Program-made: the position numbers and the translations under genes
In this document: positions 1-64,000 of the stretch, in pieces
Position numbering within the stretch: position 1 is the first letter of the stretch
Layout: each line of letters opens with the position of its first letter
The notes under the pieces: generated by a model
Databases searched by the model: none
Told to the model about the DNA's origin: nothing
The model's input: the letters and a program-made list of their open reading frames with translations, nothing else
Origin: Croceimicrobium hydrocarbonivorans
GTDB taxonomy: Bacteria; Bacteroidota; Bacteroidia; Flavobacteriales; Schleiferiaceae
Length of the DNA stretch: 64,000 nt
Direction of reading: 5' to 3'
NCBI RefSeq assembly: GCF_014524565.1
Contig: NZ_CP060139.1
Location: 2,611,501 to 2,675,500 of the forward strand

Positions 1-2
1 TG

Positions 3-617
3 GGATTTTGTCAGAATTGTTTCTTTACCTCGCCACAGGCGGGCGAAAGCATTATTAGACCAGAGTTGAGTCGTGCCCACGAAGGGATTGAAGATCGCGA
101 TTTGGAATTTGAAAAATCCTATCAGCTACAGCCCCATTTGGTGTATTTAGCCAATAGTGGTGATATTAAGGTAGGGGTTACGCGCATGGGACAAAGACCT
201 ACCCGCTGGATTGATCAAGGGGCTTCGGAGGCCATTGTTTTTGCCGAGACCGAAAATCGCTATCAAGCCGGGCAAATTGAAGTAGCTATGAAATCGCATT
301 TGGGGGATAAAACTCCCTGGCAGCGAATGCTGAAAAATGAGATTCCCGAAATTAATCTGCTGGAAGAAAAGCAAAACTTGAAATCAAAATTGGAAGGCGA
401 TTTAGCGCAATTCTATTCCAGTGATGATCAGCTTTGGAAGATAGATTACCCAGTGCTGGAATATCCTACCAAAGTGAAATCCATAAATCTGGATAAGGAA
501 CCTCAAATTGAAGCAGTGCTCAAAGGCATACGCGGGCAGTACCTCATTTTTGAAGGGGGACGGGTGCTGAATGTGCGTGCCAATACAGGCTATCGCGTTA
601 AGCTCTCTTTCGCTTAA
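3..617 (+). CDS. DUF2797 family protein (5' end outside window)
   Basis: The frame is open from the first bases, so the gene starts upstream of the window and only its C-terminal 204 codons are present. The core HLVYLANSGDIKVGVTR, then PTRWIDQGA, and the late KVKSINLD and GQYLIFEGG motifs are those of the DUF2797 family, which has no established function. The family usually carries a cysteine cluster before this core. Here a CQNC pair is present, but the second pair appears as Ser (around ESIIRPELS). Its last 20 bases overlap the convergent flippase-like gene. The TTG at 66 is internal, not the start. Confidence 0.8.
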   Translation, partial: GFCQNCFFTSPQAGESIIRPELSRAHEGIEDRDLEFEKSYQLQPHLVYLANSGDIKVGVTRMGQRPTRWIDQGASEAIVFAETENRYQAGQIEVAMKSHLGDKTPWQRMLKNEIPEINLLEEKQNLKSKLEGDLAQFYSSDDQLWKIDYPVLEYPTKVKSINLDKEPQIEAVLKGIRGQYLIFEGGRVLNVRANTGYRVKLSFA

Positions 618-1542
618 GTCGATCGATCTCTACTTTTTTAAGACTGCTTAGGCCAACAATGGCCGGAATGGCCCAGTTGAAGAACCATACTGCGGTGCTG
701 GCCAAAGTGAAGCTTAGGGCATCGGTCTCAAATACATCGAAGAAATACAAGGCCAAGGTGCCCTTAATGATGAAGTCGATTCCTGTATAACTGGGGATTA
801 AGGCCGAAATAAAATAATACAGCGGTATAGACCAGTACAATTGCCAGGTGAGGAGTTCCGGTTTAAAGGCCAATAACACCAATGCCATTTGGGAGGAGAA
901 TAGCAGAAAACGCAAGGCATTGATAGCTAATACGGCTAGCTTCTGCTGGATAGTGGGTTTGCCTTTAATGAGATAGTCCTTTAAGGGACGATTCCACAAT
1001 TCCTTTTCATGCAAAAGGCTGATCACCCTTTCCAAGCGTAGATATAGAGCCAGGCTAATCAGAATTGCTAAAAGGGCTAAAAGGCTGTATTGCAATCCTA
1101 AGCCTTGATTGGGTAACATAAAGGCTAAAATCCCAAAGCTTACAATGGCCTTGGAAAAGAGCTTAGGAGCATGAGTCCAGAAGGTGAGAAATAAGGCTTT
1201 CTTTCGATCGTAAGGTTTTTCTTGAATAAGGTAACGCCCAGCAATTTCGCCACTATTCATAGGTGATATAAATGCCAAGCCGTAGCATTTTAAATTATGA
1301 ACCAGGGCTGTTTTGAGGCTGATGGGATGTAATATACTTTGAACGATACTCCAGGCCTGGGCATCAAAAAGCAGATTTAGAAACCACAAAAGAAGGAAGC
1401 CCGATAGGTAGTAAAGACTGTGATGGGTCCAGTTCCACTGTAAATGATCGAGCTCAATGGAGTCGAGTTTTAAATATAAAAAGTAAAAGGCCAAGCTAAG
1501 GAGCAGGACTTTTAGGGACCAGAAGAAAGCCTTGCCTACCAT
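598..1542 (-). CDS. UPF0104 / lysylphosphatidylglycerol synthase TM-like membrane protein
   Basis: A 314-residue polytopic inner-membrane protein, hydrophobic throughout, with motifs of the flippase-like UPF0104 (YbhN, LPG_synthase_TM) family: NSGEIAGRYLI in the middle and a late LIPSYTGIDFIIKGTLALYF. Family members without the soluble synthetase domain are thought to move or sense lipids or glycolipids, but the substrate here is unknown. The start overlaps the end of yhhQ by 7 bp, so it is the last gene of the sppA-yhhQ operon. It converges on and overlaps the DUF2797 gene. Confidence 0.75.
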   Translation of the reverse strand: MVGKAFFWSLKVLLLSLAFYFLYLKLDSIELDHLQWNWTHHSLYYLSGFLLLWFLNLLFDAQAWSIVQSILHPISLKTALVHNLKCYGLAFISPMNSGEIAGRYLIQEKPYDRKKALFLTFWTHAPKLFSKAIVSFGILAFMLPNQGLGLQYSLLALLAILISLALYLRLERVISLLHEKELWNRPLKDYLIKGKPTIQQKLAVLAINALRFLLFSSQMALVLLAFKPELLTWQLYWSIPLYYFISALIPSYTGIDFIIKGTLALYFFDVFETDALSFTLASTAVWFFNWAIPAIVGLSSLKKVEIDRLKRKRA

Positions 1543-2231
1543 AATGCGATTTCTTCTCCGCGCTGCAATTTAAAATGGGCGCGAATCCAAAGAACCAGAG
1601 GATAAATGACCAAAGTGTCGGCAGCGGCAAAGAGAACTTTGAATAACCAGCCATCCCCGATTAAGGGTAGCATTTCATCAAAGCTTTTCAATCCCCAGAA
1701 GATTACACTGATTACCAGAACGGTGTCTACCAATTGCGAGAAGATAGTCGAGAAATTGTTCCGCAACCAAAGGTGATTGCCCTTGGTTTTTTGTTTGATG
1801 AGGTGGAAAATACGCACATCCACAAATTGGGCTACCAGGTAGGCGATCATGCTGGAAGCAATAACGCGCCAGGAGTTTTGGAATACGGTATCGAAATACT
1901 CATCACTTACTGGTGAGCCATCAATGGCAGGAAAGATATGCCCCAGGTAAAGGATTAGTAAAACCAGCAGGGAAGCGAAAAAACCGCTTAATACTACTAA
2001 GCCGGTATTACGGCGGCCATATATCTCACTGAGGATATCGGTAATTAAAAAGGTGAGGGGATAGGGAATTACCCCGGCAGAAACGATAAAGGTTTTGAAG
2101 CCTAAATCAACTTCCACAAATTTATTAGCCACTAGATTACAAGTAATCAGGGCCGCAATAAACAAAGCCGCCAGGACCACGAAGATGATCCCGGCGTGCT
2201 TATGTTGTTTTTTATTGAGTGTTTCGCTCAT
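1536..2231 (-). CDS. yhhQ: Queuosine precursor transporter, YhhQ/QPTR family
   Basis: A 231-residue protein with about six hydrophobic segments. The family hallmarks are TCNLVANKFVEV in the first membrane segment, IPYPLTFLITDILSEIYGRR, and a later FVDVRIFHLIK ... RNNFSTIFSQLVDT. The family (COG1738) imports queuosine precursors such as preQ0 and preQ1 for tRNA wobble modification. Its ATG shares one base with the sppA stop codon (TAATG arrangement), which indicates translational coupling. Assignment to the family is firm; the exact substrate is inferred from family knowledge. Confidence 0.85.
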   Translation of the reverse strand: MSETLNKKQHKHAGIIFVVLAALFIAALITCNLVANKFVEVDLGFKTFIVSAGVIPYPLTFLITDILSEIYGRRNTGLVVLSGFFASLLVLLILYLGHIFPAIDGSPVSDEYFDTVFQNSWRVIASSMIAYLVAQFVDVRIFHLIKQKTKGNHLWLRNNFSTIFSQLVDTVLVISVIFWGLKSFDEMLPLIGDGWLFKVLFAAADTLVIYPLVLWIRAHFKLQRGEEIALW

Positions 2232-3994
2232 TAATCAATTTGCAAGTCGAACTCTAATCGAGTTTGGAAACCTTGACGTTTTTCAGCATTCTGAATCAAA
2301 TCGAGGTAGTAGGCATATTGACCTAATTCCTTTTTGATTTGAGCCGATCCAAATCCCTGGTTCAATTCTTTTAAGAAGGCTTGTAAAGGATCTTCAAGTT
2401 CAGGATAGCTAATAACTCCGTAGTCGGCAGAGATTCCCGCTTTTTCTGCCGCTAAGGCTACGGCTTCATCTAAACCACCCATCATGTCTACTAAGCCTAG
2501 GTTTAAAGCTTGTTGCCCGGAGTAAACGCGACCCTGACCAATGCTGTCTACATAACTAATGTCCATGCCACGGCCTGTAGCCACTCTTTCTTTAAAGGTG
2601 CCATAAATTTGGTCTACCTGAGCGATCAAAATACGTTTCTCGGAAGGAGTGAGATCGCGATCCATAACTCCTAAATCGGAGTGCTTATTGGTGGCAACGG
2701 TTTCGATATTGATACCCAATTTATCGTGTAGTAATTCTTCAGCGGTAAAGAAAAGTCCAAAGGCACCAATACTTCCAGTTACGGTGTTTTCTTGGGCTAA
2801 GATCGTATCAGCGTAACAAGCGATGTAGTATCCACCACTGGCAGCCACATCACCCATAGAAGCAATTACGGGTTTAACCTGACGGGCTAAATCCATTTCA
2901 CGCCAAATAATTTCAGATGCCAAAGCACTACCTCCAGGGCTATTTACCCGCAGAACGATGGCTTTTACCTTATCACTTTCGCGCGCCTTGCGAATGGCTC
3001 GGGCGATACGTTCAGATCCGATGGTGTACTCATCACCTTCGCCACTTTGAATCTCCCCTTGAGCAACGATTACCGCAACACGATTATCATTGTAACCGGA
3101 ATTGCCATTCAAATCTAATTTACTGGCATATTTAGCAGGCTTAATGAAGTTAACGGATGAGATTTTATCTACGGCCACGGCCTTGCTCAACATTTCATCT
3201 ACCTGGTCTTGATAAGCTAGGCCTTGGATTAAGCCAGCTTCCGCAGCCACTTTAGGGTCGGTTAGAAGATTATCGGCCATAGAATTGAGTTGCTCAACAG
3301 AGATACCGGTGCTGGCCGAAATATCAGAAAGGTATTGCCCCCAAACGGAACCAAGTAATTCGGTTAATTGCATGCGGTTCGCCGTACTCATGGAATCAGA
3401 AAGGAAGGGCTCAACTGCCGATTTAAACTTATTTCCGGTAGCACGAAGTACAACAGGCTTAACGCCGATATTATCCAAAGCTTGGCGGTAATAGGTAACA
3501 TTTGCACTCATTCCTGAGAATTCGATGATACCCTCTGGGTTTACCATAAAGCTATCGGCAACCGAAGCAAGGTATAATCCTTTTTGAGTGAGAACTTCAG
3601 AGTAGCCATACACGAATTTGCCACTGCTTTTGAAGTCCAGAATCGCTTCTCGGATATCTTTTAAGGTAGCACTTCCAGCCATGGGAATTCCGCCATCCAG
3701 GAATACGCCTTTGATTTTCGGATCATCCTTAGCTGCTTTTAAGGCTGCGATTACATGGTCGAGACCCACGGCAGATTCCAGTTCACCCGAAAAGGGATCG
3801 AAGCTGTCAAAGGGATTGTTCTGTGCTCTTTCTACATATCGAGTATTCATGTCGATACGTAAAACAGTGTTATCCAATACTTCTAGCTCCGGGCTCTGAA
3901 TGGAGGCCAGGGAGGCAAAGAAGATGAAAATGATAAAAATTAAGATTCCACCACCTAAGATGGAAGCCACCAACATTTTGAGGAAAGATTTCAT
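2231..3994 (-). CDS. sppA: Signal peptide peptidase SppA, 67K type
   Basis: A 587-residue, membrane-anchored S49 serine protease that degrades cleaved signal peptides. An N-terminal membrane segment (about residues 8-30) is followed by two tandem S49 domains, as in E. coli SppA. The catalytic pair is visible: Lys191 in GNKFKSAVEPF of the first domain and Ser386 in GDVAASGGYY of the second. NSPGGSALAS lies just before the serine. Length is normal for the long type. It is the first gene of a three-gene minus-strand operon and is divergent from folK, 51 bp away. Confidence 0.93.
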   Translation of the reverse strand: MKSFLKMLVASILGGGILIFIIFIFFASLASIQSPELEVLDNTVLRIDMNTRYVERAQNNPFDSFDPFSGELESAVGLDHVIAALKAAKDDPKIKGVFLDGGIPMAGSATLKDIREAILDFKSSGKFVYGYSEVLTQKGLYLASVADSFMVNPEGIIEFSGMSANVTYYRQALDNIGVKPVVLRATGNKFKSAVEPFLSDSMSTANRMQLTELLGSVWGQYLSDISASTGISVEQLNSMADNLLTDPKVAAEAGLIQGLAYQDQVDEMLSKAVAVDKISSVNFIKPAKYASKLDLNGNSGYNDNRVAVIVAQGEIQSGEGDEYTIGSERIARAIRKARESDKVKAIVLRVNSPGGSALASEIIWREMDLARQVKPVIASMGDVAASGGYYIACYADTILAQENTVTGSIGAFGLFFTAEELLHDKLGINIETVATNKHSDLGVMDRDLTPSEKRILIAQVDQIYGTFKERVATGRGMDISYVDSIGQGRVYSGQQALNLGLVDMMGGLDEAVALAAEKAGISADYGVISYPELEDPLQAFLKELNQGFGSAQIKKELGQYAYYLDLIQNAEKRQGFQTRLEFDLQID

Positions 3995-4004
3995 TTTAGA
4001 AATT

Positions 4005-4012
4005 TAGTTTTG
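4005..4012 (+). promoter_or_regulatory. Candidate -7 box for folK
   Basis: TAGTTTTG matches the Bacteroidota -7 consensus TAnnTTTG, 33 bp before the folK TTG. A TTTG lies 24 bases upstream, slightly beyond the usual 17-23 spacing. Sequence match only. Confidence 0.4.
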
Positions 4013-4045
4013 CGTTGCATTAGCAATATTAAGTAATACTGAGAT

Positions 4046-4552
4046 TTGTCGAAAGTTGTTCAGGGCGTTTATCTGCTCTTAGGCGCGAATCTGGGAAATC
4101 CTCCAGAGACCTTCCAGCGGGCAATCCAATTGCTGAACTCTTCCATTACTATTAGTAGGAAATCCTCGCTGTTTATTACAGCGCCCTGGAAAATGGAGAG
4201 TGAAAATTGGTTTTACAATCAAGTTTTAGAAGTGGAAACCGAGCTTTATCCGGATGGGCTATTAAGATTAATCCTAGATGTGGAAGGGGATTTAGGACGT
4301 TTGCGTAAGGGAGGGCAAGGTTATGAAGACCGGTTGATAGACATTGATATTTTATTATTTGGAAGTCAGGTTTATCAAGGTGCGGACTTACAGGTGCCTC
4401 ATAAATTTCTGCATCAAAGGGCTTTTGCTTTAATGCCTTTATTGGAGCTTCAGCCGAAATGTCTAGAGCCCGGAACCGATATTCCCTATGAGAATTATTT
4501 AGAACGCTTAGATGAGGAGCGTCAAAAGATCAAGAAGCTTGAAGGATATTAA
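4046..4552 (+). CDS. folK: HPPK, 2-amino-4-hydroxy-6-hydroxymethyldihydropteridine pyrophosphokinase
   Basis: A 168-residue cytoplasmic enzyme transferring pyrophosphate from ATP to hydroxymethyl-dihydropterin in folate synthesis. LLLGANLGNP starts the fold, and ENWFYNQVLEVET follows. The metal/ATP segment GYEDRLIDIDILLFG carries the two catalytic aspartates of the DxD motif. The start is a TTG: the frame is closed by a stop two codons upstream and the protein begins correctly at MSKVVQGVYLLLG. It is followed by, and overlaps, a deoxynucleoside kinase gene, a pairing often seen in Bacteroidota. Confidence 0.93.
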   Translation: MSKVVQGVYLLLGANLGNPPETFQRAIQLLNSSITISRKSSLFITAPWKMESENWFYNQVLEVETELYPDGLLRLILDVEGDLGRLRKGGQGYEDRLIDIDILLFGSQVYQGADLQVPHKFLHQRAFALMPLLELQPKCLEPGTDIPYENYLERLDEERQKIKKLEGY

Positions 4553-5144
4553 GTACATCGCCATAGAGGGCAATATAGGGGCTGGGAAAACAACGCTGGC
4601 CAAGCTTTTAGCCAAGCAATTGAAGGGGCGCCTTATTTTAGAGGAATTTGCGGACAATCCTTTTTTGGAGAAGTTTTATAAAGATCCGGAGCGTTATGCC
4701 TTTTCGGTGGAGATGGCCTTTTTGGCGGATCGCTATCATCAATTATCGGAATTGCCAAGCAGTGGCGATTTGTTTCAGCCTTATATCATAGCAGATTATG
4801 CGCCCTTTAAGAGTTTGATCTTTGCTCAGAATAATCTCAATGAGGCTGAGTTCCGCTTGTACCGTGAGTTTTGGCAAATGGCCTTTAATAAAATCCGTCA
4901 ACCGGACCTGATTATTTACCTGCATCGAAGTAATCCAAATTTGATTCAAAACATCAAGAAGCGTGGTCGCAGCTATGAACAAAATTTGAAAGAGGATTAC
5001 CTTTTAAAGTTAACAGAGCGTTACGGAGTGTATTTAAAAAATTTCTGGGACGGTAATATTTTAAGAATTGACGCTGATTTGCAGGATTTTTTACACTCCG
5101 AATCCGACGTCCAGTCTCTCATAGATCGAATTAAAGGCCTTTAG
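4512..5144 (+). CDS. Deoxynucleoside kinase
   Basis: Phosphorylates deoxynucleosides for dNTP salvage (dNK/dGK-dAK family). The P-loop GNIGAGKTT lies near the N-terminus. LEEFADNPFLEKFY follows, then a DYAPFKSLIFA substrate segment and the lid region RGRSYEQN. About 200 residues is normal. Two starts are possible: ATG at 4512 (41-bp overlap with folK) or TTG at 4539, giving MKDIKYIAIEGN, which matches the short N-terminus of relatives better. Co-expressed with folK by overlap. Exact nucleoside preference cannot be read from the sequence. Confidence 0.87.
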   Translation: MRSVKRSRSLKDIKYIAIEGNIGAGKTTLAKLLAKQLKGRLILEEFADNPFLEKFYKDPERYAFSVEMAFLADRYHQLSELPSSGDLFQPYIIADYAPFKSLIFAQNNLNEAEFRLYREFWQMAFNKIRQPDLIIYLHRSNPNLIQNIKKRGRSYEQNLKEDYLLKLTERYGVYLKNFWDGNILRIDADLQDFLHSESDVQSLIDRIKGL

Positions 5145-5200
5145 TTAGAAATTGAATAGATTTTAGGGGCTATTAATTTTTCTTCGAGCATTCATTTTTA

Positions 5201-5230
5201 TTTGCTGTTACCCCCTTTTTAGTACTTTTG
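5201..5230 (+). promoter_or_regulatory. Promoter of the OmpA/TSP3 gene
   Basis: TTTG (5201-5204), 18 bases, then TACTTTTG (5223-5230) fits the Bacteroidota vegetative promoter TTTG-N17-23-TAnnTTTG on both boxes and on spacing. It lies 44 bp upstream of the chosen ATG at 5275 and therefore gives a leader of roughly 40 bases. Confidence 0.65.
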
Positions 5231-5274
5231 CCTAGTATTTGTATAAGAGCAACTACTTAACCTTTTATAATTGT

Positions 5275-6678
5275 ATGAAAAGATTAGGATTACTTTTCGG
5301 ATGTGTCTTAATGGCTGGTGGAATGAATGCCCAGGATAATGAGGTTCGGCTTTCCGAAGCTCACCGCAGCAATTTCAAACATTGGTCTCTTGGACTGAAC
5401 GTAGGAGCTACAGCCTCTTTAGGTGATGCTGCTAGTTATTTCTTTGGTGAAAAAACTGACGCTATGCCTTCTGGTGTAGGTGGTTTCGAAATTGGTTTAC
5501 GCGGTAACCTGAACTATTGGTTTAGCCCAACAATTGGTTTAACTGGATCTGCAGGGTATCATAGTACTTCTGGTACAGATGTGAACTACTATTTCGAAGG
5601 AAATTATATTGATGCTGACTTAAGCTTGAACTTCAACTTAAGCAACATGTTCCTTTATGGAAAGGATTATGATCGTAAGCACGCTTTATTATTTAGCATT
5701 GGTTTAGGTGCTACTTCTTTGGAAGCTGACGGTTATAATGAAGCAGGTCTATTGGTTTCGAGTGCAGGTGGTCCTGACCGTGCCTTTACTACTACTATTC
5801 CATTGCAATTGACTTATAAGCGTCAATTGAATCAAACTTGGGATTTAGATATTCTTTATAAGCACACTTTTGCCGGTATCGATGGTGCAGATGGTCTTAG
5901 TGTTCCTCCTACTGCTGATTTCTTCGGTTACTTCGGTGTAGGTGCTGCCTATAACTTCGGTTCTGACGATAAAGAGTCTATCGTATACTACAGTCCTTTC
6001 GAGGGCGTATTTGCTGATATGACCGAGATCAAGCAGAACTATGAGAAATTAGTTAATGATGACGATGGTGACGGAGTAAGTAACCTTTTCGATCAAGATA
6101 ATAGCACTCCAGCTGACGTAAACGTTGGTCCTAACGGTGCTCCTCTTGATGTTGATGGTGACGGTATTCCTGATTACTTAGATGCTGATCCATTTACTCC
6201 TAAAGGAGCTAAAGTTGACGGCGAAGGTCGTATGGTTGACTCTGATGGTGACGGTGTAGGTGATCACATGGATCAAGAGCCTAATACTCCTAAAGGTGCC
6301 TTAGTTAACTTCAAAGGTATTTCTGTAGCCAGTGCTTCTTCTGGTGGTGGTGTAGGTGCTTACTTACCTTCAGTATTCTTCAACTTCAACAGTGCTACTG
6401 TAACTGATGCTAACTACATGCGTTTAGCTGCTATTGCTAGCACCTTGAAGTCTAATCCTAATGTTAAAATCGTTCTTACCGGTTACACTGATGCTTCCGG
6501 TCCAGAAGATTACAACAAGACTTTAGGTCAGCGTCGTGCTGATGAAGTAAAACAAGAATTGGTTCAAGTGTTCGGAATCGATGCTTCTCGTATCGAAACC
6601 AGCTCTAAAGGCGAAGGTGATCCTTTAGCAAAAGGTCACAATAACATCAATCGTCGTGTAGACGTTGCGGTTAAATAA
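5275..6678 (+). CDS. OmpA-family outer membrane protein with thrombospondin type 3 repeats
   Basis: The ATG at 5275 is chosen because it starts a clear signal peptide (MKRLGLLFGCVLMAGGMNAQ); the frame extends 12 codons further to a TTG, which would bury the signal. After it come a beta-barrel-like domain of about 220 residues, calcium-binding TSP3-type repeats (DDDGDGVSNLFD, DVDGDGIPDYLD, DSDGDGVGDHMD), and a C-terminal OmpA peptidoglycan-binding domain (FNFNSATVT ... GYTDASGPEDYN ... LGQRRADEV ... NRRVDVAVK). Codon use is strikingly uniform (GGT, GCT, CGT), suggesting high expression. Monocistronic, with its own promoter and terminator. Probable abundant structural outer-membrane protein. 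Confidence 0.88.
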   Translation: MKRLGLLFGCVLMAGGMNAQDNEVRLSEAHRSNFKHWSLGLNVGATASLGDAASYFFGEKTDAMPSGVGGFEIGLRGNLNYWFSPTIGLTGSAGYHSTSGTDVNYYFEGNYIDADLSLNFNLSNMFLYGKDYDRKHALLFSIGLGATSLEADGYNEAGLLVSSAGGPDRAFTTTIPLQLTYKRQLNQTWDLDILYKHTFAGIDGADGLSVPPTADFFGYFGVGAAYNFGSDDKESIVYYSPFEGVFADMTEIKQNYEKLVNDDDGDGVSNLFDQDNSTPADVNVGPNGAPLDVDGDGIPDYLDADPFTPKGAKVDGEGRMVDSDGDGVGDHMDQEPNTPKGALVNFKGISVASASSGGGVGAYLPSVFFNFNSATVTDANYMRLAAIASTLKSNPNVKIVLTGYTDASGPEDYNKTLGQRRADEVKQELVQVFGIDASRIETSSKGEGDPLAKGHNNINRRVDVAVK

Positions 6679-6700
6679 GCCGATATAAAACAATAAAAAA

Positions 6701-6727
6701 GGCCTCCTGAGAAGGAGGCCTTTTTTT
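6701..6727. terminator. Bidirectional rho-independent terminator
   Basis: Perfect 8-bp stem GGCCTCCT/AGGAGGCC with a GAGA loop, a T run after it and an A run before it. It serves the OmpA gene on plus and the TrmH gene on minus, whose stop codon lies inside the T run side. Confidence 0.9.
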
Positions 6728-7253
6728 ATGCCTTGATGCGTCGTACATAGTCCCAGAGTACGACTCCGGCGCTGACTGCTATATTTAGTGAATGCTTGGT
6801 GCCAAATTGGGGGATTTCGATGGCGCCATCACAGAAGGCGAGCACTTCATCGCTTACTCCGCTAACTTCATTTCCAAAAACAAAGATTTGCTTTTGCTTT
6901 AAGTCCGGTTCCCAATGGCGGAGATCAACAGAGCCTTCACATTGTTCTACGGCCCAAATTTGATAGCCTTCATTCTTCAGGGTTTCAAGCGAGCCTAAGC
7001 CATCAGATAAGCTTTCCCAATTAACCGATTCGGTGGCTCCCAAAGCGGTTTTTCGCATTTCCTTTGATGGTGTTGGGCTTAATCCGCCTAAATAGATTTT
7101 CTCACAGCGGAAGGCATCAGCAGTGCGGAAAACGGATCCTACATTAAGTAAACTTCGCACTTCATCTAAAGCAATTCGAAAGGGGAATTTGTCTTCCTCT
7201 TTAAATTCAGAAACGCTTAGTCTATTAAGCTCACTCATTCGAAGCTTTCTCAT
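6726..7253 (-). CDS. TrmH-family (SpoU) RNA 2'-O-methyltransferase
   Basis: A 175-residue SPOUT-fold methyltransferase. The three family motifs are visible: NVGSVFRTADAF (motif 1), FVFGNEVSGVSDEVL (motif 2) and IPQFGTKHSLNIAVSAGVVLW (motif 3, forming the knot that binds S-adenosylmethionine). There is no N-terminal substrate-binding extension, so it resembles small TrmH/TrmL-like enzymes. The RNA target cannot be told from sequence; tRNA is the usual one. It is divergent from mutS and ends at the shared terminator. Confidence 0.86.
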   Translation of the reverse strand: MRKLRMSELNRLSVSEFKEEDKFPFRIALDEVRSLLNVGSVFRTADAFRCEKIYLGGLSPTPSKEMRKTALGATESVNWESLSDGLGSLETLKNEGYQIWAVEQCEGSVDLRHWEPDLKQKQIFVFGNEVSGVSDEVLAFCDGAIEIPQFGTKHSLNIAVSAGVVLWDYVRRIKA

Positions 7254-7292
7254 TGTCCTTTGTATTTTAGCTCGCTCGCAAATTACTTCAAA

Positions 7293-9887
7293 TTGGCCGC
7301 TAAAAAGAAAACTCAGACCCCCTTAATGCAACAGTACAACGAGATCAAGCAGAAGCATCCCGATGCTATTCTCTTGTTTCGTGTGGGGGACTTCTATGAG
7401 ACCTTCGGGGAAGATGCTATTGCAGCTAGTCGTATCCTTGGAATAGTATTAACCAAAAGAGCCAATGGCTCAGCGTCCGAAATTGAATTAGCGGGCTTTC
7501 CGCATCATTCTCTGGATACTTATTTACCTAAATTGGTAAGAACCGGACGACGGGTAGCTATTTGTGATCAATTAGAAGATCCCAAACAAACTAAGACCAT
7601 TGTTAAGCGTGGGATTACTGAACTGGTAACGCCAGGTCTAACCACTCATGATCAGGTTTTAAATAGCGGCGAAAACAACTTCCTGGCGGCGGTGCATATG
7701 GGAGCTAGCCTTCAAGGGGTGGCATTTTGCGATCTCTCTACCGGTGAGTTTATGGTGGCCCAAGGGAATCATGAGCAGGTAGATAAACTGCTGCAAAGTT
7801 TAAGACCCACCGAGGTTCTGTATTCTAAGAGTAAGCGCAGGGTATTTGAAGATGTATACGCCAGTCAGGCCTATTCGTTCCCTTTGGATGAGTGGATTTT
7901 CCAATTCGAATTTGCAGAGCAAAGTTTACTCGACCATTTTAAAGTAAAGTCCTTAAAGGGTTTTGGAATTGAGGCTATGGAAGAGGCCATAATTGCTTCG
8001 GGAGCCATATTCCATTACCTAAAGGAAACCCATCATAATCGCCTAGACCATATTCAGTCGATCAATCGTCTGGATAATGGAGAATATGTTTGGATGGATC
8101 GTTTTACCGTTCGCAATCTGGAATTATTCGAATCCAATAGCCGCGGCGGACAAAGCCTTTTAGGCGTGATCAATGAGACTTGCTCTCCCATGGGGTCCAG
8201 ATTAATGCAGCGCTGGTTGGCTATGCCTCTGGTAGATATGCAAAGATTAGGCAAGCGACATGATCATGTGGAAGCCTTTTATCGCAATCCTGATTTGATA
8301 TCCTCCGTGCGTGAAGCGCTTAATGAGATTTATGATCTGGAGCGTTTAGCGGTTAAGGTGAGTACTGCTAAGGTATTGCCTAAGGAATTGGTGCAACTAA
8401 AGCGTGCTTTGTTGCTGGCCAATGATATTAAGGCCCTTTGTGAGAAGGATGAAGCTTTCAATTCCTTAGTAGGGAAAATCCATCCCGCCAAGGATTTAAT
8501 TGCTCGTATTGCAAGCACCCTGAAGGATGAGCCTCAAAACAATATGGCCAAGGGCGAGTATGTTCGGGAAGGCGTTTCTGAAGAGCTAGACGAATACCGC
8601 GAGTTGATGTATAATGGCAAGGATAAATTGCTGGAGATACAACAGCGGGAAGCGGAAAAAACTGGCATTGCCAATCTGAAGATTGCCTTTAATAATGTCT
8701 TCGGGTACTATTTGGAAGTGCGTAATACACATAAGGACAAGGTTCCGGAAGAATGGATTCGCAAACAAACCCTGGTAAGTGCGGAGCGCTATATAACACA
8801 GGAACTCAAGGAATATGAGCAAAAGATTCTGCAGGCCGAAGAAAAGATCGTTTCTCTCGAGCAGGAGATTTATCAGCAACTCCTACAAGATTTACTGGCT
8901 CAATTAGGGCTTATTCAATCCAATGCCCAAGTATTAGCAGAAGTGGATTGTTTGAGTGCCTTTGCTTACCTGGCCCAACGCAATGATTACCATCGACCTG
9001 AAATGAATGAGGGTGATGAGATTGAGATTAAAGACGGGCGGCATCCGGTTATTGAAAAGAGCCTGAAGGCGGGTGATGAATATGTCGCCAACGATGTGAC
9101 ATTGGATCGTGAAAGTCAGCAGCTCCTAATGATTACCGGTCCGAATATGAGTGGTAAGTCGGCCTTATTGCGGCAAACCGCTTTAATTAGTCTGATGGCT
9201 CAGATCGGAAGTTTTGTTCCGGCCAGTACAGCCAAACTGGGTTATTTGGATAAGATCTTCGTAAGAGTTGGGGCTTCAGATAATATCTCACAAGGGGAAT
9301 CGACCTTTATGGTGGAGATGAATGAAACCGCCAGCATTCTAAATAACCTCTCTGAGCGAAGTTTAATCCTCTTGGATGAGATTGGTCGAGGTACCAGCAC
9401 TTATGACGGGATAAGCATTGCCTGGAGCATTGCCGAGTATTTACACGAGCATCCTAGCAGAGCGAAAACCTTGTTTGCAACCCATTATCATGAATTGAAT
9501 GAAATGGAAGGCAATTTCGAGCGCATTCGCAATTTTAATGTGAGTGTAAAGGAAATGGGGGATAAGATCATCTTCATGCGCAAGCTGAGTGAGGGAGGTA
9601 GTGCCCACAGCTTTGGTATCCATGTAGCCCGAATGGCTGGGATGCCTGCATTGGTGATTTCGCGCTCGCAAAAGATTTTAACGGAGCTGGAGGCCAGTAG
9701 AGCCAATGGCAGAGAGGCGGAAACTTTGAATGATCAGGCTAAGGAAATGCAATTAAGTTTCTTCCAATTGGATGATCCGATTTTGGATGAAATCCGCAAG
9801 GATATTGAGAATCTGGATATTAATACCCTTACACCGGTAGAGGCCTTGATGAAGCTTAATGAAATCAAGAAAAAAATTGGTGCTTAG
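7293..9887 (+). CDS. mutS: DNA mismatch repair protein MutS
   Basis: The ATPase that recognises mispaired bases. The likely start is TTG 7293, giving MAAKKKTQTPLMQQYN, as in relatives; the frame opens earlier at TTG 7260. The mismatch-reading Phe-x-Glu is F34-Y-E36. Walker A GPNMSGKS spans about residues 616-623, and Walker B LILLDEIGR has Asp695-Glu696, followed by GTSTYDG and the late ATHYHEL motif. The length of about 864 residues and the C-terminal helix region are typical of MutS1. It appears monocistronic, and tRNA genes follow. Confidence 0.97.
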   Translation: MAAKKKTQTPLMQQYNEIKQKHPDAILLFRVGDFYETFGEDAIAASRILGIVLTKRANGSASEIELAGFPHHSLDTYLPKLVRTGRRVAICDQLEDPKQTKTIVKRGITELVTPGLTTHDQVLNSGENNFLAAVHMGASLQGVAFCDLSTGEFMVAQGNHEQVDKLLQSLRPTEVLYSKSKRRVFEDVYASQAYSFPLDEWIFQFEFAEQSLLDHFKVKSLKGFGIEAMEEAIIASGAIFHYLKETHHNRLDHIQSINRLDNGEYVWMDRFTVRNLELFESNSRGGQSLLGVINETCSPMGSRLMQRWLAMPLVDMQRLGKRHDHVEAFYRNPDLISSVREALNEIYDLERLAVKVSTAKVLPKELVQLKRALLLANDIKALCEKDEAFNSLVGKIHPAKDLIARIASTLKDEPQNNMAKGEYVREGVSEELDEYRELMYNGKDKLLEIQQREAEKTGIANLKIAFNNVFGYYLEVRNTHKDKVPEEWIRKQTLVSAERYITQELKEYEQKILQAEEKIVSLEQEIYQQLLQDLLAQLGLIQSNAQVLAEVDCLSAFAYLAQRNDYHRPEMNEGDEIEIKDGRHPVIEKSLKAGDEYVANDVTLDRESQQLLMITGPNMSGKSALLRQTALISLMAQIGSFVPASTAKLGYLDKIFVRVGASDNISQGESTFMVEMNETASILNNLSERSLILLDEIGRGTSTYDGISIAWSIAEYLHEHPSRAKTLFATHYHELNEMEGNFERIRNFNVSVKEMGDKIIFMRKLSEGGSAHSFGIHVARMAGMPALVISRSQKILTELEASRANGREAETLNDQAKEMQLSFFQLDDPILDEIRKDIENLDINTLTPVEALMKLNEIKKKIGA

Positions 9888-9889
9888 GC

Positions 9890-9921
9890 TTGCTCAGGTT
9901 GAAGAAATGATATTATATTTG
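9890..9921 (+). promoter_or_regulatory. Promoter of tRNA-Gly
   Basis: TTG (9890-9892), 21 bases, then TATATTTG (9914-9921) fits the Bacteroidota promoter consensus. It lies just after the mutS stop and 45 bp before the mature tRNA 5' end. Confidence 0.6.
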
Positions 9922-9966
9922 CCGACCCAAAGCGAAAGCAGCGGAGTTCTTTAACAGAATAGAATT

Positions 9967-10039
9967 GCGAGAGTAGCTCAGTTGGTAGAGCACAACCTTG
10001 CCAAGGTTGGGGTCGCGGGTTCGAATCCCGTCTCCCGCT
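9967..10039 (+). tRNA. tRNA-Gly (GCC)
   Basis: A 73-nt cloverleaf. D-arm is GCTC...GAGC, the anticodon stem is CAACC/GGTTG with loop TTGCCAA (anticodon GCC), and the T-arm is GCGGG-TTCGAAT-CCCGT. The acceptor strands are GCGAGAG and CTCCCGC, which leaves an A4 x C69 mismatch where most tRNA-Gly have G-C. CCA is not encoded, as is common in this phylum. It has its own promoter and terminator, so it is a separate unit from the following tRNA-Leu. Confidence 0.92.
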
Positions 10040-10044
10040 CAGAG

Positions 10045-10069
10045 GCCCTCCTGAAGAGGGCTTTTTTTT
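10045..10069 (+). terminator. Terminator after tRNA-Gly
   Basis: A 6-bp stem GCCCTC/GAGGGC with a CTGAA loop followed by eight T residues, starting 5 bp after the tRNA. Confidence 0.85.
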
Positions 10070-10111
10070 GCGCTTCCTAGAAACGCAGAAAATGGTTCTG
10101 GAATTCGAATG

Positions 10112-10119
10112 TAAATTTG
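10112..10119 (+). promoter_or_regulatory. Candidate -7 box of tRNA-Leu
   Basis: TAAATTTG matches TAnnTTTG, 14 bp before the tRNA-Leu 5' end. No clear -33 box is seen at the right distance. Separate transcription is supported by the terminator after tRNA-Gly. Confidence 0.45.
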
Positions 10120-10133
10120 AATTCTTCATAGCC

Positions 10134-10219
10134 GCCCTGGTGGTGGAATTGGTAGACACGCGGGACTTAAAATCCCGTGGCCAGCAACGGCCGTGCGGGT
10201 TCAAGTCCCGCCTGGGGCA
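10134..10219 (+). tRNA. tRNA-Leu (TAA)
   Basis: An 86-nt class II tRNA. Acceptor GCCCTGG pairs with CTGGGGC (two G-T wobbles). The anticodon stem CGGGA/TCCCG holds the loop CTTAAAA with anticodon TAA, a long variable arm (GGCC...GGCC) follows, and the T-arm is GCGGG-TTCAAGT-CCCGC. The discriminator is A, as expected for leucine. CCA is not encoded. Confidence 0.95.
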
Positions 10220-10230
10220 CAACAGAAAAA

Positions 10231-10258
10231 AGCGTTAACGAAAGTTGACGCTTTTTTT
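10231..10258 (+). terminator. Terminator after tRNA-Leu
   Basis: A 9-bp stem AGCGTTAAC/GTTGACGCT (one T-G wobble) with a GAAA tetraloop, followed by a run of T. Confidence 0.85.
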
Positions 10259-10405
10259 GTTGGTAAACCTTTCTGTGAACTCTTTTGAGTTTCAAAATCA
10301 AGTCTTCTCATTTACGCTCCCTTTCGAACCAATCATCGTGCCTTTGAAACCAATGGGTGCTAAGGCTTCTGCCAATCTTTGCCGCATCATTAAAGAAACA
10401 CAATC

Positions 10406-10807
10406 ATGAATTTGAAAAGGGCAATGCTTTCGGCAGTTTTAATATGGGTATTAGGTGTAAGCGCTTATACAGGATCCTTCTTTATCCATCTCATGGCAGA
10501 TCCTAATTTACAAGCCAATTTGGTCCTCACATTCGCCTTGATTCCCAGTGCTATTTTGGGGGCTAAATTGTACTATCGGAGTGGACTCAAGACTAATGGA
10601 TTTAAGCTAGGTACTGGGATGTTTTTCATCGCGATGCTATTGGATGCACTTATCACGGTACCCCTATTTATTATTCCTGAAGGAGGTGATCATATTAGCT
10701 TTTTTAGCGATCCGGGATTTTGGTTTATCGCGGTAGAGTACATTTTAACCGTAGGATTGTATTGGCGATTTAAGGTCTACGCCAGAAGTCGAAAGCTTTT
10801 TAGTTAG
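10406..10807 (+). CDS. Small four-helix membrane protein, DUF5367-like
   Basis: A 133-residue protein with four predicted membrane segments. LGVSAYTGSFF lies near the first helix, ANLVLTFALIPSAILGAKLYY in the second, LLDALITVPLFIIPEGG in the third, and DPGFWFIAVEYILTVGLYW in the fourth. The pattern resembles DUF5367, which has no known function. The next gene begins 4 bp after its stop, so the two are probably one transcript. No exact -7 box was found in the 147-bp leader. Confidence 0.6.
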   Translation: MNLKRAMLSAVLIWVLGVSAYTGSFFIHLMADPNLQANLVLTFALIPSAILGAKLYYRSGLKTNGFKLGTGMFFIAMLLDALITVPLFIIPEGGDHISFFSDPGFWFIAVEYILTVGLYWRFKVYARSRKLFS

Positions 10808-10811
10808 TTCC

Positions 10812-11321
10812 ATGCTTAGTACGAAAAGAGCTTATTTGAGGCCTTTGGAGAGTTCCGACTTTGAGCTGCTCTTAGAAATGTACTTAGAGCCCGATTCCAA
10901 TAAATATATCGCTCCCCTTAAAGATCGATCGCCAGAGTTTTATCTGATTTTCCTGCAGACTAAGCAGCAGCAAAATCAAAAGGAAATGGGATTCTGGGTG
11001 GCAGTTGAGAAAGCCTCAGATCAAATTATAGGTACAGTTAATCTCAATACCTATGCACCTTTGGCCATTACGCATATTGGTTGTCATTTGAGATCTGCTT
11101 TTTGGGGAAAGTCTTATGCCACTGAATTGCTAAGCACTATGATCAAGTATGGATTCGAGGAAAGGGACTTGCCCTGCATACATGGGGTTTTTGAAAGGGA
11201 TAACCTCGCTTCAAGAAGACTTATGAAAAAGCTGGGCTTTAGCTTTTACCGGAAGGAGTTTGTAAATGAGGTGCCGCTGGAAGTTTATAGGCTTACCATT
11301 GATGAGTATCAGTCCAGTTAA
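10812..11321 (+). CDS. GNAT-family N-acetyltransferase (RimJ/RimL type)
   Basis: A 169-residue protein of the Acetyltransf_3 group. It opens with TKRAYLRPLESSDFELLLEMY. The acetyl-CoA region is HLRSAFWGKSYATELLSTMIKYGFEE, followed by the typical DNLASRRLMKKLGFSFYR. Relatives acetylate ribosomal protein N-termini, amino acids or aminoglycoside-like substrates, so the actual acceptor here is unknown. It follows the DUF5367-like gene by 4 bp and ends before a strong hairpin. Confidence 0.85.
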   Translation: MLSTKRAYLRPLESSDFELLLEMYLEPDSNKYIAPLKDRSPEFYLIFLQTKQQQNQKEMGFWVAVEKASDQIIGTVNLNTYAPLAITHIGCHLRSAFWGKSYATELLSTMIKYGFEERDLPCIHGVFERDNLASRRLMKKLGFSFYRKEFVNEVPLEVYRLTIDEYQSS

Positions 11322-11331
11322 GTACTAAGCA

Positions 11332-11372
11332 AAAAAAAAGCAGGCTACTCAAATCTTGAATAGCCTGCTTTA
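11332..11372. terminator. Bidirectional terminator
   Basis: Stem AGCAGGCTA/TAGCCTGCT (11339-11347 with 11361-11369) extends inward with one mismatch. The run of A before it makes a strong terminator for the minus-strand lipoprotein gene; on plus it follows the acetyltransferase gene. Confidence 0.8.
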
Positions 11373-11392
11373 AAAATAATATTTAATCCTTT

Positions 11393-13048
11393 TTAGAATC
11401 CAATCTTATTACAAACGGATTGTGGTAGATTGATATCATAGGTGTGACCATCAATCACCTTCACATTCATGGTGTCAATCTGGTCTTGGCCATACTGTGC
11501 GCGGAAGTCATAATAAGCGCCATCTTCCAGACTGGTAAAGCTGTATTGGGTTACAGTATTATTTACAAAGCGATAGAGTTCGCTAAAAGGAGCCTCATCG
11601 CTGGGATCATGAGCACGGTAGTACATCACTACCCCTACTGGAGGTTGGATGAAAGCGCCATCACAGCGCAAGCGATAAGCTAAGGTTACCGGATCAATAG
11701 CGCTGTTGTAGTCAATTTCAATTTTCCAGCCATTGCTGGTTTCGCTGGCATTGAAGCTGTAATTGCTGTTTTTCAGGCTACCGGATTTCGCTCTAACCTC
11801 TTTTAATACTAAGGGTTGCAAGGCTTTAATATCTTGTTGAGGATTGGAGGAAGTAATGCTTGGTGACTCATAATTAAAAGAACCTCCCAACTCAACCACA
11901 TATTGGATATTAGTATTCAGAATTTCAAAAACCAATTCTAAGTTACCGGTAGCGCTCGGTACATTGGCGCTCTTTAAATTACTGCTAATGCTATATTCGT
12001 ATGAAGGAGTGAGTTTAGGGGAATACCAAAGTCTGTAAGCATTGCTTTCCGTGCTATAGCTTAAGGGATCAACTGAAATGTCGATGTAGAGAACGTCATT
12101 GTCATCTTTCTTCACCACTAAATCCTGGTTCGACATAAACTTCCAAACCTGTTCTTCGGGTTCAAAGTATTTTACGCCAGCACGATCACCTACCGCAAAG
12201 GGCTGTAGCGTTTCGGGATTGTAGAGATTAGGATCTATATCCAAGCGAACGGTAGCATTGAGGCCCGGAGGGGTCAGGATTTCGGTTAAACCGCCATTCT
12301 CATTAATTGCGGCAAATGAGAAATCTTCACCTTCACCCAAGCTAACACCTCCATCTCCTGTTGTTGGCACGACTAGGTCTATAGCGCCATCCCAAACAGC
12401 AATAAAAACGGAGCCGTCAATAATTTCAATTTCAAAACGGTTAGCCTTCTTGCCAAGGATAACGTTTCCTTGCTCATCTAAAAACTTGGTGCCTGGAGGT
12501 ATAGTTAAGGCCACTTTACTATTGGTTTTCTGGGCAGAAACTTGAATGGTGTCGCTGGTTTCTCCGGTGCTGGGATTGGTGCTGAAGCCAGCTGTGCCCA
12601 CTGCAATATTGGAAGGAAGGTTTGCAGTGTTCAATAACCTTAACTCCTTGTTTTGATAGTATTGGCCTTCTTTCACCTCATAGGAGAGGTTGCTGCCTAA
12701 ATAGCCCGGGGCTGAAGCATTTATACTAAATCGAAGGGGAGAACCTGCAACAGGTTCCTGCTCAGTGGGAACCATTAATTGCACAAGCTTACCACTGTTT
12801 TGAATGTTTTGAGTTCCATCTAAAGCGTAGATCTTGCTGGCATCGGGACCACTAAGTTTAATACGCAGGTTCGCCGGTAAAACGGTAGTGGAATCATTGG
12901 CGTCTACCAAATCGGTAATGGCAATATAGCGGTAAAAAGTGGGGTTTACATGCACATCAAAATCATTGATGATATCATCCGGTTTGGTACAAGAAAAAAG
13001 GCTTAAGCTGAAAGCTAATAGGAGTAGCGGTTTAATAAAGCGAATCAT
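11393..13048 (-). CDS. Large lipoprotein of unknown function
   Basis: A 551-residue protein with a lipoprotein signal (MIRFIKPLLLLAFSLSLFSC, Cys20 as the lipidation site), so it is probably anchored in the outer membrane. The rest looks like extracellular beta-sandwich modules: a repeated Thr/Ser/Asn-rich pattern, a central segment resembling adhesin-type modules (TIPPGTKFLDEQGNVI, then a late fibronectin-like YRFVNNTVTQYSFTSLEDG). I do not recognise a named family. It is monocistronic, between a terminator and a 186-bp upstream gap with no clear promoter box. Confidence 0.65.
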   Translation of the reverse strand: MIRFIKPLLLLAFSLSLFSCTKPDDIINDFDVHVNPTFYRYIAITDLVDANDSTTVLPANLRIKLSGPDASKIYALDGTQNIQNSGKLVQLMVPTEQEPVAGSPLRFSINASAPGYLGSNLSYEVKEGQYYQNKELRLLNTANLPSNIAVGTAGFSTNPSTGETSDTIQVSAQKTNSKVALTIPPGTKFLDEQGNVILGKKANRFEIEIIDGSVFIAVWDGAIDLVVPTTGDGGVSLGEGEDFSFAAINENGGLTEILTPPGLNATVRLDIDPNLYNPETLQPFAVGDRAGVKYFEPEEQVWKFMSNQDLVVKKDDNDVLYIDISVDPLSYSTESNAYRLWYSPKLTPSYEYSISSNLKSANVPSATGNLELVFEILNTNIQYVVELGGSFNYESPSITSSNPQQDIKALQPLVLKEVRAKSGSLKNSNYSFNASETSNGWKIEIDYNSAIDPVTLAYRLRCDGAFIQPPVGVVMYYRAHDPSDEAPFSELYRFVNNTVTQYSFTSLEDGAYYDFRAQYGQDQIDTMNVKVIDGHTYDINLPQSVCNKIGF

Positions 13049-13234
13049 GGGGTTTTAAATAGGGTTGCTAAAAATCCTTATACAACCAATACCAGAATGG
13101 TTCCATTGCAGCAGCGGGAATAAGGGTTTGTAAATTTAAGTAATGTGCGGAAAAGTCTTAGGGCTTTGATTTTCAGGTATTAATGTTTGTTGGTTGAATT
13201 TGATCCAGAAGGAAAAGCGCCTGTTTCAAAATTC

Positions 13235-14482
13235 TTAAAGGCTTAAAGAAGAATATATGTCCCTGGCATTATTGACTACGCTGATAATCTTTCCTTCTGG
13301 AGAAACCAGAATATAGCTTGGAAAGAGAGTGATATTGAAATGCTTCCGAAATTTAGCATCAGCTAAAGCTAAAGTCCAGGGCAAATCATGGCTTTTGCGA
13401 TAGACCTCTACACTCTGTTGATTGTCGTGCTCGAATACTCCGATGACTTCCACTTTGGTGCTGGCGTAAATCTTTTTGATCTCTGGTTCTTGCTTGAGGC
13501 AGCCCCCACACCAGGTGCCACCTACATCAATAATTAGAGGTTTCCCATCTTTTAGGAAACTTCCCACATTAGCACTGCTGCCATCTAAAAGCTGAATTGA
13601 AAAGTCAGATATATCTTCACCTTCAATGAAAACCGGCTCAGGTTTAGTGCTGGTTTTGGCTAAGGAAATTTGTCTGCCATCCGGACTAAAACTCTTTAAG
13701 TAATATGCTTGGCTGTAGAGACTGAAAACAGCATTGGGGTCCAATACCTGAGCTTGTCTTAGTAAGGAACTAAAGTCTTGATTACCTTGAAATGTTCCCT
13801 CTAAAATTAGAATGCGATCTCCTTGGGAATGCGTTTCCATCCTAAAGCAACCGTCGGCCGAATTATCCAGAAGTAAAATACTGATGGCTTTCCCCTCCAA
13901 GCTATTCTGACTCAGTCGTAGATTTAGTCGTTTGGCGGTAAGCCAAAATCTTGGACCTATGATTTCACTTTTAGGATATTTGGATTGATACCGAGACTTG
14001 AGCGCGGATTCATTGTTGGGGGAAATTTGACTTCGGCCAATTTCATAGTAAAGAATTGCCTTTTGATGATTTTCATTAGCCAGGCTAAACGTCTCCTTGT
14101 TTTTATAGGAGATAGCCTTGCCATCATCACTAAAATCTAAATTGCCATTTCGGTCTAGGTAAATAGTGGCGACTGAGTCTTGATAGCCTTCAATCAGAAA
14201 ACAGATTTCTCTGGGAAAAGAAGAATGCTTTAGACCGGTGAAATAAAGAAAACCATAGGCAGTGTTTTCGGTCTTGATGCCCTTTGGGAGTTGCTTAATA
14301 TCAGCACTTTGCTCCTGATTGTTGATTTGATTTTTGGATAGTTTAAAAAGGGGGACAAAACTGACTAGGTCACTCTCCAAACCAAACTGACTGATGTAAT
14401 TTGCCTCAAGTTCCAATGGAATTTCCTGGGCAATGATTGGATAGCTAAAGGTCAATAATAGGAATAGAGCGCTAAACTTCAT
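13235..14482 (-). CDS. Secreted TlpA/ResA-like thioredoxin-fold protein
   Basis: A 415-residue protein with an N-terminal signal peptide (SALFLLLTFSYPIIAQ) and a C-terminal thioredoxin-like domain. The redox pair is WCGGC (Cys325 and Cys328), with the cis-proline loop at LFPSYIL near residue 387. The first 290 residues are a module of unknown function that includes an EF-hand-like loop, DRNGNLDFSDDG. TlpA-like proteins reduce disulfides in periplasmic or exported partners such as c-type cytochromes. It seems to stand alone. Confidence 0.78.
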   Translation of the reverse strand: MKFSALFLLLTFSYPIIAQEIPLELEANYISQFGLESDLVSFVPLFKLSKNQINNQEQSADIKQLPKGIKTENTAYGFLYFTGLKHSSFPREICFLIEGYQDSVATIYLDRNGNLDFSDDGKAISYKNKETFSLANENHQKAILYYEIGRSQISPNNESALKSRYQSKYPKSEIIGPRFWLTAKRLNLRLSQNSLEGKAISILLLDNSADGCFRMETHSQGDRILILEGTFQGNQDFSSLLRQAQVLDPNAVFSLYSQAYYLKSFSPDGRQISLAKTSTKPEPVFIEGEDISDFSIQLLDGSSANVGSFLKDGKPLIIDVGGTWCGGCLKQEPEIKKIYASTKVEVIGVFEHDNQQSVEVYRKSHDLPWTLALADAKFRKHFNITLFPSYILVSPEGKIISVVNNARDIYSSLSL

Positions 14483-14607
14483 GAAAGGGCATGAAAATCT
14501 TGCTCAAGGAGCAGGCTTAGGGTAAATCGAATGGCCAATGACCGACCTAAAGATACAAAGGCGCTATTAGCTGAATTGTCATAGAATGCGCGAAGCTAAT
14601 TTTGATT

Positions 14608-15255
14608 CTAATTAGGTAGGATAAGCCCTTCGTTTAGGGCCCATTTATAAAGATCTAAACTGGTTTCTAATTCGAGTTTTTGGAAAATTCGCGCGCGGTA
14701 GGAGGCAACGGAGCTACTATGGAGCTTGAGGATTTCTGCTATTTCACGAGAGGTTTTGCCTTGAATCATAAGGGAAAGTACTTCTGACTCTCTTTGGGAA
14801 AGGCAATTAATAGTTTGTCGGTTGTCGGAGCCGGAAGCAATACTTTCCATTAATATTTCACTGGAGAAATAATTCTTTCCACTGAGGAGGTTGATGATGG
14901 CAAAATGCAATTCTTCATCGGGGGAGGTTTTTTCGATAAAGCCATTAATTCCAATATCTACCAAACGTTTGATATAAAGCTTAGCGGGTTCCATGGAGAA
15001 CATCAGAATGGGACTTTTAGGAATCAAATTGCGGATAATGCGCACCAGGGAGATGATTTCAAAATCTGGAAGATTGATGTCCATCAAAATCAAATCCGGA
15101 AAATCTTGGGCATCGGCCATTTCCTGACAGGTGCTTACCGCTTCTTTTCCTGTTGCAGCAATTTGATAAGAGTCGAAGAGCTTATTGCGCTCGCAAAATG
15201 ACTTAACTCCCATTTGAACTACGGGGTGATCATCGACAATTAAAAGTTTACCCAT
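14608..15255 (-). CDS. NarL/LuxR-type response regulator
   Basis: A receiver domain with the phospho-acceptor Asp59 (LILMDINLPD) and acidic pair Asp8-Asp9, then a C-terminal LuxR helix-turn-helix (SQRESEVLSLMIQGKTSREIA). The ATG at 15255 (MGKLLIVDDHP) is chosen; the frame runs 25 codons further upstream, but those codons are unlike any receiver and contain the regulatory repeat at 15320. It is a close paralog of the regulator at 15988-16644. No histidine kinase is adjacent, so it is an orphan. It would bind DNA after phosphorylation. Confidence 0.85.
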   Translation of the reverse strand: MGKLLIVDDHPVVQMGVKSFCERNKLFDSYQIAATGKEAVSTCQEMADAQDFPDLILMDINLPDFEIISLVRIIRNLIPKSPILMFSMEPAKLYIKRLVDIGINGFIEKTSPDEELHFAIINLLSGKNYFSSEILMESIASGSDNRQTINCLSQRESEVLSLMIQGKTSREIAEILKLHSSSVASYRARIFQKLELETSLDLYKWALNEGLILPN

Positions 15256-15459
15256 GAATTGAATTTGCGGCAAGGAATAGAATTCCATCTTTTCAGATTT
15301 TAGAAAAAGCTGATTCTTATTGTAGAACATGTTTTACATGTCGCAAAATGGACTTGGTGCAGCAGTGCTTTTAGTTTAAGTTCTACAGCAGAATCGAACG
15401 AAAGCCACAGTATCCTAGTCGCCGATTAATGAGGTTTGTGATATTAAAAAAATGAAGTC

Positions 15460-15852
15460 GTGCGAATATTAGTTCTTGAAGACAACCAGTTTATAGCCTC
15501 AATAATTACTGCGTCCTTAAAAAGTAGCGAGTCTGAATTGCTAATTGTGAAGGACCAATTCGAGGCGGAAAAGTACTTCAAAGAGCAAATACCGGACATT
15601 TTGATTTCAGATATTCATATGGAGCAGGGAACCAGTCTAGATTTTCTCAAAGAGGTTCGTAAGTATCCACAAACTAAGGTTGTGGTGGTAAGCTCGGACT
15701 TTGAACGATTGATGGAGGTGGAAGAGAATATAGGTTTAAAGAACTGGTCCTATATCAGTAAAAATAATCGCAAGTGGCTAATGCTTATTAAGACGGAAAT
15801 TTTGTCATTTCTCAAAGCCAATAATTCAAGTACAGCATCTCCAATAAGCTAG
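15460..15852 (+). CDS. Receiver-only (CheY-like) response regulator
   Basis: 130 residues, beginning at a GTG (MRILVLEDNQF). Receiver landmarks are Glu7-Asp8, phospho-acceptor Asp51 (ILISDIHME), the switch Ser in VVVVSSDFE, and a conserved Lys in YISKNNRKW. There is no output domain, so it would act through protein contacts, as a phosphate sink or as an adaptor. It lies divergently between two paralogous LuxR-type regulators, suggesting that the three belong to one circuit. Partner kinase not identified. Confidence 0.82.
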   Translation: MRILVLEDNQFIASIITASLKSSESELLIVKDQFEAEKYFKEQIPDILISDIHMEQGTSLDFLKEVRKYPQTKVVVVSSDFERLMEVEENIGLKNWSYISKNNRKWLMLIKTEILSFLKANNSSTASPIS

Positions 15853-15960
15853 CTGAGGCTGACCCAACAAAAAAACAAATACTAAACAGGAAAGGAATTG
15901 CTCTCGGGATCTTTTAGATTCGATCTCAATGTCTCCGAATCCCTCCCTTCCGAAGCAATG

Positions 15961-15989
15961 GTGCCGGTAAAAATGCCGGCACTTCTTTT
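15961..15989 (+). terminator. Probable terminator after the receiver gene
   Basis: A 7-bp stem GTGCCGG/CCGGCAC with an 8-base loop followed by TTCTTTT. It sits about 110 bp after the receiver gene and just before the end of the convergent regulator gene. Confidence 0.55.
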
Positions 15990-16644
15990 AGGGATGTATC
16001 AGCCCTTCTTTTAAGGCCCATTGATAGAGCTCAAAATTGCTCTTAACACCAATCTTGTCGAAGATACGTGTGCGGTAGGTTGCGACAGAGCTTTTATGCA
16101 GATTCAATAGCTCACAAATTTCTTTAGGTGATTTACCGCGAATCATCAAACCCAAGATTTCCGATTCTCTTTCGGATAGATCGTTGGATATGTTGCTAAG
16201 TTCATCCGCATCATCCTTATCGTTCATCACTTCCATTAAGATGTCGCTGGAAAAATAGGATTTGCCGGAAATAATGCTGCGAATAGCAAAAAGCATTTCA
16301 TCATCCGTAGAGGTTTTATTTAGAAAACCTTTCACCCCTAATTTGATCAAACGCTTGATGTAGAGTTTGGGTGGCTCCATAGAAAACATCATGATGGCCA
16401 TTTCCGGTGCTCGATCAAGCATGAATTTTACCAGGGCTAAAGCTTCGTAATCCGGTAGGTTAATATCCACGATCGCCATTTGGTAAAAGTCAGGATCTGA
16501 CTGATGCTCTTTGATTTTTTTAACCGCTTCCTTCCCGGTTCCCACCACATCAATTTGGCTGAATAATTTATTCCGCTCCATAAAAGAGCTCATTCCCATT
16601 TGTACTACCGGATGATCGTCAACGATTAAGATATTGCCTGCCAT
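15988..16644 (-). CDS. NarL/LuxR-type response regulator (paralog)
   Basis: A 218-residue regulator with receiver Asp60 (AIVDINLPDYE) and acidic pair Asp9-Asp10, then a LuxR helix-turn-helix (SERESEILGLMIRGKSPKEIC). Long stretches match the 14608-15255 regulator (VDDHPVVQMG, ERNKLF, FSMEPPKLYIKRL, the C-terminal WALKEGL), so the two arose by duplication. Most differences lie in the linker and the recognition helix region. No kinase is adjacent. The start is a clear ATG at MAGNILIVDDHP. Confidence 0.87.
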   Translation of the reverse strand: MAGNILIVDDHPVVQMGMSSFMERNKLFSQIDVVGTGKEAVKKIKEHQSDPDFYQMAIVDINLPDYEALALVKFMLDRAPEMAIMMFSMEPPKLYIKRLIKLGVKGFLNKTSTDDEMLFAIRSIISGKSYFSSDILMEVMNDKDDADELSNISNDLSERESEILGLMIRGKSPKEICELLNLHKSSVATYRTRIFDKIGVKSNFELYQWALKEGLIHP

Positions 16645-16741
16645 AGCCTAATTTCAAATTCTTTTAAAAATATCACTATACCGCCAATCAAAAAAGTAAA
16701 GCGCTTCAAAATGAGTGATTAAAGTGATGAGTAAATAGATT

Positions 16742-17284
16742 TTAGGGCTTACACAGGATGGTTTTAATGCGAATATCATGGGCTTCGGTGGGGATTTCTG
16801 CTTGCAGCATGAAGGGGTAGCAAAGTGCAAGTGTTTGAGATTCAGGGTGAAGTTTTAGGAACCGGTCGTAATATCCTCCTCCATAACCTAATCTCCCCCC
16901 TTTAGGATCGAAAGCGAGGCCAGGACAAATAATCAGATCGATGCTTTGCTCGTATAACTCTCCTTTCAAGGGTTCCCAGGTTCCCCATTTGCTTTGCTTT
17001 AATTGATCTTTCCCTTCATAAATGATTGGCTTTAGCACCCGATTGGGGGCAATTTGGGGGATGATAATAGTGATGCCTTTTTGATGTAAGGTCTCCAGAA
17101 CCGGCCAATGGTTTACTTCATGGTCCATGGGGATGAAGCTGTGAATAGTCCGAGGTTGAATATCCTCGATGAAGCTAAAAAGCACTTTCTGCAGTTCGTG
17201 ATCCCATTTTTCTTTAAGATGGGAATCCAAGCTCTGTAGCTTATTTAAAATTTCGGATCGGATATGCTGCTTAGATACTTTCAC
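16742..17284 (-). CDS. fau: 5-formyltetrahydrofolate cyclo-ligase
   Basis: Converts 5-formyl-THF to 5,10-methenyl-THF using ATP. The 180-residue protein has the family's C-terminal signature PGLAFDPKGGRLGYGGGYYDRFL, the loop that binds ATP and folate. The N-terminal KQHIRSEILNKL region is less conserved than usual. The start overlaps waaA by 14 bp, so it is the last gene of a three-gene minus-strand operon. Confidence 0.88.
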   Translation of the reverse strand: MKVSKQHIRSEILNKLQSLDSHLKEKWDHELQKVLFSFIEDIQPRTIHSFIPMDHEVNHWPVLETLHQKGITIIIPQIAPNRVLKPIIYEGKDQLKQSKWGTWEPLKGELYEQSIDLIICPGLAFDPKGGRLGYGGGYYDRFLKLHPESQTLALCYPFMLQAEIPTEAHDIRIKTILCKP

Positions 17285-18521
17285 GGTTGCTTAGGAGCTC
17301 GTTTATAGCTTCATTAATTTTTTGACTGGCCCCCAATTTGGTTTGGATATAATCTTCAAATCGAGTGGATGCCGGTGTCTGCTCTTGGAAAGATAAAAAT
17401 GCTTTTTTAAGATCCGGATAATTTTCAATTTCTGCCGCAAGACCTAATTGAATCATTTCTTCGGTTTCCGGAAACTTTTTTCGCTTGGGTCCAAATAGAA
17501 CGGGTATTTGATAAACAATGGCTTCAATAGTATTGTGTACCCCTTTGCCTAATCCTCCTCCTATTAAGGCCAGATCTGCAGTTCGATAGATATATCTTAA
17601 TTGTCCGATGGAGTCGATAAGAATGACCCTGTCTTGGCTATTGAGCTCCTTCTTGCTGTAGGGTGATATTCCAAATTTGCTAAAGCGTTGAAGGATGCTC
17701 TGGATATTACCTTCACTAATATCGTGCGGAGCCAAAATGAGTTTGAAATCTGAATGCTCTTCCAATAAATTAAGCAGGAGGTTTTCTTCTTTTTTCCAGG
17801 AACTACCGGCTATCAGGCAAAATTTTTCATTAATAAAGGTCTTCAGAAAGGTCGTGTCATAGTCTTTTGCCTTGTTTTCGAGGGCTCGCTCAAATCGACT
17901 ATCCCCACAAAGGCCAATTCCCTTGATTTTTTCCTTTTTAAGGATTTCAAGGCTAGGGGAGTCCTGAACTAAAATTCGGTCAAATTTCAGCAAGGCTTTT
18001 CGAAAAAAGGCCTTTTGATCACCCTTGAAATAAATTTGATTAGCACGGAAAACGGCTGGAGCCAGAATTAGTTTAGTGTTAACCTTTTTTAATGCCGAAA
18101 GTAAAAATGGCCAAATCTCATATTTGATAAATAGTGCTAGCTCTGGCTTTAGGATCTCAGCAAAATCGGCGCTATTTTTTTTCTCGTCCAAAGGCAAGTA
18201 AATGATGGCGTCACAGAGCTCTGTTTCTTTAAAATACTCATAGCCACTGGGGGAAAAGAAACTCACGAAAATTTGATGATCTGGCCACTGTTTACGTAAG
18301 TTTCGCAATACCGGGGTTCCCTGTTCCATCTCACCCAAAGAGGCGGCATGAATCAGAATTCGCTTTTTTTCAGGATCTACTAATTTCTGTAGCTCTTCGC
18401 GCCATAAGTGCCTGCCATCCACCCATTTTTTAGCCTTATCAGATTGCAAGGCGGCTAAATGAATTAAGGCTTTATAAGTCTTAATTACAATGGGATACAG
18501 TATTCTTTGAAGGCTAGTCAA
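17271..18521 (-). CDS. waaA: 3-deoxy-D-manno-octulosonic acid (Kdo) transferase
   Basis: A GT30 glycosyltransferase that adds Kdo to lipid A precursors at the inner membrane. The N-terminal half has the family segment HAASLGEMEQGTPVL with its catalytic glutamate. The C-terminal half has GGGLGKGVHNTIEAI and PVLFGPKRKKFPET, which hold CMP-Kdo. The length of 416 residues is normal. It overlaps the upstream membrane-protein gene by 8 bp and the downstream fau gene by 14 bp. Its presence implies a lipopolysaccharide inner core with Kdo. Confidence 0.92.
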   Translation of the reverse strand: MTSLQRILYPIVIKTYKALIHLAALQSDKAKKWVDGRHLWREELQKLVDPEKKRILIHAASLGEMEQGTPVLRNLRKQWPDHQIFVSFFSPSGYEYFKETELCDAIIYLPLDEKKNSADFAEILKPELALFIKYEIWPFLLSALKKVNTKLILAPAVFRANQIYFKGDQKAFFRKALLKFDRILVQDSPSLEILKKEKIKGIGLCGDSRFERALENKAKDYDTTFLKTFINEKFCLIAGSSWKKEENLLLNLLEEHSDFKLILAPHDISEGNIQSILQRFSKFGISPYSKKELNSQDRVILIDSIGQLRYIYRTADLALIGGGLGKGVHNTIEAIVYQIPVLFGPKRKKFPETEEMIQLGLAAEIENYPDLKKAFLSFQEQTPASTRFEDYIQTKLGASQKINEAINELLSNRESI

Positions 18522-19278
18522 GATAGTACTCCTCCTTTAAGCCACCCAGATATATGGGTATATACCATTTCAGTTTTAAACTGTACATGAAATTAAGCTG
18601 GGGCTCAGAAGACAGGAGTCCGGTAGGGTAATAGTATTTACGTAAATCTTGGGTCCAGATTTCGGATACTTCAAAGGATAGTTTGAAGTTAATCATGTGA
18701 TTTGGTGAGAGGTAGAGGTAACTGATGTTTTGACGCAGGCTAAAACCGCTGGATAAGCGATCGTAACCTTTCTTGTATTCATCTAAAATTTGGGGGGAGT
18801 CATTATTGACATTATCAATATTGAGCCAGTAAAATCCATAACCTGCGCCCAAGCCTAAACCCAAGCCACTGTTAAGGTTGGGGCCTGTTTTAGGGAAAAT
18901 CTTTTCCAAGCTTAAATGAAAATGGGTGCCGCGCTGGTTGATATTTACCACCGCATAATTTCCAGTGGTGTTGATTAAATTTCCATTATCGGTAAAAACA
19001 TTGCGGAGCGCATTTTGACGGTTTGGCACTTCGCCTCCAAAAAGGTATTCCCCCTCTAAACTCAAAATGAGATTAGAGCGGAATTTACGTCCAACATTAG
19101 CACCAATACTAAAGCTTTGAGAATAGCGATCAGTCCAATCGCCTGCCGGAAAATTAAGACTGGCCTGAGCTCCCAAGAGCCACATGCGATCAGCTTGCTT
19201 AGATTTTTGGTTTTGCCCCGATAGCTTAGGAGCGCTGAATAGAAATAAAGTGAGCAGTAAGTAGTGCAGTGCTTTCAT
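18514..19278 (-). CDS. Probable outer-membrane beta-barrel protein
   Basis: About 254 residues, starting at the ATG 19278 (MKALHYLLLTLFLFSAPKLSGQ, a signal peptide); an in-frame TTG three codons upstream is less likely. Alternating hydrophobic strands such as SIGANVGRKFRSNLILSLEGEYLFGG, a Gly-rich centre (GLGLGLGAGYGFYW), and a final aromatic strand suggest an outer-membrane barrel. No named family is recognised. It is the first gene of the operon with waaA and fau, so a role in the LPS-bearing outer membrane is possible but unproven. Confidence 0.65.
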   Translation of the reverse strand: MKALHYLLLTLFLFSAPKLSGQNQKSKQADRMWLLGAQASLNFPAGDWTDRYSQSFSIGANVGRKFRSNLILSLEGEYLFGGEVPNRQNALRNVFTDNGNLINTTGNYAVVNINQRGTHFHLSLEKIFPKTGPNLNSGLGLGLGAGYGFYWLNIDNVNNDSPQILDEYKKGYDRLSSGFSLRQNISYLYLSPNHMINFKLSFEVSEIWTQDLRKYYYPTGLLSSEPQLNFMYSLKLKWYIPIYLGGLKEEYYLD

Positions 19279-19287
19279 TAAGAGCAA

Positions 19288-19719
19288 AAGTATTTTATTT
19301 CATCATAGTATGATCTTTCCGCTATCGAATTGAATTCCTGCTTTGAATAGGCTTGGAATCAAAATTTAGGTTTCTCTTTTCGGATTATTGACTAACGTTT
19401 GGGAGGCAAGATTCTTCTTCCTTTAGGAAATATTTCTTTTTGGAATACATCTTTTTAAGGTTCAAGTAATTGTGCTTCATGTCTTTGGCTTCTAGGTTGC
19501 TGTTTTGAATTTCAATTAAATGTGGATATAGATCGACAATTGTAGTTGCTTTTCTACAACTAATCTGCTAATGTTTTACTCATCAAGCATTTAGGCTGTA
19601 ATTCATTTGTGTTGAGAAATTGAAATGGGATTCGCCGCATGACTGACTTGTTATTCAGGGGTTTAAGTCTGAGGTGAATCTGATTGTTTACAAAGAAACA
19701 CAAGCTAAATTCTTGATTT
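19288..19719. other. Gene-free intergenic region
   Basis: AT-rich divergent spacer between the waaA operon and the giant kelch gene. I see no coding potential. The only structure is a short inverted repeat TTGTAG (19540-19545) / CTACAA (19554-19559), which resembles the GTAGAAC repeats seen elsewhere in the window. A CAAAAGTA (19285-19292) could be a minus-strand -7 box, but it lies too close to the start codon to be convincing. Confidence 0.6.
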
Positions 19720-22700
19720 ATGCACTTTAAAAGGATTATTCTACTCGTATTTATATTGGGGCTATTTAAAGCTCAAGCTCAGCAATTGGCCAGTGCTTAT
19801 GTTGGTGGGGATTTTACCGCCAATAAAAGTGGGGTTTTTTATCAGAAGAATGTCGTGAATACCCCGCATCCAGAATCTTTGGCCGGACAAGCCATGTGGT
19901 CTTATAATGGCACCATTTACTTGTTTGGCGGTTCTTCAAAAGATCCGAGTAGCAATAATTTTACGGTAAGAGCCAATAACCGATTGTGGACTTATACTCC
20001 TGCTGCCGGATGGACCTTGGTTTCAGGATCCACGGGATTTGCTACCAGTTATGGTCCCCCCTATGTATCCGGGACTTCCTCATTGGTTTATGGTCAAAAG
20101 GGAGTGGCTGCATCTAAAAATTTACCTGGAGCCCGTACTGGGGCAGCGACCGCTCAAAGCCCAAGCGGGCAATTGTTTATGTATGGTGGCTTTGGCTTGG
20201 GTTATAATAGTTCCGGTACTAAAATAACCGGCGCTCTGGAGGATTTGTGGATGTATAATGGAAGTCAATGGGTTTCATTGATGGATTCAGTTTCGGTAGC
20301 TCAAAGTGGGGTTTATGGTACCCTGGGTCAGGAAGGGCCAAGTTTTACTCCCGGTTCCAGAGCTAATGCCACTATGTGGTATCAAGATGGTTATTTGTAT
20401 CTATTCGGAGGGGCCAGTGCGGTTGACATTGGTTGGATGGGACCAACACTCAGGCCTACCCAGAATAAAAATGATTTATGGCGCTATAATATTTCAACTG
20501 GTCAATGGTCTTGGATTTCGGGAAGTAGTGGGGTAAATCCACTAGCCACTTCCAGTGGCTCTGTGTTTACCTATCCTGAATCAAAATCAGGTGCTGCTCA
20601 TGTATTAGGAAGTGATGGCAATCATTATTTCTATGGAGGTTGGACTGTAACGAGTTCCGGTGTTGTTGCTCGATCTCAAACTTTCTGGAAGTTTGATGGG
20701 ATCAACTGGTCAGTACTTTCGGGTGATCCCAGTAGTGTGTCCAATGCGAATGGCAGTTTAAGCGGAGGTCTAACGGGCGCGAGTTTGGCAGAAGCGAATG
20801 GAAACATTTATCTGATTGGTGGGATGATCAGTGTGAACTTATTTCCATTTAGCTATTGGGCGAATTCAACTATTTATAAGTGGGATGGCTCTGCCTGGTC
20901 TTCCTATAAAACTTGTGCATCAACCTACAACAATATTAGCAGTACCGAATATTCCAGCACGGCCTGTTTGGGTTCTTTGGTGGGTGAAATTAAGTCGGTA
21001 AAGCTGAATGATGAGATCTACCTTTATGGTGGTTTAGGCTTGGCTAATGAGTTCTCCTCATTATTATCCAAATTTGATGGTGAAGATTTCGCCTTCGTAA
21101 GTACAATGGGTAATACTGCCCGAAACTATCGCAATGGTACTGCTTCGACCATATCAAAACCGGGTGGCCTTTATTCAGCTGCTTCTGCCTTTAATTCAGT
21201 TAGCAAAGAATTGTATATGTATGGCGGTGATAATCAAGAAGCTGGGCTTTTTTCAAATTTATGGAAGTATACTGGTGGAGAATGGGTTTGGTTAACGGGT
21301 GCGGGGGCTTCTAGCGCTACCTTGCCGGTTCATGGTACCCAAGGTGTGTCGGCAACTGCTAATACACCAGGGTCTCGCATGGGGTCTGTAATGTGGTTTA
21401 ATACAGCGGGCGATACCTTATGGCTCTTTGGCGGTTATGGATATGATTCTAATGGAAGTTTAGGTCGCTTAAATGATCTTTTCTGTTACGTTAATGGGAA
21501 ATGGGCCTGGATCAAAGGTTCTAAATTAGTGAACCAAACAGGGGTCTATGGCAGTCAGGGCGCAGGTGCTGCTACAAATAATCCTCCGGGTTTAAGTGGG
21601 ATGAGAGTTTGGGTCAACAGTGCTGGTAAGGCCTATATGTTTGGTGGTATTGCTCAGCATACTTCCGGAGCCTTAGTATCGCAAAATACCTTGTGGAAAT
21701 TTACCGGAACCAATTGGGTTTGGATAAATGGAACCAATTCAAGTTTGGCTTTGCATAGCGTCTTTGGTGTTCCTGGCGATTACCAATCCACTTATACTCC
21801 TTCCGGTCGATCGAATTTCTGTATGGCAGGAGATGCTAATGGATTTTTCGTTTTTAGTGGTGAAGGCTATTTCGGTACCACTGCTTTAGAAAATACGAAT
21901 CAGTTATGGCATTTTGATGCTAGCCTAAATCAATGGTCTTATATGAGTGGACAAACGTTTTCGGTTAACAGTGCTCCTGCCCAAAGTTATGGGGCTGCTA
22001 CCTTCAATAGTTCCTCGGTAAGTCCGGGTTATTTGAGAGGTGCAACAGCCTGGATGGTCGATGGTGTTTTTTACGTTTTTGGAGGAAGACAGCATTTGGG
22101 AGGTTCTACCTATACCAATTCGAATAATCTCTGGGAATGGAATGGTTCTAATTGGGCTTGGCTCAAAGGTGCTCAAAATGCTTTTGGTTATAATCAAAGT
22201 CCAATTTACGAGTCGGCTAAGGATTTTGATTATGATAATTTACCGGCACCACGATACAATGCTATTAGTTGGCGGGATGGCAAAACTGCGTATCTGGCAA
22301 CAGGATTGGGGACTGCAAATTTAACTGGCGATCAATCTCTGAATGATATCTGGGCCTTCAATCCTGGAAATATTTGGAATGGAGCGATTTGGTCTAATGG
22401 TGCTCCTACAACGAAGTCGGAGAACGTACAGGTTTTATCAGCAACCAGTCCCAATGCTGCGTTTCAAGCTAAATCGCTCCTTATAGATGCAAATCATAGC
22501 CTTAATATGAATGCCCAAGATATAAGCATCGCAGGGGATTTATTTAACTATGGGGCCTTGGTCAATCCCGGGAGAATACACTTTAATCGAAATGGTACTT
22601 CCACCATTAAAGGCGCTTTATTAGAGTTGGATAGTATTTTAATTGTAGAGTCGCAAACTACTTTGAACACCAACAACTACCTCAAGCTGAAAGCTGCAGG

Positions 22701-24159
22701 TCCTGCCAAATTCGCCGAGTTGGTTAACCTGGGGACGGTAAATGGCGATGTAAGTATGCAGTATTATATCCATTTGGAGAATACGGCAATAAATGGACGA
22801 TATGTGCACTTTGGGAATGTGTTTAAAGATGCAACTATGGCTAATTTGATTTCAGCGGCAGACACCACCATTCGCACCGGAAGAACTAATCCTTCCTACA
22901 ATACAGTATGGTATGTTGATGCGTCCAATGCATCTTGGATAAGCCCGGCTAGCACCGATCCATTTGAACCAGGTAGAGGTTATGCCGTATATGCAGGAAC
23001 CAATGCATCAGATCGTTTCTTACTCAAAAGCGGGCAATCCGGCGTAATTACTTTGACAGGGGCCTTGCCCACTACTAAAAATCCCAGCAGAGCAATACAT
23101 TATAATGATGGTCAAAGTAGTTCGATTAACTGGGTTGGAGGCACCTCGCAGGTAGCAACGGAAGGATGGAACTTCTTGGCCAATCCATTTACCCACAGTA
23201 TTAAGATTAGTGATCTTCTAACTAATCTCTCAGGTAAGTCCATATACTTATGGAACGGCTCAAGCTATTCTGCCTATAACACCTTTACAGACGTTTCGAC
23301 CTCTGGTGGGACGCCCTATCTTGCTCCGGGTCAAGCCTTTTTTATTCAACTGGATCAGAATGATGTTTTGACCTATCCTAATTTGACTTTTAATAAAGAG
23401 ACGCTTTGGAATGCAGTAGGAGCGAATCGAGGTCGATATTTTAAAAATGCCAATTCGGGAGCAGATGGAATTCGAGTAAAGCTAAGTACAAGAGATAGCA
23501 TTCCTTTAGAAGATGATGCTTGGGTAGGCTTTCACCAAGATGCAAGTCAGGCCTTTGATCGGAAGTTTGATGCTTGGGAGATAGGTCTTGCAGAACCCGG
23601 AGTATCGATACCCGGTCCAGAAGGAAACCTAAGTATTGCAACCTTTAATCCAGATTCCACTTATTATGTTGATTTGGAATTAGTAGCCCAACAAGGTGAT
23701 ACCCTTGATCTTGATTTCAATGTAGCTGAACTAATGTCATTTGACCAGGTGTACCTGGAAGATTTGAAATTTGACATTAGACAGGATCTAAGAATTAAGA
23801 GTTCTTATTCATTGGTACATGATAGTACCGAACTCGGACGATTCCGATTGAAGTTTGCTGGTAGGTTAGGGCAAAGAGAATTACCGGTTGTCGATAAACA
23901 AATCTCTAACTATTCATTTTATAATCAAGGTGGAAAGGTATTTTTAAACTATCTGTCTGACTTAAGGTCGAATACTGAAATGAATCTTAAGATTTATGAT
24001 TTAAGTGGAAAGTTGGTGCAAAAGCTTAAATGGGAAAATCTTCAGCAAGATCTTCAAATTCTTCAAAATCAGAATTCTGGGATTTATGTGCTTGCTCTCG
24101 AAGCTAGTAATGGTGCTCAGGAATTAAACGAAAATTTGAAAGTATTCAAGCATAGGTAA
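19720..24159 (+). CDS. Giant kelch-repeat secreted protein with T9SS sorting domain
   Basis: A 1479-residue exported protein. After the signal peptide (MHFKRIILLVFILGLFKAQAQ) come many kelch-type blades up to about residue 890. They are recognisable from recurring pairs such as LWMYNGSQWV / YLYLFGGASA / GSRMGSVMWF, which would form one or two beta-propellers. A long beta-rich middle follows (IWNGAIWSNGAPTT, typical of T9SS cargo). The last 80 residues are a type A T9SS domain (NLKIYDLSGKLVQKL ... NSGIYVLALE). It is probably exported and attached to the cell surface. Ligand unknown. Confidence 0.85.
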   Translation: MHFKRIILLVFILGLFKAQAQQLASAYVGGDFTANKSGVFYQKNVVNTPHPESLAGQAMWSYNGTIYLFGGSSKDPSSNNFTVRANNRLWTYTPAAGWTLVSGSTGFATSYGPPYVSGTSSLVYGQKGVAASKNLPGARTGAATAQSPSGQLFMYGGFGLGYNSSGTKITGALEDLWMYNGSQWVSLMDSVSVAQSGVYGTLGQEGPSFTPGSRANATMWYQDGYLYLFGGASAVDIGWMGPTLRPTQNKNDLWRYNISTGQWSWISGSSGVNPLATSSGSVFTYPESKSGAAHVLGSDGNHYFYGGWTVTSSGVVARSQTFWKFDGINWSVLSGDPSSVSNANGSLSGGLTGASLAEANGNIYLIGGMISVNLFPFSYWANSTIYKWDGSAWSSYKTCASTYNNISSTEYSSTACLGSLVGEIKSVKLNDEIYLYGGLGLANEFSSLLSKFDGEDFAFVSTMGNTARNYRNGTASTISKPGGLYSAASAFNSVSKELYMYGGDNQEAGLFSNLWKYTGGEWVWLTGAGASSATLPVHGTQGVSATANTPGSRMGSVMWFNTAGDTLWLFGGYGYDSNGSLGRLNDLFCYVNGKWAWIKGSKLVNQTGVYGSQGAGAATNNPPGLSGMRVWVNSAGKAYMFGGIAQHTSGALVSQNTLWKFTGTNWVWINGTNSSLALHSVFGVPGDYQSTYTPSGRSNFCMAGDANGFFVFSGEGYFGTTALENTNQLWHFDASLNQWSYMSGQTFSVNSAPAQSYGAATFNSSSVSPGYLRGATAWMVDGVFYVFGGRQHLGGSTYTNSNNLWEWNGSNWAWLKGAQNAFGYNQSPIYESAKDFDYDNLPAPRYNAISWRDGKTAYLATGLGTANLTGDQSLNDIWAFNPGNIWNGAIWSNGAPTTKSENVQVLSATSPNAAFQAKSLLIDANHSLNMNAQDISIAGDLFNYGALVNPGRIHFNRNGTSTIKGALLELDSILIVESQTTLNTNNYLKLKAAGPAKFAELVNLGTVNGDVSMQYYIHLENTAINGRYVHFGNVFKDATMANLISAADTTIRTGRTNPSYNTVWYVDASNASWISPASTDPFEPGRGYAVYAGTNASDRFLLKSGQSGVITLTGALPTTKNPSRAIHYNDGQSSSINWVGGTSQVATEGWNFLANPFTHSIKISDLLTNLSGKSIYLWNGSSYSAYNTFTDVSTSGGTPYLAPGQAFFIQLDQNDVLTYPNLTFNKETLWNAVGANRGRYFKNANSGADGIRVKLSTRDSIPLEDDAWVGFHQDASQAFDRKFDAWEIGLAEPGVSIPGPEGNLSIATFNPDSTYYVDLELVAQQGDTLDLDFNVAELMSFDQVYLEDLKFDIRQDLRIKSSYSLVHDSTELGRFRLKFAGRLGQRELPVVDKQISNYSFYNQGGKVFLNYLSDLRSNTEMNLKIYDLSGKLVQKLKWENLQQDLQILQNQNSGIYVLALEASNGAQELNENLKVFKHR

Positions 24160-24217
24160 ATCGGATTTGTGCTAATTATCGAAAAAATTTAATTTTTAAC
24201 ATTTAAAATTGATTACT

Positions 24218-25000
24218 ATGAAAAGGATACAATTGTTATTTGTTTTTATGTCGATTTCATTGTTGGTAAACGGACAATATAAATACGATAAAGTTTCCAA
24301 ATTTGGAGAATACCACGATAAATGGACCTTAATTGAGGTAGGTGGGCTGTATGGGTTTATTGACAAAAATGGAGTTGAAGTTGTAAAGCCTCAGTATGAT
24401 AAAATCTCCAAATTTGGAGAATATCACGGTAAATGGGCCTTGGTTGAGGTAGGTGGACTGTATGGGTTTATTGACAAAAATGGAGTTGAAGTGGTAAAGC
24501 CTCAGTATGATGAAATCTCCAAATTTGGAGAATATCACGGTAAATGGGCCTTGGTTAAGGTAGGTGGTCTTTATGGATTTATTGGTCTAGACGGAGCCCA
24601 AGTTGTAAAGCCTCAGTATGATGAAATCTTCAAATTTGGAGAATATCACGGTAAATGGGCCTTGGTTAAGGTAGGTGGTCTTTATGGGTTTATTGGTCTA
24701 GACGGAGCCCAAGTTGTAAAGCCTCAGTATGATAAAATATCACCGTTTGGAGAATATCATGGTAAATGGGCCTTAGTTAAGGTAGGTGGGCTGTATGGGT
24801 TTATTGGTAAAGATGGAGCCCAAGTTGTAAAGCCTCAGTATGATAGAATTTTCAATTTTGGAGAATATCACGATGGATGGGCCTTAGTTGAGTTAAATGG
24901 GCTGTATGGATTTATTAACCAAGAAGGTGCTGAAGTTGTAAGGCCTCAATATGAGGAGTTTAGAATTAAAAAGGGACTTGAATTCATTAGAAAAGGTTAA
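24218..25000 (+). CDS. WG-repeat protein
   Basis: About 260 residues, from ATG 24218 (signal peptide MKRIQLLFVFMSISLLVNGQ). The rest is six tandem 37-residue WG repeats, each with YDxxSxFGEYHxKWALVxVGGLYGFIxxxGxxVVKPQ-type content, then a short tail ending in KGLEFIRKG. WG repeats form beta-structures of unknown ligand in many Bacteroidota exported proteins. It follows the kelch gene after only 58 bp without a terminator, so it may be on the same transcript. Near-identity of the inner repeats points to recent expansion. Confidence 0.85.
   Translation: MKRIQLLFVFMSISLLVNGQYKYDKVSKFGEYHDKWTLIEVGGLYGFIDKNGVEVVKPQYDKISKFGEYHGKWALVEVGGLYGFIDKNGVEVVKPQYDEISKFGEYHGKWALVKVGGLYGFIGLDGAQVVKPQYDEIFKFGEYHGKWALVKVGGLYGFIGLDGAQVVKPQYDKISPFGEYHGKWALVKVGGLYGFIGKDGAQVVKPQYDRIFNFGEYHDGWALVELNGLYGFINQEGAEVVRPQYEEFRIKKGLEFIRKG
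24284..24949 (+). repeat. Six in-frame 111-bp tandem repeats
   Basis: Exactly six units of 111 bp (37 codons) encode the WG repeats. Units 2-5 are nearly identical in DNA, with shared blocks such as AATATCACGGTAAATGGGCC and GTAAAGCCTCAGTATGAT, while units 1 and 6 have diverged. Such an array can gain or lose units by slippage or unequal recombination. Confidence 0.9.
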
Positions 25001-25418
25001 GGAGAAGTGACAAATAAGCACAATAAAAGCTTAGTAGCCATGGTGGTTAGTAGTGCGCTGATATTCCAATTAATTTTCTTGACCTACGATCTGACAGTCT
25101 GAGCACGAAAATCTGATACGGCTTATTAGCGAAACCTTTGCATAGCCTTCTTATGCTTAAAGCCTTAAAAGGCTCCGGTCATTAAGATCGGGGCCTTTTT
25201 TTGTTTTTACCTCTGAAAATCAATAGATGGGAATTTTGTATTTTCAAAGGGGGAATTGTCAGAATAAGAATGTTATGTAGAACATACATGACATTTAATA
25301 TTATTCGTACTACTCTTTGCTCTTCAGAATTGTGTTTTTTTTGAGAGCATTTTTTCCAAGCTTTTGACCCTGGTTTTACAGCAGAAAGCTTTGGGGAATA
25401 ATAAGGAGTTCTATTAAA
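25001..25418. other. Intergenic region with a terminator and a repeat element
   Basis: No coding potential seen. It holds the terminator at 25167-25202, then a TGTAGAACAT element (25276-25285) shared with other intergenic regions, followed by ACATGACATT. The GAAACC...CTTATGC stretch before the terminator has no recognised RNA family. Confidence 0.55.
25167..25202 (+). terminator. Terminator after the WG-repeat gene
   Basis: A 10-bp stem (25171-25180 with 25186-25195, two G-T wobbles) with an ATTAA loop and a T run; upstream A residues extend the pairing. It lies 166 bp after the WG stop codon, so the transcript would have a long 3' end or include an unrecognised small RNA. Confidence 0.8.
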
Positions 25419-28400
25419 TTGACTGCTAGTTTTTTGAAACAGAGGTATTTCTATAGCGTGTTCTTAAACGCCTTACTTTTTTTAGCATGCATGCCTATTC
25501 ATGCCGAAATAGTGAGACTTCGGGTTGAAGCCCCGCTACGAATCCTCAATTACTCTATCGAATATATCGACAATACTTCCGGGTTGATGCAGAATGAGGT
25601 TACCGCCCTTCACATGAGTCCGGAGCATTTACTTTGGATAGGGACCCAACAGGGTTTGTTTCGGTATTCAGGTCGGCGGCTTAAGGCTTTTCTTCCTCAG
25701 AATGATTCCTTGATGAATGGGGTGCGGATCTTGGATTTTTACCGTACCCGATCCAATCGGATTCTAGCCTTGAATGAATACTATCAATATTCATTATTGT
25801 CAGAAGATCAAAGAACGCTTACCAATCAAAATGAAGATAATCGAGGTTATTTGTTTTTCCGCCATGGTAGCGTGGGGGAGAGCGACTTGATTCGTTGGCA
25901 TGGGTATCATCAATACTTGGTGGACTCCAATCGGTATTATTTTGATAATGACGGGGAATCCAGTGCCTTGTATTACAATGATGGATATGGGATGGAGGAA
26001 GTGCCATATAAGCTAACGGTATTTAGCCGTGAGCATCTAATGGTTTTTGGAGAGAGCATGTATGTACTGCAGGATGATGGTGCAATTATCCGAATTAACG
26101 GACTTTTAGTAGATACCATTGGCTCTGTGCCTGATTTAGTGCGGCCTCAAAAATGGACAGAAGATCCGCTCCTGAGTCAGATGCTTTGGAATGCGGCGGA
26201 GAATAAAGCTTATCTCTACCGAAAGGGAGAGTTATATCAGTTTTACCCAAATGAGAAGGAGGGCTTGCACTTGCAATTAATTGCCCGAGGTATTCCGAAG
26301 GGAGAATACTCTGCCTGCGTGTATAGTAAAGAGGATGCGCGTATTTTTCTGGGCACCCGCAAAAAAGGATTGATGATAATGTCTCCACTATTTATTCGGC
26401 AAGTGGTTACGGATAGTACTTGTGCGGCAGGAGTTCCCAATTATACCCTGGCCGCTATCGGGCGGGATTCAGTGCTATCAACCTTGGGTATTTTGTATTC
26501 TAATTCCAAGGTGGAATGTGAGGCCTTCTATGGTGCCTATAGCGGATTACTGGGTTTTAATTCAAGTTTGAAGCAAATCTATGCGGTGGAGGAGCCTTCG
26601 AGGCCCTTATTAATAGACCTAGAGAATGGAGATCGCAGGTATTTAAAAGTGCCGGTGGATTCGGCAAATGTTCGAACTGGGCATATTATTCAAAGAAGAG
26701 GAGATGTGTATATGTTCATCGAATCGATTGGCTTAATGCGCTTGGAGGGCGATAGCTTGGTTTGTTTGGCTTCCGTGCCCGCAGATAAAGGAGAAGTGAA
26801 TTATGCAGGCCAATTATTCTTTCTAAACGATTCTACCGTTTGGATGCTCTACGGTTTTAAAGCGCAAATGGTCATCTTCGATTTAAAAACTCGAGAGGGC
26901 AGGGTTGTAAGAATTAGCGAGCGTGAAGATTTTAATTCCCGCTTTTTGTATCGAATAGGAGATAAGGTCTTGTTAACGACCTATGGAAAAGGAATTTATG
27001 TTTGGGAAAATGAACATTGGTCCAAATTAGATTTGAAAGGAAACTTGGCTATGGAGGCCTGTCATGGTATAAGGCAAGTTGGAGATTGCTTGCTATTCAG
27101 TACTAATCAAGGTTTGTATGTAAGTCCAAAGGAGCTTTTTGAGGCCTATTTAGATGATCAGATTCCTTTTCCAACTTTTACGGCTTTTAGTGCGCATGAT
27201 GGCTTGAGGAATTTTGAGTTTAATGGTGGTGGTACCTCTGAGCCAATAATTTCCAATCTAGACGGAAAATTTGTGATACCTAATCCCGATGGTGTGACCT
27301 ATTTAGATGGGGATTTTAAAAGCTTTATGCCGCGATATCATGCCGAATTGATTTTAGAGGAGGTCTATGTGGATGGTCAAAATTTGTCCATTATTGAGAA
27401 CGCTGAATTACCACCTCTGTTTTCGAATTTAATGGTGAAGCTTTTGAATCCTTATTATGGGGATGAAGAGAATAGTCCGGTTTATTATCGGGTGCCAGAA
27501 CTGAACTCCGAATGGCGGGAAATAGATTTTGAAAAAGGATTGCTCTTTGATCGCTTACCCAGCAATGGTAGCTACAGCCTCGAAATATATATGCCCTTTA
27601 TGCCTAAGCAGGCTCGAATATTTAGAGTTTGGCAATTTTCTGTCGGTCCTCGCTTTCATGAAACATTGGCCTTCTTCTTAATCATGGGCTTGGTAGCCTT
27701 GTTCCTGATATTGGGATTGTTTGAGTTGGTGCAGCGAAGAAACCGAGCCTATCAACAGCGGTTAAAAGATGAAATTGAGAAAAGAACCGAAGAAATAGCG
27801 CGGAATAATGTGAGTTTAGCCCATACGGTAGCTGATTTGCAGGAATCTCGGCAACAATTGAATCGCGCTATTGGACTTCGGGACCGAATGATCACTATAT
27901 TCTCTCATGATATTAGGGGGCCCTTGCGTTTTATGGCGGATGTGGCCTTTGATATAAAGGAAAAAACCCAGGCAAAGGGAATGGAAGATCTCAGTCGAGA
28001 TTTAGAGATATTAAGTACTTCTACTCGGGGAGCCTACGAAACGGCGAATACCATCTTGGAGTGGATTCGTAATCAGGATTTAAAGGATTCAGAAAATCAA
28101 TTTCCATTAGGTAAGGCCGTAGATCAAGTTCTGGATCGTAAGGCAGCCGAATTAATGAAGTACCGCATTTTGGTGGATTGGGATTTAAAACAGGACTTTC
28201 TAATTGCTACACGACCCAAAGCTCTCGAAATAGTAGTCGAGAATATTGTTGAGAATGCCATAAAATATTGTGCCCATAAAATTTGGATTCGAATCTTCGA
28301 GGAAGATCAAAGGATTTGTCTTGAGGTGACGGATGATGGGCCGGGTATTCAGGATCAAAAGCGACTGAACGCCATTAATAGTGGAGTAGCGGTGCGCAGT

Positions 28401-28559
28401 AAAGGTGGTCAGCGTGGTGCAGTAGGTTTAGGGGTAGGCCTGCCTATGGTTAGAGAAATTATTGGTCAGCTAAACGGCACACTCCTATTTCAAAATGCTG
28501 CCGGAAAAGGTCTCCAGGTAAGGGTTTGTCTGCCCTTTTATGCCGAACTGAATGAATAA
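25419..28559 (+). CDS. Sensor histidine kinase with periplasmic propeller (Reg_prop/Y_Y_Y)
   Basis: A 1046-residue membrane sensor. A signal segment (residues 10-28) precedes two-component propeller blades, beginning LMQNEVTALHMSPEHLLWIGTQQGLFR, and a Y_Y_Y-like sandwich near residues 630-740. A membrane helix follows (about 748-770), then a HisKA domain with His830 (FSHDIRGPLRF) and a HATPase domain (EIVVENIVENAIKY, DDGPGIQ, GVGLGLP-like VGLGVGLPMV). Unlike many relatives it has no receiver or AraC output, so it needs a separate regulator. The TTG start is preceded by AAGGAG. Ligand unknown. Confidence 0.85.
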   Translation: MTASFLKQRYFYSVFLNALLFLACMPIHAEIVRLRVEAPLRILNYSIEYIDNTSGLMQNEVTALHMSPEHLLWIGTQQGLFRYSGRRLKAFLPQNDSLMNGVRILDFYRTRSNRILALNEYYQYSLLSEDQRTLTNQNEDNRGYLFFRHGSVGESDLIRWHGYHQYLVDSNRYYFDNDGESSALYYNDGYGMEEVPYKLTVFSREHLMVFGESMYVLQDDGAIIRINGLLVDTIGSVPDLVRPQKWTEDPLLSQMLWNAAENKAYLYRKGELYQFYPNEKEGLHLQLIARGIPKGEYSACVYSKEDARIFLGTRKKGLMIMSPLFIRQVVTDSTCAAGVPNYTLAAIGRDSVLSTLGILYSNSKVECEAFYGAYSGLLGFNSSLKQIYAVEEPSRPLLIDLENGDRRYLKVPVDSANVRTGHIIQRRGDVYMFIESIGLMRLEGDSLVCLASVPADKGEVNYAGQLFFLNDSTVWMLYGFKAQMVIFDLKTREGRVVRISEREDFNSRFLYRIGDKVLLTTYGKGIYVWENEHWSKLDLKGNLAMEACHGIRQVGDCLLFSTNQGLYVSPKELFEAYLDDQIPFPTFTAFSAHDGLRNFEFNGGGTSEPIISNLDGKFVIPNPDGVTYLDGDFKSFMPRYHAELILEEVYVDGQNLSIIENAELPPLFSNLMVKLLNPYYGDEENSPVYYRVPELNSEWREIDFEKGLLFDRLPSNGSYSLEIYMPFMPKQARIFRVWQFSVGPRFHETLAFFLIMGLVALFLILGLFELVQRRNRAYQQRLKDEIEKRTEEIARNNVSLAHTVADLQESRQQLNRAIGLRDRMITIFSHDIRGPLRFMADVAFDIKEKTQAKGMEDLSRDLEILSTSTRGAYETANTILEWIRNQDLKDSENQFPLGKAVDQVLDRKAAELMKYRILVDWDLKQDFLIATRPKALEIVVENIVENAIKYCAHKIWIRIFEEDQRICLEVTDDGPGIQDQKRLNAINSGVAVRSKGGQRGAVGLGVGLPMVREIIGQLNGTLLFQNAAGKGLQVRVCLPFYAELNE

Positions 28560-28927
28560 TCAAAATCTGAGCTTTTGAGCTTTTTTCATTAGGGCCTTTA
28601 CCTCTCCTTTTACAATCCCTTGACTTTCTAGCAAGTAGATCTCGGAACAGGATCGAATTTTCCTTTACAGTCTTCAAGCCTTGAGGCGAATTGAGACTAT
28701 TTGTAGAACTAAAGCTACACTTGGATGGCGAAGTTCTACAATTAATAGGCATGAAGTGTTACGGGTCTTGATTTGTTTATCCTCTTAATTTGTTACAGTT
28801 ATTAAGCCTTGAAGTTAAAGTGATTAACAAATGCTGATAGCTAATAATTACTATCATTTATTCTTGGGGGAAATGGATGATTAATGATTTAAGAGGAAAG
28901 GAATTTAAATAAAAATACTTTGATTTT
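28560..28927. other. Intergenic region with a perfect 10-bp inverted repeat
   Basis: No convincing gene; a 97-codon minus frame crosses the kinase gene end and has no family features. The striking element is TTGTAGAACT (28701-28710) and its exact complement AGTTCTACAA (28732-28741), separated by 21 bases. The arms could be a divided operator, two half-sites two helical turns apart, upstream of the PID-CTERM-like gene. Confidence 0.6.
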
Positions 28928-29119
28928 ATGAAATCGAAAATTGGTTTTGCTTTTGCAATATTGATGATTTTGATCCTAACGGAAGTTTCTGCTCAACCAA
29001 GTGGTGGTGGTCCGGGAGCTCCAACCCCAATAGGCTTTGTGGAAGTCCTCTTAGTTGGGGGAGCGGCATTAGGGATAAGTCGAATTAAACAAAATCGGAA
29101 AAGTGATGATGCATTATAG
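28928..29119 (+). CDS. Miniprotein with PID-CTERM-like C-terminal sorting signal
   Basis: 63 residues: signal peptide (MKSKIGFAFAILMILILTEVSAQ), a Gly/Pro-rich linker (PSGGGPGAP), then TPIGFVEVLLVGGAALGISR, a hydrophobic segment, and a basic end (KQNRK). This tripartite tail resembles the short PID-CTERM/PEP-CTERM-like exosortase substrates of Bacteroidota, although the usual PID is PIG here. The mature protein is only about 40 residues and may be membrane-anchored. It overlaps the next gene. No sorting enzyme is in the window. Confidence 0.6.
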   Translation: MKSKIGFAFAILMILILTEVSAQPSGGGPGAPTPIGFVEVLLVGGAALGISRIKQNRKSDDAL

Positions 29120-29498
29120 GAGTTTTTCTTTCGTTTTATTGGAATTTATTTTGAAAAGCATGGCTTTGCTTTTAATTGGAATGATTCTGTTTCTTATTTG
29201 GGATTCATTCGATGTAGATACGGTTTATTTTTATGTGCCATTGACGGTATTATTCTCTGTGTTTATGTGGCAATTAGTTTACAAATGGTATAATCCAATA
29301 TTGGTGTATAAGGATGGTAATTTGGTGCATTCAAACGGTTTGTATTCCACCGTTATAGGGTCTAATGTCAAGGTGCGAGTGAAAGGAAAATTTGGCTTCG
29401 GTGCTGTTGTGAGACTCTTCGGTGAAAGAGGTGCAGTAACAGTTTGGATGGGTTCTAATCGTCTACATGAAGTAAGAGGTTTTAACACCTTCGCTTAA
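29106..29498 (+). CDS. Two-helix membrane protein of unknown function
   Basis: About 130 residues, with start at ATG 29106 or 29109 (a GTG at 29103 also fits); all overlap the end of the miniprotein gene. Two membrane helices (about residues 9-30 and 38-57) are followed by a soluble beta-rich tail (VKVRVKGKFGFGAVVRLFGERGAVTVWMGSNRLHEV). No family is recognised. The tight overlap suggests it is made with the PID-CTERM-like protein and perhaps handles it. Confidence 0.6.
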   Translation: MMHYRSFSFVLLEFILKSMALLLIGMILFLIWDSFDVDTVYFYVPLTVLFSVFMWQLVYKWYNPILVYKDGNLVHSNGLYSTVIGSNVKVRVKGKFGFGAVVRLFGERGAVTVWMGSNRLHEVRGFNTFA

Positions 29499-29597
29499 GA
29501 AGAAATTCTTTAGGGTGACAAGAGAAATAGTGGCATCCTAGAAAAGATTTAAATAGGAAAAAATTAAAAATTTATATTCTCCATCTCCTCTCTCCAG

Positions 29598-29623
29598 GCT
29601 CGGTTTTATACCGGGCTTTTTTT
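29598..29623 (+). terminator. Terminator after the PID-CTERM pair
   Basis: A 7-bp stem GCTCGGT/ACCGGGC (one T-G wobble) with a TTTAT loop followed by seven T residues. Confidence 0.85.
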
Positions 29624-29741
29624 GTTTAATCGATCTCGTTTTTTTCAGAAAAAAAAGGGGAGTCCTAAAGAGATGGAATACCCAATACTTTAATTTGTTT
29701 TATTGCCACTGTAATTAGGTCGCCTATTGCATAGTGGTCTT

Positions 29742-29749
29742 TATCTTTG
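29742..29749 (+). promoter_or_regulatory. -7 box of the nucleotide-sugar operon
   Basis: TATCTTTG matches TAnnTTTG, 36 bp before the first ATG of the operon, downstream of a terminator. No -33 box is seen at the standard distance; the nearest TTG is only 12 bases upstream. Confidence 0.5.
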
Positions 29750-29785
29750 TTACTTTAAACCCCATATCAGGATATAAAAAAATCC

Positions 29786-30922
29786 ATGAAAAAAATTCAA
29801 ATGGTTGACTTGGTCAGCCAATATCAAAAAATTCAGGATCAAGTAGATAAGGCCATCCTTGATGTTGTGCGTTCCTCTGCTTATATCAATGGACCCGAGG
29901 TTAAAGCCTTTCAAAGTGATTTGGAAAGCTATTTAGGAGTGAAACATGTGATTCCTTGTGCTAATGGAACCGATGCCCTGCAAATAGCTATGATGGCTCT
30001 GGGTTTAAAGCCAGGAGATGAGGTGATTACAGCAACTTTTACCTACGTTGCTACCGCTGAGGTAATTGCGCTTTTAGGCCTGACTCCGGTTTTAGTAGAT
30101 GTCGATGAAGATACATTTGGATTAAATACCGATCAGGTTCGTGAGGCAATTGGCCCTAAAACCAAAGCAATTGTTCCAGTGCACTTATTTGGGCAATGTG
30201 CCGATTTAGAGACCATTATGCAGATTGCCAAAGAGCACAATTTGTATGTGGTAGAAGATACCGCTCAGGCCATTGGCTCTAGCTATTATTTTGAGAATGG
30301 AAGCAGTGCTAAAGCTGGTACTATCGGTGATATTGGAACCACCTCATTTTTTCCCAGCAAGAATTTAGGCTGCTTTGGAGATGGTGGAGCGATTTTCACT
30401 AATGATGATGATTTGGCTTCTAAAATCCGCATCATCGCCAATCATGGGCAAACCGTACGCTACTACCATGATATGATAGGGGTGAACTCACGGTTGGATT
30501 CCATTCAGGCGGCAATTCTAAGATGTAAACTTCCTCATTTGGATGAGTACATAAAAGCCAGGCAAGCAGTGGCTGATTATTACGATCAGGCTTTTGCGAA
30601 TACCCCTGAATTAAAAACACCAGTGCGCGATTCGAAATCTGAGCATGTATTTCATCAGTACACACTGCAGTTAGCAGAAGGTATTGATCGCAATAAATTA
30701 GTAGAGTATCTCCAAACCAAAGATATTCCGGCCATGATTTACTATCCGGTAGCACTGCATATGCAAAAGGCTTATCAGGACGAACGTTATCAAAAAGATG
30801 ATTTTCCGATAACCAACCGTTTGGTGAGTCGGGTATTTTCGCTGCCCATGCACACTGAGCTAGAAAAAGATCAATTAGAACATATAACCTCCGAAGTACT
30901 TAACTTCATCAAGAACCATTAA
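29786..30922 (+). CDS. DegT/DnrJ/EryC1/StrS-family sugar aminotransferase
   Basis: A PLP-dependent enzyme that aminates keto-sugar nucleotides for surface glycans. PLP contacts are visible: [14 protein letters not shown], the acidic EDTAQAIGS, and the Schiff-base lysine Lys192 in [28 protein letters not shown] and HVFHQYTL follow. It resembles WbpE/WlbC-type enzymes acting on UDP-3-keto-N-acetyl sugars, but the substrate is not certain. It is the first gene of the five-gene sugar operon, and ugd starts 2 bp after its stop. Confidence 0.88.
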
Positions 30923-30924
30923 AC

Positions 30925-32244
30925 ATGAAAATAGTTATAGTTGGAACAGGATATGTAGGTTTAGTTACAGGTACCTGTCTTTCAGAAGTAGGTATTGATG
31001 TGACCTGCGTTGATGTCGATGTAAAGAAAATCGAAAACCTTAAGCAAGGAATTCTTCCTATTTACGAACCCGGTTTGGATAAACTGGTACATCGCAACTA
31101 TGAAAAAAATCGTCTTCAGTTTTCTACCAATTTAGGAGAAGCCATTAAAGGTGCTGATGCTGCCTTTATTGCGGTTGGAACCCCTCCCGGAGAAGATGGA
31201 AGCGCTGACCTAAAATATGTATTAACCGTAGCTCGTGAGATCGGGGAAAACATGAATGATTATGGTGTGATTATCACCAAATCTACTGTGCCGGTTGGAA
31301 CTGCTGCAAAAGTTAAGAAGGAAATTAAAGATGCCTTAGATCGTCGTGGTGTGAGCATTGATTTTGATGTGGCATCTAACCCCGAGTTCCTTAAAGAAGG
31401 GGCAGCGGTAAATGACTTTATGAAACCCGACCGTATTGTGGTGGGAGTTGAATCGGAGCGCGCTCGCAAGGTTCTCGAAAAATTATATCACCCCTTTACC
31501 CTTAATGGTCACCCGGTAATTTTCATGGATATTCCATCAGCCGAAATGACCAAATACGCTGCTAATGCGATGTTGGCAACTAAGATTTCATTTATGAACG
31601 ACGTAGCCAACCTTTGTGAGATTATGGGTGCTGATGTAAACTTAGTTCGTCGTGGTATCGGATCTGATCCTCGAATTGGAAACAAATTTATCTACCCAGG
31701 AATTGGTTATGGCGGTAGCTGTTTCCCTAAAGATGTGAAGGCATTAGTGCGCACTGCTCGTGAAAATGGCTACGAAATGCGCATCTTACAATCGGTGGAA
31801 GAGGTAAACGAAGACCAAAAATCAGTTCTTTTCCAAAAGGTATTGAAACGTTTTAATGGCGATCTAAAGGGTAAGCATTTCGCCGTATGGGGTCTTTCTT
31901 TTAAGCCTAATACTGATGATATGCGTGAAGCACCATCAGTAGTAATTATCGAGAAATTACTGGCAGAAGGTGCAACTGTATCTGCTTACGATCCCGTAGC
32001 TATGGAAGAAGCTAAGCACGATTTAGGCGATCGCATCACCTATGCTGAGAATGAATATGAGGCCATTAAGGGTGCAGATGCCCTCTTAGTGGTAACCGAA
32101 TGGAGTGAATTTAGAGTTCCTGACTTCGAGGAAATTAAAGACTCCTTAAATAGCCCCCTTATTTTTGATGGTCGAAACATCTTCGAAATTAGCCGCATGG
32201 CTGAGTTAGGATTTGAGTACCACTGTATTGGGGTAAAATCCTAA
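30925..32244 (+). CDS. ugd: UDP-glucose 6-dehydrogenase
   Basis: Oxidises UDP-glucose to UDP-glucuronate with two NAD+. The N-terminal Rossmann motif is [11 protein letters not shown], followed by [17 protein letters not shown] and the catalytic Cys266 in [10 protein letters not shown]. The C-terminal domain has [16 protein letters not shown]. The 439-residue length is standard. Second gene of the operon; its product is the substrate of the next enzyme. Confidence 0.95.
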
Positions 32245-32250
32245 TTTTCT

Positions 32251-33243
32251 ATGAAAAGAGTTCTAATCACCGGTGCAGCCGGTTTTTTAGGTTCCCATTT
32301 ATGTGATCGCTTTATCGCTGAAGGCTTTCAAGTGGTAGGAATGGATAACCTGATTACAGGTGACCTTAAGAATATTGAGCATCTCTTTGCGAAAGAAGAA
32401 TTTGAGTTCTATCATCACGATGTTTCCAAATTCATTCACGTATCAGGAGAGCTTGATTATATCCTTCATTTTGCTTCTCCGGCCAGCCCTATCGATTACT
32501 TGAAAATTCCGATTCAAACCCTCAAAGTAGGTTCTTTAGGAATTCACAATTGCTTGGGATTGGCAATGGCTAAAGGAGCCCGCCTGATCATTGCTTCTAC
32601 CTCAGAAGTATACGGTGATCCACAAGTGCATCCGCAAACTGAGGAATATTGGGGGCATGTTAACCCTGTAGGCCCCAGGGGGGTGTATGATGAAGCCAAG
32701 CGATTCCAGGAAGCGATGACCATGGCCTATCATACCTACCATGGATTAGAAACTCGCATCGTACGTATCTTTAATACCTATGGTCCCAGAATGCGCTTGA
32801 ATGATGGTCGGGTATTACCGGCTTTCATTGGTCAGGCCTTAAGAGGCGAGGATTTAACGGTATTTGGTGATGGATCGCAAACTCGATCCTTTTGCTATGT
32901 AGACGATTTGGTTGAAGGTATTTACCGCTTATTAATGAGTGATTATGCCGGGCCGGTGAATATTGGTAACCCAGATGAAATTACCATTGGCGAATTTGCT
33001 GAGGAAATCATCAAGCTTACGGGAACGGATCAAAAGGTGATCTATAAAGACTTACCAAAAGATGATCCTACACAAAGACGACCCGATATCACCAAAGCCA
33101 AAGAACTCTTGGGCTGGGAGCCAAAGGTTAGTCGTTCTGAAGGATTAAAAATCACCTACGAATATTTCAAGTCTTTACCCACTGAGGAACTCTATAAAAA
33201 GGAGCATAAAGACTTCAAAGATTACATTCGCCAAAAGCAATAA
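32251..33243 (+). CDS. uxs: UDP-glucuronate decarboxylase (UDP-xylose synthase)
   Basis: An extended SDR enzyme converting UDP-glucuronate to UDP-xylose. It has the NAD motif [11 protein letters not shown], the hallmark [11 protein letters not shown], a STSEVYGDP active-site segment, and Tyr146-xxx-Lys150 (YDEAK). The IFNTYGPRM and [10 protein letters not shown] stretches are typical of UXS. The 330-residue length fits the soluble bacterial form. Placement directly after ugd gives a two-step UDP-Glc to UDP-Xyl route. Confidence 0.93.
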
Positions 33244-33245
33244 AT

Positions 33246-34268
33246 ATGGCTCAGATTCTGGTAACCGGCGGATTAGGTTTTATCGGCTCGCATACTGCAG
33301 TCGAATTAATCAAAGCCGGACATGAGCCGGTACTGATAGACGATCTTAGTAATTCTACCGCTTCGGTTCTTGATGGAATTGAAGAAATAACCGGTCATCG
33401 TCCCGTATTTGAAAGAGTCGATTTAAAATCGAAAGCTGAAGTACGAGATTTCTTTGGTCGCTATAGTTCTTTGGATGGAATCATTCACTTTGCTGCTTTC
33501 AAGGCGGTGGGTGAATCGGTTCACAAGCCCTTAGAATATTACGAGAATAATTTAGGCTCCTTGGTTTACCTGCTACAGGAAATGCGCGACCTGCAGATTG
33601 ATAATTTAATCTTTAGCAGTAGTTGCACAGTTTATGGTGAGGCAGATGAATTGCCAATCACAGAGAATAGCCCGGTGAAGGCCGCAATTTCCCCTTATGG
33701 AAATACCAAGCAAGTAGGAGAGGAGATAATCCAAGATGCTATAAAGGCCCACGGATTTAATGCTATTTCATTGCGTTACTTCAATCCTATTGGTGCTCAT
33801 CCTAGTGCTATGATTGGCGAATCACCCTTGGGCGTACCTCTTAATTTGGTGCCCTACGTAACCCAAACTGCAGCAAAGGTTCGTGAGCAATTAGCTGTTT
33901 TTGGTAGCGATTATGAAACTCGTGATGGCACCAATGAAAGAGATTATATCCATGTGGTGGATGTAGCGAAGGCACATGTGGTAGCTTTAAACCGCTTATT
34001 GAATCGCCAGAATGAGGGGGCCTACGAAGTATTTAACCTAGGCACCGGAACCGGTTCAACCGTATTGGAAGTAATTCAATCATTTGAGCGCGTTTCTAAT
34101 AGCAAACTGAATTATAAAATAGTGGAGCGTAGGCCTGGTGATGTTACCGCAGCTTATGCTGATACAACCAAGGCCAATACCGTTTTGGGATGGACGGCCG
34201 AAAAAAGCTTAGACGATGCCATGGCGGATGCATGGCGCTGGGAAAAGAAAATCAGAAACATAGATTAG
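33246..34268 (+). CDS. galE: UDP-glucose 4-epimerase
   Basis: Interconverts UDP-glucose and UDP-galactose. It has the NAD motif GGLGFIGSHTAVELI, the SSSCTVYG active-site serine segment, Tyr151-xxx-Lys155 (YGNTK), RYFNPIGAHPS and RDYIHVVDVAKAH. The 340-residue length is usual. Its ATG lies 2 bp after uxs, and rfbB follows after 9 bp. Activity on N-acetyl sugars cannot be excluded. Confidence 0.93.
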   Translation: MAQILVTGGLGFIGSHTAVELIKAGHEPVLIDDLSNSTASVLDGIEEITGHRPVFERVDLKSKAEVRDFFGRYSSLDGIIHFAAFKAVGESVHKPLEYYENNLGSLVYLLQEMRDLQIDNLIFSSSCTVYGEADELPITENSPVKAAISPYGNTKQVGEEIIQDAIKAHGFNAISLRYFNPIGAHPSAMIGESPLGVPLNLVPYVTQTAAKVREQLAVFGSDYETRDGTNERDYIHVVDVAKAHVVALNRLLNRQNEGAYEVFNLGTGTGSTVLEVIQSFERVSNSKLNYKIVERRPGDVTAAYADTTKANTVLGWTAEKSLDDAMADAWRWEKKIRNID

Positions 34269-34277
34269 AAAATAACC

Positions 34278-35333
34278 ATGTCGAAGAAAATATTAATTAC
34301 CGGAGGAGCAGGCTTTATTGGATCCCATGTGGTGCGCCTATTCGTGAATAAGTATCCGGACTATGAAATTTACAATCTTGATGTTCTTACTTATGCAGGG
34401 AACCTAGAGAACTTGAAGGATATTGAGAATGCCCCGAATTATCACTTTGTAAAGGCTGATATTGTTGATGCAGAAGCAATGAACAAGCTTTTCGCGGAGC
34501 ATCGTTTCGAAGGGGTTTTACACTTGGCAGCAGAAAGTCATGTGGACCGTAGTATTACTGATCCACTAGCCTTTGTTCGCACCAATGTAATTGGTACTGT
34601 TAACTTACTCAATTCTTTTAGAGATACCTGGAAGGATAATTTCGAGGGTAAGCGTTTTTACCATATCAGTACTGATGAGGTATATGGTACTTTAGGTGCA
34701 GAAGGCCTTTTTGAGGAAACTACCTCCTACGATCCGAATTCACCTTATTCGGCTTCTAAAGCTAGTTCCGATCATTTTGTTCGGGCTTATGGTGAGACCT
34801 ATGGAATGCCTTATGTGATTACCAATTGCTCTAACAATTATGGCCCGAATCAATTTCCGGAGAAACTGATTCCGCTCTTTATTCATAATGTGCGCAATGA
34901 AAAGCCTTTGCCCGTTTATGGCGATGGAAAGTACACCCGCGATTGGTTGTATGTGATTGATCATGCTCGCGCCATTGATCTCGTTTACCACGAAGGTCGT
35001 AATAAGGAGACCTACAATATTGGGGGCTTTAATGAGTGGCAAAATATAGACTTGATCAAGGTTCTTTGCAAGCAAATGGATGAGAAACTCGGTCGTCCGG
35101 CAGGGACTTCGGAGGGCTTGATTAGCTATGTAAAGGACCGTCCTGGTCACGATCGCCGCTATGCCATTGATGCCACTAAAATCAATAAAGAGTTAGGATG
35201 GGAACCTTCAGTAACCTTCGAGCAAGGTTTGGGAGAAACTATTGATTGGTATTTACAGAATGAAGATTGGTTAAACAGTGTTACTTCTGGAGATTACCAA
35301 AACTATTACAAAGACATGTACGCAGATCGCTAA
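34278..35333 (+). CDS. rfbB: dTDP-glucose 4,6-dehydratase
   Basis: Makes dTDP-4-keto-6-deoxyglucose, the entry to rhamnose and amino-deoxy sugars. It has NAD motif GGAGFIGSHVVR, the catalytic STDEVYGTLG (Asp-Glu pair), and Tyr157-xxx-Lys161 (YSASK), then NCSNNYGPNQFPEKLIPL and YGDGKYTRDWLYV. Last gene of the operon; rfbA, rfbC and rfbD are not in the window. It ends 4 bp before the convergent transporter gene, with no clear terminator between. Confidence 0.95.
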   Translation: MSKKILITGGAGFIGSHVVRLFVNKYPDYEIYNLDVLTYAGNLENLKDIENAPNYHFVKADIVDAEAMNKLFAEHRFEGVLHLAAESHVDRSITDPLAFVRTNVIGTVNLLNSFRDTWKDNFEGKRFYHISTDEVYGTLGAEGLFEETTSYDPNSPYSASKASSDHFVRAYGETYGMPYVITNCSNNYGPNQFPEKLIPLFIHNVRNEKPLPVYGDGKYTRDWLYVIDHARAIDLVYHEGRNKETYNIGGFNEWQNIDLIKVLCKQMDEKLGRPAGTSEGLISYVKDRPGHDRRYAIDATKINKELGWEPSVTFEQGLGETIDWYLQNEDWLNSVTSGDYQNYYKDMYADR

Positions 35334-35337
35334 GCGA

Positions 35338-37542
35338 TTAGCTCAGTACTTCACCAAATTGCACCTCCTGAGACGCTAATACAAATAGTGTACTTGGGAG
35401 GTTTTTTGTTTTTTGGGATAGCTGCTCATAATAGGCACGATATTCAAAGCCTTCACGGGGTACAGCCATGCCCAGCATAATTAAATCGGCACCGGCAGAG
35501 TGTTCCTCCAATACTTCGTAAAAATCTTTGTCTGCTTCATAGATCACTTTTTCATTGTGATCTACCCGCATTTCCTTGAGTAAGGAGGATAGATTATGGC
35601 TAGCTCCATCGGCCGCTTTTTCACTACGAGATAGCATTTTCACATTCACCTGGGTGCCCTTCCAGTTTATGCTTCTTTGCAGTAAATGAGCTAATACAAT
35701 CATCAATCCACCATTGGCTTTTAAACCGCCCCACCAAATGTCAATCCGACTGTAATTCTGTTCATGCAGTTGATCTGCATTTCGGGCAATGAGCACATTT
35801 TTACGCAAGGCATAACAGTATTCAATCAAGCGACAGTACTCATCTAAATTATCCGGGTTTTCAGAAGCACCCATCAAAATGGTATTGGGGGTGATTTGCC
35901 CTAGACCATAGGTGCTAATCAGGGATTGAGTTCCTTCCAGAACTCTTTGGGCATAGTACACTCTAACCAGACTATTGATGCCTCTTTGCAGTAAATAGTC
36001 CTTAATATTCCCCTCCATCTTAATTTGCCTGCCTATGGGTAAATCGGTTTTGGTGATGGCTGTGGCTACGGTCATTAAACTTCGATTCTGACTAAGGTCA
36101 TGACCTAGCTCTACCAAATGCCAACGCTTGGTTGGGGCTCCCGAAAGAACCAATAAATGGGGACGCCAGTTTTTAGGATCAGCAGTACGACGGATACGCA
36201 ATAAAGCTGTTCTACTTATTGCCATCCAAAGGCCCTGCCTTACATCACCCCAGGTAGTTTGCAGTTCACGTCTTTGCAGCCAAATAAAAAGTAGGAACAT
36301 GAAGATGACGGCTATGGTAGTGGCAAAGGCATTAATTAAAAGCATCACTGCGATACAGGCCAGGGCTCCTAACAAGGAGAAGATCCAATGTACTTTAAAG
36401 GTGGGTCTAAAGGAGGGACTTCCCAGGAGTTTCTCAAGGGTGGCTGAGATATTTAGAACACCATAAGTGGTAAGGAAAAACATGGTAAGGATGGGAGCTA
36501 CCAGATTTAAATTTCCAAAGTAAACGGCCAGGAGCGCCAGTCCTATGGTAAAGAGGGTTCCCGCCCGAGGGTTGTCGTCTTCGCCTTTCCCTTTTCCCAG
36601 CCAACTTAAGGAAGCTGGTAAAACACGATCCCGAGCTAAGGCCTGCAAAACTCGTGGAGCTCCTAAAATGCTGCCGATAGCGCTACTAAGGGTGGCACCC
36701 CAAACCCCTAATAAAATGGCATCTCCCCAGAAGGAAATTTTCCGCATTATTAAAGGATCATTGATCAGGCTTTCGGCCGATGCGCGCTGACTTAAAATTA
36801 TGGGTAAGCCCATGTAAATAAGATAACCCACGGCAATGGCCATAAAGGTTCCACGCGGTATAGATTGCTTGGCATCTTTAAGATCTCCCGACATATTTAC
36901 CCCGGCCATAATACCAGTAACCGCGGGGAAGAAAACAGCAAAGACCTTCCAGAAACCAACTTCGCCCTCGCCATGCCAGATGCTTAAATCCGCGTTTTCG
37001 ACCGGGCTGCCAAAGACTAAAGAGATTAAAGAAATGGCTATTGCAGCCATGATGAAGAACTGGCTCCGGATGGCAATCTTAGCAGAAAACAGGGCTAGAG
37101 CACCTACCCCTAAGGTGGTGAGCATACCCACCCAGCGCGAATCAAATTGTGGAAATACGCTGGATACACTTTCCGCAAAACCGATGGTATACAAAGCGAT
37201 GGAAAGAGCTTGAGCTAAAAATAGAGGAATGCCAACTGCACCACCGGTTTCAATGCCGAGGGAGCGACTAATCATATAATAGGCTCCGCCAGTACGCACA
37301 TGTTGATCGGTGGCTATTGAGGCAATACTTAGGGCCGTAAAGAAGGTGATGCAAGTAGATAAGGTAACAATAAGCAAAGTGCCCATCAGGCCCACTTGAC
37401 CCAATACCCAGCCGAAGCGCAGGTACATGATTACCCCTAAAATAGTTAGGATGCTGGGCGTAAATACTCCGGCAAAAGTGCCGAATCCGGAAGGAGATTT
37501 GGAGCTACCTGGACCAGGAGCAATCTTATCCGTTTGACTCAT
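35338..37542 (-). CDS. APC-superfamily transporter, cation-chloride cotransporter-like (SLC12)
   Basis: A 734-residue inner-membrane protein. The first 440 residues form about 12 helices. TFAGVFTPSILTILGVIMYLR and VRTGGAYYMISRSLG match the start of Na-K-Cl cotransporter homologs. GIMAGVNMSGDLKDAKQSIPRGT is the family's discontinuous-helix signature. The C-terminal 280 residues are cytoplasmic and contain a HLLVLSGAP ... LIMLGMAVP pattern resembling the regulatory domain of CCCs. The transported ion is unknown. It is single-gene and convergent with rfbB. Confidence 0.82.
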   Translation of the reverse strand: MSQTDKIAPGPGSSKSPSGFGTFAGVFTPSILTILGVIMYLRFGWVLGQVGLMGTLLIVTLSTCITFFTALSIASIATDQHVRTGGAYYMISRSLGIETGGAVGIPLFLAQALSIALYTIGFAESVSSVFPQFDSRWVGMLTTLGVGALALFSAKIAIRSQFFIMAAIAISLISLVFGSPVENADLSIWHGEGEVGFWKVFAVFFPAVTGIMAGVNMSGDLKDAKQSIPRGTFMAIAVGYLIYMGLPIILSQRASAESLINDPLIMRKISFWGDAILLGVWGATLSSAIGSILGAPRVLQALARDRVLPASLSWLGKGKGEDDNPRAGTLFTIGLALLAVYFGNLNLVAPILTMFFLTTYGVLNISATLEKLLGSPSFRPTFKVHWIFSLLGALACIAVMLLINAFATTIAVIFMFLLFIWLQRRELQTTWGDVRQGLWMAISRTALLRIRRTADPKNWRPHLLVLSGAPTKRWHLVELGHDLSQNRSLMTVATAITKTDLPIGRQIKMEGNIKDYLLQRGINSLVRVYYAQRVLEGTQSLISTYGLGQITPNTILMGASENPDNLDEYCRLIEYCYALRKNVLIARNADQLHEQNYSRIDIWWGGLKANGGLMIVLAHLLQRSINWKGTQVNVKMLSRSEKAADGASHNLSSLLKEMRVDHNEKVIYEADKDFYEVLEEHSAGADLIMLGMAVPREGFEYRAYYEQLSQKTKNLPSTLFVLASQEVQFGEVLS

Positions 37543-37578
37543 TCATCAAAGAAAGGGAAATTATCCCGCTGCCGAAAG

Positions 37579-38814
37579 TTAAGGTTGCGTGTTCCGGAAG
37601 ATTAAGCGACTGAATTTTTCCGGTACCAGAATGTCATTAGCCACTTCGAGCAGGGTTTCGGCTTTCATGGCTTCTACATCTTGCACGATCTCTTCGAAGC
37701 TTTCAATTTCATCGTGCAAGAGCAAAGATTTACCAAAGGAAAGCATCAAAGCCCCATTGTTTTCCTGTGCCATGGCAAACTGACCCAAGATTTGCTTTTT
37801 CGCCTTAGAGAGTTGTAATACACCCAATTTTTGATCGCGTAGCTTTTTGAGTTCCTTATCTATCAAGTTCATGGCTCGATCTGCCGTGCCAGGGTCGGTG
37901 CCCAGATAAATTCCGAATAAGCCGGTATCTAAATAAGGATGGTAAAAAGACTCTAAATGATAGGTGAAGCCGTAACGTTCACGAATATTAAGGTTGAGCC
38001 TTGAGTTCATTCCAGGGCCACCTAAAATATTGTTGAGCAAGGCTAGGGGACGCATATGATCATGGCGCGCGGCATAGGCCGGACTGCCCATAACTACGTG
38101 AGTTTGGTACCCACTGCGCGTTTGCTCATCCCTTATGGGCTGGGTTGGCTCGGGCATAATCAGTTCCCTTTTCTCTCCCGCCTGGAATTGAATGTCTTCC
38201 ACTTGCTTTTCCAGGAGATTCCGTAGGCGAGCGGCACTTATATTCCCCACCGAACTAAATACCATGCGATCGGCAGAATAATTGCGATTCAGGAATTTAT
38301 GGATGTCCTCGGTGCCAAATCCCTTCACACTTTCCAGGGTGCCCAGGATATTGCGACCTAAGCTATGATTTGGGAATACCAATTCTTCAAAGTCATCGAA
38401 AATACTGTCGGATGGACTGTCTTTATAGGAATTGATTTCATCAATAATCACTTCCTTTTCCTTCTCACATTCTTTGGGAGGGAAGGTGCTGCGAAAAGCA
38501 ATGTCGCAGATCAGGTCTACCGCTCGGGCATAATCACCACTTAAGAAGCTACTGTGAATTACGGTTTCTTCCTTGCTGGTAAAAGCGTTTAATTCACCAC
38601 CCACATCTTCCATGCGGCTGAGGATATGATAGGCTTTTCGCTTTTGAGTGCCCTTAAACAAGCAGTGCTCAATAAAGTGGGCTAAACCCTGTTCATCTTC
38701 CAGTTCATCACGCGAACCGGCGGCAATCAATAAACCCAAATGGGCCACCGGACGATTGATTTCGCGGTGTACTACTCGGATGCCATTACTTAAGGTGAAG
38801 ATGTCCAACTGCAT
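37579..38814 (-). CDS. M16-family zinc peptidase
   Basis: A 411-residue pitrilysin/insulinase-type peptidase. The zinc site is the inverted HFIEH motif (His46, Glu49, His50 from MQLDIF), with the third ligand Glu126 exactly 76 residues after His50. The frame extends 11 codons upstream to another ATG, but MQLDIFTLSNGIRVVH is the normal M16 start. It is a single-domain-pair form like the mitochondrial processing peptidase beta subunit, with no signal peptide, so probably cytoplasmic. It follows the LytTR gene by 47 bp. Confidence 0.87.
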   Translation of the reverse strand: MQLDIFTLSNGIRVVHREINRPVAHLGLLIAAGSRDELEDEQGLAHFIEHCLFKGTQKRKAYHILSRMEDVGGELNAFTSKEETVIHSSFLSGDYARAVDLICDIAFRSTFPPKECEKEKEVIIDEINSYKDSPSDSIFDDFEELVFPNHSLGRNILGTLESVKGFGTEDIHKFLNRNYSADRMVFSSVGNISAARLRNLLEKQVEDIQFQAGEKRELIMPEPTQPIRDEQTRSGYQTHVVMGSPAYAARHDHMRPLALLNNILGGPGMNSRLNLNIRERYGFTYHLESFYHPYLDTGLFGIYLGTDPGTADRAMNLIDKELKKLRDQKLGVLQLSKAKKQILGQFAMAQENNGALMLSFGKSLLLHDEIESFEEIVQDVEAMKAETLLEVANDILVPEKFSRLIFRNTQP

Positions 38815-38861
38815 AGCGCTTTTTAAAGGGCCTGCAAAGCTAAGCATTGGAAGCGAGTTGG

Positions 38862-39635
38862 CTAGCTATCTAACCAATGCTTGAATTCGGCGGTGCGATC
38901 ACGACTTACCAGGATATCATCGTCATCACAATGCATTAAGTGAAGCTTGATACGACTGCCGGAATAGCTATGCATTTCACGAATAGCTTCAAAACGAATC
39001 AGGTATTTGCGATTAATGCGGAAGAAGTCCCGATTAGGAACAGAAGCTTCGACCTGATCGAGGCTGTATTCGATCGGATAGGATCGTCCATCTTGATCCT
39101 GAAGGAAGCTGGCTTTTTCGGCCGAATAGAAAAACTGGACCTCACGGGTTTCCCGGCTAATGATGCGATCCCCCAACTTGATCATAAAGCGTTCTTTGTA
39201 GCTTTTAGACTCCTCCTTTGGTTTTTGAAGGGCCTTTAAAATTTCGGCCGCTGATAATTCAGGAGTTTGCCTTTGGGCATGTAGTTTCTTGTATTTCTGC
39301 AGGGCTCGATCTAAATCGGCGGGCTCAATGGGTTTGAGTAGATAGTCGATGCTATTGAGTTTAAATGCCTCCAAAGCATATTGGTCATAAGCCGTGCAAA
39401 AAATAATCGGGGTAGAAGGATCAACGGATTCAAAGATTTCAAAACTCGGTCCATCTGCCAGATGGATATCCATTAAAATAAGGTCATAATTGCTGTGCTC
39501 CCTTAAATGATCCACTGTTTGAGCGATGCTTTCCAAGGGGCCATGAATGCTGCCTTCAAATTCCTCGCTGCGTTGTAATAGCCGTTCTAATTGGCGAGCG
39601 GCTGGCTTTTCATCTTCAATAATCAAGATCTTCAT
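38862..39635 (-). CDS. LytTR-type response regulator
   Basis: A 257-residue regulator. The receiver domain has Glu7-Asp8 and the phospho-acceptor Asp56 (LILMDIHLADG), then the FCTAYDQYALEAF and YLLKPIEP signatures. The C-terminal LytTR DNA-binding domain runs from about residue 150 (FMIKLGDRIISRE ... FFRINRKYLIRFEAIREM). Its ATG overlaps the stop of the upstream kinase gene by 4 bp, so they form a cognate pair. Confidence 0.93.
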   Translation of the reverse strand: MKILIIEDEKPAARQLERLLQRSEEFEGSIHGPLESIAQTVDHLREHSNYDLILMDIHLADGPSFEIFESVDPSTPIIFCTAYDQYALEAFKLNSIDYLLKPIEPADLDRALQKYKKLHAQRQTPELSAAEILKALQKPKEESKSYKERFMIKLGDRIISRETREVQFFYSAEKASFLQDQDGRSYPIEYSLDQVEASVPNRDFFRINRKYLIRFEAIREMHSYSGSRIKLHLMHCDDDDILVSRDRTAEFKHWLDS

Positions 39636-40681
39636 GCCTTTAGGAGTAAAGGGATTTTTACGGTAAAATGGGCTTCGTCACTATTAATTTGTGGTAAGTC
39701 GGCTTTTAGAAGCTCATAGCGTCTAATTAAGTTAGATAGCCCAATGCCTAAATGCTCGGATTGCACGGACCTCTTTTGAATGTTGTTGCGGATAATTAAG
39801 CTATTTCCTTCTTGGATGATTTCAATTTTAAGTGGTTCTGCACTGCTACAGCGGTTATGCTTCAGCGCATTTTCCAGAAGTAATTGCAAAGCCAGGGGAG
39901 GGATTTGGAAATCAGGATTTGGAAATAGCTTTTCGCTGTATTGCAAAGCATCTCCACCGAAGCGTTCTTGCTGCAATTGGATATAATCGCGAATGAATTG
40001 TAACTCGCGTTCTAGCTCAACTGTATCTTCATCTTGAACTTCCAAAACATAGCGATAGAATCTACTCAATTGGCGGATATAAGCCGCGGAGCGATCGGCA
40101 TCCTCATAAACCATATTGGTGAGGATATTTAGGGAGTTAAAAAGGAAATGCGGATTGAGTTGATCTCTTAAAACCCGCACTTCACTACGGTATTTTTCGG
40201 TTTGTAGTTTTTCGGCTCGTACCGCCTCGGCTTTTGCCCGTCCTAAAAAGCCTCGGCTAATGAAAATGGCGGATATCACATAGCCGACATAGAGTGGGAT
40301 CAGGGCATTATTCAACATTGTCTCCCAAGGGAAATTGTTGTAATCAATCATGCCAAAGAGCGTGAAGAACAATACGTTCATCAAAAAGGAAGCGCTAAAA
40401 CCGAAGAGGCTAATGCCAAGGATTTCCAGAATTAAGCGCTTGCCCGGATGCTCTAACCAGGGGAAACGTCGATCTAGTAAATGCTCATTAAGTCCTACCG
40501 AGAGACTGATGCCCAAAGACATCATAAAGGAGTAGAGCATATCATCCCAAATCTTGCTCAGGCCCTGCAAGGTCCAATAGCTTTCGAAGCTGTAAAAGAC
40601 TGGCAGGATTATGCCCAGCAAGGCACTGATGCCTATCCATCGAAGTATTTCTTGACGCGAATAGGGAGAGGTACTTTCCAT
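39632..40681 (-). CDS. LytS/YehU-type sensor histidine kinase
   Basis: A 349-residue kinase with four membrane helices in the first 155 residues and no large extracellular sensor domain. The cytoplasmic His_kinase domain has RDQLNPHFLFNSLNIL with the phosphorylated His, followed by a HATPase with PPLALQLLLENALKHN and GIGLSNLIRRYELL. The partner is the overlapping LytTR regulator. The gene lies 9 bp after a TPR-like gene in the TonB-receptor operon, so expression is linked to that transport system. Confidence 0.92.
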   Translation of the reverse strand: MESTSPYSRQEILRWIGISALLGIILPVFYSFESYWTLQGLSKIWDDMLYSFMMSLGISLSVGLNEHLLDRRFPWLEHPGKRLILEILGISLFGFSASFLMNVLFFTLFGMIDYNNFPWETMLNNALIPLYVGYVISAIFISRGFLGRAKAEAVRAEKLQTEKYRSEVRVLRDQLNPHFLFNSLNILTNMVYEDADRSAAYIRQLSRFYRYVLEVQDEDTVELERELQFIRDYIQLQQERFGGDALQYSEKLFPNPDFQIPPLALQLLLENALKHNRCSSAEPLKIEIIQEGNSLIIRNNIQKRSVQSEHLGIGLSNLIRRYELLKADLPQINSDEAHFTVKIPLLLKA

Positions 40682-40690
40682 GCTTTGAAA

Positions 40691-41344
40691 TTAACTTTTT
40701 CCTTGACAACGTTTGGACATAGACTGAGCTTGATTTTCACCCCAGGCAGGCTCCAGTCCATTGCCTTTCTCCTGATTTTTATAGATAGCTAAGGCCTTTT
40801 GCATGTAAGCGCAAGCATCGTCAGTAGAGCGACCAAAAAATTGAGCACTGCCGTATTTCCAACGACCCAACATTAAATTGGCTCTGGGGTTTTCTGGTTC
40901 CATCACTAAGCCTTTTTCGAATAGTCCGGTAACCTTTGCGGAAAGAGTCATGCCTCTTAAAGCCGGGCTAACGCTCACCTTGGCCATATAGGCGTATCCA
41001 CGCAAGATTACAGTTTCGGAATTTTCACCGGCTATTTCTTCGGCGCGATCAATATAATCCAGGGCTTTGTCGATATGCTCATCTCGGGTATCGTCTTCGA
41101 GTCCTTTTACAAAACTCATATAGATATGGGTTAAGCCTGCATAATATAAGGGTAGCCATTCCGAGCTGGCAGTAGCCGATATACGATCGAAGCGATTGGC
41201 AATTTCTTGATAGTCGGCCAGGGTTTTAACGCTATCATAGAGGGCGATGCTTTCTTGCATATATTTTTGATAGGCTTCGGCATCTTGAGCAGTGGCTTTA
41301 AAATTGATGATGGCGATGAAACAAAGGGCAATTAACTTTTTCAT
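40691..41344 (-). CDS. Exported TPR-like protein
   Basis: A 217-residue protein with a signal peptide (MKKLIALCFIAIINFKATAQ). It has degenerate helical TPR-like repeats, such as WLPLYYAGLTHIYMSFVKG, ALDYIDRAEEIAGENSETVILRGYAYM and EPENPRANLMLGRWKYG. It probably acts in the periplasm as a scaffold. It sits between a TonB receptor (19 bp upstream) and the LytS kinase (9 bp downstream), so it may link receptor status to the sensor. No catalytic motif is seen. Confidence 0.75.
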   Translation of the reverse strand: MKKLIALCFIAIINFKATAQDAEAYQKYMQESIALYDSVKTLADYQEIANRFDRISATASSEWLPLYYAGLTHIYMSFVKGLEDDTRDEHIDKALDYIDRAEEIAGENSETVILRGYAYMAKVSVSPALRGMTLSAKVTGLFEKGLVMEPENPRANLMLGRWKYGSAQFFGRSTDDACAYMQKALAIYKNQEKGNGLEPAWGENQAQSMSKRCQGKS

Positions 41345-41363
41345 GATTCTGAATTTTTAGGAA

Positions 41364-43475
41364 TTATAAATTGTTGAGTTGATTAGCATTTTTATCGGTA
41401 GACAGGGTATAGAATATGCCCAGGAAGATGAAGCGGGTGGCCGATTGAGGTATGGCCATGCTGCTGTATTGTCCGTCATTTCCAGGGTTGGAACTGTATT
41501 GATAATTGAAGATATTTTCTCGTCCCAATAGATTGGTAACTTCAAAATGGATGATCAGGTTAGGACGTGGTAAATAGCTCCAGCTGAGGTTTAAGCTGTG
41601 GAAGGCTTTGGTACGAGATTCCATTTCACCAGCCAGATTAGGATTGTCATAAGTGTATCCATCATTGATACTAAAGCTGGACCCTACTTGGGATTGAAGG
41701 CCGCCGAGCCAGTATTTGGCGACAATAGAGGCATTATGGCGAGGAGCAAAGCGTGGCTGAACCTGGCCTTCGAAGGCTTGCCAATGTCTTTTACTATCCA
41801 CAAAGGAGTAGCTGATCCAATAATCTAAATTGCGGATGCTGCTACGATCGCGGAGGAATAAATCAAAACCTCGAGCATAGCCTTTTCCATTAGTGTTGTA
41901 GCCTGCATTGCTACGAAGCAGTTCATGGTAATTTTTCTGAAAGGCCTCAAGTCTGAAGGTCAGCTTAGGAGTGCTGTACATATAGTTTAGTACTAAATGC
42001 TGAGCCTTGGCAGCGCGCAGATCCACATCCTGGATACGGATATTAGAAGCTTGCTCTTGTACATAGTCGCCGTAGGCTAGGGAAAATTGTGATTTCAAAT
42101 TGAGTCGATAGGCAACAGAGGCCCGAGGCATCAGGTAGGAGCTGCTTTGGTTGATAGATGAGCGGAGACCCACTTTAATCAGGAAGTCGCTACTAAAATG
42201 GTAATCGCATTCCGCGAAAGCGGCCCCTAAAAGATCATCCTGCTGGCGAGCTCCGATTTGAATTTTTTCACGATAAAGCTGGTCGAAGAATTCAAGACCA
42301 CTTTTAATACTGATGCGGGCAGCGGGGAAGTATTGATAGCGAATTTTGGCATGTACTAATTGCCCTTTCTGTTGAATGGCCAGACTATCCAATTGGATAT
42401 CGTCGAGGTTGCCTGTGAAGCTTAGACCGCCATCGAGCAAATGTTTCTTACCAATATTTTGACGGTAATTAAGATTGAGGTGATGGAAATTGTTTTTCAG
42501 CTTGGTTGCTTGCAGGGCATTGCTGTCTGGCTGACTGCGTAGTATTCCCAAATCAGAGTTTTGGAAGGAATAGAAGGCTTTGAACATGCCATGTTTCCCG
42601 GTTTTTTGGCGAAAGAGAATTTCGGAGCTAATGCCTTGAGGGGCTTTGGTGAATTCTAAATTTTGGGGTACCAGCGCCATATAGGGGCTAAGATTGGTAT
42701 AGTTGAGGCTGGCAGTGATGGATTGACGATCCCACACTTCGGTATGGCTTAAAGAGCCACCAACAGTGGAGATGCCCAGATCGGTTTGACGACGTAGGGG
42801 GAAGTCGAGACTGTTCATGGAAAGAACCGAGGATAGAGCCTGCCCATATTCAGCCGAATAAGCTCCGGTGCTAAAAAAGCTGCCTTTAAATATTTGAGCA
42901 CTAAAGCGACCACGAGTAGGAATGCCATTAAGGCTGCTGCCATAGGCATTGCCCAGGCGAAGGCCATCAATAAAAATAGCCGTTTCATCGGCTGCGCCAC
43001 CACGAACGAAAAGGCGCCCATCATTGGCATTATTGGCGGTACCAGGCAAGGTGTTTAAGGCACCGATTATATTTCCCAGCGCGCCGGAGGTGGTAACAAT
43101 ATCTAGTGGACGTAAGACAACCGATTGCTTTTTATCGCTCACTTCAATGCTGCCGGCATTTACCGTTACCGCAGCCAGTTTATTAAAGGCCTCTTTGAGT
43201 TGAATTTTTTGTTTTTGGGCAAAGTCCAGATTTTGAAGGGCCAGTTCAACGCTTTCAAAGCCCATCATGCTGAAAACTAAAATGCCTTCGGGTTTTAAGT
43301 CAGCTAATTTGAAATAACCATCCGCATCGGAGGTGGTGCCTATGAAGCTGCCTTTGAGGTAGATATTTACTCCGGCCAGAGCTTCCCCATGGGGGTCTGT
43401 AACCCAACCTTCGAGCTTGTTTTGGGCGCTAAGGCTGGTGCTTAAAAGAGTTACTAAAAGAAGAAGACGATACAT
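41364..43475 (-). CDS. TonB-dependent receptor with carboxypeptidase-like domain
   Basis: A 703-residue outer-membrane receptor. Signal peptide, then a carboxypeptidase-regulatory-like domain (GWVTDPHGEALAGVNIYLKG, residues about 23-105). The plug domain includes GRLFVRGGAADETAIFIDGLRLGN. The 22-strand barrel follows, ending in an aromatic residue-rich strand. The relatively small barrel and the SusC-less context argue against a glycan SusCD pair. It is the first gene of an operon with a TPR protein and a LytS/LytTR pair. Substrate unknown. Confidence 0.87.
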   Translation of the reverse strand: MYRLLLLVTLLSTSLSAQNKLEGWVTDPHGEALAGVNIYLKGSFIGTTSDADGYFKLADLKPEGILVFSMMGFESVELALQNLDFAQKQKIQLKEAFNKLAAVTVNAGSIEVSDKKQSVVLRPLDIVTTSGALGNIIGALNTLPGTANNANDGRLFVRGGAADETAIFIDGLRLGNAYGSSLNGIPTRGRFSAQIFKGSFFSTGAYSAEYGQALSSVLSMNSLDFPLRRQTDLGISTVGGSLSHTEVWDRQSITASLNYTNLSPYMALVPQNLEFTKAPQGISSEILFRQKTGKHGMFKAFYSFQNSDLGILRSQPDSNALQATKLKNNFHHLNLNYRQNIGKKHLLDGGLSFTGNLDDIQLDSLAIQQKGQLVHAKIRYQYFPAARISIKSGLEFFDQLYREKIQIGARQQDDLLGAAFAECDYHFSSDFLIKVGLRSSINQSSSYLMPRASVAYRLNLKSQFSLAYGDYVQEQASNIRIQDVDLRAAKAQHLVLNYMYSTPKLTFRLEAFQKNYHELLRSNAGYNTNGKGYARGFDLFLRDRSSIRNLDYWISYSFVDSKRHWQAFEGQVQPRFAPRHNASIVAKYWLGGLQSQVGSSFSINDGYTYDNPNLAGEMESRTKAFHSLNLSWSYLPRPNLIIHFEVTNLLGRENIFNYQYSSNPGNDGQYSSMAIPQSATRFIFLGIFYTLSTDKNANQLNNL

Positions 43476-43600
43476 GATTCCTTGATTTGCCAGCTAAACT
43501 AGGGGGGCTGGCTGGCCAGGAAAATTGAATCTGGATGAGTCGTAGTTGGGGAGGATGAACCGTAATATCTTCTGGATAAACCGGAAGGCATTTTTCAAAA

Positions 43601-43629
43601 CAAAAAAGCCGCTCCCATTGGAAGCGGCT
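43601..43629 (-). terminator. Terminator of the S9 peptidase gene
   Basis: Stem AGCCGCT/AGCGGCT (43607-43613 with 43623-43629) with an A run at 43602-43607 that reads as U on the minus strand. Confidence 0.8.
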
Positions 43630-43653
43630 CTTGTATTCTGTTTTTAAGAATGC

Positions 43654-45681
43654 TTATTGCTTAAGCCATTGGTCTAACCAGCCAAAGAATTGATCGTGCC
43701 ATACCAATCCATTTTGTGGACTTAAAATCCAGTGGCCTTCATTTGGGAAGTAAAGGAAGCGAGAAGGTACTCCGCGCAATTTAGCTGCCTGAAATGCTTC
43801 CATGCCCTGATTAATTGGTACCCGGAAATCCATTCCACCGTGAATTACCAAAATCGGAGAATCCCAATTTTGCACATAGTCTTTAGGATCGAAACTGCTG
43901 TAGGTTTCGGCATTGGCCTCATCCCAATAAGGGCCACCTAAATCGTAATTCGCAAAGAACATTTCTTCGGTGCTTAGGTACCAGCTTTCGAGGTCGAATA
44001 AGCCACAGTGCGAAATGAAGCTCTTAAAGCGACCTTCGTGAATACCAGCTAACATATAAACGGAATAGCCACCGTAGCTTGCGCCGATACAACCTAAATT
44101 GTCATTATCTACAAAGGGTTCTTTAGCTACATCGTCGATAGCCGCTAAGTAATCACGCATCGGTTGACCACCCCAATCTTTGGAGATTTTCTCATTCCAT
44201 TCGCGGCCAAAGCCTGGTAATCCTCTACGGTTTGGTGCTACTACGATATAACCTTGAGCAGCCATTAACTGGAAGTTCCAACGGAAGCTGTAGAATTGTG
44301 AAACTTGAGATTGTGGTCCCCCCTGACAATATAAAAGGGTAGGGTATTTTTTATTGGGATCAAAATCGGGAGGATAAATAACCCAGGTAAGCATGTCTTT
44401 GCCATCGCTGGTTTTCACCATGCGTTTTTCAATCTTGCTCTTGCCAATCTTGCTGTAGAGCTCATCATTAATATGGGTGAGCTGTGTAGCCTTGCCATTG
44501 TCCTTCAAGAAATAGATTTCGGTGGCATTGTTCATATCCTGACGATCTACCACTAAACCACCTTTGGCGATTTCGAAGTGATTGTAATTGTGATCGCCCT
44601 GGCTGATTTTCTCAAACTTCCAGCTTTTACCTTTCTGCTCTAGTTCAAAAATTTGATTGCTTCCCATGGTTGGGATACCCACTACAAATTCATTGGAGCC
44701 ATTCCAGGCAAAAGAGTTTAAGGTATAAGTGTCGTAATTACCGCTGCTCTTCAGCACATGGGTTTTTTCTTTGCTTTTTAGATCTAAAATGATCAGATCA
44801 TTTACATCACTTTCATAACCATTAGTAGCCATGCTTAACCAGGCAATTTTACTTCCATCGGCAGAGAATTGAGGGTTTTTATCGTAACCCATCATACCAT
44901 CCGAAATATTACTGGTTTGCCCGGTACTTAAGTCTACCAGGTAGAGATCACTATTGGTTTGTTCAGCAAAGTCTTTTCCGTTAAGGTATTTGCTTTCATA
45001 AACCACGTATTTGCCATCAGGACTTAATACATAGCTTTCCGAACCACCAAAGGGAGGAACCGGAGAATCAAAGCTGGAGCCATCCATAAGGTTTTTGAAA
45101 CTGCTAACCGCTTCGTTTTCGTAGTCACTGATGCATACTTGCATAGACTCATAATCATCCCAGGAATCCCAATGGCGATACATGAGATCGTCCATTACCC
45201 GGAATTCAGCTTTGGGTAAATCCGGATACATTTCGGCTGGTGTTTCAGCGGTTTTAAAAGATTTGCTAAAAAGGATTTTCACGCTGCCATCGGCCAATTT
45301 ATAGGCCTTTGCGCCGGAGATTCCGCCTTCAATATTGGTGAGAGGTTTTTGAGATTGACCATTTAGATCTACCCAGTGTAATTGGCCACGGTGATTAAAA
45401 GCCACTCCATTATTAAAGAAATGCGCTCCATACTCACCACCTGCCAAATCGGTTAATTGGGTGATTTTACCGGATTTGATATCCATTAAATAAAGATCGC
45501 GGTTACCAGAGTTGGCCTCAAGATCGTAGCGACTCACGCCATAGACCATGCTTTTGCCATCGGGTGAAACGGCATCGAGGCTTACTCGCCCCAACTCCCA
45601 AAGTTTCTTGGGGGTCATCACTTCATTTTGCCCCATCAGGCCAAAGCCAGCCAAAAGAAAGAGACTGATATATTTTTTCAT
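43654..45681 (-). CDS. S9-family prolyl oligopeptidase, acylaminoacyl-peptidase type
   Basis: A 675-residue exported serine peptidase with a signal peptide. The N-terminal propeller has TolB-like blades (LDAVSPDGKSMVYGVSR, YVLSPDGKYVVYESK, FSADGSKIAWLS). The C-terminal alpha/beta hydrolase has the triad Ser535 (GASYGGYS), Asp618 (HGGMDFRVP) and His650 (NEGHWI). It probably cleaves short peptides in the periplasm. It is alone, with its own terminator, and divergence from neighbours gives no further clue. Confidence 0.92.
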   Translation of the reverse strand: MKKYISLFLLAGFGLMGQNEVMTPKKLWELGRVSLDAVSPDGKSMVYGVSRYDLEANSGNRDLYLMDIKSGKITQLTDLAGGEYGAHFFNNGVAFNHRGQLHWVDLNGQSQKPLTNIEGGISGAKAYKLADGSVKILFSKSFKTAETPAEMYPDLPKAEFRVMDDLMYRHWDSWDDYESMQVCISDYENEAVSSFKNLMDGSSFDSPVPPFGGSESYVLSPDGKYVVYESKYLNGKDFAEQTNSDLYLVDLSTGQTSNISDGMMGYDKNPQFSADGSKIAWLSMATNGYESDVNDLIILDLKSKEKTHVLKSSGNYDTYTLNSFAWNGSNEFVVGIPTMGSNQIFELEQKGKSWKFEKISQGDHNYNHFEIAKGGLVVDRQDMNNATEIYFLKDNGKATQLTHINDELYSKIGKSKIEKRMVKTSDGKDMLTWVIYPPDFDPNKKYPTLLYCQGGPQSQVSQFYSFRWNFQLMAAQGYIVVAPNRRGLPGFGREWNEKISKDWGGQPMRDYLAAIDDVAKEPFVDNDNLGCIGASYGGYSVYMLAGIHEGRFKSFISHCGLFDLESWYLSTEEMFFANYDLGGPYWDEANAETYSSFDPKDYVQNWDSPILVIHGGMDFRVPINQGMEAFQAAKLRGVPSRFLYFPNEGHWILSPQNGLVWHDQFFGWLDQWLKQ

Positions 45682-45764
45682 GATTGGATTTGTTTGTGGC
45701 TGTGAAGGTATTGGATAAATGGCAAAACTTCTGATACAATAATGGAATTCGGGTTAGTACCAAT

Positions 45765-45794
45765 GAAAAAGCCAGCTCGAAATACAACTGGCTT
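45765..45794 (-). terminator. Terminator of the small beta-barrel gene
   Basis: A 7-bp stem AAGCCAG (45769-45775) / CTGGCTT (45788-45794) with A residues at 45766-45770 giving a U run on minus. Confidence 0.7.
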
Positions 45795-45816
45795 AGTTTT
45801 AAAATGGTGAGAAGTT

Positions 45817-46461
45817 TTAGCGGCCTAGAAATATGCTTAGGCCCAGATTTAAACCAAAGCCTCTGGTTTGAACTTTATCATATAAAGGAAGGAAATCAGG
45901 TTCATCGGCAGTGCTGGAACTGTAGCTGAAACCTAAGTCCAGGCTAATTTTTTCGTGCAGAGGCATAGCTATACCCAGCGCAAATTGATATTTGAATAAA
46001 GTACTATTGTATTCTTGCTCATTATAATTAATGACTTGAAAAGAAGTCTTAGTCCCTCCAAAGGCGCAATCAATTTCGCTGAAAAGCCAGAATTTTTCGA
46101 AGGGATAATAGTATCGTACAAATGGCCCAACTAAGTATTGATTTGTTTTAGTTGTTGACCAGTCAGGAACTTCAGACTTAGCATAGTAATAGCTGAAATT
46201 AATACCAGTTGCGAAATGGTCGAAAATAAAGTAGCCGATTCGCGGACTTATATGAAAGCTGCTTAATTTATCCTGATCAGAAAGATCTTGATCAGGATTT
46301 GAATAGCGAACTGTATAAGTAGTAAAGCTAATGCTATTAGTTTGGGCTCCTCCTGAAACAATTTGGGAGCCAATGCCGGTTAAGAAATTACCTTTTTCAA
46401 TTTGAGCCTTTAAGCCAATAGCGCAAAGAAAACAGAAACTGAGGATAAGTGTTTTTTTCAT
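45817..46461 (-). CDS. Small outer-membrane beta-barrel protein
   Basis: A 214-residue protein with a signal peptide (MKKTLILSFCFLCAIGLKAQ). The alternating strands ISPRIGYFIFDHFATGINFSYYYA, GPFVRYYYPFEKFWLFSEIDCAFG and ALGIAMPLHEKISLDLGFSYSSS, plus a C-terminal GLNLGLSIFLGR strand, are typical of the 8-strand OMP_b-brl family of Bacteroidota. The function of these barrels is generally unknown. Monocistronic, between two hairpins. Confidence 0.8.
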   Translation of the reverse strand: MKKTLILSFCFLCAIGLKAQIEKGNFLTGIGSQIVSGGAQTNSISFTTYTVRYSNPDQDLSDQDKLSSFHISPRIGYFIFDHFATGINFSYYYAKSEVPDWSTTKTNQYLVGPFVRYYYPFEKFWLFSEIDCAFGGTKTSFQVINYNEQEYNSTLFKYQFALGIAMPLHEKISLDLGFSYSSSTADEPDFLPLYDKVQTRGFGLNLGLSIFLGR

Positions 46462-46595
46462 AATCTGTGGTTAAACTTGATTAGCCGGAGCCTTATTAGC
46501 TCCATTGTAGATTTTAATTGCTGGCATCAAGTTGTTAATTATGAAAACTGCCTCATGTAGTTTTTCTTTTGAAGTGCTGTAGGACTTCCGAGCAT

Positions 46596-46628
46596 AAAAA
46601 AAGCCTCTCCGTTTCCGAAGAGGCTTTT
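46596..46628 (-). terminator. Terminator of the OmpA lipoprotein gene
   Basis: A 10-bp stem AAAAGCCTCT (46599-46608) / AGAGGCTTTT (46619-46628), with an A run at 46596-46602 reading as U on minus. The T residues on the other side could also help plus-strand termination. Confidence 0.85.
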
Positions 46629-46646
46629 CAATTTCTTGCTTAAAGC

Positions 46647-47480
46647 TTATTTCGCTTTTTCCATGCCTTCTTCAATCAGGCTGTAGAACTCGTCTAATTT
46701 TGGAAGAATAACGATACGTGTGCGACGGTTTTGTGCACGGCCTTCAGCGCTGTCGTTACTGGCAACAGGAGCATATTCTCCTTTACCAGCCACGGTCATA
46801 CGCTCGGGCTTAATGTTAAAGTCTTTTTCCAATACGCGGACTACAGAGGCAGCACGTTCGGCACTTAATTCCCAGTTGTCTTCGAATGAGGCACCTTGGC
46901 GAACGGCTTTGTTATCCGTATGGCCTTCTACCATAAATTCGAGTTCGGGCTGAGATTTCAATACCTGAGCTACTTTACCTAAAACGGCTAATGCTTCTTT
47001 ACTCAACTTAGAGCTACCGCTGGTAAAGAGGAGCTTATCGCTGATGGAAACATAAACCACTCCTTTCTCAACATTGATGCTGATATCTTCATCATCAATA
47101 CCTACAGTAGCACCTTTAAGGCTGGTTACTAAGGCAAAAGTTACGGAGTCACGCTTGTTGATGGCGTCTTGTAAGCTTTGGATGGTAAGGTCCTTTTCCT
47201 TGATTTGTTCTAAAGAACGTTCGAGGTTTTCGGCTTCTTTTTTACTGAGGGTAGACATATTGCCAATGTTCTTCAACAATTGGTAATTGGTCTTTTTCAG
47301 ATAATCAATTTCTTTAGACGCGTTTTTCTTGTTATCCAAACAAGCGGCTAACTCCATGCGCGTTTTACTCAGCTCATCGCTGGTTTCATTGTATTGATCT
47401 TGTAAAGCGGTGTACTTAGACTTGCTCACGCAGGAGCTCAGAACTAAAGCACTTCCTAAAATTAAAATTCCCTTTTTCAT
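46647..47480 (-). CDS. OmpA-family lipoprotein
   Basis: About 277 residues from the ATG at 47480. That start gives a lipoprotein signal (MKKGILILGSALVLSSC) and lies just after a -7 box; the frame's earlier start at 47510 would mask it. A long coiled coil follows (about residues 25-115, ITALQ-like heptads around SKEIDYLKKTNYQLLKNI). The C-terminal OmpA domain (LLFTSGSSKLSKEAL ... EGHTDNKAV ... NRRTRIVILPK) binds peptidoglycan. It likely tethers the outer membrane to the wall. Confidence 0.88.
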   Translation of the reverse strand: MKKGILILGSALVLSSCVSKSKYTALQDQYNETSDELSKTRMELAACLDNKKNASKEIDYLKKTNYQLLKNIGNMSTLSKKEAENLERSLEQIKEKDLTIQSLQDAINKRDSVTFALVTSLKGATVGIDDEDISINVEKGVVYVSISDKLLFTSGSSKLSKEALAVLGKVAQVLKSQPELEFMVEGHTDNKAVRQGASFEDNWELSAERAASVVRVLEKDFNIKPERMTVAGKGEYAPVASNDSAEGRAQNRRTRIVILPKLDEFYSLIEEGMEKAK

Positions 47481-47498
47481 CACAGTCATTAATTGTTG

Positions 47499-47506
47499 CA
47501 AAACTA
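47499..47506 (-). promoter_or_regulatory. Candidate -7 box of the OmpA lipoprotein gene
   Basis: CAAAACTA reads TAGTTTTG on the minus strand, matching TAnnTTTG, 18 bp before the ATG at 47480. No -33 box is evident. Confidence 0.4.
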
Positions 47507-47540
47507 CCAATAAATAGAAAAGCGAAAAACCTTATAGATT

Positions 47541-49088
47541 CTAATTAAACTCGAATTTCTCGTCTTTATCATTGAAAAAGTGATATTCGAGGAACTTAAA
47601 GGAGTCACGAGGAATCACTTTAATATTCCGCTTAAACCTCTTAGACCAATTACGGCGAATCGACTTTAACAAGCCTTTAGTTAGATAAGCCGCAATAAAG
47701 GGGTGGAGGTGTAAGTAAATAGTCTTGTCTTTTTCTTGCTTAGCGATTAGTTCGAGTTTATTCTCGATCTCATCAATAATCAGGATGGGGGCTTCAACCT
47801 CGCCGTTTCCGTCGGGGTTTTCCTCTCGAGTTTGAATGGCCATCTCCGGGCGTACACGCTGGCGGGTGATCTCAACCAATCCAAATCTAGAGGGGGGTAA
47901 TATCTTATGCTTGGCGCGATCAGTCGCCATTTCTTCCTTCAGCTTTTCGTAAAGAGTTTTACGGTTTTCACTGCGGTGCATATCGATAAAGTCTACTACC
48001 ACAATTCCTCCCATATCGCGCAAGCGCAATTGGCGAGCAATTTCTTCGGCAGCAGAAAGGTTTACAGCCAAGGCATTCGCTTCCTGATTTTCGGATGAAT
48101 TGGTACGGTTTCCACTATTCACGTCAATAACGTGCATGGCCTCCGTATGTTCAATAATCAGGTAAGCACCTTTGCCCATGCTTACAGAGCGGCCAAAGCT
48201 TGACTTAATTTGGCGTTCCACGCCAAAGTGTTCAAACACGGGTATTCTGCCCTGGTAATATTTTACAATCTTTTCCTTCTCGGGTTCGATACTGCGCATG
48301 TATTCTTTTACTTCATTGAAAAGTTCCATGTCGTCGACCACAATCGAATTGAAGGAATCGTTTAAAACGTCGCGCAGCAAGGCTGATACGCGGTTAATTT
48401 CTCTCAAAGCACGCTTAGGGGCGCGTACTCTTTGAATATTACGATGGAGTTGTTTCCATTTTTCTATCAACTCCTGAATATCGCTGTCGAGGTCTGCCAC
48501 TTGGCAATCTTCGGCGGCGGTACGCACAATAATCCCAAAACCTTTGGGACGGATGCTCTTCACCAAACGGCGCAGGCGATCCTTTTCGTCTTTATCGCGG
48601 AGCTTACTGCTCACGCTTACTCTCTTGGAGAAAGGTACAAGTACCACATAACGTCCGGCCAGGGAAAGCTCGGAGGTAATACGCGGCCCTTTCGTAGAGA
48701 TGGGTTCTTTGGCGATTTGGACCAGGATATTATGGCCTTCGCGCAGAACCTTATCGATACTGCCGTTCTTATCTATATCCGCTTCGGGTTCAAAATCGGT
48801 CAAGGACCAACGTTGTTTTCCCGTTTGCGTTTTGCGGGTAAACTTGAGAAGCGATTTAATTTGAGGGCCAAGGTCGTGGTAATGTAAAAAGGCATCTTTT
48901 TCATAGCCTACATCCACGAATGCTGCATTTAAGCCGGGCACGATCTTTTTGATCTTACCCATATAAATGTCCCCCACCGCAAACTCATCGGTATTGTCAT
49001 AGTGCAATTCCGAAAGTCTACCTTCCTTGAGTAGCGCTACCGCTACAGAATCGGCAGTACGCGAATTAATTACTAATTCTGTACTCAC
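47541..49088 (-). CDS. rng: Rne/Rng-family ribonuclease (RNase G)
   Basis: A 515-residue endonuclease of rRNA processing and mRNA decay. The S1 domain lies at residues 35-130 (GDIYMGKIKKIVPGLNAAFVDVGYEKDAFLH). The DNase I-like catalytic core follows with its magnesium-binding region (HVIDVNSG ... GGIVVVDFIDM). The length suits RNase G or short RNase E without the long scaffold tail. It follows the 29-aa gene by 129 bp, a gap that contains its own -7 box and a hairpin. Confidence 0.93.
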   Translation of the reverse strand: MSTELVINSRTADSVAVALLKEGRLSELHYDNTDEFAVGDIYMGKIKKIVPGLNAAFVDVGYEKDAFLHYHDLGPQIKSLLKFTRKTQTGKQRWSLTDFEPEADIDKNGSIDKVLREGHNILVQIAKEPISTKGPRITSELSLAGRYVVLVPFSKRVSVSSKLRDKDEKDRLRRLVKSIRPKGFGIIVRTAAEDCQVADLDSDIQELIEKWKQLHRNIQRVRAPKRALREINRVSALLRDVLNDSFNSIVVDDMELFNEVKEYMRSIEPEKEKIVKYYQGRIPVFEHFGVERQIKSSFGRSVSMGKGAYLIIEHTEAMHVIDVNSGNRTNSSENQEANALAVNLSAAEEIARQLRLRDMGGIVVVDFIDMHRSENRKTLYEKLKEEMATDRAKHKILPPSRFGLVEITRQRVRPEMAIQTREENPDGNGEVEAPILIIDEIENKLELIAKQEKDKTIYLHLHPFIAAYLTKGLLKSIRRNWSKRFKRNIKVIPRDSFKFLEYHFFNDKDEKFEFN

Positions 49089-49103
49089 CTTAAATGTTAT
49101 TAG

Positions 49104-49132
49104 GGCCTCTTATCTAAAGGATAAAAGAGGCC
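49104..49132 (-). promoter_or_regulatory. Hairpin at the predicted 5' end of the rng transcript
   Basis: GGCCTCTT (49104-49111) pairs with AAGAGGCC (49125-49132), with inner pairs ATC/GAT across a 2-base bulge. It lacks a U tract on either strand, so it is not a normal terminator. It starts about 4 bases after where transcription from the -7 box at 49140-49147 would begin, so it would be a 5'-terminal stem-loop in the rng leader. Confidence 0.6.
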
Positions 49133-49139
49133 ATGTCAA

Positions 49140-49147
49140 CAAACCTA
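49140..49147 (-). promoter_or_regulatory. Candidate -7 box for rng
   Basis: CAAACCTA reads TAGGTTTG on minus, matching TAnnTTTG, 51 bp before the rng ATG. No clear -33 box was found at the right spacing, so it is a moderate call. Confidence 0.45.
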
Positions 49148-49217
49148 TATTGTATAAACACCGAAAGCACCTCGAATAAGGGTGCTACGGTTATCTTGGG
49201 ATCCTAAGATCTCAAGC

Positions 49218-49307
49218 TTATTTTTTCTTGTGACGGTTTTTACGCAAGCGTTTTTTGCGCTTGTGAGTCGACATCTTATGACGTTTTCTTTTTTTACCGC
49301 TAGGCAT
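49218..49307 (-). CDS. 29-aa highly basic protein, AURKAIP1/COX24 (mS38-like) type
   Basis: A very short gene, ATG at 49307 to TAA at 49218. The protein begins MPSGKKRKRHK and ends RKNRHKKK, with Lys/Arg/His making up about two thirds of it. I recognise this as the conserved tiny protein of Bacteroidota annotated with the COX24/AURKAIP1 C-terminal domain, the domain of mitochondrial ribosomal protein mS38, so a ribosomal role is likely. It starts 11 bp after the TPR gene stop and precedes rng, so it probably belongs to the HU-TPR transcript. Confidence 0.8.
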   Translation of the reverse strand: MPSGKKRKRHKMSTHKRKKRLRKNRHKKK

Positions 49308-49318
49308 AACAATAATTT

Positions 49319-49837
49319 TTAATTGGGATTAATACTTGCCATTTCAGTTTCAATGGCCTTTCTCGTTTCTTTGTTGCTAAGAGTTTCCAACGCTTTTTTC
49401 AGACCGTCGATCGCTGCAGTGCTATCGCCTAATGCAAGGCGGGCACGTGCTAATAAGAGGTGAGCTTCTCCGTTTTGGGAATCCAATTTTAAAACATTTT
49501 CAAAGCGCGCAATGGCCTTATCGAATTGTCCGCTTTGCAAGCCTAGTTCCCCTAAAGCAAATTGAGCGTAGCTGTTTTCCGGGTTTTGCTCCGCCACATT
49601 TAATATGCTGCGAATGGCAATCATCGGTGCTACTTCTCCGCTTTCCAGCTTGCTGATAGCATCTTTAATAATGGAGTCCCCAACAGACAGAGCGTCTGAT
49701 TCGCTCTGCGTGGTTTCATGAGCATGATCTGCTTCCTCAGCTACCGATGCAGTGCCCTCGGGGCTACTAGGCATCAGCATAAAGGCGGCAATAAGTACAA
49801 TGCCGGCTAAAGTGAGTATGGCAGGACCAGTTTTCAA
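49319..49837 (-). CDS. Membrane-anchored TPR protein
   Basis: A 172-residue protein with one N-terminal membrane segment (ILTLAGIVLIAAFMLM) and an acidic, His-containing linker. Two or three TPR units follow (NSYAQFALGELGLQSGQFDKAIARFENVLKLD and GEAHLLLARARLALGDSTAAIDGLKKAL). It probably faces the periplasm as an adaptor. It lies 5 bp after the HU gene and 11 bp before the 29-aa gene; this HU-TPR-miniprotein-rng order is often seen in the phylum. Confidence 0.8.
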   Translation of the reverse strand: MKTGPAILTLAGIVLIAAFMLMPSSPEGTASVAEEADHAHETTQSESDALSVGDSIIKDAISKLESGEVAPMIAIRSILNVAEQNPENSYAQFALGELGLQSGQFDKAIARFENVLKLDSQNGEAHLLLARARLALGDSTAAIDGLKKALETLSNKETRKAIETEMASINPN

Positions 49838-49842
49838 GAGTC

Positions 49843-50133
49843 TTAGCTAACTTTAACTTTCTTCTTTACTGACTCAACGAAAGTTTTCGCTGGTTTGAAA
49901 GATGGAATGTTGTGAGCAGGAATGATAATGGTGGTGTTCTTAGAGATGTTACGTCCGGTTTTCTCTGCACGCTTCTTAATAATGAAGCTACCGAATCCTC
50001 TCAGATACACATTTTCACCAGTTTCCAAGCTGTTACGTACCTCCTTCATGAAAGACTCAACAACCGCCTGTACATCAGACTTCTCCATGCCGGTCTTGTC
50101 AGTAATTTTGGTTACAATGTCAGCCTTAGTCAT
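49843..50133 (-). CDS. hup: HU-family DNA-binding protein
   Basis: A 96-residue nucleoid protein. It has the dimerising helices TKADIVTKITDKTG and EVVESF-like VVESFMKEVRNSLETGENVYLRGFGSF, the arm IKKRAEKTGRN, and the DNA-intercalating proline region PAHNIPSFKPAKTF. It bends DNA as a homodimer or a heterodimer. First gene of the run leading to the TPR protein, the 29-aa protein and rng. A -7 box lies 43 bp upstream. Confidence 0.93.
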   Translation of the reverse strand: MTKADIVTKITDKTGMEKSDVQAVVESFMKEVRNSLETGENVYLRGFGSFIIKKRAEKTGRNISKNTTIIIPAHNIPSFKPAKTFVESVKKKVKVS

Positions 50134-50175
50134 TTGAATATCAATTATGTGTTAAAACTCTAATTTTGAGGGCTG

Positions 50176-50183
50176 CAAATATA
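50176..50183 (-). promoter_or_regulatory. -7 box of the HU gene
   Basis: CAAATATA reads TATATTTG on minus, a perfect TAnnTTTG match 43 bp before the HU ATG. No -33 box is clear at the right spacing. Confidence 0.5.
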
Positions 50184-50256
50184 GAAGGTTTTTTCTGATA
50201 CCCGCCAGCTAAAAAGGGAATTATTTTTCTGGCTAAATCGCTCAAATACAAATAAT

Positions 50257-51327
50257 TTGGATTTTACATCTGTACAACATAAACTCCGCAATTGGTATCA
50301 AAAGCATTATCGTCCGCTTCCATGGCGTAAAACGCGCGATGCCTATTCCATTTGGCTTAGTGAAATTATCCTTCAACAAACCCGGGTAAATCAGGGTTTA
50401 CCTTACTATGAGCGCTTTATCCAAAAATACCCGGAGGTAAAAGATTTGGCTCAAGCTCCTCAAGAGGAAGTATTAAAACTTTGGGAAGGCCTCGGTTATT
50501 ATAGTAGGGCGCGAAATATGCATGCCGCCGCTCAAAGTATTGTAGAAGAGCATGAGTCGCGCTTTCCCGATCAATATGCAGCTATTCGCAGTTTAAAAGG
50601 AGTGGGGGATTATACGGCTGCAGCCATCGCTTCCTTTGCTTTTGATTTGCCACATGCCGTGGTAGATGGGAATGTGCAAAGGGTTTTAAGTCGTTTTTTC
50701 GCGGAGTACGAAGCGGTGAATAGTGCCAAAGGTAAAAAGCGCTTTCAGGCTTTAGCCGATGCATTTCTTAATACTAAAGATCCTGCTACCCATAATCAGG
50801 CTATCATGGAATTGGGAGCAACCTTATGTAAACCCAAGAATCCGGAATGTGATATTTGTCCATTGGCCGAAGCTTGTCAGGCTCGAGCAAGAGCAATACA
50901 AGATGAACTTCCGGTAAAGCAAAAGAAGAAATACGATCGCCAGCGCTATCTCAATTATTGGTTCTTTCAGCAAGCAGAGAACACCTGGTTGCAGCAAAGA
51001 GATGAGGGAATTTGGAAGGGGCTTTTTCAATTTCCTCTCTACGAAAGCGGGCAAGAATTAACAAAGGATCAGGCTTTGGAGCAATTGCAGATTATGGGTT
51101 TGAAGAGCTCAGATTTTGATATCCAAAGACAAGATTTACCGGTGCACAAATTGAGTCATCAGAGTCTTTTTATAACAGTTTGGAAATTGCGGCTTTCGCC
51201 GGATGTGACTTTAAGGGAAGGTATTGGCTGGAAGAAAGTGACTGTTAGTCAATTAGAAGACTTTGCAATTCCGCGGCCTCTGCGCAAATTTCTGGATGAA
51301 AATCAACTAACTTTGCCGCTTGATTAG
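50257..51327 (+). CDS. mutY: A/G-specific adenine glycosylase MutY
   Basis: Removes adenine mispaired with 8-oxoguanine. The start is TTG, giving MDFTSVQHKLRNWYQ; no better start is visible. The catalytic Glu36 (SEIILQQTRV) and Asp137 (VVDGNVQRVLSR) match the E. coli positions almost exactly. The helix-hairpin-helix is LKGVGDYTAAAIASFA. The 4Fe-4S cluster ligands are C-x6-C-x2-C-x5-C (CKPKNPECDICPLAEAC). The C-terminal NUDIX-like domain recognises 8-oxoG. It precedes ssb in a conserved neighbourhood. Confidence 0.95.
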   Translation: MDFTSVQHKLRNWYQKHYRPLPWRKTRDAYSIWLSEIILQQTRVNQGLPYYERFIQKYPEVKDLAQAPQEEVLKLWEGLGYYSRARNMHAAAQSIVEEHESRFPDQYAAIRSLKGVGDYTAAAIASFAFDLPHAVVDGNVQRVLSRFFAEYEAVNSAKGKKRFQALADAFLNTKDPATHNQAIMELGATLCKPKNPECDICPLAEACQARARAIQDELPVKQKKKYDRQRYLNYWFFQQAENTWLQQRDEGIWKGLFQFPLYESGQELTKDQALEQLQIMGLKSSDFDIQRQDLPVHKLSHQSLFITVWKLRLSPDVTLREGIGWKKVTVSQLEDFAIPRPLRKFLDENQLTLPLD

Positions 51328-51349
51328 CAGGTGGCATTCGCTATATTTG
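51320..51349 (+). promoter_or_regulatory. Promoter of ssb
   Basis: TTG (51320-51322), 19 bases, then TATATTTG (51342-51349) matches both Bacteroidota boxes with ideal spacing. It overlaps the mutY end, 28 bp before the ssb ATG, so ssb-gldE-gldD can be transcribed apart from mutY. Confidence 0.65.
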
Positions 51350-51377
51350 TTAATCTACCTCATTGTAAAAATCCACT

Positions 51378-51848
51378 ATGGCCAACGGCAGCGTTAATAA
51401 AGTTATTCTAATTGGAAATCTGGGAGCCGACCCCGAGGTGAAACATTTTGAGAACGGGGGATCCCTGGCTCGCTTTCCGCTAGCCACCTCAGAGTCTTAC
51501 ACCAATCGCAATGGCGAGCAGGTTACCCAAACTGAATGGCATAATGTAGTAGTACGCGGTGGCCTGGTAGATGTAGTAAGTAAGTATATTAAGAAAGGTG
51601 AAAAGGTCTATGTTGAGGGCCGTATTCGTACCCGCAGTTGGCAAGATCCCAGCAGCAAAGAGATGCGCTATACCACCGAAATTATGACCGATAATTTTCA
51701 GATGTTGGGAGGCCGTCCCGCCTCAGCTCCATCCGAAGCCCAATCCGGGGGATACGGAAACAATACGGGTGCTGCCAGCAGTGCTCCTTCAACGGGACCA
51801 TCATTTAGTCCCCAGGCGGAAGATCAAGAAGACGATCTACCGTTCTAA
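51378..51848 (+). CDS. ssb: Single-stranded DNA-binding protein
   Basis: A 156-residue SSB with an N-terminal OB fold (VNKVILIGNLGADPEVK, EWHNVVVRGGLVDVVSKYIKKGEKVYVEG, then RTRSWQDP and YTTEIMTDNFQMLGG). A Ser/Gly-rich linker follows, then the acidic tip DDLPF that docks repair and replication proteins. It works as a tetramer. It has its own promoter and is followed 20 bp later by gldE. Confidence 0.95.
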   Translation: MANGSVNKVILIGNLGADPEVKHFENGGSLARFPLATSESYTNRNGEQVTQTEWHNVVVRGGLVDVVSKYIKKGEKVYVEGRIRTRSWQDPSSKEMRYTTEIMTDNFQMLGGRPASAPSEAQSGGYGNNTGAASSAPSTGPSFSPQAEDQEDDLPF

Positions 51849-51868
51849 GTTTAACCAAAATTCAAACC

Positions 51869-53206
51869 TTGGACCCCGAACCGTCGAGTTTACTTTTCCT
51901 TAGCGATATCCTTCAACCCTTTACCTTGGACCTGCTCTTTCCGCTGGTTCTGCTTTTAATCCTGCTTTTAGGTTCCGCCCTCGTAAGTGGCTCCGAAGTA
52001 GCATTTTTTTCGATCACTCCACGCGATATTGACGAACTTAAGGATCGCAAGCATCCCCGCCTAGATACGCTTATCGAATTACTGGATCACCCCAAAACCT
52101 TATTGGCGACCATCCTCATTGCGAATAATTTCATCAATGTGGGAATTGTTATCCTCTCCAAGTTTTTGAGCGATGCCCTGTTTGATTTTAGTGCCAATGA
52201 GCAATTAGGACTGATCTTTCAAATCGGTATAATCACCTTTTTAATTTTATTGTTTGGGGAGGTTTTACCTAAGGTTTACGCTACCAAGAACAGCACGAGC
52301 TTCGGCTTAATTATGTGCGGACCGATGTTTATCATGCGTAGATTATTCCGCCCGGTAAGTATTCTTTTGGTGCGCTCTACAGGCTTTTTCGAAAAGCGCT
52401 TGCAAACCCGTTCCGAAGCTTTGTCGGTAGATGATTTAAGCCAGGCGCTGGAGATTACTAGTAATGATGAAAGCCCCCAAGAAGAGCAAAAGATTTTGGA
52501 AGGCATCGTGAAATTCGGTTCTACCAATGTAAAGCAGATTATGAAACCTCGGATGGATGTGGTTTCCCTCGATCAAAGCTCTACCTATCCGCAAGTGATG
52601 GAGGTGATTTTGAGCAGTGGCTTTTCAAGGATTCCGATTTATGAAGAAAGCTTCGATCAGGTAAAGGGTATACTCTACATCAAGGATTTGCTTTCTCATA
52701 TTGAAGCGGGGGACGATTTTCAATGGCAAAGCCTTTTACGCGAACCTTTCTTTGTGCCGGAGAATAAAAAGATCGACGACCTTTTGCGTGAGTTCCAGGA
52801 TCGTAAAATCCACTTGGCTATTGTAGTAGATGAATATGGGGGTACCTCGGGTATTGTTACCCTGGAAGATATTATTGAAGAAATTGTAGGAGAAATTAGC
52901 GATGAATTTGATGAGGAGGAACTCTTTTACTCCAAGCTCGATGATCGCAATTATGTATTCGAAGCGAAGATTCACCTTACCGACTTCTTTAAAGTGATCG
53001 GTGCGGTAGAAAGTGATTTCGAAGACTTTTTGGATGAGGCCGAAACCTTGGCCGGTCTGCTCTTGGAAGTAGCCGGTAAGTTCCCTGAGAAAAACGAGGA
53101 GATCGACTACAAGCATTATCGCTTTAAAGTAGAAAGCCTGGATGGTCGACGCATGAAACGTATCAAGGTAAGCTTGATGGAAAAGCATGGAGATGAGGAA
53201 GCTTAA
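51869..53206 (+). CDS. gldE: Gliding motility-associated protein GldE
   Basis: A 445-residue membrane protein of the CorC/HlyC (DUF21-CBS) group. An N-terminal membrane domain (LLLILLLGSALVSGSEVAFFSIT, then helices to residue 180) is followed by two CBS domains (IMKPRMDVVSLD ... GFSRIPIYEE and KIHLAIVVDEYGGTSGIVTLEDI) and a CorC_HlyC domain at the C-terminus. The start TTG gives MDPEPSSLLF. Position directly before gldD, after ssb, identifies it as GldE, which supports GldD and the T9SS gliding machinery. The gldD start overlaps it by 20 bp. Confidence 0.9.
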   Translation: MDPEPSSLLFLSDILQPFTLDLLFPLVLLLILLLGSALVSGSEVAFFSITPRDIDELKDRKHPRLDTLIELLDHPKTLLATILIANNFINVGIVILSKFLSDALFDFSANEQLGLIFQIGIITFLILLFGEVLPKVYATKNSTSFGLIMCGPMFIMRRLFRPVSILLVRSTGFFEKRLQTRSEALSVDDLSQALEITSNDESPQEEQKILEGIVKFGSTNVKQIMKPRMDVVSLDQSSTYPQVMEVILSSGFSRIPIYEESFDQVKGILYIKDLLSHIEAGDDFQWQSLLREPFFVPENKKIDDLLREFQDRKIHLAIVVDEYGGTSGIVTLEDIIEEIVGEISDEFDEEELFYSKLDDRNYVFEAKIHLTDFFKVIGAVESDFEDFLDEAETLAGLLLEVAGKFPEKNEEIDYKHYRFKVESLDGRRMKRIKVSLMEKHGDEEA

Positions 53207-53753
53207 GCTGATTCTTTTAAGTGCCCTGTTTTTAGGAGCGTGCGAAGGTGATTATACTCCTAAGCCCAAAGGCTATTTCCGTATCGATATGCCGGCAACA
53301 GTGTATCAGGAATTTAAGAGTGATTGCCCATTTCATTTCGATTATAATAAGGTAGCGACCCTGAAGGATAAAGGTCGTTGCTGGTATGATATTAAATACC
53401 CAAGGCTAAAAGCCACTTTGCAATTAACCTATCGCCAGGTAACTGAAGATAATTTGGATACCTTGCTTTATGAAGGTCATGAGTTGGCCTATAAGCATAC
53501 TGTAAAGGCCGATGGGATTGATGAGAAACTCTATATCGATGAGCAAAAAAGAGTCTATGGTTTGCTCTATCAGCTCAAAGGTGATGCTGCTACCAGTATG
53601 CAGTTTTTCATGACCGACAGTACTGATCATTTTCTTCGCGGCGTACTCTATTATTATGCCAGTCCCAATGCTGATTCCCTAAAACCGGTGAACGATTTTA
53701 TGCGGGGCGAAATGATTCGTATGATTGAAAGTCTCGAATGGGAAAACTCATAA
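53187..53753 (+). CDS. gldD: Gliding motility lipoprotein GldD
   Basis: A 188-residue lipoprotein needed for gliding and type IX secretion in flavobacteria. The signal ends in SALFLGAC, with lipidated Cys. Family features include YTPKPKGYFRIDMP, CPFHFDYNK, WYDIKYPRLKATLQLTY and a C-terminal PVNDFMRGEMIRMIESLEW. ATG at 53187 or 53193 can serve; both overlap gldE. Order mutY-ssb-gldE-gldD is conserved in the phylum. Its 3' end overlaps the DUF2007 gene by 16 bp. Confidence 0.93.
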   Translation: MEMRKLKLILLSALFLGACEGDYTPKPKGYFRIDMPATVYQEFKSDCPFHFDYNKVATLKDKGRCWYDIKYPRLKATLQLTYRQVTEDNLDTLLYEGHELAYKHTVKADGIDEKLYIDEQKRVYGLLYQLKGDAATSMQFFMTDSTDHFLRGVLYYYASPNADSLKPVNDFMRGEMIRMIESLEWENS

Positions 53754-53968
53754 GTATAGCGGAATTCGATGCGGTAAACGAAGCCTATGTGCTTAAAAGC
53801 CGATTGGAATCAGAAGGAATATCTTGCTTCCTGACCAATGAAAATCTCAATAGCGTTTTACCAGGAATTGGCTTCACCAAGGTGGTATTGCAAGTGCCGC
53901 TGGAGGATAGCATTCGCGCTTTGGATATCCTTTACGAAAACCCCAGCGGAAACCCTATTAGCTTATAG
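53738..53968 (+). CDS. DUF2007-family small protein
   Basis: A 76-residue protein that reads like a DUF2007 (putative signal-transducing, GlnB-like) domain: SIAEFDAVNEAYVLKSRLESEGISCFLTNENLNSVLPG and a C-terminal VPLEDSIRALDIL. It starts inside gldD, indicating translational coupling, and converges on ctaA with an 11-bp overlap. The function of the family is not established. Confidence 0.8.
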   Translation: MGKLISIAEFDAVNEAYVLKSRLESEGISCFLTNENLNSVLPGIGFTKVVLQVPLEDSIRALDILYENPSGNPISL

Positions 53969-54995
53969 GAATTACCCTTCGGCTGCCATTGAGAATCATT
54001 TTGATGATGGCGTGGCTTTGCAAAGCGAAGAGGATAGATCCCAATAAAAGATGTACTGGCTGTGCGAAATAGGGCATGTCGAAATAAGCCAAAATAATTC
54101 CCGCGAGTATTTCCAACACAAGCACTAGTAAAACGGCATTCCATTGCCAGTAGCCCAATTGCAGTTTGCGGTTTTGTTGCCAGAGCCAGAGGTTTAGGGC
54201 TAATATTAAAATGGAGAAGCTTCGGTGTACATAAAAGACCAAATCCATATTATTCATCCATTCAGTACGGGCCAGACCATTTTGTTGCAGGGTATCAATA
54301 GTTTCCCGAACCTGAGTACCTAGGCCAATCTGAATCAAAGTTAGGATTAAGGCCAGAAGGCTCCATTTTTTGAAATTAGGAGTGTAGGCCGATGCTGAGT
54401 TTTCCTCTCTTTCCAATAAGCCATTAAATACTAGAAGGATGGCAACTATCAGCAGGGCACCAATCATGTGGATGGTGATGCTACCCGGGATTAAATTTCC
54501 ATCTACCACCAATTTGCCCAACCAGGCCTCGAAACCCAGCATAAAGAGACCTGCTCCAGATAGCAGCGTATACCACCAATTCTGGCGAATCAGCGCCAAG
54601 GTTAATACAAACATAAGAAGCATTGGTAAGCCTGATAGGGCACCGATTAATCGGTTGATGTACTCAATCCAGGTGTGAGTAGGATTAAACAGAGCGTAAT
54701 CATGACGGGTGTATTTCGCCCAGTTCTCAGGATTGTATTCGCTTCCGGAAGTGAAATCCTCCAAGGCATAATAGAGGGCTTCATCCTTAATAATGATCTG
54801 CTTTTTATTGAAGTGGCTATCCGCTTTCCAATCGAGTTGACTGCGTTCTGTGGGTGGAATTAAATGACCAAAACACTTAGGCCAATCGGGGCATCCCATA
54901 CCTGAACCGCTCATTCGCACTACGGAACCAGCGATGATTACCAGAAAGATCAGAACAATTTCGATCCGCGACAGAATTAACAACCACTTTTTCAT
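53958..54995 (-). CDS. ctaA: Heme A synthase (COX15/CtaA)
   Basis: A 345-residue eight-helix membrane enzyme that oxidises the C8 methyl of heme O to make heme A for aa3-type cytochrome oxidase. It has VIIAGSVVRMSGSGMGCPDWPKCFG at the start and HTWIEYINRLIGALSGLPM, with a conserved His. The second half has TIHMIGALLIVAIL and VHRSFSILILALN, which hold the second heme-ligand histidines. The gene ends in the DUF2007 gene. It implies aerobic respiration with heme A. Confidence 0.93.
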   Translation of the reverse strand: MKKWLLILSRIEIVLIFLVIIAGSVVRMSGSGMGCPDWPKCFGHLIPPTERSQLDWKADSHFNKKQIIIKDEALYYALEDFTSGSEYNPENWAKYTRHDYALFNPTHTWIEYINRLIGALSGLPMLLMFVLTLALIRQNWWYTLLSGAGLFMLGFEAWLGKLVVDGNLIPGSITIHMIGALLIVAILLVFNGLLEREENSASAYTPNFKKWSLLALILTLIQIGLGTQVRETIDTLQQNGLARTEWMNNMDLVFYVHRSFSILILALNLWLWQQNRKLQLGYWQWNAVLLVLVLEILAGIILAYFDMPYFAQPVHLLLGSILFALQSHAIIKMILNGSRRVIPIS

Positions 54996-54999
54996 GCCG

Positions 55000-55007
55000 C
55001 AAATTTA
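55000..55007 (-). promoter_or_regulatory. Candidate -7 box of ctaA
   Basis: CAAATTTA reads TAAATTTG on minus, a TAnnTTTG match only 4 bp before the ATG, giving a very short leader. A CAAA lies 26 bases beyond it, longer than the usual spacing. Confidence 0.4.
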
Positions 55008-55033
55008 AGCCATGATTGTAGATAGAAGGATTC

Positions 55034-55061
55034 CAAAATAAAAGTGCTCCCGAAGGAGCGC
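55034..55061 (-). terminator. Terminator of the 398-aa kelch gene
   Basis: Stem GTGCTCC (55044-55050) / GGAGCGC (55055-55061), with one mismatch and a CGAA loop, beside an A-rich stretch (55035-55043) reading as U on minus. Confidence 0.6.
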
Positions 55062-55065
55062 CTGT

Positions 55066-56262
55066 TTATTTTTTCCAGAATTTTTCGCGGTGTATTTGAC
55101 CTTTATCATCTCGAATTTCGAGGATGTAAATCGCTGGAGGGAGCTCGCTGAAATCGATCTCACCAGGAGCTTGAGGCCAGCCTTGTAGCAGTTGCCCTTG
55201 TAGATTGTAGAGCTTTAATTCATTTTCAATCCATTCCGGATTAATGCGAATGAGACCTCTACTGGGGTTGGGGTAAAAGAGGGAAGCATTTTGCTTTAGC
55301 TCAGTGAGGCCTATTCCATTGGTATTAAAAAAGTACTTGTACATGTCGGTTGGGAAGGTCGAATTGGCTCGATCGAAACCACCAAAGAAATAAAGGGTGT
55401 CGCCAATAACAAAAGACCCGGGAGCCCAACGGCTAAAGCCAGGATGTGGATCTAGTTCGGTCCAGGTATCAGTACTAGACTCATATTGCCACATTTCGCC
55501 TGTTCCCATGAAACTGTGATTGTCGCCATCACCGCTGAGCACATAGCCATAGCCTGCATGGTCGAACTGGGTTCCGGCAACTCTTGCTTCGCCTGGGAAA
55601 TTGCTCATGCTCTGCCAGTTCATGTTCACCGTATCAAAGCGATACCAATCACCAAAAATGAAATTGCCTCCATGGCCCATTCCGGCATAAACCTCACCAT
55701 TGGTTGCAAACATAAATGGATGATGGCGGGCAGGCCCGGGAATATCGGGTAATTGGGTCCAGGTGTCGGTGGGGATATCGTAGACCCAAAAATCTTTGAG
55801 GTCCCCAGTATTATCATTACCTAAGCCCAGGTAAATTTTATCGTTGGCAGCCATAAGGGCTGGATGGCGACGACCCACACAGCCGCAATCTGCTAATTGG
55901 GTCCATTGATTATTGCTGGTGTCGAAGCGCCAGAGGTCTTTGAAATACTGACTGCTGCTGGCTCCAAATCCTAAATAGCCATAGCCTTTATAGCTAAGGC
56001 CAATAGCGAAACCGCGGGCCCCTCCTGGGAAATCCGGCAGGGTAGACCAGGTATCAGTAAGCGGATTGTAGCGATTGGCATTATCGGTTTCTACGCCAAA
56101 GCTGGAAACTCCGGTTACAGAATAACCGTAATCGCCAATGGCAAAGGTTACGGGGTGGTGGATACCATCGGGAATGCCACTAAGCGTTTCCCAGGTTTGA
56201 CTCTGCGCGAGCAGGCCTGCAGAATAAAGTAGTGCTAAAAATAGAGTAGTGGTGTTTTTCAT
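55066..56262 (-). CDS. Kelch-repeat secreted protein with T9SS sorting domain
   Basis: A 398-residue exported protein. Signal peptide (MKNTTTLFLALLYSAGLLAQ), then six or so kelch blades (WETLSGIPDG, NRYNPLTDTWSTLPDFPGGARGFAI, WRFDTSNNQWTQLADCG, WVYDIPTDTWTQLPDI) forming one beta-propeller. A final 80-residue type A T9SS domain starts at LFYPNPSRGLIRI and ends LEIRDDKGQIHREKFWKK. It is smaller than the kelch protein at 19720-24159 and likely also surface-displayed or released. Ligand unknown. Confidence 0.87.
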   Translation of the reverse strand: MKNTTTLFLALLYSAGLLAQSQTWETLSGIPDGIHHPVTFAIGDYGYSVTGVSSFGVETDNANRYNPLTDTWSTLPDFPGGARGFAIGLSYKGYGYLGFGASSSQYFKDLWRFDTSNNQWTQLADCGCVGRRHPALMAANDKIYLGLGNDNTGDLKDFWVYDIPTDTWTQLPDIPGPARHHPFMFATNGEVYAGMGHGGNFIFGDWYRFDTVNMNWQSMSNFPGEARVAGTQFDHAGYGYVLSGDGDNHSFMGTGEMWQYESSTDTWTELDPHPGFSRWAPGSFVIGDTLYFFGGFDRANSTFPTDMYKYFFNTNGIGLTELKQNASLFYPNPSRGLIRINPEWIENELKLYNLQGQLLQGWPQAPGEIDFSELPPAIYILEIRDDKGQIHREKFWKK

Positions 56263-56370
56263 GAAATCTTAAACTTTTGGAATAGGGAAAGGTTCGAAAA
56301 TAGGACCCAAAGGCTCTGCTTCCAAATAAGTTGATTGATAGCTAAGTCTTTAGCAAGAATTGCCAGAATG

Positions 56371-56397
56371 AAAAAAGCCGGCGCTATGGCCGGCTTT
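56371..56397 (-). terminator. Terminator of the TonB receptor gene
   Basis: A perfect 9-bp stem AAAGCCGGC/GCCGGCTTT with a 6-base loop and a run of A reading as U on minus, 22 bp beyond the stop codon. Confidence 0.88.
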
Positions 56398-56418
56398 CGA
56401 AATTTAGTCTGCGGTCAC

Positions 56419-58830
56419 TTAAAAGTGAAAGCGTGCTGCTAAAATGAAATTGCGTCCCGCAGCCACTAAACCACTGCTGTAGGGACGGTATCGTTGATCG
56501 GTAATATTCTCAATTCCGGCACTGATGGTCCAGGCTTCATTAAGCTGGTAGCTCGATTTGAAGTTGAGGGTATACCAACCGGGTGAGTAGGCATTGCCAT
56601 CGGCATCGGTTTGGTAGAGGTAGCCTTTCCCAGCTTCTTCGAAGTTGAGGTTTTCAGCACTCACTTCGCCAGAAACCTGAACATTGGCTTCCAATCGTAA
56701 ACCTTTATTCTCAAACTGAATACGACTTACTCCAAACCAAGGGGCGGCATGACGAGAAGGTCCAACCACTCCATCCTGATCTTCCTCTTCTCCTTTTTGC
56801 CAGTTAAACTGATTTCGCCAGAACCAAGTCTGATTGTAGTTCCAATCTAAACCGATTTGCACACCATATACTTGAGCTCGGGCTGCATTCTGAACGGCAT
56901 GAATTTCACTCAATTCACCATCGTAAAAGAGGCTGCTTTGTCCGTTTATAGTGTAAGGCCGGCGCACCATAGCTTGATCTAAATAGGTGTAATAAGCACT
57001 AGCATCCAGTTTAATGCTTTCCCATAAATGGGTGGCAGCACCAAACTCGGCATTGTAGGCATATTCGGCTTTAAGGTCAGGGTTTGGAACCACCACAATG
57101 GCATCGCCCGAATCGAAGATCTTGCCAATATCATCCACATTAGGAGCCCGGAAAGCGGTTCCCAGATTTAAGCGCCATTTCCAATTCTCGGTAGGGCGGA
57201 ATACAAAACCTAAGCTCCCTGTAAGATTACCAGTGTTAATCTCCGCAGTAGAGAAGGGGAGCGGATAATAGGCTAGGTTGTCGCTAAAATCACTGTTAAT
57301 GATAAAGTGATTGTAACGCAATCCTAATTGAGTGGTGAACTTTTGGCTCAGCTCCCATTCATGGTTTAGATAGGCAGCATAGCTCGACCAATCCGACTGA
57401 GGATAACGGGAAGCAGCATTGCTTATATCTCCACTTACAATATCCTCTGTTGTGCCAGTAGAGCGTACATCATTGCGAATAGCTTCAACACCGTAAAAGA
57501 GCTTATGAGATTCGGAAATGCGCTTTTGCAGATCTAAATTGAAGGAAAGGGCCTGCACATCTTCAAAGCGATGATTGAGATCCGTGCTGCCGAAATCGCG
57601 ATCATGACGACTTTCTTCAAATACCTGTGAAGCGACTCTTAAAGTAGCGCCATCAAATAGCAGACTGGATTTGCGATAGTTTACTTCGAACTTATTCATG
57701 GCCCAAACCTGTGGCCCGTAATACCATTCGGCGGCACGAGGTAAACCTCCTCGCGTACGAATAAGGCGATCATAACGATCGTAGTTTCCGGTACGAGAAT
57801 ACATAAAGCTGTATTCGAAATCCAAATGGTTGCTGGGGCGATAACGTAGCTTCTGTAGAGTATGAAATTGCTCGAAGCCAGTATTTAGCTGCAAGGTAGG
57901 ATCGGTATTGCGGATTACCACATCTTGGCTATCGATGCGCTGCACCGAATAAGGTCGTAGCAATTCATCCGAACCCTGCGAACCCATGCGTAAATCACCA
58001 TAGCGATTGTAGCTAAAGCTTCCGCGCCAAGCCAGCTTTTCACTACCTACATTATAATCCACATGCTGAGTCAATTCTTGATTAGCGGAGGAATAGCGAC
58101 TGTAGGCGGATCCGTAAACTAGCAGGGCGGTATCGGTGCTGAATTCAGGGCGAAGGGTATTGAAACTCATCACCCCTCCAATAGCATCTGAGCCATAGAT
58201 TACCGATGCCGGACCAAAGAACACTTCACTGCGATCAATGGCAAATGGGTCCAATGAAATTACCTGTTGCAGGTTACCCGCCCTAAAAATGGCATTGTTC
58301 ATCCGGATGCCATCTACGGCGATTAAGAGTCGATTGGTAGCAAAGCCTCTAATCATTGGACTACCGCCACCTTGTTGACTTTTTTGGATAAATACTTCGC
58401 CACTCTGGCCGAGTAAATCTGCAGCAGTTTGGGGACTTTGGAAATAGATTTCCCTACTTTTTATACTGCTGATATGATAGGGAAGCTCCCTTGAGGACTG
58501 GCTCCAACGAGAGGCTGATATTACCACCTGATCCAAGGCCATGGGCTTAGGACTGAGTTTAACCAGAAATCCTAAAGCCTGAATTTCCTGGTAGCTTAAA
58601 GTCTTTTGGTGATAACCGAGCGCGCTAATGCTAATTTCTCTTCCTTCAAAAACAGAGATGTCTACCATTCCTTGATCATCCGTGTAAAGAGGCAGTAAAT
58701 GTTCGGCGCGAATACGCAGGGTGGCATGTTCAATAGCTTCGCCTTCAACGGCGTCTACCACCTTTAAAGTTTGCGCAAAAAGAGCGTTTCCGGCTATAAT
58801 CGCTATAACCAGGCTCCATATTTTTTTCAT
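56419..58830 (-). CDS. TonB-dependent receptor, heme/siderophore type
   Basis: An 803-residue outer-membrane receptor. After the signal peptide comes a carboxypeptidase-like domain (residues 20-110), then a plug with VVISASRWSQS, SQQGGGSPMIRGFATNRLLIAVDGIRMNNAIFR and SVIYGSDAIGGVMSF. This plug is characteristic of the hemin/hemoglobin/transferrin receptor family. The barrel ends in a terminal Phe (ARFHF). It is co-transcribed with the small gene 21 bp upstream. Heme or another metal complex is the inferred cargo. Confidence 0.85.
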   Translation of the reverse strand: MKKIWSLVIAIIAGNALFAQTLKVVDAVEGEAIEHATLRIRAEHLLPLYTDDQGMVDISVFEGREISISALGYHQKTLSYQEIQALGFLVKLSPKPMALDQVVISASRWSQSSRELPYHISSIKSREIYFQSPQTAADLLGQSGEVFIQKSQQGGGSPMIRGFATNRLLIAVDGIRMNNAIFRAGNLQQVISLDPFAIDRSEVFFGPASVIYGSDAIGGVMSFNTLRPEFSTDTALLVYGSAYSRYSSANQELTQHVDYNVGSEKLAWRGSFSYNRYGDLRMGSQGSDELLRPYSVQRIDSQDVVIRNTDPTLQLNTGFEQFHTLQKLRYRPSNHLDFEYSFMYSRTGNYDRYDRLIRTRGGLPRAAEWYYGPQVWAMNKFEVNYRKSSLLFDGATLRVASQVFEESRHDRDFGSTDLNHRFEDVQALSFNLDLQKRISESHKLFYGVEAIRNDVRSTGTTEDIVSGDISNAASRYPQSDWSSYAAYLNHEWELSQKFTTQLGLRYNHFIINSDFSDNLAYYPLPFSTAEINTGNLTGSLGFVFRPTENWKWRLNLGTAFRAPNVDDIGKIFDSGDAIVVVPNPDLKAEYAYNAEFGAATHLWESIKLDASAYYTYLDQAMVRRPYTINGQSSLFYDGELSEIHAVQNAARAQVYGVQIGLDWNYNQTWFWRNQFNWQKGEEEDQDGVVGPSRHAAPWFGVSRIQFENKGLRLEANVQVSGEVSAENLNFEEAGKGYLYQTDADGNAYSPGWYTLNFKSSYQLNEAWTISAGIENITDQRYRPYSSGLVAAGRNFILAARFHF

Positions 58831-58851
58831 GATTTATTAATTAAGGATTAT

Positions 58852-59400
58852 TCAAAAATTGACGGAGGTGAATAATCCCAATCGGGGAGGGGGGCTTAAA
58901 CTTAGTAGATGTGCGCTACTCTCTGGATTGATCCAGTGATCTACATGAAAGTCATATTCGGCGAAAGCCGTCCAAGCCGAAGGCCAGTCCAGAAAGAAAT
59001 TTTTAAAGTGGTCGATTAAGGCTATGGGGCAATCCTCTTGTTGCGGGGGATGTTTCTGTAGCAATTGATGAAAGCGACGTTTCAGTTCACTTTCCTCTTC
59101 ATCCAGCCAGGCCATTAATTTGATACGCCCTTCCTTTACCTCCAAAGCGATGAGGTCGTATTTATGATCTTGCCAGAAAAATTCAGTTGCATTATCCCAG
59201 TCGAGATTTTGATACTCCAGAGCTTCCAATAGAAATACCGTGCATTCCGATTCGGGAATCCCGCTTTTAAAACGAGCTTTTAGCTCCTTCCTCAGTTCTA
59301 AGCTGCGCCAGGAAAATAGGCTCAGATTTAAAACAGAGGGGAGTATCAGGCTGAAAATCAGACTGGAGATGCCTAAATATTTAAGGAAGTATCGATACAT
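58852..59400 (-). CDS. Uncharacterised partner of the TonB receptor
   Basis: About 182 residues from ATG 59400, which is supported by a full promoter 9 bp upstream (the frame itself extends 22 codons further). A single N-terminal membrane segment (LGISSLIFSLILPSVLNLSLF) is followed by an extracytoplasmic domain with LDWDNATEFFWQDHKYDLIALE, LMAWLDEEESELKRRFHQLL and a His/Trp-rich late part (FAEYDFHVDHWINPES). The EFxWxxxxYDVI-type block is seen in small hypothetical proteins encoded beside TonB receptors. No function is known; metal binding is a guess from its His and acidic residues. Confidence 0.6.
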   Translation of the reverse strand: MYRYFLKYLGISSLIFSLILPSVLNLSLFSWRSLELRKELKARFKSGIPESECTVFLLEALEYQNLDWDNATEFFWQDHKYDLIALEVKEGRIKLMAWLDEEESELKRRFHQLLQKHPPQQEDCPIALIDHFKNFFLDWPSAWTAFAEYDFHVDHWINPESSAHLLSLSPPPRLGLFTSVNF

Positions 59401-59409
59401 TCTATCTGG

Positions 59410-59440
59410 CAAATATAGCGGGGTCTGCGGCGCTAACAAA
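59410..59440 (-). promoter_or_regulatory. Promoter of the TonB-receptor operon
   Basis: On minus, TTTG (59440-59437), 19 bases, then TATATTTG (59417-59410), a full match to both Bacteroidota boxes and spacing. It overlaps the start of the divergent EamA gene, so the two genes may be coordinated. Confidence 0.65.
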
Positions 59441-59444
59441 TAGA

Positions 59445-59452
59445 TACATTTG
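59445..59452 (+). promoter_or_regulatory. -7 box of the EamA transporter gene
   Basis: TACATTTG matches TAnnTTTG only 4 bp before the GTG at 59457, so the mRNA would be essentially leaderless unless the real start is the ATG at 59496. No -33 box is seen; it overlaps the divergent promoter. Confidence 0.4.
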
Positions 59453-59456
59453 CGGC

Positions 59457-60380
59457 GTGAAAACACCGAAGATAAATCCTGCTCTGGCCTGGGCCATGTT
59501 TGTTTTGCTAGCCTTAATTTGGGGTAGCTCTTTTATCCTGATGAAGCGTGGTTTGGAGAGCTTCGATTTTGCGCAAATTGGCATGCTGCGGATCGCCACG
59601 GCTTGGATTTTCACGGTGATTATTGCCTTCCGAAAGTTCAAGTTTTGGAAGAAGGTAGATACTATGCCTTCGGCCATTGTGGGCTATTTCGGGAATGCCA
59701 TCCCCTATATTCTTTTTCCCTTGGCGGTAACTCGATTGGATTCTTCCCTGGTAGGAATCTTAAATTCTTTGGTGCCACTTTTCACCTTAATCATTGGCTT
59801 GATCTGGTTTGGAGTACGCGTGCGCTGGATTGGTGTAACAGGAATAATCCTCGGTTTTGCCGGGGCACTATGGTTATTATTGCCCGGTCTTCAAATAGAT
59901 GCTGATAAACTAGGTTTTGGTATTTATCCCATTATAGCCACGGTATGCTATGCTTTGAGTATCAATACCATTAATTCTAAATTGAAGGATTTAGACTCAT
60001 TGTCCATCACCCTATTTAGTACTAGCACTGTCGGACCTTTGGCCTTGATCTATGTGTTTAGTACCGACTTTCTGGAGATCATGCAAACGAATCCTAATGC
60101 CTGGCTTAATTTGGGTTATATCTCTATTATGGGTATTGTGGGAACCAGCTTAGCGGTAATTCTCTTTAATTATCTCATTAAGGGGACCAGCTCTCTTTTT
60201 GCAGCTAGTGTTACTTATGCTATTCCATTGGTAGCTCTACTTTGGGGTATTTGGGATGGTGAAGATGTAGGTCCTGAACATTTGGTAGGTATGCTCCTGA
60301 TTTTAGCCGGGGTTTATTTAGTAAACTTCAAAGGTTCACCGGCCGATCGTATTCGTAAACGTTTGGCGAAAGCAAGGTAG
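59457..60380 (+). CDS. EamA/DMT-family transporter
   Basis: A 307-residue inner-membrane protein with ten helices in two EamA repeats. The first starts FVLLALIWGSSFILMKRGLESF; the first repeat ends near GLIWFGVRVRWIGVTGIILGFAGALWLLLPG, and the second ends PEHLVGMLLILAGVYLVNF. These carry amino acids, nucleosides or other metabolites, usually exporting; substrate unknown. The GTG start is used because TM1 begins properly; an internal ATG at 59496 is an alternative. Confidence 0.85.
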   Translation: MKTPKINPALAWAMFVLLALIWGSSFILMKRGLESFDFAQIGMLRIATAWIFTVIIAFRKFKFWKKVDTMPSAIVGYFGNAIPYILFPLAVTRLDSSLVGILNSLVPLFTLIIGLIWFGVRVRWIGVTGIILGFAGALWLLLPGLQIDADKLGFGIYPIIATVCYALSINTINSKLKDLDSLSITLFSTSTVGPLALIYVFSTDFLEIMQTNPNAWLNLGYISIMGIVGTSLAVILFNYLIKGTSSLFAASVTYAIPLVALLWGIWDGEDVGPEHLVGMLLILAGVYLVNFKGSPADRIRKRLAKAR

Positions 60381-60511
60381 TTTCGAGGAAGGCCTACTCA
60401 AAACACAGATTATTTCAGTTTAAGACTTTTCATTAATACTCGGAGGAAGATTGTTTTCGCCTTGGGTACATGGTTTATTAAAGGGATAAATGAATTTCAG
60501 ATGTTCCTTAG

Positions 60512-60748
60512 TCTAATCCAAATCCGGCTCAAACGCTTTGTACGGTTGAATATCTTGCTGAAGGAGCTCAAAATGCAAGTTTATTAATCGTTAATGCGAG
60601 TAGTGGCAGCACGGCTTTGAGTTTAAACTTGAATCCAATGGCAAGCGCTGTAGATTTGGTTACAACTGGCATGGCTGTTGGGAATTATTTAGTTGTTTTA
60701 ATTTGTGATGGTCAGATTGCTGATTCTTACAACCTTCAAATTCAATAG
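60512..60748 (+). pseudogene. Remnant of a T9SS-type C-terminal domain
   Basis: A 78-codon open stretch with no usable start codon, closed by a stop just upstream (60509-60511). It reads NPNPAQTLCTVEYLAEG, then a beta-sandwich middle (ASLLIVNASSG), and ends GNYLVVLICDGQIADSY before NLQIQ and a stop. The opening PNPA, the hydrophobic strands and the LxxDGQ...xxL end match C-terminal sorting domains of exported Bacteroidota proteins. It is likely the tail of a lost gene. It ends directly before the RCC1 gene ATG. Confidence 0.55.
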
Positions 60749-60749
60749 G

Positions 60750-62135
60750 ATGAACAAAATTGTAATAAGCTTACTTGTTTCTTTCTTAAATCTAAATGGT
60801 CTGTTTGCACAGGTTATAGAAGCTCGCTATGGGGTGGTATTACTTAAATGCGCAGATAATCAATTGTATTTTGCCGGTATAAATGAATCTGGTCAGTCGG
60901 GTAATGGTAGCACTGGGAGTCATACAAGCAGTTTTAGTAAGGTGCCAGGCATGGACTCTATTCATTCATTCGCTTCAGGAATTGGATATGTGCTAGCAGT
61001 TAAATCTAACGGTGACCTTTACGCCTGGGGTGATAATCTGGTAGGTAACCTCGGTATAGGTCCTTATTGGGATACCCTAATCCCTGCTTTAGTGCCAAAT
61101 GTTCCGCCAGTAAAGTCAATTGCTGCTGGAGATGGCAATAGTATATTGTTAAGTGTGGATAGCTTGGTTTTTACCGCGGGCTCTTCAGCATATGGGGCAT
61201 TAGGGAGATCTTTAGATTCTATTCCTCGGAATTACTTTGGCCCAGTAGACACCTTGCAAGAAATTGTTTCAGTTTATGCGGGTTATAACCATAGTGCAGC
61301 CTTGGATAAGTACGGTCAACTCTGGCTTTGGGGGGCTGGAGGATGGGGGCAATTAGGTTTAGGGAATCTTTCAAATCGCTTCAGGGCCGGAAGAATGCCA
61401 AATCTGAAATTTTCCTCAGTTTTTTTAGCAGATTTCACATCATTCGGTATAGATTCTTCTGGCCATGTATGGGCATGGGGCGAAAACCAGCAGGGAGAAT
61501 TAGGTGTACCGATAGCCACCAACGGGGATCCTTATATTGTAAATCCGCAGCAGGTGCAAGGTATTAACCAGGCTGTCCAAATTGCTTCCGGTTTTGGTAC
61601 TACCCTCGCTTTATTATCTGATGGGAGAGTGAAGGCCTGGGGGAGGAATAATTATTTTCAATTGGGAGATGGTACTTTACAGGATCGCTTTTATCCGGAC
61701 TATGTGCCTGGATTACAGAATATTTATGCTGTTGGATTAAATGGAGCAGTTTGCTATGCCTTAGATAGTCTTGGGACACTTTATACCTGGGGATATGGTT
61801 ATGAGTGGTTACTGCAGGGCAATGATACCCTTAAGGCATTGCCAACGCCAGTAAATTTCACTGCGTGTATTCCGTCGATTGGTGCTGAAGAGCAAGAGAG
61901 TAATAAAATAATGGAGCTATATCCTAATCCTGTTACAAATTATCTGCAAGTGCGGGTTTCAGAAGGCACTGAGGCAGAGCTAAGTATTTACAATCTAAAA
62001 GGTGAATTGGTTTGGCGGGAAGCTAAATGGCGTGCTAGGGCTATTGATCTCAGTGGCTTAGCAAATGGCCTTTACCTACTAAAATTGGTGCAAGGAGATG
62101 AAGTCTATTCCCGTAAGATTTTGATAAAGCGATAG
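60750..62135 (+). CDS. RCC1-repeat secreted protein with T9SS sorting domain
   Basis: About 461 residues from the ATG at 60750 (signal peptide MNKIVISLLVSFLNLNGLFAQ); the frame opens 15 codons earlier within the T9SS remnant, which is rejected. RCC1-type blades follow: DLYAWGDNLVGNLGIG, QLWLWGAGGWGQLGLGN, HVWAWGENQQGELG, RVKAWGRNNYFQLGDG, TLYTWGYG, making a seven-bladed propeller. The final 80 residues are a type A T9SS domain (MELYPNPVTNYLQVRV ... NGLYLLKLVQG). Secreted or surface-bound; ligand unknown. Confidence 0.87.
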   Translation: MNKIVISLLVSFLNLNGLFAQVIEARYGVVLLKCADNQLYFAGINESGQSGNGSTGSHTSSFSKVPGMDSIHSFASGIGYVLAVKSNGDLYAWGDNLVGNLGIGPYWDTLIPALVPNVPPVKSIAAGDGNSILLSVDSLVFTAGSSAYGALGRSLDSIPRNYFGPVDTLQEIVSVYAGYNHSAALDKYGQLWLWGAGGWGQLGLGNLSNRFRAGRMPNLKFSSVFLADFTSFGIDSSGHVWAWGENQQGELGVPIATNGDPYIVNPQQVQGINQAVQIASGFGTTLALLSDGRVKAWGRNNYFQLGDGTLQDRFYPDYVPGLQNIYAVGLNGAVCYALDSLGTLYTWGYGYEWLLQGNDTLKALPTPVNFTACIPSIGAEEQESNKIMELYPNPVTNYLQVRVSEGTEAELSIYNLKGELVWREAKWRARAIDLSGLANGLYLLKLVQGDEVYSRKILIKR

Positions 62136-62190
62136 TATTTACGCTGTTTTTTTATAAAGCAGTTAATACCTGAACTTTAGATTTCCTAAA

Positions 62191-62228
62191 TAAAAAATAA
62201 AAGCCGCCTCAAATTAATGAGACGGCTT
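62191..62228. terminator. Terminator between the RCC1 and M16 genes
   Basis: Stem AAGCCGCCTCA (62201-62211) / TGAGACGGCTT (62218-62228) with one mismatch. An A-rich stretch at 62191-62202 gives a U-rich tail for the minus-strand M16 gene; on plus it follows the RCC1 gene. Confidence 0.75.
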
Positions 62229-62250
62229 CTGATATCATAAAGAGGCCTTC

Positions 62251-64000
62251 TTAGTTGAAGTCGCCTTTTTTCAATCCGCTGTTCACCTCTATGGTTTTAA
62301 CCTCGAATTTGATTTTCTGAGGACCTTGACTCATAGTCATGGTGAAAGGGAACATAATGCCATTCACCTCGCGGTAATCTGCATAAGCAGTGCTGGCAGT
62401 CATAGGGCCTTCTGGACCTTCAAAGCTGCTTTCTTCTTTAATCTTCAAGCCGGTTTCTACTGAGTAGAATTCAGTGCTTTTATCACCTTCTGGGCTGGTT
62501 ACTTCCATTACATAGGCCTTTTCACCATCAACAAAACCAATTGAAGTCAGTTCTAAGGTATAGCCTAAGGCAGGGTACTGAGTTTCGGCGAAGAAGGTAG
62601 CCTGAGCCTCATAAGCCTTAAGCTCTTCGCTGTCGGTTACTTCCTTGCTGCCACCCATTCCGCTAATGTTGGCTTTTTTACCATCGTAAACGGTTTTCTG
62701 CATAACTCCCATTCCGTCAACACTCATTTCATTTTTAAACAAGTTCGGACGCTTTTGCATGGTAATACCTTTAGCAGGCATTGGTAAACCAGGAATCTCA
62801 ATACTGCTGGTGATAGTAAGGTCTTTTACCTTATCTAATTTATCATTACCACCAAGGGCTTTAGTGTAGCCATCCAATACATCTTGGGCGGTCATGCCAT
62901 CAGGTACAGGTAAGCTGGGAGGGCCAGTTTCTTCACCATAGAAATCATAATAGGTAACCGGGCCGAATTTTTCCAAGCCAGCAGCGATTTCAGCTCCTTT
63001 ACCTACCGCAGTAATTACCAAAGCATTGGTATGGAAGTATTTCTTGGCCACAGCCATAATATCTTCCTTGCTTACCGCGTCTAAGCGCGTCAAGTAATTG
63101 CTGTAATAATCTGCTGGTAAATTGTAACGTTGAATGTTGAGAGCAAAAGAAGCAATGGTTTGAGGACTTTCTAAAGAACGGCCAATTTCACCAATGATGT
63201 TGTTTTTAGCGGCTTGCAACTCTTCATCTGTAACAGCTTCGTTTTGCAAACGCTCAAATTCTTTGATGAATTCTACCACTGCACTATCGGTTACTTCATT
63301 ACGCACAGAAGCACCAGCGCTGAACTCACCTACTAAACGATCAGAATCGTAGCTAGAATAGGCTCCGTAAGTATAGCCTTTGTCTTCGCGGATGTTTTGG
63401 AATAAACGACCCATGCTACCACCACCTAAGATTTGGTTGGCCACGCGCAATTTCACGATATCGGGATCGCCGGGTTTAAGGTCGATAGTGTTACCGATAG
63501 AAAGTACAGTTTGTACTGAGCTGTTACGGTTAACTACATTTACAATAGTACCGTCGTACTGAGGAACGGCAGGGTAGGTAGCGCTAGGCATTTCCTTGGC
63601 TTGCCAATCGCCAAAATACTTCTTGATCAACTTCTTGGCTTTGCGAGCCTTGATGTCGCCAACTACAGTAATGTAAGTCTTGCTGGGAGTCCAGTAGTTA
63701 TTGTAGTAGCTTTTACAGTCCTCGATGCTGATGTTCTCAACATTTTCTTCAGATTGTAATTCACCGTAAGGGTGATCCTTACCATATAGGCTTTGGTTGA
63801 AGATACGGCTGGAAAGGCTGTTAGGATCATCCTTGGCATTTTCAATTCCAGAGATGGCTTGCTTTTTCAGCTTGTCGAATTCCTCCGAAGGGAAAGAAGG
63901 GTTTAAAGCTACATCGGCTAAAAGCTCTACTAAGGTTTCTTGATACTTAGTTAAGCCAGCCGCGTACACATTGCTGGATCCAGTAAAAAGACTGGCGCCA
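62251..64000 (-). CDS. M16-family peptidase, C-terminal part (5' end outside window)
   Basis: The frame is open to the window edge (GASLFTGSSNVYAAGLTKYQ precedes the first possible start, a GTG), so the start and the HxxEH zinc motif lie beyond 64000. The visible part has the second M16 domain (YTYGAYSSYDSDRLVGEFSAGASVRNEVTDSAV) and a linker LVITAVGKG. From about residue 365 it has an added module (GYTKALGGNDKLDKVKDLTITSSIEIPG) like lipoprotein-carrier-type beta domains often found in these M16 proteins. Probably periplasmic. Distinct from the single M16 protein at 37579. Confidence 0.88.
   Translation of the reverse strand, partial: GASLFTGSSNVYAAGLTKYQETLVELLADVALNPSFPSEEFDKLKKQAISGIENAKDDPNSLSSRIFNQSLYGKDHPYGELQSEENVENISIEDCKSYYNNYWTPSKTYITVVGDIKARKAKKLIKKYFGDWQAKEMPSATYPAVPQYDGTIVNVVNRNSSVQTVLSIGNTIDLKPGDPDIVKLRVANQILGGGSMGRLFQNIREDKGYTYGAYSSYDSDRLVGEFSAGASVRNEVTDSAVVEFIKEFERLQNEAVTDEELQAAKNNIIGEIGRSLESPQTIASFALNIQRYNLPADYYSNYLTRLDAVSKEDIMAVAKKYFHTNALVITAVGKGAEIAAGLEKFGPVTYYDFYGEETGPPSLPVPDGMTAQDVLDGYTKALGGNDKLDKVKDLTITSSIEIPGLPMPAKGITMQKRPNLFKNEMSVDGMGVMQKTVYDGKKANISGMGGSKEVTDSEELKAYEAQATFFAETQYPALGYTLELTSIGFVDGEKAYVMEVTSPEGDKSTEFYSVETGLKIKEESSFEGPEGPMTASTAYADYREVNGIMFPFTMTMSQGPQKIKFEVKTIEVNSGLKKGDFN

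Follow-up and report, generated by a model that had tools for sequence, protein, structure and literature searches.

A conserved miniprotein–membrane protein gene pair in a Flavobacteriales genus and the link of its miniprotein class to exosortases

Our analysis of a 64,000-nucleotide stretch of DNA (hereafter the window; positions 2,611,501–2,675,500 of a 4.04-Mb single-contig Flavobacteriales genome) concerns two overlapping genes, one for a 63-residue miniprotein and one for a small membrane protein. Miniproteins of the same class occur in a nested fashion among the Bacteroidota genomes that encode an exosortase, a sorting enzyme of the membrane. We regard this nested dependence as the most useful result, since it makes the miniproteins testable candidate substrates of the exosortase XrtF. 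The gene pair itself is conserved and under purifying selection, and it is restricted to one genus-level group rather than forming a widespread module.

Results

The miniprotein gene occupies 28928..29119 on the forward strand and encodes 63 residues, MKSKIGFAFAILMILILTEVSA–QPSGGGPGAPTPIGFVEVLLVGGAALGISRIKQNRKSDDAL, the PIGF variant of the PID-CTERM class. The preliminary description saw in it little besides a signal peptide, a Pro/Gly linker and a sorting-like basic tail, and the open reading frame, hydropathy and alignments bear this out. The sequence and its hydropathy predict a Sec signal peptide over residues 1–22 (28928..28993, forward strand), ending in VSA before QP; among 32 class members the residue that follows is invariantly Q, and the next is P in nearly all of them. 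The QP-Pro/Gly linker QPSGGGPGAPTPIG (28994..29035, forward strand, delimited by alignments) leads through the motif PTPIGF into one short C-terminal hydrophobic helix with a basic tail, GFVEVLLVGGAALGISRIKQNRKSDDAL (29033..29116, forward strand), which was recognized by hydropathy and matches positions 9–25 of NF046080. The N-terminal signal peptide, C-terminal helix and basic tail expected of an exosortase substrate are thus present.

The partner gene (29106..29498, forward strand) encodes a membrane protein of 130 residues with two transmembrane helices and a six-stranded C-terminal domain. It may start at GTG 29103 or at ATG 29106 or 29109, it ends at 29498, and its frame, which differs from that of the miniprotein, overlaps the miniprotein gene by 14–17 nt; the overlap between the miniprotein stop and the partner start noted earlier is therefore real. 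Both are genuine genes under purifying selection, as judged from dN/dS values against the sister genome G001 of 0.058 for the miniprotein and 0.081 for the partner, together with a gene order that is kept in six genomes. Partner homologs occur in five of the seven genomes of the genus (G000–G004), and a sixth pair was found in L089, a Flavobacteriales metagenome-assembled genome. In each of these six genomes a miniprotein gene encoding PTPIGF or PTPLGF stands immediately before the partner gene, so that the two genes co-occur wherever the partner exists. The gaps between them, from −20 to +12 nt among members, suggest translational coupling. Outside G000 and G001 the partners are only about 20% identical, with Y4, W55, N77, G78, G85 and G106 invariant (alignment positions).

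When 298 genomes of the order were searched with a partner profile, nothing convincing turned up outside the genus; all matches there had E>0.001, were mostly short or interrupted by stops, and were treated as chance. The partner was also sought in phages, where none was found. A collection-wide search at the DNA level for the pattern PTP(I/L)GF(T/V/A/I)E returned five matches, four of them from the pair's own group, including three already known; the fifth, in Microbulbifer, runs antisense to a long gene and was discarded.

AlphaFold2 models the window partner as two long helices (7–34 and 40–62) followed by six strands (mean pLDDT 75, pTM 0.49), and the homolog in G002 follows the same plan (pLDDT 87.3, pTM 0.69), in agreement with the two-helix membrane protein with a beta-rich tail first described. 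Searches of Pfam and NCBIfam matched no family, and Foldseek comparison of the two partner models with the PDB gave nothing significant (best E 0.34), with PH-like folds recurring among the non-significant matches. Two specific candidates found no profile support: the XrtF-associated protein TIGR04127 (no NCBIfam match, hhalign probability 0.3%) and bPH_2 (PF03703; no sequence or profile match, hhalign 0.3%). The partner represents a new family of small membrane proteins. By the positive-inside rule, its positive charges would place the beta domain in the cytoplasm.

Do the two proteins work together? They could have separate functions and merely be co-transcribed, the miniprotein being a standard XrtF substrate and its neighbor an unrelated small membrane protein. 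We hold this to be a real, if minority, possibility: it is gene order that ties the two together, all other miniproteins occur without the partner, and profile comparison relates the partner neither to the XrtF-associated protein nor to bPH_2. On the other hand, the partner is always accompanied by an adjacent PIGF or PLGF miniprotein despite the low identity among its members, and the order of the pair has outlasted a rearrangement that swapped its upstream neighbor. Judging from that order, the likeliest role of the partner would be to hold, deliver or monitor the putative substrate.

The preliminary description further listed a terminator belonging to the unit and a perfect inverted repeat upstream. 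The former was recovered as a Rho-independent terminator-like hairpin followed by a T-run (29596..29618, forward strand, from sequence). The repeat TTGTAGAACT/AGTTCTACAA (28701..28741, no strand assigned) does have perfect 10-bp arms, at 28701–28710 and 28732–28741 around a 21-nt spacer, but it only marginally exceeds chance, because 9 of 300 sequences obtained by dinucleotide shuffling of the intergenic region (368 nt) contained a perfect repeat of at least equal length and because only arm 1 is preserved in G001. Arm 2 carries three changes there, all of which would keep G-U pairs in RNA. For these reasons we set it aside as a regulatory element. Within a block conserved with G001 lies TTAATTTG (28785..28792, forward strand), which matches a loosened pattern at 7 of 8 positions and resembles the Bacteroidota −7 element consensus, TAnnTTTG. 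The leader is about 130 nt long, and the block CATTTATTCTTGGGGG at 28856–28882 is kept in G001 and not conserved in the other members. An RNA family search of the leader and tail returned sub-threshold matches only.

The C-terminal class to which the miniprotein relates is already modeled (NCBIfam PID_CTERM); it is large and little studied, and the term PID-CTERM was not met in our literature search. Against NF046080 the miniprotein scores 15.6 bits, below the curated threshold of 26. The literal P-I/L/V-D-G motif is absent from all six pair members, which carry PIGF or, in G003, PLGF; where the PID motif has Asp, the window miniprotein has Gly. Comparison of the mature parts by hhalign nonetheless matched 12 PID forms with a probability of 96.8% (E 2.4e-10) and 8 PFGF forms with one of 98.3% (E 1.2e-14); the score of P0001 against alignment A3 is not independent, since P0001 is a row of that alignment. 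Profile homology of its linker and C-terminal domain places the miniprotein, as a divergent member, in the PID-CTERM class broadly understood. A match of the miniprotein to PF06055 (ExoD) at E 0.017 was taken as chance.

The association of the class with exosortases was assessed in 297 Bacteroidota genomes, each at least 90% complete, with exosortases called by TIGR04178 and miniproteins counted as confident at E≤1e-4. An exosortase is encoded in all 54 genomes with a confident miniprotein, versus 114 of the 297 overall (Fisher p 1.5e-27, kinship ignored), and in 28 of 28 miniprotein genera versus 45 of 141 genera (p 4e-18, kinship likewise ignored). The first screen scored 21 candidates per genome, and absences were therefore rescored exhaustively. 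Two of 16 exosortase genomes initially without a miniprotein gained one and 14 remained without, and 16 exosortase-negative genomes yielded no convincing miniprotein, their weak matches (E>0.004) lying in long frames. The dependence hence runs in a single direction: a miniprotein requires an exosortase, whereas an exosortase does not require a miniprotein. One contrary case, G021 (90% complete, 560 contigs), has a PID match and no exosortase that we could find. The miniprotein gene adjoins the exosortase gene in G406, G545, G344, G368, G332, G017 and G031. Taken with the phylum-wide link, these neighbors strengthen the reading of the miniproteins as putative sorting substrates. Compact operons of a PID miniprotein, an exosortase and a small membrane protein, with genes that overlap or nearly do so, were noted at L074, L077 and L088 (in G406, G545 and G017). 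G079, G086, G136 and other g21/g24 genomes have an exosortase, yet showed no miniprotein after exhaustive scoring, so that the enzyme in these genomes must act on something else.

An exosortase, without which a sorting role for the miniprotein would have little meaning, is also at hand in the genus. The host encodes one XrtF (129.9 bits, cut-off 90), located some 2 Mb away from the window pair and adjoining its TIGR04127 associated protein (45.1 bits, cut-off 35), and all seven genomes of the genus encode an exosortase. The catalytic Cys, Arg and His positions of XrtF are conserved in an 11-member alignment, the His in 10 of 11. All seven genomes carry at least one miniprotein, and a search of the host genome revealed two more in addition to that of the window.

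The surroundings of the pair are rich in signaling and surface genes. Directly upstream lies a sensor histidine kinase of 1046 residues (25419..28559, forward strand, HATPase_c). A stand-alone receiver (REC) protein is encoded at 15460..15852 on the forward strand, and its homolog directly precedes the pair in G002, G003, G004 and L089; in G003 a kinase homologous to that of the window comes first, followed by the receiver, the miniprotein and the partner. Two response regulators with LuxR-type HTH domains lie on the reverse strand at 14608..15330 and 15988..16644. A Kelch-repeat protein with a T9SS C-terminal signal (19720..24159, forward strand) has homologs beside the pair in G002, G004 and L089, and among members the pair locus repeatedly contains LuxR-type response regulators as well as T9SS proteins with Kelch repeats. 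A 5.9-kb block containing the Kelch/T9SS gene and a WG-repeat protein (19344–25230) is missing between homologous flanks in G001. Downstream (29786..35333, forward strand) are sugar-nucleotide genes for surface polysaccharide, with a DegT aminotransferase and dehydrogenase/epimerase genes, the names other than DegT being assigned by sequence resemblance. Such genes come immediately after the pair in G000 and G001, whereas in G002 and G003 several kilobases intervene. The tie of the window pair to polysaccharide genes is a regional association only. Recent transfer of these enzymes, considered in view of their high identity with G001, was ruled out at a DNA identity of 88–91%.

Elsewhere, miniprotein genes tend to follow genes for T9SS cargo. 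With a strict pattern, a T9SS-type tail was found on the upstream product for 30 of 47 miniproteins that have an upstream gene within 200 nt, and more are apparent by eye. In L037–L040 (G033, C7, 2.38–2.42 Mb; G019, C13, 486–512 kb) a three-gene unit is repeated in tandem several times: a giant protein with a T9SS tail, then a PFGF miniprotein, then a regulator-like gene whose product has a C-terminus of HTH type. One may accordingly ask whether the miniprotein helps to mature or anchor the giant proteins secreted by T9SS, the exosortase being active in that envelope pathway but not on the miniprotein; the position of most class members directly 3′ of T9SS-CTD genes and the Kelch/T9SS gene in the window would agree with this. 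We think it decidedly improbable, given that some miniprotein genes adjoin an exosortase instead and that the C-terminal architecture fits exosortase signals.

The other forms examined within the genus (PIPG, PLDG, PFGF and PIGG) lie downstream of genes for T9SS-like proteins, whereas the PIGF form is the exception, being preceded by a histidine-kinase or receiver-domain gene. This exception, together with the change from Asp to Gly and the sub-threshold family score, could indicate that the miniprotein stays intact as a type I single-span inner-membrane peptide and regulates either the adjacent histidine kinase or the partner. The tie between the class and exosortases would then go back to a common ancestral signal whose processing the PIGF form has lost. 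Small membrane proteins that regulate sensor kinases are numerous. Even so, such a role appears unlikely: the QP…PTP linker and the basic tail are retained, and the PFGF forms likewise lack the Asp, yet lie behind T9SS genes in exosortase genomes, so that loss of the Asp does not mean loss of processing.

Discussion

We propose the following model for the window pair. The miniprotein would be exported by Sec, its signal peptide being cut off before Q23, and its C-terminal helix and basic tail would anchor it in the inner membrane. XrtF may then recognize the P-T-P-I-G–helix–basic tail arrangement and cut near P34-I35-G36. Were it to cut near PIG, the linker QPSGGGPGAPTPIG would be approximately the whole mature miniprotein, released as a Pro/Gly peptide of about 12–13 residues. 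By analogy with PEP-CTERM systems, this peptide might be joined to a carrier, such as a glycan, and so reach the surface. The two-helix partner, translated together with the miniprotein, would likewise reside in the inner membrane, its beta domain facing the cytoplasm, and could hold, deliver or monitor the miniprotein; expression of the pair is probably tied to the adjacent two-component genes, the Kelch/T9SS adhesin and the surface-sugar genes. That the miniprotein is an XrtF substrate, taken by itself, appears likely to us. We lean toward the fuller proposal, in which XrtF processes the miniprotein and the partner serves it, with somewhat less assurance, and we advance a direct interaction of the partner tentatively, as something short of an even chance. 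It is conceivable, but would surprise us, that the genus has built a self-contained signaling device on exosortase sorting, in which the processing of a tiny secreted Pro/Gly peptide is sensed or gated by the partner and the kinase/receiver proteins.

What is the relevance of the nested co-occurrence? In Flavobacterium johnsoniae, mutants in the genes for XrtF and its associated protein lose biofilm formation and surface colonization (PMC10936215), and the targets of XrtF were stated as unknown in 2025 (PMC12188702). Since the miniprotein class is tied to exosortases, its members are candidate XrtF substrates, and the nesting extends this to the whole class, even to those forms that lack the PID motif. 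Exosortases often occur where there is no miniprotein, and XrtF must therefore act on other substrates too. The miniprotein–exosortase operons offer clean test systems for XrtF-type substrates. If cleavage occurs near P-I-G, the product is only some twelve residues long, and exosortases would then have a role beyond the anchoring of large surface proteins. The idea of an undescribed module of sorting substrate and partner thus survives in part: its substrate half has gained from the phylum-wide exosortase link, while the class proves to be modeled already and the pair to belong to one genus-level group.

With respect to known systems, XrtF and its associated protein (TIGR04128 and TIGR04127; Fjoh_1448/1449) also form a neighboring pair, present in the host genome as well, 2 Mb from the window, but the window partner bears no relation to the TIGR04127 protein. 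Proteins of the bPH_2 family resemble the partner in having two transmembrane helices and then a small beta domain, with no relation in sequence. The miniprotein differs from PID-CTERM proteins (NF046080) in having Gly-Phe, not Asp-Gly, after PI/PL, and in being paired with a membrane protein and two-component genes instead of standing behind a T9SS gene; the two share a signal peptide, a short P-rich linker, the P-I/L motif, a short helix with AAGxxxG, a KK-type basic tail and occurrence in exosortase genomes. Unlike the substrates of PEP-CTERM/exosortase (EpsH) systems, it has no PEP motif and no globular domain, consisting almost entirely of its two signals, and the exosortase is of the XrtF type. 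Exosortase systems are known for their ties to polysaccharide genes (PMC12188702, PMC7468200), and the window miniprotein shares with the PEP-CTERM systems an N-terminal signal combined with a tripartite C-terminal signal, a genome-wide link to exosortases and polysaccharide genes nearby.
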